Origin: Henckelia pumila | Taxonomy: Eukaryota > Streptophyta > Magnoliopsida > Lamiales > Gesneriaceae | Direction of reading: 5' to 3' | NCBI RefSeq assembly: GCF_033568475.1 | Contig: NC_133120.1 | Location: forward strand, 86,446,151 to 86,510,150 | Length of the DNA: 64,000 nucleotides | The notes under the pieces: model-generated | The model's database searches: none | Told to the model about the DNA's origin: nothing | Seen by the model: only the letters and a program-made list of their open reading frames with translations | Position numbers and translations under genes: made by a program | Part shown: one piece after another, positions 1 to 64,000 of the stretch | Position numbering within the stretch: position 1 is the first letter of the stretch | Layout of the letters: every line of letters begins with the position of its first letter

Positions 1-543
1 GTTTAAGAATTCCTGAGTTCAAGCTTAAATTGGAGCTCAATTTTTGTTTTTATGAGCTTACCATCTTAAAGTTAACTTTTAAATATTGTTAATTTAAACA
101 TGAATAATTGACCTGTATGTACTTGAACAATAATCATTATATAAAATATAACTATTAATATATATATATAACGTTGATGAATGTGTTCATGAACTCCAGC
201 TTTACGAGCTAATCTTGATATTTGATCTCGCTGACATAATCATGATATTTTTCTGAACAAGCTAAAGCATCTTGAGCTTCTTCTATGTTGAACTCTAGTC
301 TAATTTTTTGCGTGGAGCTCATGCTCATGAAATTCAAAAGCTTAACTGCAATTCAAAAGCCTGTGAGCTTGAACTACAGATTTGGTATCTGCTGAAGATT
401 GTAGTTTATATGATGTCTTTTCCTTTAATGTTTAAATTACATGCTGATATTGCGCAATCTATACACTAGGCCATGTCTCTGTCAAACATTTAAAGTTGTT
501 TTTCTTGGGACTTGAGTTACTCTTTACAACTGTAATTTTTCAG
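1..543 (+). other. ARPC4 intron (part) with a decayed GAGCTC/AAGCTT-rich repeat
   Basis: Intronic sequence left of the first visible ARPC4 exon. Positions 1-370 are dense in GAGCT, AAGCTT and GAACT words in both orientations, like the decayed interior of the TTCGAG/CTCGAG-rich inverted-repeat elements seen at 49135-49570. No reading frame of interest. Confidence 0.35.
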
Positions 544-2288
544 GTTGTTATCTGTAGAAATGAATCTGAGAAATGCTTGATAGAAACATCAATAAATTCA
601 CTGCGCATAAGCCTAAAGGTAAATATAAGAAAGCTTGACGATTTTTTGCTTCTATCTTTGTGTTATTTGTAAGTGCATCAACGTTTTGGAGTGATACACA
701 TGTCTCGATCACTATGTTGATTTCTTAAATATATGTTAAAGTGGTTTTCGTGATATCATAAGTCGGAGAGCCCTCCCTATTATCAGATGTCCTCATTATT
801 TCCTGATAGATGATAAACACTCTGTCATTATATTCTTCATCTGTTTGTCCTAGTTTTGTGGTTAGATTTGAATTTCCTCTGCTGTTTTCAATTTGGGAAT
901 TTGTCGGTTAGACATTATGAGTAAAACAAGTATTTACGTGCTTATCAGTTCTGGGATATTGATGCACAAGAATGCTACTTTGAACTTGTCCTCTGTAATT
1001 ATTAATCCTTTGCAATTGAGCTCCTTGAGGGAAAAAGGGTAATGTCTGACACTGTTTGATGACATTAACCCAGAGTTAGAAGGGCTGGTCTTTGTGGTCT
1101 ACAATCATTGCAAACAGGTAGGGGTACCTTTTGGTTAGGATGATTGCTTTCATACAGGGTTAAAATAACGCAGACAAAGAATTTTGACATTCGTATGCTA
1201 CATTCTTGCGCAATGATGTATCAATTTTCACTCTTTACTGAATTTCAGAAGTGAGCTAGTTATCCTTGTGATGAAGCATATTACAATGGTTGCCATGACA
1301 AATGGGAAAACTCCATTAGTCTAGCCACATTGATGCTAGATTTAGAGCTCATGTTAAGTCGTTAATGTATAGCATGTTGTACACTGTGAAATGGTTCTAC
1401 CTTCTAGTACTTACTTATGTGAGTGTCTTGGCTGTAGGTAAAGCAGTCAGATGAACTAGAGAATATACTGACAAAAAAATTCCTTAGATTTTTATCTATG
1501 AGAGCCGAAGCTTTTCAAGTATTGAGGAGAAAGCCAGTACAGGTATGGTAACTGCCTCAGAGCAACTGCTACTTAAATTTTGTATGTGCATGAAGCAGTT
1601 TATTTGAACTAATTGAGATCAAGTAATAAGCAGCTGTAATTAACACCCTATATATCCCTATCTGAATTGCATTTATTCCCCCAAATTTACATCATTAAGA
1701 TAATGAGTTGTCGACAGCTGGGATGGTTAAATCATGGAATTTGTCGTTTATGTACTCCTTAAGAGTTTTGAGTATCCAAAATGCACTTTGAGAAAAAGTT
1801 GGTTTTAGAAATGCTCGTCTTTTATCAATATCACTGCTTTGTATGAGAGCCCCGGTAACACGTGTTTTAATTTAAAAAAGTTGGTTCACTTGTATGCTTT
1901 TTCAGGGGTATGACATTAGTTTTCTGATCACTAATTATCACTGTGAGGAGATGCAGAAGCAGAAGCTCATTGATTTTATAGTGCAGTTCATGGAGGTGAA
2001 GTTTCTCGTGTTTTACCATGATAACCTTAACTGTTCTGAAACATAGGAGTATTTTCCTCAAAAGATTTGACATTCACTGTCAGTTCAATAGAGTTATCAG
2101 CGATCGATTCCTTTTCTTTTATTCTGCTGAGTGATCTTTAAACCTATTTCCGAATGAAGGGTATTTTACTCCAAACCGTTTGTTTCTATGAACTGCAGGA
2201 TATTGATAAGGAGATAAGTGAACTGAAATTATCGGTGAACACACGAGGGCGCCTTGTTGCTACAGAGTTTCTGAAGCAGTTTATCTGA
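544..2288 (+). CDS. ARPC4: Actin-related protein 2/3 complex subunit 4 (3' part)
   Basis: Last four coding exons of ARPC4, the 20-kDa subunit that with ARPC2 forms the core of the Arp2/3 complex nucleating branched actin filaments in the cytoplasm. Exons by splice sites and frame: 544-618, 1438-1542, 1906-1995 and 2199-2288, each a whole number of codons (25, 35, 30, 30). They read through [37 protein letters not shown] and end in [15 protein letters not shown] then TGA, which matches the plant ARPC4 C-terminus as I know it. The N-terminal exon or exons lie left of the window, so the gene is cut by the window edge, not broken. Introns are phase 0. Identity is near certain. Confidence 0.95.
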
Positions 2289-2922
2289 ACTCAGTCATCC
2301 TCTAGCTGAAGTTGAAGTTTTAACTTGTAGATTTTGCCATGAATCTGTGAAATAATTGCATCACCTGAGGGAAATTATAGGTCAATTGAGATTCTATGGA
2401 AGAGCAAATGAGCAAGCGCAGTTGACTTTTATTAGCCTGTGTAGAACTAAATTTATTGTTTGTGATTTTAACATAATCAAATTATTCGATGCTAAAATTA
2501 TTGTTTTCTTGAAATGTAATTCTAGGGCTCTACTATAAATGAAATGGCGAACAAAACAAACTGCAAAGATCAATTTAATAGACGGAAAAAAATATTTATG
2601 CTTTAACTCAACAAAAATAATATAAGACTTTATTTAATAAATTATAAAAATAATTTATTAAAAAATTGAGGGAATTTTAATTATTATTATATATCTATAT
2701 CTAAATAAATTAATTAAAATGTAGTTCATTCTCTCTCATACCCAATCCACACGCCCAATTCTCAAATCATCCTAAACCCTACCCCGTCCCAAGATCCCCG
2801 TGGAAGAAAAGAGAGTGAACTGAAATCTATTGGCCATCCAGGAGAAAACGATGCTGAAATCTTACATTACCAAAAATTGATAGGAAATCATACAATCCGC
2901 AGTTTCTCTCGAGCTCACAACC
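2289..2922. other. ARPC4 3' UTR and intergenic spacer
   Basis: Short AT-rich spacer between two genes of the same strand. It holds the ARPC4 3' UTR and, after about 2740, a pyrimidine-rich stretch leading to the next start codon at 2923, probably promoter and 5' UTR. No repeat or RNA gene seen. Confidence 0.5.
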
Positions 2923-5458
2923 ATGTCACTCCTCCGGCGTCCGTTGTCCAAAACTCTTATCCTCCGCCACTTTTCGACTTCGCCCGCCGCCGCCGCCGCC
3001 ACCACATCCGAAACCCCGTCGTGTCGTCGGAATCATCACGAGTACCTTCCTGCATCCACCTACATAAACTCTTGGAAACCCCTTCGAAACCCTCAGGAGG
3101 CAGCCGCGCATCTGGACTTCCTACGCCGCGATTACGCTCGTAAGGTGAAGCAAATGAGGAAGGTCTACATCGAGGAAATGGAGTTGCAGAGAGTTGAAAA
3201 ATTGCGCATGGACGAGGCTAAAAAGGAGGCTTTGAGGATCGCCAATGAGGAGAGGAAGGCAGCCAAGGATGCCAAGAAGAAGGCCGAAGCCATTGAGAGA
3301 CAAGCTGCCGAAGAAGAGTTCCGGCAAATGCTGGTTTGTGAATTTACTTTTTTCCCTGCGAGCTGTTCACATTTTGTCTTGGATGGCGGTTTGCGTTTTC
3401 AATTTTTCTTGTTCTTTTTTTCCAAAACATTACGCCTGCTGGTGTTCAACTAACTAATTGTGCAAAAATAGCTAGCAGTTTTGTGCGGCTGTATATAAGG
3501 GATCAGCGATGCAGTACAGCCCAAAGTCTTGATCTTTTTGTAACTTCATTGTTATGTTATGGATTTGGTTCGGTATTATCTAGAAATTTAGTGGTTCATT
3601 CCGGGAAACGATTAACTAAAATTAGTGAAGCTGGTATGATTTTGCTATCTATATTTAACGGTATAGAATAGGCACATGTATTTTTTGTTAGATCACTTGG
3701 GTGCTGCAAGGCGTCGAGGCCCTTGTACGTACCAAATTATACAATAATATTGCATTTGATTTGTAGCCTATGTTGTAGCTGTAATCCGTTATCTCACCTC
3801 CCATGTGGCTTCTAGAATCTAGAGTATGGTTGTTGCTTGCTTGTACTGCTTCAAAATCAATTTGTCGCTGCTTTTTTCAACTCATTTAACATGGTGCACA
3901 GGGTGTCTGACTCTTGTGCTGTTTTAGCATTTTTGCATGTTATGGGACTGATTTCACACTTGGATGGATGATAATCTCAAATTGGTGCATTCATATGAGT
4001 GATATGAACAGTACTAAACCTTAAGAATTTAAGTCTTGTTTAATATCATGATGCTCCTATACACACACTGTCATTTGACTGCTGAGTTTCTGCTACCATT
4101 TAGTTGTAAACTGTCATATATATATATCTAAGGATTAAATAATTGACTGTGTGATATTATGTGAGCCATTACCCTTTTGATTGGGTTGAATCCGGTGAAG
4201 CACTACTTACTCAGAAGAAAAAAGAGAAACAAAGAAAACAGAATAACATGGTTGAATTCCTCAGTATTTATGCTCAGTGTAACTTTGGTGCAATTAAGGT
4301 AGCTCGCATACTCAAGAATCTTGAAAGAAGGCATTTGGTTTTTATTTTGTCTTAATATACAAGTAACACTCCAAGGGTTGGTGTAAAATGATATATTATT
4401 TTTTATGCAAACTGAGTAATAAAGTTAATTACTGGTTATGTTATTCAATAGAATATTTTGATTAAGAGTTTCTCAAATTCTGCTTTTTCATTGCTCATAT
4501 TGTGTTTTCTTATCGCTTGCTATTTCTCCTGCCATACTATAGTCTGCCGTATAATAATTTCTGTCCTCCAGTAACTATGGTTTCCCTTTAATTGTCTTGT
4601 TTGCGACTTTAAGTTTTTTAGGTAGCTCCTGATTGGATTGGTAAATAGAATGTTGATATTTGCAACCGTGTAAGCTATCAACATTCGCTCGAGGCTGCCG
4701 AATTTCAGTCCCATAATTTCCCTTGGTAGTTGCTTTTGTCTGTTACTTCACCCATTAAAGGGCCTCCAACTTTACGTTTGTCCCCCAGTCATTTGTATAT
4801 TCCATGAATAGCGAGAACAAACTTTTAATGTTATTGAATTTTTTAGAGCAATTTTGGCTTTTTGATGTCTTGATCCTGATGATATAAACTATTTCTTTTC
4901 TTGTGTTACTGCTGTATTGGACTGTGTTTACGGACACAGGATGTTGTGGATGATCAACAGCTTTTCTTTGTTATTTTTGTGGTCATCAGCATTTGCAAAA
5001 TTCTGTTCTACATTCTCACTTATTGTTCCTGTGTATTATTTGCTGATATGTTGGGCACTTTTTCCCTTATTTATTCGTTTGAGGTTGATTAGAATTCAAT
5101 GTATTGTTGGTAGCTTATGGTGTTCAACCTTCCATGCAGCTGCAGTGTCTCTTGTACTAGGTGAAACCCATCAGTGCAGAATATTGGGACAATGCACTTT
5201 AATTTTACCAATTAGTTATATAATTCTGGAATAAGTTAAGCACAAATGTGCTGTGCTTGATGTCTTTTAATGTTCTGATTATCGCAGGCCAAAGAAAGAT
5301 TAGAGAAACTAGAGTATTGGAAAATGCGAGAAAGGGAAGTTGGGGAGAGGAAGAGAGAAAAGAAAGAGCTAGTGCGTAGAAAAAGTTCTATGTGGATTGA
5401 GGAATCCGACTTGGTGAAGATATCAATGGAGACGTTCATCGAGACCTCTGCTCTGTGA
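2923..5458 (+). CDS. Small mitochondrion-targeted, charged helical protein (unknown function)
   Basis: Two exons, 2923-3333 and 5288-5458, joined in phase 0 across a 1.95-kb intron; 193 aa. The N-terminus (about residues 1-40) is rich in Arg, Ser, Ala and Leu without acids and contains RHFST, as in mitochondrial presequences. A Ser-Trp-Lys-Pro-Leu patch follows near residue 50. From about residue 65 to 165 the chain is almost wholly Lys/Arg/Glu/Ala helix, likely coiled coil, and the second exon ends SMETFIETSAL. I do not recognise the family with certainty. A small subunit of the mitochondrial ribosome is one possibility, from the presequence and the basic helical body alone. The start at 2923 is the ATG that gives the presequence; an overlapping +1-frame ORF is a shadow. 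Confidence 0.8.
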
Positions 5459-6196
5459 TCTCGTAAAAAACAGATTGCACCAGTAAGAAGTTGTTGGTCT
5501 TGTAGGAGGCTTTGTGCTTTTTGATACTTTGATGACCCAACTGGTTCAGAAATGGAATACAGAGTATACGACATGAGAAATTTTGAATATTTTACTTTGG
5601 TTATCTTGCATCGTGATTTGTATTGCGTTGTTCGGAGACAATAATCTTCTGTGTTATTGGAGCAAATAAAGCTGCAGTCATGCAATTGCAAAATACCATT
5701 CCAGTGATTCTTCAAAAATAGGAGATTACTTTTACTTATATATATATAATGTTGATGGGCTTATTAAAAACTATGAATATGTGGAAGATGTAGGATGAAG
5801 TGCAGTTTACTGAATTATCCAATTTTTCTATTTAGCTATAACATGCTGTGTTTGAGTTGAAAGCTGCCTTTTGTAGTACGCTCTTAGCCTGTTTAATTTG
5901 TGTGATAAGATGATGAATGACGCACACATACCAAGTGAAAAATCAATTTATATAGATAATATAATGCTATATTTTAACTTTAAAAATGTGAACAAAAAAA
6001 TTGAATCAAAGTTTGAATGAAATAAAAATATGCAATATATATATTTATCCAAAATGAATGAAATAATAAGTAATAATTTATTTTTAACTCGAAAAAAGTA
6101 AATAGGTCATTTAACTCCGTTTTTTCAAGTGAAACAAAAGGATATGATAACATATAAAGATGGGGACACATCTTACATTGTCTTGTTATTTGATTA
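5459..6196. other. 3' UTR and AT-rich spacer
   Basis: Follows the stop codon of the mitochondrial-type protein gene. The first 250 bases are probably its 3' UTR. The rest is AT-rich with short dinucleotide runs (for example near 5738-5748). Nothing else is seen. Confidence 0.4.
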
Positions 6197-6555
6197 AGGG
6201 TTCGTTTGAAGTTATGGATTACTAATCTATGTATTAATAATCTTATTTAGTTTCACATTTTTTTTGCTATATTATTTATCCATCTTTCAATTATTTATAT
6301 CACATCAATCAAATCATTAAATTTAAATTATTATATTACCCTTTATAAATAATATTATTTATATTTTATTAATTATTAAAAGGATAAAATGGTAATTTAC
6401 TATTTTTATATACAATATAACCAATCAAATCAAATAAACTATAATCTATCAATCAAATCAAATTTTATATTAACTAAATTTTTTATTTATTTTTTATTAC
6501 AATATATTACTTATCTCTATATTATTTATCTTATCTCACACTCCAAACGGACCCT
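6197..6555. mobile_element. Tourist-like (PIF/Harbinger) MITE, copy 1
   Basis: About 359 bp bounded by inverted ends AGGGTTCGTTTGAAGT and, on the other strand, AGGGTCCGTTTGGAGTG. No coding capacity. It shares the internal block ATAATCTATCAATCAAAT with the element at 52051-52395, so both belong to one family; the copy at 51788-52026 carries the block in reverse. The flanks are TAA on the left and TTA on the right, close to the TWA target duplication expected of PIF/Harbinger elements but not identical. Confidence 0.7.
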
Positions 6556-6831
6556 TACTGGCTAATTTTTGATTGATTTGGTAAAGTTTTATTTAAAATA
6601 ATAAGACAATAAGATTATAAGATTGAAACCTTTTGATTTTAATAAAATAAATTTCTTTTTAAATCTTCAGTTTTATATTTATCTATATTTTAAAATTCAA
6701 TATTATTTTATCTATATTATAAACGTTTTAGATATTCACTTATAAGCACGATTGGTGAAAGAATAAATAAAATTATATTCAACATAGATATTAGAGTATT
6801 ATTTATGACGGACAAAAAATAGAATGCATTA

Positions 6832-7167
6832 TCTTTACTATTATATAAAAGTTGAGACCCATTTAAAAACTATTTTTGGTATATTTTATGACACCAATAT
6901 AAATTTACAAATTTAACCCTCAAACATGCATTGTATTCCATATGGATTATTGGATAAAATGGTAAAAATATAGTTGTATTTCTCACTTCTACTATCAAAA
7001 ACCACTCATGTTTTGCTAAAATTAAAGATTCATTTCAATCAATTTCATTGTATTTTTTTTTAATATCGACATATTATTTGCAAAATATTAAAATTTCATA
7101 TTTATTATAATTTTAATTAGATATTAAATTATTTAGGTACACGCAGAGCGTGTACATCGGTTGCTAA
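6832..7167 (+). mobile_element. Non-autonomous Helitron, copy 1
   Basis: Starts TCTTTACTATTATATAAAAG just after an A. It ends with the hairpin ACACGC-AGA-GCGTGT, about ten bases, then CTAA directly before a T. A 5' TC, a 3' hairpin before CTRR, insertion between A and T and no target duplication are Helitron hallmarks. 336 bp, no helicase, so non-autonomous. Confidence 0.75.
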
Positions 7168-7479
7168 TAGTTATCATTTGACAAAAAATGATATTTTAGT
7201 AATTAAATATATATTAAAGGGTAAAAATAAAGGGGTTGGCCATGCCAACATACTAACCCCTCAAATTTAATAAAATAGAAAAGATAGAAAATATATATAT
7301 ATTTAGTCTGAGTATTATTTTTAATTTTATTTTATTTATATTTTTAATATAACTTTTTAATAAAGAGTATATATATGGATATGGATTAATTAATTAAGTA
7401 ATTATGAAATAAGAAATAACAATTAATAACCACGCCAAAACCCGTGATACGCTCGTGCAGTGCTCGTATTCTAGAAAAA

Positions 7480-7589
7480 CCCTAGAATCTTCTCTCCCGA
7501 TCAATTCGATTGATTGAATTTTCAGTTCAGAGTGTCAATTGGGGGCATAATATTTTTTCTGGTCCCCACAAATATGGCTGCTTCCAGAG
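7480..7589 (+). promoter_or_regulatory. Probable 5' UTR exon with short upstream ORF of the trihelix gene
   Basis: A non-AT-rich leader, with AAACCCTAGAATCTTCTCTC at its beginning, runs to a good donor CCAGAG|GTAAGT at 7590. It contains ATGGCTGCTTCCAGAG at 7574. Joined to the acceptor at 8399 this frame stops after 11 codons and overlaps the main ATG; joined to a possible exon at 8167 it stops after 12. Either way it is a short upstream ORF, not an N-terminal extension. The leader start is estimated. Confidence 0.45.
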
Positions 7590-8401
7590 GTAAGTAAATT
7601 TCAAATTAGAGTACGAGTGTTGATACGATTGGACTGTGAATTAGTTTCAGCCATGAACTCAATTCATTTGTAAAGCAATGTCGTGAGTGAAAATTGATCG
7701 GTTTCAGTTTTATGGGCATGGTGGAATTTTTTTTCGTTTATGCTGTTTTGGAGACCAATAGAAGTGCTTTCCTACTTAAATGCATTCTGTAATTTGTATG
7801 TTTAGACTTTAGAGTGTAAAAACTCAGTTTGTGTTTCCTGAAGACTGAGGCTTTATCGTTGTTACAAACTGAAATTGGCACCAAACTGTGGCGACTTGCT
7901 TTTCAAATTCCAATCAGGTCGAGATCAAGAAGAAAATAATTGTTTTTTAGTGTTAATTAGCATTTCAAAATGTATGCAGTGGATTATTGGCGAGGTTTTA
8001 TTTTGAGATACAATCAGATATTATGAAGAATATTCTTCATATGATCATACTGTTCTCAAACGCAATAGATTTGCCTAATATTTTAGTATGCATTACATTT
8101 GCTGTCAACAATGCAAATATTTAATGTAACAGGGATTATGATACTTGTATTGATATCTCCTTTTAGGTATGGAACATTTTCAAGATTGATTTTCGAACAA
8201 ATTCGTCATGTTGCTTGCCTATCGGGTGTGCTTGGAGAAACCCTTTGATTTGCGCTCAAAAAATTCCAGCTTCCTGAGGTCGACTTATGGATTTTACTTT
8301 TTAGTTACTTCTTAAGAAATCTTGCCATGATTTCTTTATGAGCAATTGAATGTATCTCTTGTTATACGGTGGTTGTGGTGTGGTTATAGTGGTAGCAGGT
8401 G

Positions 8402-9730
8402 ATGACGCCTCAGCCTAGAAGAAAGAAATGGACTGAGACAGAGGAGAGGACACTTATTGACAAATATGGAGAGATGTCTTGTGATGGTACTTTATCAAAA
8501 ATGAAAACTAGGGAGAAGAAGTATAAACCTATTGCTTTACATGTGAACTCTGTTCATCATTCTCGTGACCCAGTGTCATATCCATGGCTGTGGTCTTGGA
8601 AAGATGTGTCCACAAAAGTGCAGAACATGAGGCACCAGTATGCCCTAGTGAAGCAGAAGATAAAGAAGCAAGAATCTTCGGTTGGGGGAACAGGTGAAGA
8701 GGAGTTTGATTGGTTGGAAGGGACCACACATTGGTCGAACTTCCTTAGGTATAAAGAGGTTTTTGGGGATATGCCACTTGTATTTAACAATATTGATTCG
8801 ATGGCAGTGGTTTCTGTAGGAGCTAATGAATGCACAGGAGGGTTTGATCAGAGTGGTCATGAGATGGATATCGGTGAGTTCGGCCAGTTAGTTCCAGTGG
8901 AGGAGGGGGATTTTGTAGCAGGTATTGATGGGGTTGAGAATGGAGTAATCGAATTGGAGTTTGACTATGATGGGGAGGAAGGAGAAGAGAATTATAAAGT
9001 AGGAGATAAAAGTGAGAATTGTACGAGGAAAGATGGCGGTTCTGAATTTGTTTGTGAAGACAATGAACCAAATTCTTTGAAAATGAGGAAAAAGAAAAAA
9101 TTGTCGAAAGGGTTAGAGAAGAGGGCATTGGCGTTTCTTGCTAACCAGTTGGGACAGTTGAGGGAGATAGAAACTCGGTTCGAGCAACGTGAGGTGGAGC
9201 GAGAGCAGAAGAGGCAAAGAAGAGAATATCTTCAGACAGAAATGGATAAGGAACGTGAAAGGAAATGGGAAGAAATGGAGAAAGATAGAGAAGCGAAGGA
9301 GAACACACGGGAGAAGTTACGGAGGGAAAGGATTCAGGAATGGGAACTTATGGAGAGGGAGACTGAAGAAAGAGAGAGAAGAAGAAGAGAAGAAGCACTG
9401 ATACACGAGAGGGAATGGGAAGGTAGGTTGAGTCGAAGAAGATCAGATTGGAAGACAAGGATGGATGAGATGTTACGTCAGCACCGTGCAGAAATTGGAC
9501 AGATTCAAGCTAGGATCCTACATGAACAACAGAATCTTACCAGTCAGTTTCTTGGAATTATAACACAGTGGACTGGTCATCCTGCAGGACTCTCCGATCA
9601 CACTGGAGCTAGTTCCCATTATCTATCACAAATGATCCAGAATTTACACCATGAAAATGGTGGTATCGTTCATGGTGATGGCCGTGTGGAGGGAGATCAT
9701 CAAGAAGATCAGTTCATAGTTGATGGATAA
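8402..9730 (+). CDS. Trihelix (Myb/SANT-like) DNA-binding protein
   Basis: Intronless coding exon of 442 aa; the first ATG is at 8402, three bases after the acceptor CAG ending at 8398. Residues 6-125 form a trihelix/SANT-like domain with spaced tryptophans (W10, W62, W64, W66, W104, W111) and the motifs SKMKTREKKYKPIA and VSTKVQNMRHQYALVKQKIK. Residues about 150-220 are strongly acidic, followed by basic RKKKKLSKG, a likely nuclear localisation signal. Residues about 230-385 are an Arg/Glu-rich coiled coil, and the C-terminus is His/Gly-rich. Trihelix proteins bind GT-type light- and stress-responsive promoter elements in the nucleus; targets here cannot be told from sequence. Upstream leader exons are probable at 7480-7589 and possible at 8167-8277. 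Family confidence is high; I give no gene symbol. Confidence 0.88.
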   Translation: MTPQPRRKKWTETEERTLIDKYGEMSCDGTLSKMKTREKKYKPIALHVNSVHHSRDPVSYPWLWSWKDVSTKVQNMRHQYALVKQKIKKQESSVGGTGEEEFDWLEGTTHWSNFLRYKEVFGDMPLVFNNIDSMAVVSVGANECTGGFDQSGHEMDIGEFGQLVPVEEGDFVAGIDGVENGVIELEFDYDGEEGEENYKVGDKSENCTRKDGGSEFVCEDNEPNSLKMRKKKKLSKGLEKRALAFLANQLGQLREIETRFEQREVEREQKRQRREYLQTEMDKERERKWEEMEKDREAKENTREKLRRERIQEWELMERETEERERRRREEALIHEREWEGRLSRRRSDWKTRMDEMLRQHRAEIGQIQARILHEQQNLTSQFLGIITQWTGHPAGLSDHTGASSHYLSQMIQNLHHENGGIVHGDGRVEGDHQEDQFIVDG

Positions 9731-10529
9731 GGTATTGCTTGCACTATATAACAGGGTAGGAGCAAGTAGTTATCCGCTTTGAGATATTGATGCATGCAAA
9801 TAGGGTATTTGTACCATAACTGCGCTGTATAAACATTATTTATCTCGGAGGAACATCATTCTAATACTAATAATATTTTCCTCAATTTTTGGCGAAATTA
9901 TATAGCCATTTCTCAGAGTTCGTTGATGAGATAAAATTTGATTTTCCATTAACAAGTTTTTATAACAAAAATTTGATTGAAGGTTTTTAAAGTTGTTTTA
10001 AGAATAAATATATTTAGGCAACTATTTTATAAAAACGTTTTTATATTAAAAAATAATTTAAAAGGTGTTTAGATAAATATTTTATAAAAACATTTTACAT
10101 GTAATTTTTTTCCTCATATTTTTTTTCTTTTTTGCTATTCATTACTTAATTGGCCCATGTTTTTTTATTTTAAAAACATAAAAAATTATTTTTCAGTTAT
10201 TCTTTAAAAAATATTATTAGAGAATATTTTTCAAACATATAAGTTAAGTTATTTTCACTTGTAAGTAATTACCTTTGTTTCATTACCTATTTCGTGCAAT
10301 TTGTTTATTACTTAAATCTACTGATTTTTTTCAAGCTATTTTTTCAGTCATAGATAGATAATAATAATAATAATAATAATATAAATGTGATTTTGTGTGT
10401 GTTTTTTTTTTTTTTTTTATCATGATGTTTTCTTTCTAGTCTAGATAAACGCATGTATTTTCATCCCGTAATATTTCTGTAGCTAATGTAAGAAATGTTC
10501 CCCACTATTATTGAAAATATAAAAAATAA

Positions 10530-10560
<31 letters not shown>

Positions 10561-10799
10561 TAAAAAGGAAGAGACATTCATTAACGAACGTTGATCACAC
10601 AGTACAACAAAGCAAATTTCACAGAAATTAAAACCAAACATTGATCTGACGACCAATTATACACGTAAATTTCTCATGCAATCTTCTTTATCTTATACAA
10701 TTACTATGACAACAAGATTCCATTGTGTACGTTTTCAGTTACTTTGCCTTTGCCACTTTTAAAATCACTGTTTCATTCAACCAAGAAATTAAAGTTTCT
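9731..10799. other. AT-rich spacer with (AAT)n microsatellites
   Basis: Spacer between the convergent trihelix and CER26-like genes, holding both 3' UTRs. It contains (ATA/AAT)n tracts at about 10359-10382 and 10534-10560 and a 16-18 base T run near 10403-10420. No gene is seen. Confidence 0.6.
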
Positions 10800-12565
10800 T
10801 CATGCCAAAAGCCCCTCCCTCTTCAACTCCTCCTTAAACTCTTGGATCTCCTTCTCCGGCAAAATCGCCGTAACTTTCCTTCCTTCACGAACATTCTTGT
10901 CACCAGGCAGCACCAAAATCGCCCCTTCTTCGCCGACTCCATCGATCCTAAGGCTAAAGCTCACTGGCTTTTGCCCCCTGTACTCGAACTCGTAGAAGTT
11001 CCCCTCTTCAATGTTCACAAAGCTCAAATTTGCACCATAGATAATGAAATCAGGCAGTCCTTGCTCTTTCTCGATGATTTCGTCGATCTTTTTTCGCTCA
11101 TCCGATGCTCTGGTTTTCAACAGTGTTGCTAGCTCAGTAGGCGTGGCCTCCTCTACAGGAAACTCAGCCTTAACCACACTCACATTTAGGCTATTACTCA
11201 GTGTCCCCTCTGTTTCATTTTTCTTACCTTTTTCGCATATGGTCGCGACTTTCGGCCCCGTTCCTCGTCCCCGAATATTGGCAATGCATTGCCAAATGAC
11301 AGCGGAGAGTGCCTCGAAAGATGAAAATTCGACCCCTTTTCGGCTTAGTTTGGATTGAAGATGACTCAGTTGCGTGCCTGAAATATTAAAGGAGAATGTG
11401 TTCATGTTGCATTCTGTGGCCTTTATCCAATTATCTCCAACCGGGCCGACCCGTTTGATGCTTAGTGGATCCTCCGCATCTCTGGGCTGGTCGTTGGGAC
11501 TCGCGGACTTTGTGAGGGATTGGGCCAGAGCAATGGGTCGGCCTGGTGCATTATCAGCCACAGTCTTCCCCAATTGCTTCATGAATTCTGCAGCAGAGAA
11601 TGCATCGCCAAGTACATGGGCCCAGCTTAGGCCCACAGCCGTCCCTCCACATTTGAATTTTGTTAGCTGCGCTCATTAATCGTGAGAAAATTATTACAAA
11701 AAAAATTTTGAATTCGACTCAAAATCACATAATAATAATAATAATCAAACAAAAGAGCGAAAAGACCAAAATGTATCCAAAAGAAAAAACATTATTTTCA
11801 CCATCATATATACGAGTATAAAAGAATTAATATGGACCATTGGATACAATACAACCCCGAACGAGGTGATTCGGGTGGAAGGCATTTGCCAATATTCCCC
11901 GTAACCTTAAAACTTAAAGAAGAATGTGATATGGTCAGCCAACTACTATATTAATGATGAGTGGGTGCCAACAATTAATGTGAGACCCCTGTTCTATAAT
12001 AAAAGCTTTAAAATAAATTTAAAATGGTACTTACGTAGAAACTTGGGTTAATCATTTTCGAAAATAGATCTAACGGAGTCGACATGAATTAAGTAGGTGT
12101 AGTGTAGGAAATGAAGCAAACCTGTATCAAAACAAGAGGAGAAAAAGAAAGCTCGGGACCAATGATTTGAGTGGAGACGAGAGGTTTCTCATGGGAATCA
12201 TCCTTAATCTCGAGCCATTCCTCCAGCGTTTTGTGGCACTTGGCTTCGATGAACCTGACTCCACAGTCGTTGCACTTGATGTAAGGGCGGCCCGATTCAG
12301 ATCTCCGGAGGCGGCCGCAGGAAACGGGGAACTGGTTCAGCCACATGAACATGGGCTCCTTGATGACCAGAGGAGTCAGGCCCTCGAATGCTTTGCTGCC
12401 GAAGTAATAGATGCAGCGCAGGTAATGGAGCTTCATGGCCAAGTCCATGTTCTCGGGCTCGAAAATGGAGTCGGGGGCCGTTACGTTTCCCGGCCCGATA
12501 GATGACAGCTTCACGTTGTAGATCAGGCCTTCTGCTTCCATGGTGGATGATACCATTTTCTTCAA
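10800..12565 (-). CDS. CER26: CER26/CER2-like BAHD-family protein (wax very-long-chain elongation)
   Basis: Two exons on the minus strand, 12565-12122 (148 codons) and 11666-10800 (288 codons plus stop), phase 0, 436 aa. A start nine bases inside, at MVSSTMEAEG, is equally possible. The BAHD active-site motif HXXXD is HVLGD at residues 165-169, after LTKFKCGGTAVGLSWA. The second BAHD motif DFGWG is absent; the corresponding stretch reads GQKPVSF and GVGEEGAILVLPG, as in the CER2 clade. CER2-like proteins act in the endoplasmic reticulum with the fatty-acid elongase condensing enzyme to extend acyl chains past C28 for cuticular wax, apparently without acyltransferase catalysis. The MDLAMKLHYLRCIYYF segment is typical of CER2/CER26. 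CER26 is favoured over CER2 partly because the other genes here match the Arabidopsis region of At4g13840. Confidence 0.85.
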
Positions 12566-14767
12566 TGCTTTAATTTGGTAATTGATAAAAAAAAAATATT
12601 GAAAATATGTATATATATGTGGAAAGTGAAATTATATCTACATGGGTTTTGGTCTCTTCCGTTGATATCTATATATACACATGCAACAGCAACTGTACTA
12701 TATATTTACAAAAGGAATTAAAGCCACCCAAAGGGATGGTAGCTGGGCCAACCTATAGCCAATGAAGGGTGATCTTTCTATTCTTTTGTTATATATATAT
12801 AAACAACTTTGAAAATTGACCAAGTGAGGGATGAAATGTTAATTGGCCTTCTCATAAATATTACAAACTAAGTATTATTATTATTATGGAATTCGTCTCA
12901 CATTAAAGTCTCAAGTTTCATACAAAATATGTTTTGTGGGAAAAAAAAAAAAAAAAAAAACTCAATTATAATAAAAATTCTTCCACGCTCGAATAAATAA
13001 AGTGCGTATAAATATTTGAATTCTTATACTTGAATTGAAATGATTGGGGGCATGATAAAATTTATAGAAGCTGAGAGGTGATTTATTACGGAGTTGGAAC
13101 TACGAACCCACGGCTTGGTGGCGAAGTTAGGTAAAGTGTAGGCTTTCGAGATAAAAGGTAAAAAAAAATTTAAAAATTTTTTAGTTATGCTATACGTATA
13201 GGAAGAGATATTATTTGGTGTTATGAATGAGATGAATGAAGTATGCCTACAAATGTGATGAAAATATAATAAGATATAAACGAGTAACATATATAAATAA
13301 ATAATAAGTTGTTTTATATTTTTTTAATTTTGAAGGATTATTATGTTTTAAATTTGCAAACAGTTGCATGGAAATAGGCTGTATTTGCAAAGTTTCACTC
13401 ATGAAGTCAATTATGCTCTCATCGTATGATGAGCTAAGAGTGATGTTTCATTCAACCCATATGCAATAAATCACGGGTCATGAAATGAAATTAAGTTAAT
13501 TAAAAAATGAAACAAACATGAAATAAGTAAAAAATTGTGACTCATTTCATTTTCATTTATTGTACCAAACGAGACTTGAGTTTAATACAAAAGCATGGTT
13601 AATAATTATTTGAAACCATAAGACAGGAATTTAGTAATTAATCGGTGTTATTTGAAGAAATGTAGTTTTTTTTTTGCTAAAGTTTAAACTAAACTTTCAA
13701 GGATAATATAAAAATTTTAGATAACGTATTAGAATGTTAGATTTCAGATGTCGCCCTTGTACTTGCACTGACTCCAAGTTCTGTACATAATGAATTTTAT
13801 TCTTTATACTAAAATACCCTTATATAACTGCAATATTAATAGAGGTTTTCCGATGCTAACTACCACCTAAATAGCATTTATTATCTACAAATAATTGAAA
13901 AAGGATAATTAAAGAGATGAAAAGAGACGGGAGCTAGCATCAATTTGTTTACAGTTGGGAAATATTATTAATGGTGTATGGCCGGTGTTCTAAATTAAAT
14001 CGATTTTTTAATCATAATTAATTAATCATAGTGGATCAAGCAGAATATGCATGTATATAATAATGATAATAATTTTTTTAAAAAAAATGAAATAGAGAGA
14101 GAGAAGGGTAGCTATGCAATTAATACGTGCCATTATTAAAGCCTTGGACAGTTGAATAATTACATATTTTGGGGAAAATCATGGGGGCCCATTTATTATG
14201 CATGGTACCTCTCCATCTGTAAATTAGTTGCATTGAAAGTAACAGTGAGTGCGTAAGATTGGGATGTTTATGCTAAAAAAGAAAAGCAATTAATAGCAAA
14301 GAAAACCAAAACAAAACAAAAGAACGAATAAAGAAATCAGCCTTATTTATAGACATAATAATTCGATGGAGTTTATTATTCTTAGGATAATACGGTGTAC
14401 TCTTATTAGCACATTGGGTTAACACCGACCTTATTCTCAAGTTCAATTTCGAAATATGTAACATGCGAGCGAGCCACAAGTTTTGTGAAGATGATCGCCA
14501 GCAAGAAAACAAACAAACTAGGGAGCCAAATAATTTTATTTTTGTGTAGTGATTACTAATGAATCGCTGGTTTTCAATTGATTTTTTAAAATAGTTATCC
14601 TCGAGGGAAGATATTGTGTTGTGCACCACAGAGGATCCGTTCTCGTAGAAGTAAATTTCTTTTTTTTTTCTTTTTTTTTTTTTTTTGAAACGATATTTTG
14701 TTTTTTGGTTTATGATGTTGCATGCATAATAATATTTTAAAAATCTATTAAATTTTAAGGAAAATTT
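12566..14767. other. Spacer upstream of the CER26-like gene
   Basis: AT-rich DNA with a roughly 20-base A run near 12941-12960 and several A- and T-runs. The first few hundred bases presumably hold the minus-strand CER26-like promoter. The reading frames here (for example at 13024-13290 and 14273-14629, minus) have no recognisable domains. Nothing else is supported. Confidence 0.4.
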
Positions 14768-15054
14768 TAATTTTGGTCTTTTATGTTTATCATATTGCGA
14801 TTTCGATCATCTATGTTTTCATATTTCAATTTTAATCCTACATGTTTCGATTTTTGGCAATTTCAGTTTTTTTTATTCGAAAATGATTACGTGGCATTAT
14901 ACACACGTCAGCTCCACATCATCACAATATTGGTGCCACGTCAGCGCCACATCAGAAAAAGGATTAAAATTGTCAAAAAATAAAGTTAGCAGACTAAAAC
15001 TAAAATTTGAAAATATAAACTACCAAAATCGCAAAATAACAAACATACAAAACT
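14768..15054. repeat. Imperfect inverted-repeat (fold-back MITE-like) element
   Basis: The left part reads ATTTTGGTCTTTTATGTTTA and onward, and the right part read in reverse complement gives AGTTTTGTATGTTTGTTATT, TTGCGATTTTGG and ATTTTAATCC, paired along the left arm. The centre is rich in ACGT cores (GTGGCATTATACACACGTCAG, then GTGCCACGTCAGC). Non-coding. This ATTTTGGTCC type of repeat also builds the larger element at 28358-29746. Confidence 0.55.
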
Positions 15055-15819
15055 AAAAAAAATATTTTCCCAAATTTTAACTCGGACCTCCTAACTTTCC
15101 CCTCAACGGAAGCCTTAAGAGCGAGGACAAGTGTCGATCAGCTTGTGTTTGGACCATGATTTATCAAATGTGAGTGAGACACTATTTATTATTTGTGTAC
15201 ACACCTCAAGTGTTTTTCTCTTTCTATTGGTTAAATTTTAACCCTTAAATAATCAACGTATGATGTCAACTTAAATAATAATAATAATAAAAAAAAAAGT
15301 TAAAACCACATGGATTTGATAGAGTTAGATATGAAAAAAGTACTCTCGATTAAGTATAAACTAACCCATAATTTACCCATTCTTTCAACCAGTTTGTGTT
15401 GATTCAGATCCAATACAATAAATGATAAAGAAACAGTTATCGTCCATGGATTATGGTAATAGAAGTTTAAAGTCAACTAGTGATGAACTAAGGTAAGTGA
15501 GATTGGTCAGCGGACAAAAATGAAGGGAAAAGAGCCCGAAAGGATGGGTAAATTACATAAGCCAACTATTACAACTCTCCGTCAATGAAATGAATGAAAC
15601 CACCCCTGCCCGCCTTTGTCCCCCTATATCTTACGTTGTTTAGGTAAATATAAGAATTCTATGTTACAAAAAAGAAAAAACAAAATTTTGGTGGTGTGGA
15701 ATTAGATCTACAAATACGCTCATTTCGTGGCCAAACAATAAAGAACGGCTGGTTTTCCAGAACCTACATTCATTCTCACCTCTACTCGCAATTACACTCA
15801 GTTGGAAAGGACAGCGCAA

Positions 15820-16082
15820 TGGCTTCACTCGATCGTCGCACATCTTTCACCACCCAGGCCATCGAGTGCCTCTAATCTGTTCCTCAATATTTCCAATGCA
15901 GCAGGAGAAAGTCGCGCCCACGCAAACATTTTGACTCCCATGTACTGATTGGTTTAAATAACTCGGATAAAGGGCCAAGAATACCAATGCTACCACTGCA
16001 CCAGAAGAGATGCGGGTAGGAGGCAATAGGCCACATCCATTTGTCAAGTTCAATGTATCAAGTCGCACTAGGTGAAGAACAA
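15820..16082 (-). other. Probable 3' UTR of the lysine-rich protein gene
   Basis: Non-AT-rich DNA directly after the stop codon at 16083 on the minus strand. No convincing protein on either strand: the small minus frame 15847-16113 overlaps the gene end and has no homology I recognise, and the plus-strand ATG near 15820 opens only about 18 codons. Most simply 3' UTR. Confidence 0.4.
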
Positions 16083-19000
16083 TCAGTAAGGAATCACGTA
16101 GGGCATAGCACAAATGTCAGCTGGTTCAATAAGTACAGCTTCGGACCATACACAGTGCTCCTCGACCAAAACTGATTCCGACTTCATCTTAGTTGAAGGG
16201 GGCTGCTTGCTGAACAACCAGTCTTGATCATCATTTTCAGACAAGTCTCCTAACTTGGGTACTGTAAGTACCTCATTCAGATACTTGGAATCTGGATGGG
16301 GCGGTCTCCTTGTTACTTCGCTGATTGGATCCTCCATCTTTGGCTCAGGGGGTGCCTTGTTCGAATGACTGGAATTATGACGGGATACCTTTGAACCTTC
16401 GGTAACTTGATCACCGATCATTGCAGAGGATGTGATAGGCTTAGATGACGATGATTTTTGGGCCTCAACCATACCATTTATCAACCTCTCGCCTTTATCC
16501 AGCCGAACACTGTTAGGAACCACATGCTTATTAGATGCGGATGCACTGGGTGTTTGATAAGCTTCGAGTTTCCTTCCATTTTCAGTCGACTGATGAGGAG
16601 TGAGCCTTGGCATTTTTATGGGCCTTGTTTCATTCTCTGTAAAACAAGGAACACCAGTCAGAGTCGGTAGAACAGCTTCATTTGAGTGAAACAAGGAATC
16701 TGTTTATCAAAATATGAAATAAAGTGAGCTAGCATTATAATAAGTAGTGCGAGCAGCAAACCTTATAATAGGAACTAACATCAACATTTTTTTTCCTTTT
16801 TGGATGTAGTGGGAATATGACATATAGTACATATAGTACCACCACAGAACAACAGAACTCACCAAGAAAAAAACCATTTGTGGCCATATCTTTTCTTTTC
16901 TTGATATTTCCGTCAGGAATATCGCTATTCCTAACATCCTTTGGGAAATCTGTGCCTTTGTTGCTGGTAACACCAACAAGCTCATTGTTCACAAGATCTC
17001 TGGGCTTTTCTTCCTCAATTTTCTTACTTTCAGTTTCTACTTTCACCTTCTCTTTATTTTTCTTCTCCTCTTTTTTCTTCTTCCTGTCTTTTTCCTTCTC
17101 AACACGTTTGCTGTCTTTGTCTCTGTCTTTGTCTTTGTGTTTGTCTCTGTCTTTGCCTTTGTCTTTGTGTTTGTCTCGCTGCTTATTGTCGCCAATATCC
17201 TTAGGTTTTTCTTTATCTTCCAACCTCCTGTCAATGTATTCTTCCTCTGGTCTGGGAATTCCATCAACTTTACTTTTGCCAAATGTGGCGAAGTTTTGTA
17301 CGGTTGAATTTCCACCAACCTCGTTCCTAAGCCCTTGAGCATCCATTTTCCTAATATCAACTCTCTTATCTTTGTTATAGCCCATCTTTTCTTCTGCCAA
17401 TGTTCCAGAAGAATTTCTGGCTGCAGATCTCGATGCTTCCTCTTGACTCCTTTTGTCAGATCCTGCAAGTCCCTCGGGCAACTGGGTTGCTCTACTTGTC
17501 TCATCAGCTCGGGTCCTTCTGTCCAGCTCTTGCAAAAATTTTGATTCCTTATTTTCCAGGGAGGGCTGGCTGTTTTGAAAAGGTCTGCCGCCATTTTGAC
17601 CTGGAAAAGGTGTAGAAACTTTTCCTTCATCCACAATACTGCTTCTATCTTTACACTCACCTTTCGCACGAAGACTTTCATGGCCTTTTTCCCCAAGTTT
17701 TCCTGCAACTGTTGATTCCTCCGAGATGCTGCTTTTCTCTTTGTCTTTTCCTCGATCCTCCTTATCGTTCTTGCCTCTGTGTTTTTCCTTCTTGTCCTTG
17801 TGCTTTCCTTTACGATCCTTCTTGTCTCTTTGTTTTTCATCACTTCCATCTTTCTCCCCCTTCTCTTTATCTTTACTCCTGTCCTTGTCTTTTTTGTCCC
17901 TTCTGTGCTTTTTCTCTTTGCGCTTTGCCTGAAAGCATGATAATCGTCAGGATATTTCTTCCCAAAATTTCAAAGAATTTAAAAGTTTTGGATTAAATAA
18001 TTAAAAGGTTGTGTACTCTGCCATTCAAATATTAAAGTACAAAGCAATTAGGTCAAATCAAAGTGTATCACAAGGAGAATTCAGTCCATAACCAAACATA
18101 GTTCAAACTTAACGCCGTCACTGATTCAAATTCAATGCCTTATAATCATGTAATTCTTTTATGATGTACAGAAGATTCAACAGCACAAAAATCTAGCTGA
18201 GATGTGAAAAGGACGGCAAACACTCTGTTATGGAGGCCATATAATAAAGAGAAGGCCACAGTCGCTACGTAAAAAGGGATGGACTGCTTTTCTTCCTTTG
18301 TTCATTGATAGATAAATAGCATCTAAATATAAATCTAGCATCGATAATGAGTCTGAACATTAATCCAATCCAATTAACATAAATATCAGTGAAACTGATG
18401 AACCAAAAAGGCATGCCACACCAGTTCTTACTTCCTGAAACAGCCATGATATTTAATATATGTATAAGCAGCTGCAGCTGCACCACATATTAAAACTAAA
18501 TTACACAATTGAAGCATTGACAACACAAGGGGCCGGTAAGACAGATACGCTCCAGATGCCAAATGCAGTATGCCCTAATATTAGTTAAAAAATCTGCCAG
18601 CTCGAATAGTATTAGGGTCAGACAAATACCTTGTCAGAACTTAAAATTTTTCTCCTCCAGAAATTCGTAAGAAACACATCATAAGAGAATAGATAATACC
18701 TAAAACATATTGATTAGATCATATTATGATTAAAAGGGTGTGACAGTAAATTATACTTATGCTTGACACTGAAAATGTTGACCCTTGTATCACATGCATG
18801 AATGATAATTTTGAGCTCCCTCATTAGATCTGATGATGTATAACTGAGCACATGACCAAATGTGTTTCACTGTAAGCAAAATAAAATCCCTTGTAACATA
18901 ACCATCAACGATCCAGAACATTTTAGATACTGCAAGAGGATGCATTTAATATAGGCAGATATGTAGAAAAACAAACACTATGCATCCCATACACTCATTC

Positions 19001-20775
19001 CTAATGATTTTACACATTTCCTGCATTCCCTAGCAGCATCCCACAATGCAAAATGATGTCCATGAATAGAGGAAAAGAGTGGGACGAGCAAGATGTTTTG
19101 TTGTAATTTGAAAGGAATAGTTTTCAGTTGATAAGTTGTTCGTATTCACCGTGATTTATTCCATCACCAACAAGCTTCCTAAGTTTTGAAATAATGTAAA
19201 AATGGCCCCCTTTTCTCTTTTCAGTCCTTCCAATTTTAGTTGGTGGTGAGAGTGGATGAGAGATGTCAGGAAATTAACTTGTGAAAACAGCTTTTTCTCA
19301 AATATTCCGGCAGTTAAGCGCCACAATATTTCATGCAAACAAAATAAAACACATGACCAAAACATTGTGGCCACTGGAAACACATAAGAAATCAAATGAG
19401 TTCCTTGAAAGCAACCTGTTGTAAGTTGAAATAACACAGAGAAGAACAAAAAAAACATAATCAGCCTCTATGACCGCACTATAACCAGTCTAATTGCCCT
19501 CAATGGCATGGATGGTTGTCGTTTGAAGTAAGAACATGTCCAACGTATATGAAGCTAGACAAAGAAACAAGCTCTAAAACAAAAGATAAGACACTGCACA
19601 AGGAAGGTGGATGCTACTCAATCGTAAAGCAAATAATGCAGAAAGTAGCTGAATGGAGGCGCATACAAAATTTATTTAAAGTACTAATTATCCAGAAATA
19701 TATTTCAAAATGCTTTTCAATTAACCCAACCCCGAATAATTAGCTTTCTATCATCAATGCTTCCCCACCTCCCACTATGGGAGATAGTCAACATTCTCAA
19801 TCATAAACGGTAAACCTAAAGTATAAAAACATTGCAACATCTATACCACAAAACTATGCCCAGAAAAGTTAATCAATTCAATCAAAAGGTTGTTGATCAA
19901 TATGTAATTTTGAGAAAAATATTGTTCCGAAAGAAATGTTACTAATATGCAACAAATGGTGATGTTTGGACTTCGATCACTCATTCCGATTGTCAAGTGA
20001 CGTATACAATATATTTTATTCAAAAAATGATGGCACACAATGCAACAATAAATTCTTCATCGTCCACTTCATTTCTTTTCTCAAATTGAATTCACACACG
20101 AGATGAGATGATAACATAAATTGAAAAAACAGCTTTTCTTTCTAATGAATCTTGATTTGTGGTTCATGTCATTCAACGGAAAAATATAGCGGCTTTTTCT
20201 AAGTGATAAGCATGATTACAAGAAAATAGACACCCATATTGACATATTTCTTTGGCAAAGAAAGACGTCGCAGTGATTGAGTTAACACTCAAACATCAAC
20301 GAATTTGAAGTACTTGTACATTCACAGGTCCTTTCTCTTTCAAAATAATATCAGAATGACTCCGTGGTGGAGTTAGGTATCGGCATGCTTTACACACGAC
20401 AATATTTACTTCTGACTCCATAGTAGTGTTGGGTATCAGCATGCTTTACATACGACAATACTTACACAAGAATTCCAATTCAAACCAACAAATATATCAG
20501 ACTCTAAAAAAAATAGTTTTTCCTCTGTGAATGGATTGGATCATTGAAAAATGCAAGATCTTAAGGGATGACTCATCACTAAGCAGGTAGAAATAGATAT
20601 TTAAACAGGCATACATGTTATCCTGCCAAACACATATGCAGGGTCTGAAATTCAAGTGTGACCACCTCATGATAGCCGGAAAAAGGAATGGACGAACCTC
20701 TTTCAACAAGTCTATTTCTTCTGGTCTGTGCTTCCTTTCATATCCTGGTGGTGGAAACGGAAAGCAGCGAGACAT
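16083..20775 (-). CDS. Lysine-rich low-complexity nuclear-type protein (plant family, unknown function)
   Basis: Three coding exons on the minus strand: 20775-20698 (26 codons, MSRCFPFPPPGYERKHRPEE and so on), 17928-16863 and 16636-16083; 565 aa. The short proline-rich first exon followed by a long charged region is a pattern I recognise from plant proteins usually annotated as 'myb-like protein X' or glutamate/lysine-rich. Residues about 27-110 and 200-290 are repetitive Lys/Asp/Arg/Glu (KDRDKHKDKDRDKD). The third exon is a less biased tail with conserved-looking patches: RRPPHPDSKYLNEVL, QDWLF and a hydrophobic end. No catalytic domain is visible; nuclear location is inferred from composition. 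Intron 1 is 2.8 kb. An alternative acceptor about 55 bases upstream of exon 3 would add a short open segment. Confidence 0.8.
17929..20697 (-). other. Large intron 1 of the lysine-rich protein gene
   Basis: Bounded by donor GAG|GTTCG at 20697 and acceptor TTTCAG at 17929. It holds no credible reading frame. A 56-base imperfect tandem duplication (unit TGACTCC..GGCATGCTTTACACACGACAAT) lies at about 20357-20468. Confidence 0.6.
20357..20468. repeat. 56-base tandem duplication
   Basis: Two adjacent copies beginning TGACTCCGTGG (20357) and TGACTCCATAG (20413), both running into GGCATGCTTTACA and ACGACAATA. About 85-90% alike by eye. Intronic. Confidence 0.75.
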
Positions 20776-21952
20776 TGCACACTTCACCAGAACAAACAAA
20801 ATGATTACGGTCAAGTTTACAATATCGTTGGATTACTCCCCCGCAATAGAGATGTTCCGATAAGGGAACGGACCAGCCACTATATTTCTGTCCATGCAAC
20901 ATGACCCCACATTGATATTGAGATTCACTACTGCCCCATGTAACTCCGTGCAGCTGCCTCAACTTAAAACCTCTGTACTCTTGGTCCCAGACAAGCGAAT
21001 AATACAGAGCAGTAATCCAAAGGACTGCAATACACAATAGTTACTGAACAAACACTACTATGAACCAAATGAAGATAAAATGCTGCTATAGTGCAGCTCA
21101 TGCAGTACAAAATTGAACAAATACTAAGTTAATCTGTAGGGGTTCTATAGAGAGGATAGACTAGTGGTTGGCTGTCTAATTACAGGTCTACTAAGACAAT
21201 GACGCTAATTTATCATCACCTTCACCCCCTCGTCCTTGTGTCTGATATTCTACACCAAAATAATTCCCCAGCTCTTACAAGTGCATAAGAGTGGTAATAA
21301 TCAACTAACCACTCTGAGATTCCAACAGTTTCTAATGTCATCAACTCTGTAAAGTTGAGCAGTCCTTTCCTAGGGTAAACAGCTTTCTTCTCGGTCACAA
21401 TGCTAGTATTTACAGTTGGTTCTTGGGTTCTGTAGGATTAAAGCCAGCTCTCGTTGGTTTTCCAATCTGCAGAGCCGATTCATCCCAGGGCACGGGCACT
21501 TCCCTGTGTAGCAATGAAGCTCCCAAGTGAATTTCCCAACTTTCAGAATTCGCGGATCAATACCCAATTGCAACGGAAAATTAGCTCCTCGGCAGCATGA
21601 TCAGATTAGGAAACCCTGATAACAAATCCATCGTCAGTATATTCCAATCTCACGAGTATCAAAACCCTAATTGCCAAAGAGGTAAAAGCAAATTCCTTCT
21701 TGATCAATCAAAGTGTATTTTTCACTTCCGCTACATAAAGAAGGCGAAAATTTAGAACTTTATGGTAAATACCAAAATTAAAAGAAAAACACTTTGGACC
21801 AAGTATCGAATCGAGGATAATATCCCCAAATTCAAAACCACGAAATACCATGATTTTCAAAACCAATTTAAAAAAAATATCTGACTGAGTTCCATAGAAT
21901 AGAACCCCAAGTTAAACAAAATTTATCACATTCGATTCAGCTTTAATTTTAC

Positions 21953-22100
21953 CTTGTCCGCTACAAAATGAAGAGCATTTGTAGAAAGGGACAAGATCTC
22001 AGCCTTTTTTGTTCTTTTCTTTATTCAATCCGACTATAACATCAATACCAAAAACAATCAATAAATTGCTCTTCGAATCCACATATGAAGTAGATACAGA
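21953..22100 (-). promoter_or_regulatory. Probable 5' UTR exon of the lysine-rich protein gene
   Basis: On the minus strand a leader-like stretch ends at a good donor, GACAAG|GTAAAA, at 21952. This would put the transcription start near 22.1 kb and an intron of about 1.1 kb before the first coding exon. Inferred from the splice signal only. Confidence 0.35.
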
Positions 22101-23045
22101 GACGAATGTTGCGTGTATGTATAGGTTTTAGTGCGTGTGGTGTGTGTAAAATTGTTAGAGACAGAGGTTTATTTTGGTGTTCGGGGATACCACGCGAGCG
22201 AAATTGGGGAAATTGTGAAGAAAATTATGCCTTTTATCGTCTGGAGAGAGGAGCCATGGGTTCGTCCTCCCCACGCGCGCCGTATGTCTACGTTTTGCCT
22301 TATTTTATCCAATTTGAGGAGTTTTCTTTTTCTTTTTCTTTAAAAACCATAAAATCGATAGTACTTATCTTTCATGGGGAAAAACTTTCAGATCAAAATA
22401 TTTGTCTTTAAATCAAGTTAGTCAGATAATAATATTCGATAAATTATGTGTGACAAACTCATTCGATAAAATATTGGTAAGATGAATCGAACTCTTTACT
22501 ATTAATCAAATATTTACGTTCTCCACTAACTCATACATTCACTTAAGTCCTAAATTTTTATTTGGAAATGAGACTGAGGGTTTGTGATTTTTTCAAGTCA
22601 TAAGGGAATCAAGATGATATCTTTCTTTTGTTTCATGCCTTTTTGAGTACTTGAACAAAATATTAGTTTCTATAGATATATTTAAGGATACAAAATCTTT
22701 CATCAGCGTAGAGTTATGTTTTAGATTTTTACTTCATAGAACTTGATATCAAGACATTTTGGTGTTTTTATTTTCAAACTTAAAATAATGTATGAAAACA
22801 CATGGATTGTTTCATGAATCGATTAATATTCATTCTTATGTTCTCTTTAGGAAAATACCATGCTATTTTAAGAAATATTTGAGTATAATAGTCGAAGAAT
22901 GAAAATATATACATAAAATGTTATGTCTACGCATTTGTGTTACAATTGCACATTTACTTTGAAGTTACAAAAACATTCCTTCAATTTATTTGAAAAAATT
23001 CTTTTAGAAATGCATTTAGGAGAACTGTCGATGCTATCCACAGGC

Positions 23046-23140
23046 TGTGGGTAGCGTGGCGAATTTTGATTGTTCCAAATCAGTGGACCCCACGTGAGAC
23101 CCACTGATTTGGACCAATCATGGGGGTAAACGTTGCCCAC
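23046..23140. repeat. Strong hairpin (small inverted repeat)
   Basis: GATTGTTCCAAATCAGTGG at 23068-23086 pairs with CCACTGATTTGGACCAATC at 23101-23119 around a 14-base loop containing CACGTG. Outer arms GTGGGTAGCG and CGTTGCCCAC extend the stem. Just left, GCTATCCACAGGCTGTGGGT is itself nearly palindromic. Either a tiny MITE or an RNA hairpin; no gene is associated. Confidence 0.65.
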
Positions 23141-23281
23141 ATGGCACTACCCTATGGGCAGCATGTACAAAATCGAATTTAGGATAGTCATAACTTTTGG
23201 AATACAGCAAGAGAGTCAGTGTTTACAATTAACCAAAACATTATTATTGATTTTTATTTTAAAAAATTATTTTTGTGTGAA

Positions 23282-23660
23282 TCTCTACTATCTCTATTAT
23301 TTTATTAAGAGTGATGGCTTTATAAAAACTGTTTTAATTTGTCATGGGCACACCAAATATTTATCCCCATTCTACCTCATGTCATTTTTTTATTGATTTG
23401 GTTACCGTACCACTTCTATCCTCCCACTTTCCCCTCAACTTCTCCCACATTTTCTTCAATTACATTCATAGTCACTTTAAACTGACGGTTTCAAATTTCT
23501 ATTTCTCTTCCATTGCATTTTGTGTTTGTCATTCCAAATCTTTGCACTCTACATGACTACAAAAAAAAAACATAAAATTGAACCTTATGTCTAATAGACA
23601 TTTTAAAATAATAAAAGTAAACATATATTACACATGAAACGCATGTGCCATGACATCTAG
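23282..23660 (+). mobile_element. Non-autonomous Helitron, copy 2
   Basis: Begins TCTCTACTATCTCTATTATT after an A. It ends with the hairpin CACATG-AAACG-CATGTG, nine bases, then CTAG before a T. 379 bp with no transposase. Frames inside (about 23344-23556) have no known domain. Confidence 0.75.
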
Positions 23661-24184
23661 TTTTAAATGAAGATTTCGCATCAAGATTTATTTAGTTTAA
23701 TTGAAATTCAAAACTCGATGAAATGTTGATCATGATATTCTGCAAAAATAATTATAGTAAAAATGATAGTTTTAGAATCATTTATTTAACAAACACCACT
23801 CACATATAATTTCAATATTTATTTTGTGTTTCAAATACTATACAAATTTGATGTTTATCATCTACTTCGTGATCAATAAATTTAATTAAAAAAACATGAT
23901 ATTTTTCAAACACTGCCTAAAACTCATTGTCACGTTTTAGTTTTTCTAAAAAAAATATTAAAAGAAAATTAGTGATAATAAAAAATGTCTTGAATCTTGA
24001 TGAAGAGTTCGGCTCTTCATATAACTAACCAACCAACCACGAAATAAATTAATTGATGCAATATTTTTTTCATAGGTGCGAATTATTTTAAAAAACTAAT
24101 CAACGATACATGGAAATAATCAAAATCTTATTTAGCAAATAAAATATTTATTTTATTTGATGAATTGAGTTTAGGCGAAGCCAA

Positions 24185-24440
24185 CCTTTGCTGCGAGTAT
24201 GCGGTCTTCTTCCATAGTGGCAAGTTGTTTAGGCGCGTGGGATAGGTGGCGCGTGGTGGGACATCCCATGAAATATGTGTTTTTAGGGGACTGTGAAACC
24301 AGCTACATTAGCACATGTGGGATGGTTACTGTCTTTGCTGTTTCCTGCTCATATGTTGCAGCTCCACGTGGCATTTCCGATATCTGGCCGTCCACGTGTC
24401 CAGATGTACTTTCCTTCACACCCCTGAGTAGAGATTTTAT
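24185..24440. other. GC-richer island with two G-box motifs, no recognised gene
   Basis: A 250-base stretch clearly less AT-rich than its surroundings. It contains two CACGTG G-boxes (24365-24370 and 24393-24398) and the GC-rich word GGCGCGTGG. A 98-codon plus-strand frame covers it but has no recognisable motif. It could be a decayed promoter or a captured gene piece. Confidence 0.4.
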
Positions 24441-25030
24441 TCAATTATCGTTTTTTGTAATTGTAACAGCAAATAAAACATTTTGCAATTTATAGTACGT
24501 TTGTTTTAAGTTATTAAAAATAAAATTTTTTATTGTCGAAATTATAAAAATATATATATAATACTATGAATATAATCTAAACATACGAAAATATTTTGTA
24601 ATAAATCTATAAAATAAACTATTTTATATTTTAATTTATGTGAGTTGATATTATTTGGAAAAGTTTTAAAAAAAATATTTAATGTGTGAAGGGCATTATG
24701 AGGATTGTGAAAATATGCAAAGTATAATTTGGAGATATAAAATGTTAAAACAATATATAATTTTTAGAAAAGTGATATCACATTTAATTTTTTTAGAAAC
24801 AGTTATAAGATGTTTGGAGAAAAAAAAAATTGCAAACAAATTTTAACAACTTATAAGTTCCACAAAACAGCTGTTTTTGAGCTTATAAACTCAGTCAAAC
24901 ACTCTCTTAAATGATTCATTGGTTGATACAATCATAAATTATATAATTATTAGACATGTCGCCTCACATATCGAACTCGTGATCTTTGCTGGATAATAAG
25001 TTGTTTGATTTGCTGATAGCTGAATATATA

Positions 25031-25271
25031 TCTCTACTATTTAATAATATATAGTTGAGAGGTTATTAAAAACTCTACTATTTAATAATATATAGTTGAG
25101 AGGTTATTAAAAACTGCTCTAAAAAAAAACCAACTTTTGTTCCAATTTTACCGTATCCTCTCTTTCATATCAATTATCCCGATAAACCTCTCACCAACTC
25201 TACCCACAAAAAAATACATATAAAAATAACATCTATTTTACACACGCATGAGCGTGTGCATTTGTTGCTAG
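25031..25271 (+). mobile_element. Non-autonomous Helitron, copy 3, with duplicated 5' end
   Basis: Begins TCTCTACTATTTAATAATAT after an A and ends ACACGC-AT-GAGCGTGT, then GCATTTGTTG and CTAG before a T. The first roughly 42 bases (to GGTTATTAAAAAC) occur twice in direct tandem at 25032-25073 and 25074-25115, perfectly as read. 241 bp. Confidence 0.85.
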
Positions 25272-25387
25272 TATATATAATTAAGTATATATGATGTTGG
25301 GTGTTTATGCATTTCTACGATTAATCAAATGATTAATGAATCTGAGTTTGAGCTATTAACTAGAAAGGAAACAAATATTAAAAATTT

Positions 25388-25510
25388 CGATCCCGACAAC
25401 GGCACGAAAAACTTGATCGATTTTTTTACACATTAATTATGACAAATCAAATATATATAAATTGGTCGGTCTTTATCTCAAGTGTACGAGTTAGATTTTA
25501 ATGTATTATA
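25388..25510. mobile_element. Short LTR-retrotransposon-like relic (fossil)
   Basis: ATCCCGACAACGGCACGAAA followed by AACTTGATCGATTTTTT resembles a sequence common in plant Ty3/gypsy-type elements. Only about 100 bp is present, with no coding part, so it is an old remnant; the family call is tentative. Confidence 0.35.
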
Positions 25511-26071
25511 ACATGTGTGAGTGCGACATTTCAGATATTTATATATGACAAATTTACTTCACATACAATTATTAGTTAACTGGAATGATAAGTGAGTACA
25601 TCAACAAACTTAGTTTAACAATTTACAATAAATAATATAGGTTAAACAACAACCTGACAGTTGTTATGATGTCAGTTCATAGTAGAAGTCAAATTGCATG
25701 GTATTGGTAGCTGGTACATTTTAGTCATTTAGATGCATGATATTTTTTAGTATCCGTATTTTAGTCCAAAATTCGAGTTTTGTGCATTATGATATCTGCT
25801 CGTATATTCAAGACTTCTTGTAAGAAAACTGCGAAAATCGAAGCTCGAGAAGGACAATTTTGAATTTCATTTATTGTTTATTTGCTAGCAGTAAGTAGGA
25901 ACACATCTCACTTTTCGTTGAAGTTGTTAAATAAGTGTGCTAAAGTATAAATTATGTGATACGGTCTTTGTGGACGATACTCGTATTCATAATTTTATAT
26001 CATCTTGATTAGTGCACTTGCGATCATATATCATAAGGAAAAACGGATAAACACAATGAATAACACAAATA

Positions 26072-26335
26072 TTAAATCTTATGGAAAATGGCCTCTATGG
26101 ACGGATCATCGCCTTCAAATAACTTCTCGTTCCAAGCTTGCCATATCTCATACACAGTTGAAGCAAGAGCGAACGACTTGGCCATAATACGAACACTGCG
26201 TCTATTGTAATCAATATGAAACAACATCAGAGTAGCACAAATAGTGGTCATGGATTGGAACATACGAAGCCAATAGAGCACTCTAAACCAAACGAGCATG
26301 CTGAAGTTGCATTGAAAGAATAGGCGGTCCGCTAA
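26072..26335 (-). mobile_element. LINE fragment (reverse-transcriptase zinc-binding region)
   Basis: The minus strand reads ADRLFFQCNFSMLVWFRVLY followed by SFALASTVYEIWQAWNEKLF. This is the C-terminal zf-RVT region of plant L1-type LINEs (pattern D-x-LFF-x-C-x(3)-S-x(2)-VW, then S-x(4)-IW-x(3)-N). Only about 90 residues survive, so it is a truncated copy. Confidence 0.75.
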
Positions 26336-26369
26336 TTATATGAGCAACACTAGGTAGAGAGAGCAACCG

Positions 26370-26924
26370 TTGTGCACAAGAAAAGACAACCTGTCACGGG
26401 TAAGCAACTTCCCGTGAGACTTGTCCTATTGTTTTTTCGCGCCATTCTTCACGCTACAAGCATGAATGACAGCTCTCATTTCTCAATGCGTTTATTCATC
26501 TTTATACGATATCAAGAGTCGACCTTTTTATTTATTTATTTATTTAATAACTATGCATATGTCTTTTCCCCCCTTCTCGTGTCATGTTGGTGTCGTAACC
26601 TTTTTGCAGCCCTACAAGTTTTTCTGTTATTATGTCGTGTGAAAAAATTTCGTTGGGGCCGAACAAAAATCGTTGTTGAGGCGCATGTTCTGATTTCTTA
26701 TTCCCATAAAACCATATTAGAGGCTAATTTTTTTGCGGCCCTAGCACAACATGAGTTGTTCAAATTATTTACTTCACAGTTTTCGAGCTCCAATTTGACA
26801 ATTTTTCCATATAAAGTAACATATTAAAATGAGTAGTTGATGTAATACATTTTAAAAAAACGAGTAGTTGATATTATACATTTAACTTGAAAAAAAACAT
26901 GAAATAATGAGCTCAAAGGGGGGG
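26370..26924. other. Spacer with an unrecognised ORF
   Basis: A 151-codon plus-strand frame at 26372-26827 has biased Phe/Leu/Ser content and no domain I recognise; I do not call it a gene. CACGGG..CCCGTG near 26396-26415 can pair as a small stem. Confidence 0.3.
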
Positions 26925-27125
26925 TGATCGATTTGATGGAGCAGACGAACGTCTAGCCAGTGCCCAGGAGTTCGATTACTCTTAGCAACACCTTATCCAA
27001 TGAGCCTGTCGTAAAAGCTTGACCAGTGTGATTTACTTGACTAACGTGATTTGCAATTTTGCATGCTATTGCGTTGAGTCGAGAGTTACCCGGTGCATAC
27101 CGAAGAATAACGACGACATAAAGTT
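26925..27125 (+). mobile_element. tRNA-derived SINE
   Basis: The 5' end GGGGGGTGATCGATTTGATG resembles a tRNA A-box region, and AGGAGTTCGATTACTC resembles the B box about 50 bases on. The body, GTGTGATTTACTTGAC, GCTATTGCGTTGAG and GGTGCATACCGAAG, is like asterid tRNA-derived SINEs as I remember them. A T-rich tail follows. Family name not assigned. Confidence 0.6.
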
Positions 27126-27602
27126 ATTTTTTTGCACGAAATATATCGAGGATTAAGTATTTTTTGAAGTTAATATTTGATCTTTATTTTATAAAAATCG
27201 TATTTTGTTCAAAAAAAAAAAAAGATTATCGAGAAAGAGCATGTTTAGAAAAAACTTTGGTATGTCATTACATAATTATTTCACTAGAAAAAAGTAAATA
27301 AATTATGTGTAAAAAAAGTAAATAAATTCAACTTTCCAGCACGTAAATAATAATTTAATTGGAAGAGGCACACACATTGTATGTGATATAACATGTGAAA
27401 AAATGTCAGTTTTATTATTTTTTTAAATAATAGTTTTTTCAAAAAGTTTTCATTCGATTTTTTGTGTGATAATTAACTTTTAAAAATAGTTTTTAACAAC
27501 AAATTTTTTTGGATTATTTTTGAATAAAAAAAATAAGAGTTATTCAAACAACTGAGAGTTGCTCACTTTTTTTTAATATAGTATATAATAATATAATAAT
27601 AA

Positions 27603-27981
27603 TTAGTCACGAAACACACGCGTTGCGTGTATATAAAATTATATTTTTTAAATTGAAATATACATTATTTTTAAAATCTTAATATGGTGAAATTTTTTAG
27701 GCAATCATGCACTCTATTTTAAAGAGCAAATACTATGAACTATAAAAAAAAATTGGAAGTTAGTTAGTGAGTATGTTAGTGGGTATGCACCTGTATGTGA
27801 ATTTAGAAGTGGACATGTGAAATTTTAGGACTAATTTAGGTATGTGTATTAAATGTTTTTACTTTTTTTTAGTTAGCAATGCATGTAATTATAATTTTGA
27901 AAGAAGATCAATTTTGTCAAAACAGCTTAAAAATATCATAAGTAGTTAGTATAACATGCTCTTGCTTTACTAATAGTAATA
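27603..27981 (-). mobile_element. Non-autonomous Helitron, copy 4 (minus orientation)
   Basis: On the minus strand the element ends ACACGC-AA-CGCGTGT, then GTTTCGTGA and CTAA next to a T, at 27603. The 5' end is near 27981, where the minus strand reads TATTACTATTAGTAAAGC; the leading TC is not clear, so that boundary is approximate. Confidence 0.6.
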
Positions 27982-28317
27982 TATACCTATTTATTAAGTG
28001 AGAGGACATTAGAGAAACCAATTTGGTCTCTTGGTATGATCTTAATTTTAATTTCTTGGTCTCTTGGTATGACCTAAATTTGAATTTCAAATTATTTGAA
28101 AAAAATTTGAAAAAAAATGGTAGGAAATAAGTAATATAAATATATAATTCATGATCTTTTAACTACTCTTCATAGACTTTGGATTAATATTTAATACAAA
28201 AAACATTCATTTTTTATTACATAAATTTATTAGATTTTTTTTTCAAAATTAATTTTAATAAAAAATCAAATTTTTTCTCACACGCCTTGTGCGTGAACGC
28301 GTGTGCAAATACGCTAG
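27982..28317 (+). mobile_element. Non-autonomous Helitron, copy 5 (plus orientation)
   Basis: Ends with the hairpin CACACGC-CTTGTGCGTGAAC-GCGTGTG, AAATACG and CTAG before a T at 28318. The 5' region TATACCTATTTATTAAGTGA with GAGAGG resembles the 5' ends of copies 1 and 3; the exact first base is uncertain. Inside, GGTCTCTTGGTATGA is duplicated 38 bases apart (28024 and 28062). Confidence 0.65.
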
Positions 28318-28357
28318 TAAATAATAATGTTTTGCTCAACGTGATTAAATTTTTTTT

Positions 28358-29746
28358 GGGAGAATTACAATTTTGGTCCAATAATTTGCATATTTTCCAT
28401 TTTTGGTCCTGTTAAAAATAATTTTGTAATTTTAGTCCTGTAAGTTGCATTCTTTTTCCATTTTTGGTCCTATTAATATTAATTCGCATTTTTAGTTCTG
28501 TAACTTTCATTAATTTTTCACTTTAAGTCCTATTAACATTGAATTTATAATTTTAGTAATGTAACTTACATTTTTTTTTTCATTTTTAGTCTTTTTTGCA
28601 TTGAATTTTTACTTTTTTGTCTTGTAACTTCTATATATATTTTTTTAGTCATATTATCGATGAATTTATATTTTTAATTTCATAAATTTCATACTTTTTT
28701 ATATTTTTATTTATAATATATTATGATTTACATATTTTAAAGCTTTTAAAATTTAAATAAATTAAATAACAAAAATTCAACTAAAATTATTCAAAACAAT
28801 TTTACACTAAATATCATATTATAAAATACATAATATAAATAAAAGTATTAATATAATGTGAATCATGTTTTTTTGGGTTTAGTTTTGATATATAATATGA
28901 AATCGAAATTTTTTAATTTAAATTTTATATCCGACCAAAATTTGATTTTCGTTTCGTAATTTGTTTCTTGAGTTTGGATTTATGGTATTTTTTGTTTTAA
29001 CCAAAGCTTAAGTACTCACGTAATCTATGCTTGTCACAAACAATTTTTGATAGAAATATAAATAAAAAATAAAAAAATTACAAATTACATGGTATAAAAA
29101 TAAAAATCTGCCTTTAATATGACTAAAAATAAAAATTAAGTGTTAACAAGACCATTGAATTCCCCCTTAATATGATTAAAAATAAAATAAAATTATATGG
29201 TTCGATTTCATATTATATACATAAAAACTAAACCGAAAAATGATTCATATTAAATTAATAGTTTTATTTATATTTTGTATTTTATAAGATAATATTTAGT
29301 GTAAAAAAAATTTCGAATAATTTTTAGTTCAAAATTTTTTGTTCATTTAAATTTTAAAAGTTTTAAAATATGTAAATCATAATATATTATGAATAAAAAT
29401 ATAAAAAATATGAAATTTATTGAATTAAAAATATAAATTCATCGATAATACAACTAAAAATAAAAATATATGGAAGTTACAACATAAAAAAAAATGAAAA
29501 TTACATGTAAACTGAATTAAAAATAAAAAAGAATGCAAGTTACATTACTAAAATTGTAAATTTGATGTTAACAAGACTTAAAATAAAAATTTATGAAAGT
29601 TATAGGACTAAAAATGCGAATTCAATGTTAATAGGACCAAAAATAAAAAAATAATGTAAGTTATATGACTAAAATTATAAATTTACTTTTACCAGGACAA
29701 AAAATGGAAAATGTGCAAATTAACGTACAAAAAAATGTGCTTTTCC
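28358..29746. repeat. Long fold-back (inverted repeat) element upstream of RAD50
   Basis: Two arms of about 560 bp face each other around a loop of roughly 280 bp (about 28920-29195). The left arm starts near TTTGCATATTTTCCATTTTT; the right arm ends AATGGAAAATGTGCAAATTA, its complement. Deeper in, AATATATTATGATTTACATA on the left is matched by TATGTAAATCATAATATATT on the right. Each arm is itself built of degenerate units of about 60-70 bp with the pattern TTTTTGGTCCTATTAA..TTTTAGTCCTGTAACTT. No coding capacity. It ends under 200 bp before the RAD50 ATG. Likely a fold-back transposon, possibly Mutator-like; target duplications not resolved. Confidence 0.85.
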
Positions 29747-29935
29747 AATTTTTTTGGTTAAAAAAGTGTGAAACCCCACAGCAGTGTCTCCTCTCTTCCC
29801 CGCCCTTTCTCTGATTCACTTTTCTACTCTACTGTAATCGCAGCAAATAATCAGTCTTCCATTCGCTTTGTGTCCCGGAAACGAGAGTGTTCTGGCCAAG
29901 CCAAGGAGAAGAAATTCCCCATTAAAGAGGGAAAA

Positions 29936-32900
29936 ATGAGTACCGTCGATAAGATGCTGATAAAGGGTATTCGGAGTTTTGACCCCGAAAACAAGAATGT
30001 TATTACTTTCTTCAAGCCCTTGACTCTCATCGTTGGGCCCAATGGCGCTGGAAAAACAGTAAAACATCATTCATTTCAACTTTACTTTGTTCTACTTTCT
30101 GTATTTGAACTTGTATATGTTTATCTAGCAATAGTTTCGGCATTTAGGGACATGCGGCTGATGATATTTATCTTGCTTGATAACTCTCATTCATAAGGTG
30201 TTCTCAAGGATGTAATTTTCCCAGTTAAAATTCACCTGGCCTGCGCAATTCAAATTCATTATGTTCCACTTATCTCTCTGTCTGTTGCTGTGAAGTTGGG
30301 GTGAACCCATGATTTCTAGGAAAGGGGCTTGTACACAAGTTGCAACTTGCCTCTCCTTGCTGATTTATGATATCTTGAATGATCATACACTCAACATTGT
30401 TGATAGTATCCTAGTCTTGGTCGTAATGTGTATGCATCGCCCTACGCCCCTACCTCATTCATGGTTGCATCTCTAAGAAGTTCAGCTTGAAGATAACTGC
30501 ATGACAGCCTTATCACGGGATAATTAAGTTTGAAATTAAACCAAACTTTTTTTTTTTTTGTAGACAATAATCGAATGCTTGAAGGTAGCTTGCACTGGTG
30601 AATTGCCTCCAAATGCACGTTCCGGTCACAGCTTTGTTCACGACCCAAAAGTGGGTACCCTATTTGTGTATTGTTAGTTTAAAATATCAGATGCAAAATT
30701 TGAAACGGGCACTTTTAGGTGGCAGGAGAGACAGAGACGAAGGGCCAGATAAAGCTTAGGTTTAAGACTGCTGCAAGGAAGGATGTCGTCTGCATAAGGT
30801 CATTTCAACTGACTCAGAAGGCTACTAAGATGGAGTACAAGGCGATTGAGTCAGTTCTCCAAACCATTAATCCTCAGACTGGAGAGGTATGAATCACGAA
30901 GATTTCAGTTTTTTACTACTAACTGTTTGAGTTTAAGAACACTGAGGGTTTCATGCTGTCAAATGATAGAAAGTCTGCCTAAGCTATCGATGTGCTGATA
31001 TGGACCGAGAGATCCCTGCGCTTATGGGGGTGTCCAAAGCCATCATTGAGAATGTTATATTTGTTCATCAAGACGAGGCAAACTGGCCATTGCAAGATCC
31101 ATCAACCCTGAAAAAGAAGTTTGATGATATCTTTTCTGCAACTAGGTATGCAGTGTTCAGCAACAGATAGAACTCGTATGTGAAATGTAATTCCTGGTTT
31201 CATCTTTTCTCATTTTTTTAAAAAATTTTGTATCTCTACTTTGCCAACACAACAAAGTCTTTTATTTGGGAAATGATGAATACTTAAGATATCATACCGA
31301 GAGTGTTTTGGTTGCCGTATCAATATTTCTGTAGAATATTTGTTAGATATATCTGTATTATTTTTTAAGTTTTATTCTGATTTTCTGGTTAGGTACACAA
31401 AGGCCTTAGAGATAATTAAAAAACTTCACAAGGATCAAACACATGAGATAAAGTCGTACAAGCTTAAACTGGAGAATCTACAGACACTGAAAGATGCGGC
31501 TCTTAAGGTGTTTACTTATGTTCTCATGTGTTATTTAATGATTCAAAAGACATTCAAAATAATACCATCTTAAAAATTTTTTTCCTAAAGCCATGATGTG
31601 GAATCCAGATGACTAGTTTTGCTTTTTTTTTTTTGGGGTGAGTTTTCCCTTGAGATATGGTGCTGATTCTTTTAGTTTGTGGATAATATTTTGGATTACG
31701 GTGATCATTTATATTATTTTTAATCAGAAACTAAGCTACACAATGTAGATGTACATTTAGAGGATAATCATTCCTCTTGATACAAAGTTGAGTTGCAAAT
31801 ACCATTTGACACCCACACCTGCATTCCTGAATACATCAATTGTACACTATTTCTGGCATGGGATGACGTCCCATGCGATAATATTGCACTAAATGGCATT
31901 CCAATGAAGATGTACGTTTAGAGGATAATCAATCATCTTGATACAATGTTGGAATTACCATTTTTCACCTGCATCACGGTAATTGTACACAATATCTGGT
32001 ACGGGCTAATGTCAGTTTCCATCCAATAATAGTGCAATAAATTGCATCCCTTTCATTTCGTGGTTTTCTCTTCCCCATATCACAATCTAACTAATATTTG
32101 ATGTTACATATTCAAGTCTCTTCCTTTCTTACTCCTTTGAATACTTGTTTATTCCTGTCTTTTCAATGCTCCGAGGGTGTTAACGCTGCTTTTCGCAATT
32201 ATTTACATGGTTTCTTATTGTCTTATTTTTTCTGACCAAACCCACTGAAAACAAATATCCATCAAACTTTTATACCAATACGAGGCATGATATTAACAGT
32301 CAACAAATGCTAAGACACATGTGAGTTGTGGGAAACACTTGAAATATTGCAAAACTTGCCTATTCATGTTTAATTGATGCTATTAAGAAAAATAATAATG
32401 CTTCTTCATATTGGTAATCAAACTGAAAAGTGAAAACAATGCAAACTCTCTGTAACAATATAACATAAAAAATTCACGTGTCTACGCTTCCATTTAGTGT
32501 TGGAATCTTAGAGAGTTCCATATTGGTTGTCTGATCTATTGATTTTAAAACACTTAGGATGCAGAGATATTTTAACTAGAGTAAGAAGCTGATGTTTATA
32601 TTCCTAGGCACAATTTTGTGCATAGAAACTTGAGGAAAATGGACATGTGCGTCTTGTGTGTATGCATCAAATAACTAACTAACCATAAGAAACAAGGAAA
32701 AAGAAAACTAGCCATTATAAAGCTGTTTTTCGATTCAGATTTTGTTGCTAGAAGCCTATTCCATCTCTTCCTGGATATTGTCATTGTTGGTTGACGGCTG
32801 TGCTGGTCAACTCCGGCCTTTCTGTACTACTTCTGGTAAAAACAAGTTTATTTTTGCTTTAGGTAGGAGCAACTCTGTCGTTTTTCCTGTTAAGGCAGTT

Positions 32901-35900
32901 CTGATGTAAACCAACATCATCTTTTAGCTATTCTTGTTGAACTCTTTTCGACTCACATTGAAAGCAGTTTTGAGGTCTCCTTGCCAGACTCCTCTTTACT
33001 GGTCCATTGGGAACACCTTACAACAACCAAATTAAACATGCATGGTGATTGGTGCAACTCTCAGTGATACACCCAATATACTTTTTCATTATAATTTTGT
33101 TTGTTTTTTTGGCGAGATTGCGAGAATTTATTTAATTGGTGTTGTTTTATCCAGCTTCGGGAAAGCATTGTGCAAGATCAAGAAAAATCGGAAATATTGA
33201 ATAATCAAATGCAGGAGCTTGATAGAAAAATTCAAAATGTGGACAGTGAAATTAACCAGACTGAATCATCATTGAAGGATCTAAGAAAATTACAAAGTCA
33301 GATAGCTACAAAGTCAGGGGAAAGAAAATCTAAATTTGAAGAACTTCAGAAGCGTTATGCAGCACTGAGTGAGGAAAACGAAGGTCTCTTAAATTGTAGC
33401 ACAATCTTGTTTCATCGTTTTTGGTTATATTTTGTTGCTTTATATACTCTGTATTTCTTTTTAGACACTGATGAAGAATTGAATGAGTGGAAATTCAAGT
33501 TTGATGAAAGGATTGCAATTTTGGAATCCAAAATCAGTAAGTTGTCGAGGGAAAAGGAAGATGTAGATGAGAAAGTTCGAGTTCTTACTGAAGTCAACGG
33601 AGAAAATACTAAAGACATTGCCAAACTTCAAGCTACCAGTGAAGTAACCTTTATTTCTCTGCTATGAGATTCTGCATTTTGATTTGATTGTATTGCATTT
33701 TCTGTGATCATCTACTCTCCTTTATTTTGCATTCAGGCTCATATGTCTACGAAGAATGAAAGAGACTTGACCATCCAAAACCTATTGGTCAAGCACAATT
33801 TGGGTCCTCCTACGAGTAGACCTTTCAGTGATGAGGTTGCTTTTGACCTGACAAATCGAATTCAATCAAAGTTGAAGGATTTGGACAAGGATTTGCAAGA
33901 TAAGAAGGTGCCTTATTTACGCAGTCAAACTAGTGAATTCTGAATAATCTCTTCTTTCTGACAATTGCTGGCACAGAGATGATTGCTTTGATAAGGCATG
34001 AAATGTGAAAAAAGCCCACTGTAAAATAAAGGGATATGAAACCGACCTAAAATGCTAATCTTTTGAGCTTCTTTGCCAGCCAATATTAATACAAGTTTCA
34101 TGGGACAAACAGAAGCAATTTGTATTATTGAAAATGGTTATCTTGGGCTTTGTGAGATTAATTTGCTTTACATATGATGTAATGTTTAATACTAATGCCA
34201 GAAATTATTGCATTTAGAATATTTTGTATCATATATAAGATAGCATAACATAATATTAGAATATTTTTTTTGAAATGATAAAATTTTTAGCTAAAAGTAA
34301 TGATTATGTAAACTATAGAGAAAATTAATGTAAGGAAATATAATAAAAAAATAGTGTGTTTGTTTAGTTTGGGGAAGGTGATATTGCTTTCAGAAATTGC
34401 AAAGGGACATACTGTATTGTTTTTGGGTTGAGATCCTTAGAGCAACAAACTGGTGGAATTTGAATTTTTATCTTTTGCTTTGTGCTATTGATGCATATTT
34501 GACTCACTGAAAGCCTGAAAGGATTATCTGAACTGTTCTTATTCTCGCGAGGCAAAGACCCCAATGATATATTAAAAGCATCAGTGTGTACTTTGTCACA
34601 AAACATAGTATAATAATTTTGAAAGCCAAAATCTTAATGTACTATTTCACTAGCAGACATTAATAATCATGTTACTTTGCCATTAGCAAGCACACTACAC
34701 AGTGTGGCATTAGCACAATAAACCGTTTACACATCTCAAGGAAAAGATACTAGCCCTCGTTTTTATGATATGTAGATTCCATTGTCCGTAATTGCTTTAC
34801 AGTCTGAATGGGAAAGCCTGCTGGGAAGATTTAGCGAGGGGAAAAGATTTTTAAGATGTGTAAGGAAAAATAACTAGGAAGATGAGTACATGGCAAGGCA
34901 GGGCAGAGGACGGCCATAACTTCCTCTTCACCTATAGTCCTTTACGGGGAGGTTTAGGTGGATATAGGGAGAAAGAATGTATGTTTAGGTCTGTACTATG
35001 TATATGGCGTTTCTGATTCCTGTTGGGTATCAACACAACTTTTTCAACTTGTCTAATTATATGAAATAGGCGTTTCATTTGATTTGATTTTCAGTGCCAG
35101 GGACTTTACTACGTCATATTTGTTTTATTTACTTATCCTTGTTTCTTTCACCTTGTTTGCATGATTGTTGTTTGATGATGGGCATCGTCTCTTATGGGTA
35201 TTATTTCAGAAAGCAAATGAAGTAGAACTCAAAGCAACCCTTGAACAATACATGGTTGCAAATGATCGTTGCAAAGACATAGAGGCCCAAAAGGAGGCTA
35301 AAGGGAACATGAAGGTTTGTTTTTGCAAATGATAGTTCCATGCTCTTCCTTCAATGTATTCTGATCGTTCTTATATTTTCTGGTACAGCTTGCCACTTTG
35401 AAACGCATTCAAGAGAAGGAGATCGAACGCGACTCTTTTGAAGTTCAGCTTTCGTCTGTTGATGTGACTGGAATTGATGACAGAGAACGGAACTTGGTGA
35501 CTGGATGATGGCCCACTTCAATTTTCAGAAGTAGAATTTTACCTTCTAATGCTCAAGTAACATAGTCGTCTAATGTATGCAGCAAATCGAAGTGGAAAGG
35601 AGAACCAGCCAACTTGCTGCCAAAGATTTCAGTGCAGCTATACGGAATAAACAAGGTGAAATATTTACCTTGGAGCAAGTAATTAAGGATCTTAGCTATC
35701 AAAGGGAGGCCATGAGTGCTGATTCCCATGACAGAGTTGTACTTTCTTTAAAAAAAGCAGAATTGGAAAATCACAAAAAGAAACACAAAAGAATGTGAGT
35801 CTGTTTAGATAAATTGCATGGCTCTATTTTAGAATATTCTATATCATCTAATATATATGCATAATATGTTTCTTCGCCTATAATTTCAGAGTTGATGAAT

Positions 35901-38900
35901 ATACAGAGAGAATTAGAGGGGTGCTGAAAGGAAGGATGCCCACTCACAAGGATCTGAAAAATGAATTGATTCAGGTTCAGAGGTTGTTACTGTTTTTTTC
36001 CCCTTTCTGGTTTTTAGTTTCTTTTGGTTTGATTGATTATATAGGTGTATTTTCTTGACGCCAATATAGTTGTGCGCTTTCCGTGGTTTGTACTTCTGCA
36101 AGGACACATTTGGGGCATCCGCTGGAACATTATTGGGTTAACCTTTTATTCATGTTTGTTGGTTTATTTTATGTTAACATTGTACAAAACTGTTTCGCTA
36201 AGGCCCAGATTTAAATGAACGGTGCCAACTGGTCCTGTTTCTTGGCATGTATTTTTCTTTGTAAAATCTTAATTCTCATCTTCTTAAAATATATTTTTTA
36301 CTCGTGTGTAAAACCATCCCACGGTTGAAATTTTACTTGTATTTTTGTCTCTAATAAGGTAGTTCCTTGCAGATGCTAATGTTTTGTAGGACTTCGATAT
36401 CTTGATGCATGGTTTGATGTTTTGATTTTGCTTCTCCAGGAATACATGGTAATGTTCTCTCTCTACTTAACGTACTTTTTCTATTGCAGCTCTCTCCAAA
36501 AAGAATATGATAACTTGGATAAAAAAGCTGATGAAGCAAGGAATGAGGTGACTATGCTCAAGATAAAAATAGAAGAAGTCAATCATAATCTGTCCAAATT
36601 CCACAAAGATATGGAATGTGAGCACTACCGAAAATATTTATACACGTGATCATGACTCATGAGCACAGTGATTATTCTTGTTCCTATCATTGATTAGTTT
36701 TATGATTGGCGTAGTCAGCAAATACGGGTTGCAAGAAAATGGTTGGGACACGGGGCTGGCAAGGAATAACACCTTTCGGAGTCCTTGGAAGTTCATCTCT
36801 AGATTTATCCGGCTTTTATCCAATCTTTGAGGTTAGTGGTCAAGGGGGGAGATAGAATTAGATTTTGGGAGGACTGTTGGGTGGGCATTCAGCTTTTAAA
36901 TTCCGTTTTCCTTTGCTTTTTCAGATTTCTAGATCTCACAATAAGCCAATATCTCATTTTATTTCTTTAAATTCAGTCTCTCCGTCCAGTTCATTATCTT
37001 GGGATCTCCACTTCCGTCGGGATCTTAGGGACGAGGAAATGAGTGACTTAATAACTTTATTGGATATCTTGGGCAGGGTTAGTATTTCAGAGAGGGGAGA
37101 GGACGTTAGGGTTTGGAAGTGGGATGCTTCGGGAGAGTTTTCAGTAAAATCTTTCTTCGATTCTTTCTTTCCAGAAGCTCTGTTCCCAAAATTCGATCTG
37201 TTTCGAACCATTTGGAAAGCGCCGATCCCTTCTAAGGTAAAGGTATTCTCATGGACAGCAGTGTTGGGTAGGCTGCCGACTTGTGATTTGATCCAAAAGA
37301 GGTCTCCGAAATGTCTTTTAAATCCTAATTGGTGTGTGCTGTGCAAGAAAGGGGGAGAGAGTACAGATCATCTACTGGTGCATTGTCCATTCACGAGTAC
37401 CTTATGGTGGTCAGTGCTTAAGGATCTGGGATTGTTGTGGGTGACTCCAAAGACAACGAAGGATTTGTACGCAACAGATTTGGGATGTTCATTGGGCAAA
37501 AGAGGGAAAACTCTATGGGAAATTATAATACATTGTGTTTGTTGGAACGTATGACTGGAAAGAAATCGAAGAATCTTCGAAGACGTAGAAGACTCGATTG
37601 AAGAGATTTGGGATAAGATCAAACTGAGAGTAGCAGTGTGGTTACATAGTTTAAATGATTTCCAAGCTTTTGCGATTTCAGATTTGTATAGGGGTTGGAG
37701 TCTGGTTTTGAATTAGCATAATCTTCATTTTAGACCCCTAGACTAACTCGTGGACCTCTGGTCCACATTTGTATGTAACTTTTAACTTTTTTACCTATTA
37801 ATAACATGACTTTTGTTTCTGATAAAAAAAAAGTTTTGTGATTGGATATCTTGACTAAACAAATTTCACCAAAGTGTACTTTTGTCGGCACTTGTCTCTC
37901 TGGTAGTGACTCTTAAAATTTCTCGATGATACTCTTGCTAGATGCTGATTTGTTTTGACTTTACTTTCTAGATAGTGGATGACCTTATCTCTTGAGCAGT
38001 TTTTTCAAGCCCGTCAACTCTCTGACTGCAGGATTGAAGATTTTTATCATAAGGCTAGGATAGTAGTTGTTATATAAGAATCTATTATGTCCACGTGTGG
38101 CTTCAAGGAATTTTGATATGTGATTGTTTCTTTACTTTCTTGGGAGGCTGTCTATTACTGTTGACTTAAGCTTCAATATTGTTATTGCGGTTTTCTCGAC
38201 AAATCGAGTGATTTGTGCTTGTTGTGTGCATGATGCAGCAAGAAAGAGATTCGTCGAATCTAAACTTCTGTCCTTGGACAAACATTCTGGTGGTGTTGAT
38301 TCTTATCTTCAAACCTTAGAAATTGCCAAAGAGAAGAAAGATGTCCAGAAGAGGTTTATCATCCTCTTCTTTTTTCCATAGTGTTTCCAATAGTCTGCTA
38401 ATTACTAGTGTCTAAAGTAGTAAAAGGCTGTAACACATCATTCATTATATGCAGTAAATATAACATTGCTGATGGAATGCGACAAATGTTTGATCCATTT
38501 GAAAAAGTTGCTCGTGCTCATCACATTTGCCCCTGTTGTGAGAGGCCCTTTTCTGCAAATGAGGAAGATGATTTTGTTAAAAAGGTTATTTTCCTAATTT
38601 CATTAGTAAATGAGATGTCGTGAAACACTTTATACCTTGGATTAATATGTGTTCGTTGCACATTATACTCCATTTACAGCAAAGAGTGAAAGCGACAAGT
38701 TCTGCTGAGCATATGAAAGTATTGGCTGTGGATTCTTCAAATTCTGATTTTCATTTCCAGCAGTTAGACAAACTTCGAGTGGTCTACGAAGAATATGTCA
38801 AAACTGGCAAGGAATTAGTTCCTCTTGCAGAGAAGAACCTTGATGAATTAAAGGAAGAATTGGATCAGAAGAATCAAGCTCTTGATGACGTAATTGTACT

Positions 38901-41900
38901 GTGATGTATTCTGCATATAATCGTTTAGATCTGCTTGCTTTTTCAGCCCTTTTGGTTCTTGTGTGGAGATTCAACACAATGTCACCACTTCCATCTCTCT
39001 TTTAAAATCTGTACCCTGTAGGCAATGAAATGTTGGAAAAGGTTTTTGCTTGTATGTTAGAATTGGTTTTTGTAATGGAGTCACATCCATATTTCTTCCA
39101 ATTTTTTTGTGTGCCTTTGACAATGAACTCATTGTCATTCTTAGATTTTACAAATTTATAGCTTATATTGACAATTCCTAGTGGGTTGCGCATATTGTTC
39201 TTCTAGAAAGAGTTAGAAGTATTTTACTTTTATGTCCTTTGTTTGACCCAAACTTCACATCTATCCTATTTTGATTTTTTTTCAAATAGTTTTTTTGGCT
39301 CTGAGACATGCAGAGGTTGAAACTTTTAACCCCTTGCGTTTTTTTCTCGCTACAATCTTGTTTTATCAACAGCTAAATGGACTCCATCGTTGCCTTTTGT
39401 CAATCTTCTTGAGCATCTTTTCCGATTTCTCACTAAAATGTTAGAATCTTTCTGCTTAATAAACCTTTTGGTTTGCAGATACTGGGTGTTTTAGCTCAAA
39501 TAAAGGCTGAAAAAGATTCAGTTGACACCTTGATACAGCCTGTTGAAACTGCTGATAGGCTTTTCCAGGAATCACAAGCTTTGCAGAATCAAGTGGATGA
39601 TTTGGAGAGCAAACTTGATGTAAGTGTTCAAGGTGCCAAATCCTTGGAAGAAATTGTGTCAGAGCTGAAAATATTGGAAAATAACAGGTCTGGTTAAACT
39701 ATAGTTTCATGGACACTTCCAATTTGTGTATGTTTTAAGAAAAATTCAAAGAAAACAGGTTCTTTTCACTGGTGATGTTATAATTTTTTTGCTTTTACCT
39801 TCAGCTGTGCTTATCCTTCTTTCTGCTGATCATCAGGAGTAACTTGCATCGTGATCTTACGACTTTGAGAGAGGATCAGTTGTTCATGACACAGGATTTG
39901 TCTACTCATCAGTTAAGGTGGAATAGTGTAAGGGAAGAGAAAATTAAGGTTGCCAATCTATTGTCCAATGCTAAAAGAGCCGAGGAGGAGTTAAATCGTC
40001 TTGCAGAGGAAAAATATCAAGTTGATCTTGAGTTGAAGGTAAATTGTTTGTGATGAGTGTCTTATTTGTCATGACTTGGCAGCAGATAACACTCATGACC
40101 GTGTGTGACGAATATTAAATGCTTTTGGGTTGTCAAAATGAAGGAGATCGTGAAATAGCCTATAATTTTTTTTTATTGGGGGTGGTGGGGGTGGTGTGTG
40201 TGTGTGGGTGCAAAAGTAATATCTTTGCCAATATAGTTTTGGTACTTCATAGTGTTTACGAACGGTTGAAGCACGCAATGTTTTGTGAATCAACATTGTA
40301 AACTGAATGAACACGACATATTGTGAACCAAAAATGACTTCCCATATTCTGGTAGCAGACAGCTGCATTTTTGTCTTATGTTCTATGTTTTAACGTGGAG
40401 TTTGAGAACTTTGCGGTTTGTGTTTCTTCATGTAAATTTTTTTTTTTTTGAGAATTTACAATCTAAATGCAATTGGAATGCTGAAGTTTTTGAAACAAAT
40501 ATGAAAGTAATTCGAGAATATCAGAAGCCTAAAACAATCGGTGTGTCTGACCTCCCTGAGAATCCCGTGGAAACCTTTCTACTTTGTTGAACTCCCTCAT
40601 TCTGTTATATTGTTAATGATGCATATATTTTGGTCAATGTGTACAAATGATTTTCTGGGGAATTTCTGTTTCTTTTGCTTTGTATTATGTTTTGCAAATA
40701 GCCTTAAATGTCATTGAAAAGGAGGGGTAACTGAAAGTGGATATATATATTTGTTGAGTAAAGCATGTGAAGTGGAAAAGTTAAGTTGAAACGCAGTCAA
40801 GGCTTTGTAATATGTTTTTTTAGGTTTTGGAATTTGATTGTGAATTTTCTGTCATTTTTCTTGCCAAAAAGAGTAGATAATTGCAGTGGCTTTCCCTCTG
40901 GAAGGAGTTAAATCTCGTTTGTCTTTATGGTTTTACATTTGATTATTTTGGTAGACATGCACTATGTCATACGTCAGTTTACGATTAATACACAAACTTT
41001 CAGCTTTTAGTGGAGGCTCTCGGTCCTCTCGTAAAGGAGAAAAATAAACTTCTCGAGGACTACAATAACTTGGAAGTCAGGCTTAATCATGATTATGAAT
41101 TGTGGGCAAACAATCACAGAAAGTACCTACTGGAAGTTGAAACCCTTCTCAACCTGAATTCTTCTATCAAAGAGTATGTATTTTCAGGCCTCAGTTCAGA
41201 TTTTGGTATCAGTCGCATCACGTTTTCTATAATTTGTTCTATTTGACAGATATGATAACTTGAAAAGGGGAGAGAAGTTGAAAGAACTGCAAGAAAAGCA
41301 GACTCTATCAGAATTTGAACTGCAAAGATGTGGGGCCCGAAGGAATGAACTCTTAACAGAACTGGAAAAGTGCAGAGATTTGACTCGCAATCAAGCAGAG
41401 TTAAGACGCAATATAGAGGAAAACTTAGAATACAGAAAAATGAAGGCTCAGGTGGATGAGCTCACTCGTGAGATTGAATCACTCGAAGATAGTGTGCTGA
41501 AGATTGGAGGTCTTTCCAAAGTTGAAGCTCAGCTTCTAAAGCTCTCGCAAGGAAGAGAGACCCTTCTTACAGAGGTTTGGAAAATATCTAGTTCATGTCT
41601 TCACTATGGCAAACAGTCATAAAGCTCTGTTGTGAAATCGCACAATGAGCTAGCAACATTCAGATGAAAGTTCTTTTATATAAGTTGCGGAATTGAATCT
41701 GATGGTTTTTGATGCATACTTTTATGCACTTATTTCTCAAATGGGAGCAATATTGGTTGCTTTCTTTCTTCAAACATTATATAATAAGTTGATGGATAGC
41801 ACCTTGCAAGAATTAATTTCTCACTGGTGACATTTGTGGTTCTTTTGGCTTGTTGTCCAGACTTTTGTGATTTACCTTAACCTTGTCCATCGTCGTTCCA

Positions 41901-44349
41901 CTCTCGTGAATGTACTACCAGTGTTAGTGACTGAGAAATTTTCTTGCTGCAGTTAAATAGGCATAAAGGCACCTTATCTGTATACAAGAGCAACATTGAC
42001 AGGAACAAAGTTGATCTTAAACATGCCCAATACAAAGATATCGATAAAAGGCATTTTGATCAACTAATTCAGCTTAAGGTTGTTTTTTAAATTTCAGCTT
42101 TTATTTCCGTTTCCTCATTTGCTTTTGTTGAGTGTTTAGTAAGAATCTTTTTCAACAGACATCTGAGATGGCAAATAAGGACCTTGATCGATATTATAAA
42201 GCACTTGACAAGTAAGCTCTTTTGTTGAATTTATGTTTATTTAAGCCTTTTAGGTAATCAATAAGTTATTTTAATGATTTCGTTGGATAACTGGTGCAAG
42301 GACAATGAGGTTGTTGAAGGGTGTTTCTCTCTATCTACATTGTCTCGTGCACCGGTCTGGATCTTGCCGTTATTGTTTTTATTATTGCCATTTTTTATGT
42401 CCCTACTATACTCCAGCGTTGGCAATGTTGCCGTAAAATCTGCTGACCCTGCTTCTAGTTTCATATTTCATCACATCTTCCTTCACCTTCCTCCATTAGC
42501 ATATATATCACTGCCATCCAGAGCTCGTTTTATTACTTCATCATTCTCTTTCATCAGCAGTTAAATTTTTATAATAACCTTGATAGCATTTACCAAAAGT
42601 TCTCTATTTTGTTCGTTTCTGATTTGATGATGATATTCTTCCAACGATCTTGGAGTGAATAACATATGTGAATTCCACCCGGGAAAGGCCTTTGTCGAAC
42701 CATGATTGGCTAAAAGTTGTCATTATCCAATAGTTTAAAGAGGTGGCTTTAAGATGATGTTTTAACGGCTTTCTTTTCTCCATAGACTTATGTAATGCAT
42801 GTATGATATACTGTATACTGGTCTGTTAATATTTAATCAGAATATCTTTCTTATTTAGAGCACTCATGCGCTTCCACACTATGAAAATGGAGGAGATAAA
42901 TAAGATTATACGGGAATTATGGCAGCAGACCTACAGGGGACAAGATATAGATAATATAAGCATTCATTCAGATTCTGAAGGTGCTGGTACTCGATCTTAC
43001 AGCTATAAGGTAATTAGTAAGTATTTTCATTCATTAATTTTTTATTATCCTCGATGAGTAACACCACTTTTTTTATAATGGTATTTCCATTGTAACATTG
43101 TCTTAATTCCTCTACAAATTATTTTGTGAACTCTTTTTTCTTTTGAGGAATTAGAAGTTTCTGTTTGTTTTCAGAACCTGGAAATTTGACAGTTGCATAA
43201 TTTTTACCTGAGACATCTCCTCAACAGCATTCTTGTGCATTCTGCTTCTAAAATGGTGTCACATGACCCCATCTCAGACAATTGTCAGTCTAAGAAAACT
43301 TCGTGACATGCTGCTGTTGGTCAAACTTCTTATACCTCTTTTAGATACTAGTTCGCAGCTGATCATGACCATATTGTCAAATGATGCAGGAAAACCTCTT
43401 GAGTATATAAAATTAGGAATTCCTTTCAAGGAAGAAAACTAGAACATAATTGACAACTTTGTAATCTTTTCAAGGCATGAGAGAGAATTTAAAATCTTCC
43501 AGAGGCCTTTTAAGACTGTTATATAGATCAATTTGTACTAAAATCTACATCCTCACCACGAGTTTAATGTGGAGAATTTGTTTTCTCCTTCTAAAAAATA
43601 CATTTGTACAGTTGTGTGTCTAAATCCAGTTATGATAAAATGACAGGTCGTCATGCAAACTGGTGATGCTGAGTTAGAAATGCGAGGAAGATGTAGTGCT
43701 GGTCAAAAGGTATATGGAGGTTGAAAATGTGGCATGATTTGTATATCAATGCACGTTTTTGTTTGGCGTGGTTTTCTCCGGACTTGGATTTAACTCTTCA
43801 AGTTACCTGATGTTCGTTGTTTAAAGCCCAGGATTCTTATTTCAGGTCCTTGCTTCTCTCATCATAAGGTTGGCACTAGCTGAAACTTTTTGCCTGAATT
43901 GTGGAATACTGGCACTTGATGAACCAACTACAAATTTGGATGGCCCTAATTCTGAGTCTCTTGCTGCAGCTCTCCTTAGGTGAGGATCGAGGAATGATTT
44001 GTAAGCAACAGTTGTGTGTCTTGCAATACACTTTTTTAACCGTTTTCCTATTCTATCATCAGAATAATGGAGGATAGAAAAGGCCAAGAGAATTTTCAAC
44101 TTATTGTCATTACCCATGATGAGCGCTTCGCTCAACTTATTGGCCAACGACAACATGCTGAAAAGTACTACCGTATCACCAAGGATGATTAGTAAGCTAA
44201 TCTTCTTATCTCACCTTTTTAAAAAAAAAATGTTTTAACATAATACTTTTTTCATGCAAAATTGCGTACTTACAACTACTTTGGTAACTCAAGTTTTTTA
44301 TTTTTTCAGTCAGCATAGCATAATTGAATCCCAAGAGATATTTGATTGA
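29936..44349 (+). CDS. RAD50: DNA repair protein RAD50 (27 coding exons)
   Basis: SMC-like ATPase of the MRE11-RAD50-NBS1 complex, which tethers and processes DNA double-strand breaks and telomeres in the nucleus. Exons: 29936-30058, 30564-30650, 30719-30886, 30970-31145, 31393-31507, 33155-33383, 33465-33643, 33737-33907, 35210-35314, 35389-35496, 35583-35794, 35890-35982, 36490-36617, 38239-38353, 38455-38584, 38680-38889, 39479-39687, 39837-40038, 41004-41173, 41250-41574, 41953-42078, 42159-42211, 42859-43009, 43647-43709, 43846-43979, 44063-44191, 44310-44349. They join in frame to 1316 aa, the Arabidopsis length as I remember it. Walker A GPNGAGKT is at residues 34-41, the zinc hook CPCC at 695-698 between long coiled coils, the signature CSAGQK near 1211-1216 and Walker B LALDEP near 1238-1243. 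The gene looks intact. Confidence 0.96.
31741..32060. repeat. 161-base imperfect tandem duplication in RAD50 intron 5
   Basis: Two copies start CAATGTAGATGTACATTTAG (31741) and CAATGAAGATGTACGTTTAG (31902), continue with GAGGATAATCA and CTTGATACAA, and end in AATAATAGTGCAATAAATTGCA or a close variant. About 80% alike by eye, so not recent. Confidence 0.75.
36710..37831 (+). mobile_element. 5'-truncated LINE in RAD50 intron 13
   Basis: About 1.1 kb, sense to RAD50. The 229-codon frame 36865-37554 carries the reverse-transcriptase zinc-binding (zf-RVT) region: [16 protein letters not shown], then [17 protein letters not shown], then [18 protein letters not shown], then LWWSVL. The same frame resumes after one stop (TGG to TGA within CWNVWLERNRR) and ends near 37716. 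A short A-run at about 37825-37831 is the 3' tail. The flanks AGTTTTATGATTGG (36696-36709) and AGTTTTGTGATTGG (37832-37845) are a 14-base target duplication with one mismatch. L1-type, 5'-truncated at insertion. Confidence 0.88.
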
Positions 44350-45545
44350 CATAAAATGTTTTTTGCTCAAGTTGAAGATTCACATAGACGATGATTCCAC
44401 CCGCTTCTTGAATTTAATGTAGCCATTTTCAATTTTTATTTTAGTGTAATCATTCGTGATCTATGTAAAATTTTTATTTATTGATTTACTTTAAATATTA
44501 GATGCTTTAATCCACTTTGTTTGTACTTATATGTCTGTCGCTTCTTTGGTTACCCAGGATGTATTTCAAATCGTATTGATTTTTGGAGGATTTAATCCAT
44601 CACAATTATTATCAAAATTATATACTTCAATGTAAAATAAATTTGTAATTTACTTCAATTTTATTCATCTAAGCAAGTCAATGAATTTCATTCATCTCTT
44701 CACAGGAATTAATCCAAACATAAACAGATTTCCCAATGTTCACGAAGCTGTTGTCTTCAACTCTCGTAGCTCAGCTTTACTGTTGCTAAGTTTATTAAAG
44801 TTTCGCTAATGTTCTCATTGTGTAAGATGAGATTAGTTTCAATCCCAACGTTGACTTGAATTTATTTCTATAATAATTTTTTTTTTTTTGACAAAAAAAA
44901 CTCGTAATTCTAATTAACGAAATAATGTCAGATTACAAATTTTCTAATCAAACAAGAAAATTCTCAGACTCCCAAATAAACGAAGTTGGGAAAAAGAAGC
45001 AAGATGAGCTAAATTATGGGCAGCGTTGTTTGCTGTGCGGTTGACATAATCTTTCGAATCTGCAAAATTCTTACTCTAATATTATAGTGGTTCCATCGAA
45101 AACGTACGCCCTTTTTCGGGCAAGATTCCAAGTGAAGACCCAAAAATAAAAAATCACCCTCCTAATCGTCTTTACGGGTGTTTCGAATATATCGGACGCC
45201 TGAACTGAGCTAAATAAAATAAGTGATATGTATCCAACATCACAAGTTAATTTCAGTCGTGAGTCAGAATTCTAGATATGATAAATCACAAAATTATGCT
45301 ACGAAACGCAATTAAAAAAATTCCGATAGTATAATAACGTTGGTAGGATTTTATGTCAAACATGCATGGCCACGGGGCCATATACAACTTTTACAAGCAG
45401 AAGGCAATTTCAAGCAAAATATAGCAAAAAAACACGATGAAAAAAAGACCAAACTAAATGTAACTTAAAAGTATAAACTTCATCACCGAATAAAATTATT
45501 TAAAGAAGCTAAAAGCAACAGATTTTCACTTATGCGTGGATTGAT
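44350..45545. other. Spacer between RAD50 and SHMT (convergent 3' ends)
   Basis: Holds both 3' UTRs and a LINE remnant (listed separately). The rest is AT-rich without a frame of interest. Confidence 0.5.
44876..45110 (-). mobile_element. LINE 3' fragment (RNase H-like C-terminus)
   Basis: The minus strand reads YVNRTANNAAHNLAHLAS and then about 20 residues to a stop, the conserved R-x-(A/G)-N-x(2)-AH-x-LA end of the RNase H domain of plant LINEs. On the minus strand an A-rich tail (the T run at 44876-44889) closes it. The upstream edge near 45110 is approximate. Confidence 0.65.
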
Positions 45546-47968
45546 TTAGCCTTGGTACTTCATCTCAGACATCTTGAAGCCTGGCATGTCAAATGAAGTT
45601 GAAAATTTTTCGACGTCAGCCTTCAGCTCATCGATGTCTTTGTTATTCACAAGACCCTTGTTGAAGTCCTTCAGTAATTTGCCATGTTCCTTCTGGATCT
45701 TCAAGGTTAGAGAGACTGCCCTGTGAAGGAATTCAGCTATCTGTTCAAAGTCTTTCTCGACTAATCCTCTCGATGTCATGGCCGGAGTTCCTGTTGCAAA
45801 AACAATAATTTAGTGCCCATACATCTTGTGCAAGTGTGTGCAAGAATCAAAACATGTGGTAAAAAAAAAAAAAAAAAAGAGGGATTGTTTTACCAATGCG
45901 AACCCCTCCTGGGGCCAAGGCACTGCTGTCACCAAACACAGCATTCTTGTTAACGGTAATATTGCAAAGATCGCAGAGTTTTTCAACCTTATTCCCTGCG
46001 AATACCACAACCGACGAATATAAATTAAAATCAACACTGAGGAGCAATTTTAGGTATTATACGAACCAAAAGAGATTCATATCCTCCATACCGGTCAATC
46101 CAAGAGGTCGAAGGTCCCACAAAACCAAGTGGTTATCAGTTCCATCAGTGACGAGCTTGTAATCTTTGCTCATCAGGTACTTGCCAAGGGCAACAGCGTT
46201 GGCCCTGACTTGTTTAGCATAGGCCTTGAATCCAGGGGTCATTGCCTGTTTCAAGGCCACAGCAAGAGCACCAATCTGGTGATTGTGTGGACCACCCTGA
46301 AGAGAGGGGAACACAGCAAAGTTAACCTTGTCCTCAAATTCGTAAACAGCACCCTCAGGTTGGCCTTTCTTGGCTGGCTTTGGACCTTTCCTGTAGAAGA
46401 TCATCCCTGCCCTCGGGCCTCTCAGACTCTTATGAGTTGTGGTCGTAACCAAGTCGCAGTACTCGAATGGATCTGCTGCTTCCTATAACCATTAATCACA
46501 CAATATTTATTTATTCAAATAATAACCAAAACGCTGAAAAGTTTAGAAACCGAGGTTGAACGTCAAGTAACAATGCGAAATTTACACTTTTGATTTGGTC
46601 AAGACAAAAACAAACGAGTATTCAAAAGGCATTCAAAATAAACGTCCGTTACATATCAGCCGCCTAAAACACATGCTAATGCACTTCGTTGCATAGAAAG
46701 TAATAAATTTAATCTTCTACATGTTAATTGTGTTTCTCAATTCTTTTGCTAGTTAGTCGGATCTCGGAAAATGTGATCCATTTTCACCAATTAACAATGC
46801 AACTATTCACAAGAGCAGATCAGACCCAAATTCAGATCCCATTTAATCAAACATACAGATCACGTTCAAATCTAAGATCTCACAAAAAACACCCCTCTAT
46901 CATCAAGATCTGTTAACTAACTAAAAAGCAGCTGATACAGAATCACAAACTCAACAACGACTTACGAGAACGAATACCAAAAAGCTAAACCAAACACATC
47001 AAGCCCATTTCTCTATGTAACATAAGGAAAAGACAAAATATGTAAGTAAATCTATATTCCAAACTCAACATGCAAATAGAATAACAGGATAAATCAAACA
47101 AAAGCTATCAATAATTAAATTGCAAGGATATTCAGATCTAAGTGCCAAATCGCAGAATGCAAATATGGTAATGGATCGTCGCAAACTGAACGTGTTCCGA
47201 ATATAGTAATGCCTCGAAGCAAGCTGAAACCCATTTTCCAACATAGGAGATATCATGAAAATGCATGTACAAAACCAACGAAAATAGTACCTGAGCAGCA
47301 ACAAGTCCACTGATATGCGCCATGTCACAAAGCAACAGAGCCCCGCACTTATCAGCAATCTCCTTCAACCTCTTGTAATCCCAGTCTCTAGGATAAGCGC
47401 TGCCTCCACAGATGATCAATTTCGGCCTAAAATCCAAGGCCTTCTCATCCAAGCGATCGTAGTCGATATACCCAGTTTTGGCATCCACCTTATACGGCAA
47501 ACTCTCGAAATAAATCGAAGTCGCGCTGATCTTCTTCCCCCCAGAAGTGTAATAGCCGTGCGTGAGATGCCCACCTGAAGGCAAATCAAGCCCCATGATC
47601 CTATCATGTGGGTTCAAAACGGCGGTGTACGCAGCGAAATTGGCGGGAGAGCCACTGTAGGGCTGAACATTGACGCCCCATTTGGTGGGGTCGAGGCGGT
47701 AGGCCTGGAGAGCTCGTGAGCGCGTGAGGTTCTCGATCTCGTCGATGTACTCATTTCCACCGTAGTAACGGTTTCCGGGCATGCCCTCTGAGTATTTATT
47801 GGTGAGGGCGCTGCCGAGGGCCTCGATTACAGCGAAAGAGGTGAAGTTCTCTGAAGCTATTAGCTCGATTCCACTGCATTGGCGGCGTTTTTCCTTCTCA
47901 ATGAGGTCATGGATTTCTGGGTCCACGGCGGAGAGGGAGGTGTTGCCCCATTCGGAGACTGGATCCAT
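45546..47968 (-). CDS. SHM4: Serine hydroxymethyltransferase, cytosolic type
   Basis: PLP enzyme converting serine and tetrahydrofolate to glycine and 5,10-methylene-tetrahydrofolate, the main cytosolic source of one-carbon units for methionine and thymidylate. Four exons, minus strand: 47968-47291, 46482-46092, 45995-45894 and 45790-45546; they join in frame to 471 aa, the usual length of the plant cytosolic form. The start [12 protein letters not shown] matches that of Arabidopsis SHM4. Visible signatures are [33 protein letters not shown] and the PLP lysine motif [15 protein letters not shown] with K244. The frame stays open 36 codons upstream to an ATG at 48076 (see findings). Convergent with RAD50 and divergent from SAHH. 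Looks intact. Confidence 0.95.
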
Positions 47969-48076
47969 TTGCCGGCGGCGGATGCGTGGCGGAGGAGGAG
48001 GAGGAGGAGCAGCAGCAGAGGATGTAGGCAAGTGAATCGGGAGGTTAGGAGCTGAATTTAACAACCATGTGTCCAC

Positions 48077-49134
48077 TTATGAATTGACCATAATACCCTC
48101 CTGTGGTTGGTAAATACCATACCTACAACAAGTGGCCGTACCCGACCCACGTCCTTTTTATTTTCTAGCTTTGGGATTGGAAAATTAATACACACTTCAC
48201 ACTATAAAATGTTATATAAATTTTTTTAATGTATATAATATGTAAACTTTTTACTAAATTACAATAATTAGTCCTCGGGCCAATGTTACACTTTTGAACT
48301 CGTCTAAAATATTATACAATATGTGTTTCGAAAAAAAAAATATTATACAATATAATGTATTGGTTGATCAATATATTTCTTTTTTGTTAATGTATTTAAT
48401 ATTTTGACTCTATGATATCAAATAATTTTTGATAAAAATATAATGTTTTGGATATTTACTCTTTAATATATCGAAATATTTTAAAAATATAAACATATTA
48501 AGTTTAAGTTATACACAACATTCATGAGTGTAGTTTGGATATAGAATTGAGTATTTTAAGCAACTAATCAAATAATATTAATTATTTAATACTTAACGTA
48601 GCTACATATATTTCTATTTTTATGTTATTTTTTCATTAAAAATAAATTAAAAACTTTAATAAATGATATATTTAATTGCATGGTATCGTAACAAACAATA
48701 GCCCGCATTCTTGGATCTCCAATAGCAATCTTTGTTGTTACTTGTTATTAATAAGACAGCCTAATCCCACGTGATTCTCTTTTGAAGAGGTATTTTATTT
48801 ATACTTTGTTATATTTTTTCGGATTATCGTTATATAAATTATTACCTTCGCAATTTGTATTTTATAATTAATCTACTGCAAAATAAATAAATACTTGATT
48901 TTTTATTTTTTATTTTTTGGGTGGGAGCCTAATTTCAGAATCTCATTTATTCTGTTTTTCAAAGTACAAAAGTAGGTGCTGATGGATAATTAATCTCTAA
49001 ACATGTGTTATTTTTTGGGATAAAAAAGAGAAAATGGGGTTTGGTAGGGTGGGTGGGTAGAGGAGTAAAGTTGTTGATTGGTTAAGATTTCAACATGAAG
49101 TTGATTATAACTGAATCAAAATTTGGTATTGACC
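48077..49134. other. SHMT upstream region and AT-rich spacer
   Basis: The promoter of the minus-strand SHMT gene presumably lies in the first few hundred bases. Beyond that the DNA is A/T-rich with homopolymer runs and no frame of interest. Confidence 0.4.
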
Positions 49135-49570
49135 AGGGGTGCAAACGAATTCAACCTGTTCGTGAGCTTTACGAGTCCGCTCGATAAATATTTGATTCGT
49201 ATTCGAGCTTATCGAACTCGAGCCGAATTTCAACATGTTCGAACTTTTTTTCGAGTCGAGCTCGAGCCAAAATTACTTTGTTCGATAGTTCGCGAATAGT
49301 TCGCGAGTCTTAATATTTAATTAATATAATATAATTATATAATAATATATATACATTTCGAGCTTTCGAACCATAATATCCGAATAGTTCACGAATAGGT
49401 TCGAATATTTCGAACCGAACTCGAACTTCATTTCGAGCCGAACTCGAGCCAAAATATTTGAAATTATCGAACTTCGAATCGAGCTCGAACTCGAATATAC
49501 TCTTATCGAGCCGAATTCGAACCTTAAAATTTTACCATTATTCGGTTCGATTCGGTTCATTTGCACCCCT
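49135..49570. mobile_element. TIR element rich in TTCGAA/CTCGAG words
   Basis: Ends AGGGGTGCAAACGAATTC on the left and GGTTCATTTGCACCCCT on the right, inverted repeats with the core AGGGGTGCAAA. The interior is packed with TTCGAG, CTCGAG, TCGAAC and GCGAATAGTTCGCGA, so the single strand folds extensively. Non-coding. Target duplication unclear; superfamily not assigned (hAT- or Mutator-type MITE are options). Confidence 0.7.
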
Positions 49571-50179
49571 AATATTGACAATACCGAATTGTCAAAAGTA
49601 TTCAAGTATTTTAATATTCAACGAATTGGTGTAACATAACGTAGAGAACTTGGACGGAAAGATTTGATTTCGAGCGAGAGATTTGAAGATTTCATTCAAA
49701 CTATGAAATAACACCAATTTTACATATAATTGAAATCGATCGCATTTATTATTGAAATTAAATATCAATAGCTGGACGTGGCTTGGATTTGAATTCACTC
49801 ACTTTTATATCCATTCAAATACGTGGATCCATTAGTCCCAAAACATGTACAAAAAGTGGAATTGTTGCCGAAATCTAACTGATAGCGGCACCAACCCTAA
49901 TTACATCATGCTTTGCACCTCATTTGATGGCATGTATCCCACCAAAATCCATGACTCATTGGTCCACGTGGACATCCTTTTTTATTTTATTTTAAAAAAG
50001 GTATTTATTTCCCAAAAAATGTATTTGTTTCCATTGTAGAACCCGAGTTTTGTGGAAAAAAATAATGATAATGTGTCGGCACAGCTTACATTTTTCATTT
50101 TTAAAAACAAATTTTTTTATTATGTTAGATAGATCAATTTAAGGTTAGGCTTGGAGTTTGATTTGTGCTGCTAAAATAT

Positions 50180-50432
50180 TAGATCGCAAATTTTTTGGTC
50201 TCATAAATTTGTCTATTTGTTATTCTGATTTTGTAATAGTTGTCAAATTTCAGTTTTAATCAGCTATATTTGTTTTGTTTTGTTTTTTTGTTGATGAGAC
50301 AGTAACGTGCATATTATCACATCAGCAGTTCAAATGAATTACGATTAAAATTAACAAAAAATTAAAAATATAGGACTAAAAATAAAATTTTGATAACATA
50401 AAAAACAACATTATAACACAAAAGTGCAGTTT
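50180..50432. repeat. Decayed fold-back element (related to the ATTTTGGTCC type)
   Basis: The left side TTTTTTGGTCTCATAAATTT with TTTTAATCAGC faces TACGATTAAAAT and ATATAGGACTAAAAATAAAA on the right, an imperfect inverted arrangement like 14768-15054. The middle contains GTAACGTGCATATTATCACA. Old copy. Confidence 0.4.
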
Positions 50433-51039
50433 TTCCTTAATTTTGAGCAAGATATTTGATTGTGAACGGGTAGATGAATGAATTTCAAACAACAACCGAA
50501 ATCAATCATAATTGCTATTAAATTGCGTTAACTCGTCGATTCAAAGAAGTCCGAAAAAATTGAAATCTACATTATGAGATCTAAGAATCCAGCCACAATG
50601 TCGCATAAACAAAAATTGTAATCCCCACATGGAGTCACATGACTTTGTGACATGCATTCTCTCACGATGAATGATCAATAAAGTATCCACCGCCAGCCCA
50701 CCGTTGAGGCCAACTTGCAGTTGTGAATTAATATTTGTGCCGACAGGTACCCACGGTTACATAATATATACTATTAGCTAGGCTAATTCCTTTACAAATA
50801 TTTAATTTATGGGTATAAAAACTTCAATTTTCAAAGAAACATATATTGATATTAAGCCTAAAACATGATAATAATTAATAAAGGTAGTCTTTCGTTTGAG
50901 TGAATGATAATTAGGAATGTAATTAAAATTTCTGATAAAAAATACACAAGAAAGATTGTGAGTTTATATGATAAAAAATAAAAAATCATTGATATGCATC
51001 GATCTTTTTGGGTAAGTTAAAAAACAAATGATAATATCG

Positions 51040-51135
51040 ATGAGTTGTAGCTCAACTGACACCTAGTTTCAAAATTTGAGATGAGTTATCGGATTCGAGA
51101 TCTAATTGCAATAATCCTTTCTTTCAACTCAAAAA
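51040..51135 (+). mobile_element. Short tRNA-like SINE remnant
   Basis: GTTGTAGCTCAACTGACACC resembles an A-box region and ATCGGATTCGAGATCT a B box 40 bases later, followed by T-rich then A-rich sequence. Probably the head of a tRNA-derived SINE; too divergent to be a tRNA gene. Confidence 0.5.
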
Positions 51136-51787
51136 AAATGAAAAAAATTCTCAAATATATAAAATAGAATTGTACTCTAGGACTCAATGAAAATAGTGTC
51201 AAATATATAAATACATGAGATGTGGATATATAAAAAAAAGATTAAAATGAAATAAAAACTAATAGAGCCATAAGTTTTATTGATGCCTAAATTAATGATG
51301 ACTTAGATTCAACAGTTGGTATCGTGCAAGTGACTTGCATTGCATGAATATAATTAATGGCAATAAAATTTGCTAACCATCGTTTATAATAATATTGTTC
51401 GATCGTTCATGAGATCTGAATCTATTTTATACAGTGTATATATATTATATAATATATTATTTGGATGATCGTCCACTTTAAATAAAAAACATATACAGAA
51501 TTTTTATCTTTAATTTATAATATATTTTATTTTTTTCAAATATTAAATTCCGTTCTATGCCTTCGGTCTATAGAGTAATGCAAGATCTAGAGTTCCATTT
51601 TAATTTAATCGTATGGAGTTTATTTTTTGTTTTGATCCCACTCGATAACATTACAAATGAGTCCTTAGATAGTTAGATCTAGTATTAGAGAAATCATCAT
51701 ATTACCGACAACTTAATCTTTATACACACGGGTTGATTAATTTAAGTGGATTGATTATTATTATTATTATTATTCGATCACTATATA

Positions 51788-52026
51788 GGCACCGTTTGGT
51801 TTGAATGATAGAATAAGTAATCCATAGATAAGTAATATAATGTAAATTAAAAATAAATAAAAATAGTTAATACATTATTTGATTTGATAGATAGATTATA
51901 ATTTATTTTATTTAATTGATGTAAAATTATTAATTAATAAATAGATAAATAATATGACGAAAATAAGACAAAATTCATTGGGATAAGTTATACATAGATT
52001 AATAATACATCAAACCAAACAATGCC
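51788..52026 (-). mobile_element. Tourist-like MITE, copy 2
   Basis: Terminal inverted repeats GGCACCGTTTGGTTTGA and, on the other strand, GGCATTGTTTGGTTTGATG. 239 bp, non-coding. Its interior matches the other copies in reverse complement (GATAGATTATAATTTATTT), hence the minus orientation relative to copies 1 and 3. Confidence 0.8.
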
Positions 52027-52050
52027 TATAGAGTATAGAGTGTACATTAA

Positions 52051-52395
52051 GGCACCGTTCTGTTCACCATATTACTAATTTCTCATCATGTTATTTATCC
52101 ATATATTAACTATTTATTTTACATCAATCAAATCATTAATTATTTATCTCATATCAATCAAATCATTAAATTCAAATCACTATATTACCCCTTATAAATA
52201 ATATAATTTTTATTTTATTTATTGTTAAAGGACAAAATAGTCATTTAATATTTTTATATAAAATTTAATAAATCAAATCAAATAAATCATAATCTATCAA
52301 TCAAATCCAATACCATTTTTTAACTATAATTTCTTATTTATTTTTTATTTTATATATATATATTACTTATATCATACATCAAACCAAACGATGCT
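52051..52395 (+). mobile_element. Tourist-like MITE, copy 3
   Basis: Ends GGCACCGTTCTGTTCAC and, on the other strand, AGCATCGTTTGGTTTGATG. TAA lies on both sides (52048-52050 and 52396-52398), the TWA duplication typical of PIF/Harbinger. 345 bp. It shares the internal ATAATCTATCAATCAAAT block with copy 1 and sits 24 bases from copy 2. Confidence 0.8.
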
Positions 52396-52399
52396 TAAG

Positions 52400-54104
52400 T
52401 TTATAATTTATTATTAATCTATGTTACAATAATTAAATTACACATGAATTACGAAATGTGATCGCATGCCTCCCCAAAATTGGTAGAATGCGTGGTTTAT
52501 TATGTGTAAATGTCCCAAAGTAATAGCATACTTTATTGGACTTCAAACAAGGATCTCCCAAAATGTCGTAAAGCCACACAAAATAATCAACGTAAGGATG
52601 AAAATCCCTAACAATGTTGTCTTTTTTTTTTCTTTTTTTTTTGTTCGAATACGATTGATTATAAATATAAGAGAAGATTTAACTTTGTCTTGATTGGATT
52701 ATAAACAATCAATTCAAATGTAATCTATTTTTTTCAAAAAAAAAATTTATTTACACTTCATGCAAAAGAATGACAACTTACATGAATTTTTTAAAATATT
52801 GGATCCATTATAGCGAAAATTGGCGTCATTATTTAAAGAAATTGTTGACATGGGACATCTCCTAGGCACGAAGGCATCAACCACATGCACAAACATGCGC
52901 CCATAGATTTTTGCCTTACTTTTATCAACAATTATCTCCCGTTTGACATATTTGATTTAAGTTTTACAAAAGATTTTTTTCATCAATCGTTATTTATCAA
53001 AGTATATTGATTATTATCTATATTAAACATATATACTTCATCGTCATATCAACGAGCCAAAGAATGCTTTAAAATATTACTTAAACGATAACAAGATCAA
53101 CAAATCTTTATATATGAACCATATATGATAACAAGCATGAATTGAAGTTGAACTCCCTGATATAATTAAATTTTGGTCTGGACTTCGGCAAATGTTTTTT
53201 TTTTTTTTTTTATAATTCAAAAATACATTCCACAATTTTTAATCTATTTTCTGTCATATCATTCCAACTTCGGAGCTTTCATAAAAAAATAAAATAATAA
53301 TAATAATCTATACACTATATATAATAGTTTAGTTAGCGCTTTAAAAAAAGGGCACATCAACTTTTTTCTCCAAAATTGTCCTTATAATAAATAAATTAGT
53401 TATTGACGCACACACACGATGCATGCCCAATATAATAAGAAAAGTATGTAAATAAAAAAAATTGAAAACATTAGAAACACAGAAATATATTGAGTGGAAA
53501 AAAGTTGATAATTTTTTAAAAAAATTTAAATTGAATAGGATAATGAATTCTAATAGAATAGAAAATTTTGATATCAATTATTTTGCCCTTAATCTATAAA
53601 AATGAATGATTACTTAAAGTAGACTTGTAATTTGACTTTGGTGTCACATGATCACATGGACCGATGGACGGACCAAATCGATTAGGTATAAGTGTCTCAT
53701 ATATAATATTGATACAACTACAAATAGATATCTAATTTGATTCAATTTGTACATATTTTCTATAATTTCTCAACTAACAATTACATATATAACTTTTAAA
53801 TTTATTTATATATTAATTTAAAATTAAAAAATCATAATTAAAATGATAAAAGATAAATAAAAAAATATACTATTTATATATAACATATAATAATAACCTT
53901 AAAAAAACATATAATAATAAATATATTATTTTATTTTATAATGCGCAGTTATGCTCGTAGCTAGAAATAATGACTTAACATTCATAAAAAAATAATAATA
54001 ATAATTCTATTAAAAAAAGAAAAAAGAAAAGGGAAAAGAAAGAAGCAATCTCAGATCCACCAAACACTCGAAATCCCAACCGTCCATGTTTACCGATTAA
54101 AACC
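52400..54104. other. AT-rich spacer upstream of SAHH
   Basis: Very AT-rich with homopolymer runs (T run near 53196-53210) and short AAT repeats. A stretch beginning TCTATACACTATATATAATA at 53309 resembles a Helitron 5' end, with a decayed hairpin-like GCACACACACGATGCATGCC about 100 bases on; no 3' CTRR end was found, so it is not called as an element. Confidence 0.4.
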
Positions 54105-54215
54105 TATTTATACGCTTCTGAGGCGAACCGTTCGGTGTCATCTCATCTCTTCTATTCTCTTCTCTTTTTCCAAATTCCACAGATTTTGATTTTTACTTCA
54201 TTCATTCATTCATCA
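54105..54215 (+). promoter_or_regulatory. Core promoter and 5' UTR of SAHH
   Basis: A TATA-like TATTTATAC lies at 54105-54113, followed by a pyrimidine-rich leader (CATCTCATCTCTTCTATTCT and so on) to the ATG at 54216. The distance fits transcription starting near 54135-54145. CTTCATTCATTCATTCATCA precedes the start codon. Confidence 0.6.
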
Positions 54216-56252
<2,037 letters not shown>

Positions 56253-58018
56253 GGTAAGATAAAAAAAAAAAAAGTGCATCGAGAAGACAATATATTTATA
56301 TCAGTATTCGTGGTTTATTTCGAATCTTGCTGGAATTTTTTTATGAGATTCTGTTGGTTTCTTGGGTTAAACTTTTGAATGATGAATAAGTTGAAGAGTG
56401 AGTAATGAAAGTGTACTTATTTTTCATTCATTTGTTGTGTTTGAGTATGATGGTAACTGAACTGTAGGTTTATTATTGCTTTGATATATTTCTAAATAAA
56501 TATGTTAGATTCATGTTTCCTCATGATGATGAAGAATTTCAACCAGAAAAATGAAAAGTTTGTACTGATTTATAAAATAGTTTGATACGGACCACTAAAT
56601 AAATCGAGATTTGCGGGAGGTCTCTTTTATTCATATATGGAATTATATTAGTCATTAGATATTAGACTCCATTAATTTGATAATTTTTTTGGTAAAATTT
56701 AATCCTGTTTATTTGATTAAAAATGGATTAATTTTTAAATTCGATCCTTTCTGACTGGTCGCACTCGCATGACTCGAATCTGGATGGAAAGCTAAAATCT
56801 GGGCCTCACAAGCATATTGAATTAGTGAGAATAGTGAAACAAGATCAACTTCACTTTATGCTCCAAATAAATTACGTTTCATATTGCTTGTAGTCTTGCA
56901 CCATGCTACTCGAGTTTGATCCGATTTTAATTTTTCCTTCAAGAACTCGATCAAGGAATCAACTTCATGATCGAGCTCGACTGTGTACATATCAAGTTAC
57001 TCCATTTCGAACTCAAAAAAAAAAAAATATTAAAATTGAGTGATTTTATTATTTATGTTATATAATTCTAAATAAATAAATATTATATATATTCGAGTTT
57101 AATACTGATTAAAGTAAAAATTCGAGTCACTCGAACATGATCAAATCAAGTTGAAGTCGATTTTTAATTGAATTATTTAAGTGTTGCTCACAAATAATAT
57201 AATTTGACTCATTTCATCTTTCCTTAGTAAATGGTAAATTTAAAAATCTACGGCCTTCAATATTTTGTTACTCAGGGGGTTGAGAAATCTTAAAAGAGAA
57301 AAAGTCAATGCTCAATTTAAGTTTGTATTCATAGTGGGTCACTCTCATTTACCACTAGATCTGCCATCTTCAGCTTAGTAGGTGTAAATATTACCATATT
57401 CCCTCCAAACTCATTAATGATCATTCCATTGGGGTCATCGAGATGTGATGCATGAGAAATCTTTTACAAAAGTTTTGTTATTGTAGTGTATTTATAACTT
57501 TAACATTTCGAAACAAATTTACTTTTCCCAAAAATTTTGGATTCCTTAATGGAAGCAATTGCTCTTTTCTGTAAAATGCAATTGGTTCGTTTAATTTTTT
57601 GGTATTAGATGGGGTACAAATGATAAATCAACTTCAAGTACAAACTTGAATAAAAAATTGAAAGAAAATAACCACATTTATTTTTATTTTTTTTGAAAAC
57701 AAAATAACCACATTTATAATCAAATAATGTTTCATATATGGATCGTTCACACCCGTGCTATATTTACCCTTATTTAGTAGAAAAATACTATTCTTAAATG
57801 AATTTTAAATAAATAAATAATGTAAAATCTTCAAGTACACATCAAATAACATTGATTGGGTGCCACCGACGAGAAACATGACCCCTCAAGCAAAGATCAA
57901 AGGCCAATGGTCACCATTTTCACATTGAATGCCAAAGCTTTCATTTCACCGATTGCCACAAACACATCTCTCAAGCAAATCAAGAATCGAGTCAACTAAC
58001 TCTCTAGCTACGCACAAA
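56253..58018. other. SAHH 3' UTR and spacer before RALF
   Basis: The first 250 bases are probably the SAHH 3' UTR. From about 56750 to 57190 there are decayed CTCGA/TCGAG-rich words as in the 49135-49570 element. The last several hundred bases presumably hold the RALF promoter. No other gene. Confidence 0.4.
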
Positions 58019-58396
58019 ATGCCCAGCTCTCAGCTGCACATCCTTCTTCTCTCCATACTATTGCTGCCATGTTTCTTTCACAGTCAAGCGGGAATCTGTG
58101 AAGGGGTCTCGTTTCTTGATCCGAATGCAGCCAAATCGAGTGAAATGGCGAAGAGGGTGTATGCAGAAAAGATTGGCGAAATGGGTGGATTGGAAGGGGA
58201 GATGGAGATGGATTCCGAGAGCAATCGAAGGACTCTGTTGATGCAGAGAAGATTCATAAGTTACGACACTTTGATGAGGGATTTGGTGCCTTGCAACAAG
58301 CCCGGAGCTTCTTATTACAACTGCAGGGATCCAGGTACGGCTAATTTTTATAACAGAGGCTGCGAGGTGATCACGAGGTGTGGAAGGGGAGATTAG
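58019..58396 (+). CDS. RALF (rapid alkalinization factor) peptide precursor
   Basis: Single exon, 125 aa. Residues 1-27 are a signal peptide (MPSSQLHILLLSILLLPCFF..). A pro-region ends at the subtilase site R70-R71-T72-L73 (RRTL, the RRXL site cut by S1P). The mature peptide holds FISYDTLMRDLVPC, the YISY-type receptor-binding motif, and four cysteines at 92, 102, 115 and 121 in the RALF spacing. RALFs are secreted, bind FERONIA-type receptor kinases and LRX or COBRA-like partners, and raise apoplastic pH to restrain growth. I chose ATG 58019 because it starts the signal peptide; an in-frame ATG at 57929 would add 30 polar residues in front of it. The position next to SAHH matches Arabidopsis RALFL31 (At4g13950, from memory), so RALFL31-like is likely. 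Confidence 0.93.
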   Translation: MPSSQLHILLLSILLLPCFFHSQAGICEGVSFLDPNAAKSSEMAKRVYAEKIGEMGGLEGEMEMDSESNRRTLLMQRRFISYDTLMRDLVPCNKPGASYYNCRDPGTANFYNRGCEVITRCGRGD

Positions 58397-59706
58397 CTCA
58401 CAAGAAATGTACATATTTTTGTGCAAATATTTCATTCTACTACTTACTTCTCGGGGAAAAAAATTGTATGATGATTGGCTCGTGATTTTCAGGTTCTGCA
58501 ATTCGAGCTAAAGAAGTTTCGAGTTTTGTGTTGTTCTTACTGGTTTTTATCTGAGCATGAAATAATCTTTTTCATCTGTTTTTTCAGTGTTGATTGATGT
58601 TGTAAGTGTAAATATAGTTTGATTTTGCTATCCTATCCATATGTTATGGATATTGTATTACATTGTTGTGTTGATTCAATTATATGCACCTGATGAAACC
58701 TTTCTTTTGACCTTTTTATTGACAAAAACAGAAAGGAAAGAACATAAAACAGCAACGTTAATATATTTTATATGTTATATTATATGATAAGTATGCATTC
58801 GGTTGGACATGGTCTGTATTGTACTCCTCAGATGTGAAATTGGGTTCAAAATAGACAATGACCCAAAGTGAAAGGCCCAAGAGTCCAAAGCAAAATAATA
58901 GTTATGACTTATGCCCATTAGATATTACCTTTTTTTTTTTTTTTTTTTAATAACAAGTACCATCAATATCAATTTACATTTGATTACAAGTCAGCGGAAA
59001 TCGAATCTGAGATCTCTTGACTTTTTTATACCGCCTTTATTATATAGTATATGCTTTATTTTTGTAATTTGCGGTCAATATAATTTTATGATTATTAGAA
59101 ATTATTTTAAAAGTAAAATTATAAATCTTATTATCATACAATTAGTGGTCTTTACGACGGCACACGACATAACCTTACTGGTCATTAACTTTTTTAAGGG
59201 CATCTCATTGTCTCCTTAGATAAGATAAAAATGTTGTTGGTCATTTTTTTATGTTATAATATTATCATTTATATTAATTTAATAAATTAAATAAGAATAT
59301 ATAGTACTATAATATAATTTCATTCATAAAAATATAATAAAATAAATATTTTTATTTTGTGCAAAGATTTCATTCTACTACTTCTTGAAAAATATTTAAG
59401 CTTTCTTCTCAAGTGAGATGATTGAACCTATGGAAGAAGAGGAGAGATTTAGTGGAAGAAGAAACAGAGATTGAACAAAGCAAGCATTGATAGATGGACA
59501 AGAAGATTATCAGCGATATGCTGGATGCAAATCTGCGCACAGAACCCTTGCTGCAGTTTCAAAATTTATCTGGTGATAAAATGATTTCTAGAAAACCCAA
59601 AATCACTAAACAAAAAAAAAAACAAAAAGAAGACAAAAACAAATCAAAACCAAAGAGGAAAACGACATACTCGATCTTACCGTTGCAATTTGTAAACCCA
59701 CAAAAA
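58397..59706. other. RALF 3' UTR and degraded spacer
   Basis: RALF 3' UTR, then AT-rich DNA. A 29-base segment of the RALF 3' region (58417-58445, TTTTGTGCAAATATTTCATT..) recurs at 59356-59384 with one mismatch. A 73-codon frame at 59494-59715 is Lys-rich and unrecognised. Confidence 0.4.
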
Positions 59707-60281
59707 CTCATGTGAGACGGTTTTATGGGTCAATTTCGTGAGACAAATCTCTTATTTGGGTTATTGGGGAAAATTGCATATATAACCCCTGTAAAATCCC
59801 GAGTTTGCTAATAACTCCCTATAAAATTAAGCTAATAACCCCTGTGATTCAAAATTTGTAGCATACACACCCTTTTCAGTTAAAAATTGACAAAAATACC
59901 CTTACTTAAATAAATAATTAAATTAATTTTGTTTTATAATTCTATATTTAATTGAGTAAAATAATCAAATTTTATTTAAATAACTATGAAAATTATATAT
60001 AATTATTTTATCATAATATTTGTCATACACGAAATATATTTTAATATTAAATTGTATTATAACATTAAGGGCATTTTAGTCATTTTTTAGCCAGAAGGGG
60101 GTGTATGCTACAGATTTAGAATCATAAGGGGCTTTTAGCTCAAAAAAATTTCACAGGGGTTATCAGCCAACACGCGATTTCACAAGGGTGATATATGCAA
60201 TTTCCCATTTTTATTATAAATATGGGTAATGTTGACTCGTCTCACAGATAATAATCCGTAAGACCGTTTCACAAGAGACAT
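59707..60281. mobile_element. Outer MITE of the GTGAGACGGTCTCAC type, split by another element
   Basis: The left part TCATGTGAGACGGTTTTATG with CAATTTCGTGAGACAAATCT (59707-59766) and the right part (60207-60281), which on the other strand reads TCTCTTGTGAAACGGTCTTA and CTGTGAGACGAGTCAACATT, are the two halves of a repeat I know to be common in dicot genomes. They are separated by the element at 59767-60206. Confidence 0.65.
59767..60206. mobile_element. Long-TIR MITE inserted in the outer MITE
   Basis: Left end GGGAAAATTGCATATATAAC; the right end in reverse complement is GGGAAATTGCATATATCACC. The match extends about 110 bp inward (TAATAACCCCTGTGATTC against TGATAACCCCTGTGAAAT, GTAGCATACACACCC against GTAGCATACACCCCC). 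440 bp, non-coding, A/T-rich middle. Probably Mutator-like or fold-back; target duplication not clear. Confidence 0.75.
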
Positions 60282-60676
60282 ACTCTTATAAAACGAGATA
60301 AAAGTGAATAGAGATGACTTTAGAAAGAAGAGAATAGATTACCGATGTATTTATACGATATTGGAAGTCAACGGTCAAAAAACGAAGACGATTTTTTTCT
60401 ACCTCGTTTGAGAGCATCTCTGCCATCTCCGACCCATATTTATAGACTTTCATAAATTTTTAAAAGTTAAGTTTAAATACTACTAGATATTTTAGAATTT
60501 TACGAAATTCTAGTTTAAATAGCACTAGACTTCATATAGTATATAACAGTCTAAATTGAATATCTCTAAACTTTTAAACTTTACGAAAGTCCTTCAAAAT
60601 CAATGAATGTCATGGATTAAATACACCACTTAAAATCATCATATTGATAAATATCTTAATTTAGTGCATAATGATT

Positions 60677-60720
60677 AGGGGTGTTCATTCGGGCGGTTTG
60701 GCCCGAACCAAATATTATCA
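60677..60720. repeat. Truncated AGGGGTG-type TIR fragment
   Basis: AGGGGTGTTCATTCGGGCGG followed by TTTGGCCCGAACC is one end of an element of the AGGGGTG terminal-repeat type (compare 49135); no matching partner end was found nearby. Confidence 0.4.
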
Positions 60721-60769
60721 AAATAATAAAAATAAGGTAAAGAATCTTTGCAAATTTGACAGATAAACA

Positions 60770-60871
60770 TCAAATATCAAAATAGTCATCATCGTCATTA
60801 TCCAAAGTTGCATAATTCCAGGCAATATCCTTTGGATTCGATGATGAAATTGTTGTGTTTGATTGTGACAT
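60770..60871 (-). mobile_element. Possible hAT transposase N-terminal relic
   Basis: From an ATG at 60871 the minus strand reads MSQSNTTISSSNPKDIAWNY and then an acidic stretch. The IAWNYATL word resembles the N-terminus of plant BED-zinc-finger hAT transposases. Only about 33 residues; low certainty. Confidence 0.35.
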
Positions 60872-60984
60872 GATTCTAACAACTAAAAAAATAAATAACA
60901 ATCACAAATTATTGATTTAAAAAAACACACACTTGAATACATTTTACAGAAATTCATAAAATTAGGGTTTATCTATTTGGGCAG

Positions 60985-61368
60985 AAAAGAGAAGGGGTGT
61001 GGTAAGTAAACACCGGCAGGGGCCGCGAGCGCCGTGGCAAGGCAGAGCCAGAGCCGCAGGGTGAGGCAGTGAAGCAGAGCCCAGGGGGAGTGAGAGGCGG
61101 TGAGTGTCGTGAGTTTGGAGAAGAGTTTATTGGGCTTTTAAACGTTTGGGCCTTGCAAACTTAAAATTGCACCTTCAAGATGTGATTTTAAGCCTGCAAA
61201 TAAAAAAAAAATTAAAAATCTGTGTTGCTTACATGAAGCGCACAAGCGAGCGCTTTTCGCCTCAAAGCGAGGCGCACTGAAGCGCTCGCTTCACGGACCT
61301 GCTGCGCCTCGGAGTACCCTGAAGCGCTAGCCTTGCGCATAGAGTCGCTTTGCGCTTAAGCGAGCATA
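60985..61368. repeat. GC-rich block and GCGC/AGCGCT palindromic repeat
   Basis: About 60990-61110 is a G-rich, non-coding block. At 61230-61368 there are overlapping palindromes (AAGCGAGCGCTTTTCGCCTC, GAAGCGCTCGCTTC, AAGCGCTAGCC), a GCGC-rich repeat type I have seen dispersed in plant introns and spacers. Confidence 0.5.
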
Positions 61369-61399
61369 TGAAAACATCATTCCAACAATTATAATGATG

Positions 61400-61880
61400 T
61401 CTGATGATAAAAAGCACCTCTTTCGAAAAATTGTTTCTTGATCAATCATCAATGGAGGAGTTGAAAAAGCTGTTTCTTTCTTCTTTTTTGGCAAATCAGG
61501 TACATCCCTTCGATGGATTTTGTCGAGAATCAATCCATTGTTCTTGCAGCGTCGATGGATCTTTCGGAGAATTCAAGTGTCGATGGATCTTCTGGAGAAT
61601 TCAAGCGATCTTCAAGACTTAATATTGATCGGTATTCTAGTAAAACCCTTTAAAATCAGTAAAACATATAATGATATCTTTCTTATTGAAATCCGAAAAC
61701 ATCTTTCAATGTGAAACAATACCTTCCCACAAACAAAGAGCATATATTGGGAATAGTTGGCTCGTGCAATGGCCTGGTTTGTTTCCTGGTAAAAGCCCGA
61801 TTACCAGTCTATAGATTTGAAGTGACGGTTTGCGTATACAACCCATTAACGTGTGAATATGTAGAGATTCCATAACCATG
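61400..61880 (+). pseudogene. F-box-associated (FBA) protein gene fragment
   Basis: The plus-strand frame 61732-61875 reads HILGIVGSCNGLVCFLVK and CVYNPLTCEYVEIP and then stops. This is the conserved start of the F-box-associated domain (I-x-GSCNGL-(V/L)C .. NP-x-T-x-EY-x-x-(I/L)P). No intact F-box frame was found upstream; instead there is a 28-base tandem duplication (TCGATGGATCTTTCGGAGAA) at 61551-61606. Plant F-box genes multiply and decay quickly, so this is probably a broken copy. Confidence 0.6.
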
Positions 61881-61956
61881 CGTAGAACTGCGTAGAACTT
61901 GATGTTTTTCGTGGATCGTCATTTGGATTTGGTTGTAGATGAGCTTAGATCACAAA

Positions 61957-62276
61957 ACATTGAAACTCTTCTACTTCTTACGCATATTCGGTCCCCTGTT
62001 TTGAACATGAACATTTGATGTTCAAAATTATAAACAGTGATCAGATGAGAGAAAATGAATCAAACTTGTTTAGGACATTCACAGTCTACCAAGTCGATCA
62101 AATAATATGAATAAAATGTAATATTCTAATGAAGTATTTGAAAAATAGTTTCTATTTAAGCGGCTAAAAGCAAAGCAGATAAATGTCTTTGTTAAAGATG
62201 TGGCTCAGATGAAAAACATCAGAACTCTTCTACTTTCTAGGCATCTTCGATTCCCTGTTTTAAATATCAAAATAAA
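61957..62276. repeat. Two diverged direct repeats 259 bases apart
   Basis: ACATTGAAACTCTTCTACTT with CGCATATTCGGTCCCCTGTT (from 61957) is repeated as ACATCAGAACTCTTCTACTT with GGCATCTTCGATTCCCTGTT (from 62216). Roughly 80% alike over 60 bases. Function unknown; perhaps decayed remains of duplicated exons of the F-box-like gene. Confidence 0.6.
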
Positions 62277-62349
62277 AAGTTGTTGGATGAGAAAAAACGA
62301 ACCAAAACATTCATTGTGTTAATGACGACTGCTTACATACCTCTCGTAC

Positions 62350-63270
62350 CCCTCTATTGGCATTTCTGCCGAAAATTCATATGTTTTCTCAAAATCAGCA
62401 CGAGCAACGTGCAAGTGATATTTAATTCGGATCAGGCATGGATATCCTGATAAGCTGGAAATTTGACTATTTGTCAAAAACATAATATATTCATTATCAT
62501 TTACTTGACTTTATAATCATTCCAACAACTCACTTGAATTCGCGATCGATGAAGAAGAGGTGTCCCAACCTTGGCACAAATCCAAGCAAGTGTCGTGGGT
62601 TCTCCGGGCACATATCAGCAAGCAATTGCTTCTACAAGTTTCAAAAAATGAAATTTAATTTTTATTAAAGGAAAAATAAGTCAAATCAAACTATTTTTGA
62701 CACGAAATCACACATCAACTATAGTTCAGAACTGTAGCCTTCTGCGATACATTATTGAACACGAAACACTCGTCGAACCATGTCCCGCTGACCACTTCCT
62801 CCTTGTGTTCAGCAAGATTGACCAAAGCTGTTTTATTTGCGTTGCTCTGCGATAAGAAACACTCAATTACCATTGAAATCCATAAAAATTTTAAAGGAAC
62901 ATGACGAAGACTATTACCTCGAGCTTGTATATGTGTAACGATGATTCAGTAGACATCGCCACGAAGCGTCCACCACGAGCCCAGTAAATGTTTTGCGACC
63001 ACGTAGCCGAACAAATTTTCAAGCCGTCACCGTAACACAAAAAAAACATTAATTTTGGAGTTGTATTTTACCCGCTTTAACTTTCAGATTGACTGACCGT
63101 ATAGTGATAGATCCATCCCAGTCATAGATAGTAAGAGTGTCATCTGGCGGGTACCCAAGAAGGTACCGCCGTATATGTGCTTGGCCAAGAAGTCTAGATG
63201 AATGATATTTTTATCCTGCAAATTCTTCAGTTAGCTTTTTCTTGTCATTTCAATGACTAGATAAAGAAGA
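62350..63270 (-). pseudogene. Coatomer beta'-subunit (COPB2)-like gene fragment, minus-strand copy
   Basis: In order on the minus strand, exon-like pieces match the middle of beta'-COP (WD40 protein of COPI vesicle coats, Golgi): 63210-63078 (YDWDGSITIRSVNL), 62999-62918 (NIYWARGGRFVAMSTESSLH with IYKLE and a donor GT), 62853-62731 (LAEHKEEVVSGTWFDECFVF), 62637-62533 (GFVPRLGHLFFIDREFK) and 62457-62350 (HLHVARADFEKTYEFSAEMP). These align with the known order ..FYDWA..IRRIDV, NLYWADSGDLVAI, VWVGDCFIYNN, LLGYLANQSRVYLIDKEF, LVMRGDLERANEILP. Divergence is high and one exon has a frame change relative to the facing copy, so I call it a decayed paralogue fragment. Neither end of a full gene is present. 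Confidence 0.7.
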
Positions 63271-64000
63271 GGAACGACCAAAGAAAGCTTGAAATCGGGT
63301 TTTGGCGGTGCTTTCGATGTAGTTAGAAACAACACGTTTAAGATTTCGATTTCCTCCCTCGATTTCAAGGTTTCTTTGGTCGTTCCTCTTCTTTTTCTAT
63401 ACTCATTGAAATGACAAGAAAAAGCTGACAGAAGAATTTGCAGTAGAAAAATACCATTCATCTAGACTTCTTGGCCGAGCACATATACGGGCATACGGCG
63501 GTACCTTCTTGGGTTTCCGTCCAGATGACATCGTTACTTTCTACGACTGGGATGGATCTATCGCTATACGGCTAGTCAATTTGGACGTTAGATTAAGTAA
63601 CATACAACTCCAAAATTAAGGTTTTTTTGTTACGATGACAACTTGATAATTTGTTCGGCTACGTAACATTTATTAGGCTCGTGGATGACGCTTCATGGTG
63701 ATGACTGTTGAATCATCGCTGCACATATACAAGCTCGAGGTAATAGTATTGATCATGTTCCTTTCAATTTTTTTGGATTTCAATGGTAATTGAGTGTTTC
63801 TTATCGCAGAACAACGCAAAGGTCTTGCTGAACACAAGGAGTAAGCGGTCAGCGGGACATGGTTCGACGAGTGTTTCGTGTTCAATAATGTATCACAGAA
63901 GCTGCAGTTCTGCCCTATAGTTGATGTGTGATTTCGTGTCAAAAATAGTTTGATTTGACTTATTTTTTCTTTAATAAAAATTAAATTTCATTTTTTGAAA
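62640..64000. repeat. Large inverted duplication (palindrome) centred near 63328
   Basis: The left arm (about 62640-63297) and right arm (63359-64000, open at the edge) are reverse complements, roughly 85-90% alike by eye, with a 61-base spacer. At the inner edge CTTGAAATCG faces CGATTTCAAGG and AGGAACGACCAAAGAAA faces TTTCTTTGGTCGTTCCT. At the outer edge TAAGTCAAATCAAACTATTT (left) faces AAATAGTTTGATTTGACTTA (right). The arms contain the COPB2-like fragments. Confidence 0.88.
63298..64000 (+). pseudogene. COPB2-like gene fragment, plus-strand inverted copy (cut by window edge)
   Basis: Mirror image of the preceding fragment. The plus strand reads AHIRAYGGTFLGFRPDDIVT, then FYDWDGSIAIRLVNLDV at about 63478-63590, then a decayed version of the YWARGGRF exon near 63680-63740 with an in-frame TAG in place of the Trp codon, then the QSNANKTALV-type exon near 63805-63920 with changes. 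Left of the palindrome arm (63298-63358) it carries extra sequence resembling the KIKIFSKNF part of beta'-COP. It continues beyond 64000. Confidence 0.65.

Follow-up and report, generated by a model that had tools for sequence, protein, structure and literature searches.

We found that the palindrome at the right edge of the window, the 64,000-nucleotide stretch of Henckelia pumila DNA analysed here (C1:86446151-86510150, C1 being NC_133120.1 in a genome of 884.7 Mb on 133 contigs), is real, somewhat old and ordinary in kind. It is called locus 1 or palindrome 1 below. Both of its arms carry fragments similar to the gene for beta'-COP (COPB2), and it belongs to a cluster of such copies. The cluster is probably a local group of neutrally decayed pseudogene fragments from a diverged, intron-bearing COPB2 paralogue, most likely non-coding and without an evolved job.

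A head-to-head inverted duplication and additional copying nearby, all at roughly the same time, would have produced at least five pieces, namely two palindromes and one extra fragment, all of which would then have decayed neutrally. Later, an LTR retrotransposon would have entered the right arm of palindrome 1, and gene conversion would have homogenised about 460 bp of the two arms, in either order. Any transcript through the spacer would fold back on itself as a long hairpin, and the siRNAs diced from it would match mainly the cluster itself. The palindrome would thus be at most a source of self-targeting siRNAs.

Anatomy of palindrome 1 and its retrotransposon

An alignment of the in-window part of locus 1 (62639-64000) with its reverse complement, 1411 columns long, showed 83.3% identity with gaps counted (1466 bits); for the inner palindrome, 62418-64221, the figure was 86.1%. 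The fuller inner arms share 89.8% substitution-only identity over 889 aligned bases. The sequence-only reading had described an inverted duplication of beta'-COP-like fragments with arms of at least 640 bp around a 61-base spacer. Self-alignment and exon matches in both arms confirm the duplication, and the palindrome stands as described except for its extent, which is larger: it runs from 62418 to 64221 plus outer flanks, around a spacer of 62 nt (Table 1). The left arm extends leftwards to about 61583; in full, the arms measure about 1.6-1.7 kb.

Table 1. Features of palindrome 1 by window position.
Feature	Position	Strand	Basis or remark
Outer left arm, flank common to right arm beyond retrotransposon, with weak exon 5 match	61583..62417	-	alignment
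Inner left arm, beta'-COP-like exons 4, 3, 2, 1	62418..63297	-	self-alignment, exon matches
Spacer, 62 nt, shortened remnant of exon 0 of right copy	63298..63359	+	inverted-repeat pair; translation; exon 0 fuller at locus 2
Inner right arm to window edge	63360..64000	+	self-alignment; continues to about 64220 equivalent (C1:86510370)
Exon 4, left copy	62534..62632	-	no frame lesion
Exon 3, left copy	62714..62846	-	1-nt insertion, one stop
Exon 2, left copy	62918..62992	-	no frame lesion, acceptor site doubtful
Exon 1, left copy	63082..63215	-	1-nt deletion
Exon 1, right copy	63444..63586	+	first codon a stop, 8-nt insertion
Exon 2, right copy	63665..63739	+	two stops
Exon 3, right copy	63810..63925	+	16-nt deletion, one stop
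Putative conversion tract, left-arm partner	62410..62883	-	ends uncertain by 50-80 bases
Putative conversion tract, right arm	~63774 to about insertion site (64220 equivalent)		ends uncertain by 50-80 bases
26-nt identical segment, left copy	62910..62935	-	
26-nt identical segment, right copy	63722..63747	+	
22-nt identical segment, left copy	62746..62767	-	
22-nt identical segment, right copy	63873..63894	+	

Extension to the right, which the same reading had proposed as a check, carried the palindrome past the window edge to C1:86510370, where the right arm halts at a repeat of 1.2-1.3 kb. A second copy of this repeat, 96% alike, lies about 6 kb further on (C1:86516334-86517621). Directly after it the sequence of the left-arm outer flank resumes as its reverse complement (C1:86517622-86518351), and the right arm thereby gains a further 730 bp and ends at C1:86518351. 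The intervening segment of about 7.25 kb (C1:86510370-86517621) is an LTR retrotransposon that splits the right arm. Its edges read AAATA / TGTAG...CTACA / AAATA, with AAATA as the target duplication, and the left arm keeps the empty site. The LTRs, the duplication and the empty site together indicate that the element inserted into a right arm that already existed. The two LTRs differ at 38/1224 aligned sites (3.1%). Between them lies an open frame of 1254 residues on the minus strand, which we take to be the gag-pol of a Ty3/gypsy-type element. Judged from this orientation alone, the left (3') LTR of the element could read out into palindrome 1.

About 3-4 kb to the left of the palindrome, the window also holds an open RALF peptide-hormone gene (57929-58396, plus strand; PF05498, E 1.2e-26).

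Origin and decay of the beta'-COP-like copies

The comparison of the arms with the COPB2 gene of the same genome, also called for by the sequence-only reading, matched the exons of the copies one by one to the canonical gene on contig C2. On raw DNA, exons 0 to 4 of the arms match the frames of that gene, with a best exon match of E 5e-8 for locus 1 (2.7e-8 in a smaller search) and 7e-11 for locus 2, the second palindrome (C1:86583380-86585688). The borders and introns of exons 1-4 coincide with those of the canonical gene when the borders are read by eye, and exon 5 gave a weak match (E 1.8e-4) in a search confined to three short stretches. For PF04053, the second COPA/B beta-propeller, raw locus 2 DNA scored 31.6 bits and composite peptides of the arm exons 30.7 and 22.2 bits, all under the cut-off of 57, and the consensus of exons 1-4 over the copies reached 73.4 bits, above it. 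A PDB search with a blended arm peptide matched beta'-COP chains (best E 2.6e-9). The recognised exons come from the middle of the gene only, a full-length open coding sequence is absent, and each of the five copies has at least one frameshift or stop. These matches mark the copies as DNA-level, intron-bearing duplicates from the middle of a diverged beta'-COP paralogue. A retrocopy is ruled out by the introns present in the copies.

A whole-genome search with PF04053 found eight places, seven on C2 and the eighth at locus 2. Three of the seven form a multi-exon gene at C2:150.378 Mb, taken as the canonical beta'-COP (COPB2) gene, and the other four are presumably alpha-COP genes or remnants. 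The same search showed two adjoining, perhaps broken copies at C2:131.276-131.286 Mb, which are alpha-COP-like and which we assume to be alpha-COP.

DNA searches of the genome returned nine matches with the locus 1 query and eleven with the locus 2 query, all in the cluster at C1:86.508-86.586 Mb. A protein search gave 13 matches and placed the family in the cluster only; it missed the canonical gene, so equally distant relatives could be missed too. Within these DNA and protein searches, no copy was found outside the cluster. Besides palindrome 1 the cluster contains the second inverted pair and a fifth fragment (C1:86518383-86518627), all within 78 kb, and the two palindromes lie about 75 kb apart. 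The arms of locus 2 are 78.5% alike with gaps. At its centre (C1:86584783-86584921) each arm has an upstream exon piece that points inwards, opposite in orientation to exon 0, and forms a nested fold-back, which suggests that some rearrangement may predate the inversion. When the surroundings of the fifth fragment were used as the query, hits to an unrelated repeat dominated, and this search is uninformative on the COPB2-like family. This very high-copy dispersed repeat starts at C1:86519622, is preceded by a perfectly self-complementary stretch of 60 bp, and gave 1718 first-look candidates, of which 40 were scored.

Built by majority from four to five copies, the consensus of exons 1-4 has an open frame of 146 codons. 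Such a consensus masks private lesions by design; lesions common to most copies would appear in it, and none does in exons 1-4. Among 18 listed indels and stops, 16 are frameshifts or stops, and not one of these 16 is common to two copies. The open consensus and the private lesions indicate that the visible decay came after the duplication, which is the reverse of the order proposed by the sequence-only reading, where an already decayed paralogue had been inverted later. The duplicated unit may nevertheless have been a truncated gene already. By eye, the exon 2 acceptor is doubtful in two copies, and a frameshift common to the copies is suspected in an exon-6-like stretch of the flank.

Changes from the consensus comprise 27 synonymous and 67 non-synonymous substitutions, with an expected neutral synonymous share of 0.24-0.26 (ambiguous consensus positions excluded). 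Substitutions since the duplication look close to neutral. When changes were polarised by majority, C>T-type changes were found at 20/263 CG, 20/196 CHG and 31/879 CHH sites, and A/T transitions at 36/2071. The excess at CG and CHG is a sign of earlier methylation, compatible with a dead pseudogene and with an siRNA locus alike.

Divergence of the arms and age of the inversion

Uncorrected divergence was compared across the four arms, left and right of locus 1 and both of locus 2. The five arm pairs other than the own pair of locus 1 differ by 11.5-14.3% on either side of alignment column 470. The left and right arms of locus 1 differ by 14.0% (50/357) near the centre, by 5.4% (27/501) farther out and again by 14.1% (102/725) beyond the retrotransposon; the contrast within locus 1 was reached in 0/2000 permutations. 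A two-boundary scan delimited a low-divergence tract of about 460 bp, with 4.6% divergence (21/457 inside vs 151/1113 outside), a value reached in 0/100 permutations. The tract covers right-arm positions 415-871, and the range of its outer boundary, 814-937, includes the insertion at 861. It is best read as the product of gene conversion from arm to arm, ending where the insertion breaks homology, or there by chance. The position of the retrotransposon near the outer edge of the tract makes it unusually informative.

Palindrome 2 may descend from palindrome 1 or may have a separate origin, a question on which the grouping of the arms bears. Over its whole length, informative sites support grouping by locus, by side and crossed grouping at 12 : 5 : 2. 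Before column 470, outside the tract, the figures are 2 : 4 : 1; among the four by-side sites is column 76, which falls in the poorly aligned centre. With a split at column 500, the difference in the distribution of sites has a Fisher P of 0.045.

The arms of locus 1 therefore look close largely because of the conversion-like tract. Since its inner arms and outer flank are as diverged as arms that lie 75 kb apart, the inversion is not especially young, and the youth claimed for it by the sequence-only reading is not supported, just one tract being close. More generally, a close match between arms does not date an inversion, as a conversion-like tract near a retrotransposon can lend an older palindrome a recent appearance. 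Comparison of the wider segment (27/501) with the LTRs (38/1224) gave P 0.036; taken naively, this would date the segment to before the insertion. Compared over about 250 bases, among them those of the poorly aligned centre, the fifth fragment is 14-20% diverged from the arms, more than most arm pairs are, and it is for this piece that duplication at about one time is least secure.

Hairpin potential and competing explanations

The palindrome is a long inverted repeat predicted to be able to form long double-stranded RNA. The 1361-nt in-window transcript would fold end to end as one long hairpin at -931.8 kcal/mol (a value without a shuffle control), as the sequence-only reading had expected. 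Perfect inter-arm runs of at least 21 bp number 13 at locus 1, with a total of 447 bp, and eight at locus 2. All four arms share two identical segments, 26 and 22 nt long. With gaps collapsed, the longest such run has P ~0.05 and two such runs P ~0.02 under three shuffling nulls, which is no more than suggestive of a conserved small-RNA island or a small constrained segment and counts against a purely dead pseudogene.

COPB2 or its paralogues had been named as possible targets of small RNAs from the arms. We compared the 1784 arm 21-mers with the canonical COPB2 stretch, introns included (local stretches L020, 2401-10000, and L061). On the two strands, 13 and 21 of them lie within four mismatches; the reversed controls gave 5 and 2, and four shuffles of single bases gave 20, 6, 3 and 6. 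This exceeds most controls, as real distant homology would. None of the 1784 has fewer than three mismatches to the canonical stretch, and one shuffle reached two. The printed 21-mers with three mismatches are A/T-rich or T-rich, and the printed ones in exon 1 have four. For the 26-nt segment no site was found outside the cluster within three mismatches; the 22-nt segment has three outside sites at three mismatches, where its backward control has 37. For the other segments of the arms, the two DNA similarity searches provided the check. In 27,900 bases from three stretches at the cluster, there was no match to an Rfam family. With no close paralogue found outside the cluster in the DNA and protein searches either, the proposed targets, and trans-silencing of COPB2 by the arms, are unsupported by these comparisons.

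Ordinary pseudogene palindromes and inverted segmental duplicates show private lesions, near-neutral substitutions and homogenised arms. The present cluster shares all three features with them and does not differ in principle. Inverted duplication is also an accepted route by which plant MIRNA genes arise, and a young MIRNA gene is expected to show a 21-nt island standing in drifted flanks. Locus 1 is likewise an inverted duplicate of a (pseudo)gene fragment, but no target family was found for it, and its closest stretch is conversion-like and hundreds of bases long. Its architecture resembles both the inverted-duplication model and the endogenous inverted-repeat loci of Arabidopsis. Overlap of pseudogene-related miRNA genes with inverted duplications exceeds chance in Arabidopsis (P 0.03; PMC3237417). 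Endogenous inverted repeats there feed DCL2, DCL3 and DCL4 without RDR, and precursor RNA has been shown for both IR71 and IR2039 and siRNAs for IR71 (PMC4687873). Palindrome 1 is similar in being a long inverted repeat with a possible single long hairpin transcript, whereas it is known from DNA alone and its arms are 5-14% apart. The soybean I locus is also made up of locally clustered, rearranged copies from a single gene family; its CHS gene repeats spawn RNAi with a phenotype (PMC6710647), while the cluster described here is known as DNA only and has no known close functional relative.

A less likely explanation is a working long-hairpin locus of the endoIR-siRNA type, in which a spacer transcript would form a duplex cut by DCL enzymes into 21-, 22- and 24-nt siRNAs that silence and methylate the cluster, possibly driven by LTR read-out. 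The near-complete predicted fold and its perfect runs agree with this, as do the 3' LTR, which would point into the palindrome given the minus-strand gag-pol-like frame, and the C>T excess at CG and CHG sites. Long inverted repeats that supply siRNAs without RDR and LTR read-out into neighbouring DNA have both been described (PMC4687873 and PMC3134107, respectively). On the other side, any methylated pseudogene would be just as likely to show the same spectrum, and the 14%-diverged parts of the hairpin are broken by many mismatches. A related and rather improbable possibility is self-extinction: siRNAs from the palindrome hairpin would have silenced and methylated every copy of a diverged COPB2 paralogue that was otherwise intact, and the copies would then have decayed neutrally; LTR read-out may still drive the hairpin, and the two identical segments would be residual siRNA hot spots. 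The palindrome offers a natural test case of whether a gene family can be driven extinct by its own inverted duplication through self-silencing, because the open-frame ancestor appears to have left decayed copies only.

We consider it very improbable that the locus is a young MIRNA or trans-acting siRNA gene aimed at COPB2 or paralogues. The accepted route of origin, the two short segments identical in four arms and the near-matching 21-mers in excess of most controls speak for such a gene, but the mismatch counts, the base composition of the best 21-mers, the outside sites of the two segments and the Rfam result all argue against it, as does the lack of a close paralogue in our searches. Capture of a gene fragment by a foldback transposable element is slightly less probable still. 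The window does contain two other inverted repeats longer than 400 bp, both dispersed and high-copy; these serve as positive controls, giving 840 and 896 first-look candidates, while the COPB2-like palindromes gave four and three, all in one cluster. Copy number and location led us to reject the foldback explanation, and no terminal repeats or target duplication were noticed by eye at the arm ends. Fold-back reads can create inverted repeats in an assembly, but such an artefact is scarcely credible for arms that differ by 5-14% and carry private indels, where one arm but not the other contains a retrotransposon flanked by a target duplication, and where a second palindrome has a separate centre. 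We retain the reading of a neutrally decayed pseudogene cluster and infer that it has no evolved function, with the reservation that the methylation-like spectrum would fit an active siRNA locus too.

The larger of the two dispersed elements is a foldback-like element of 1363 bp (window 28371-29733; 840 candidates, 40 scored) with 557-bp arms that are 83% alike. Among its scored copies, several on C2 at about 22.33-22.37 Mb are spaced at steps of about 4.36 kb, as if in a tandem array. The smaller, at 59768-60206, is a palindromic MITE-like element of 439 bp (896 candidates, 40 scored at 93-100%). A shorter inverted repeat with arms of about 140 bp, 75% alike, lies at 51786-52397 (E 4e-18).
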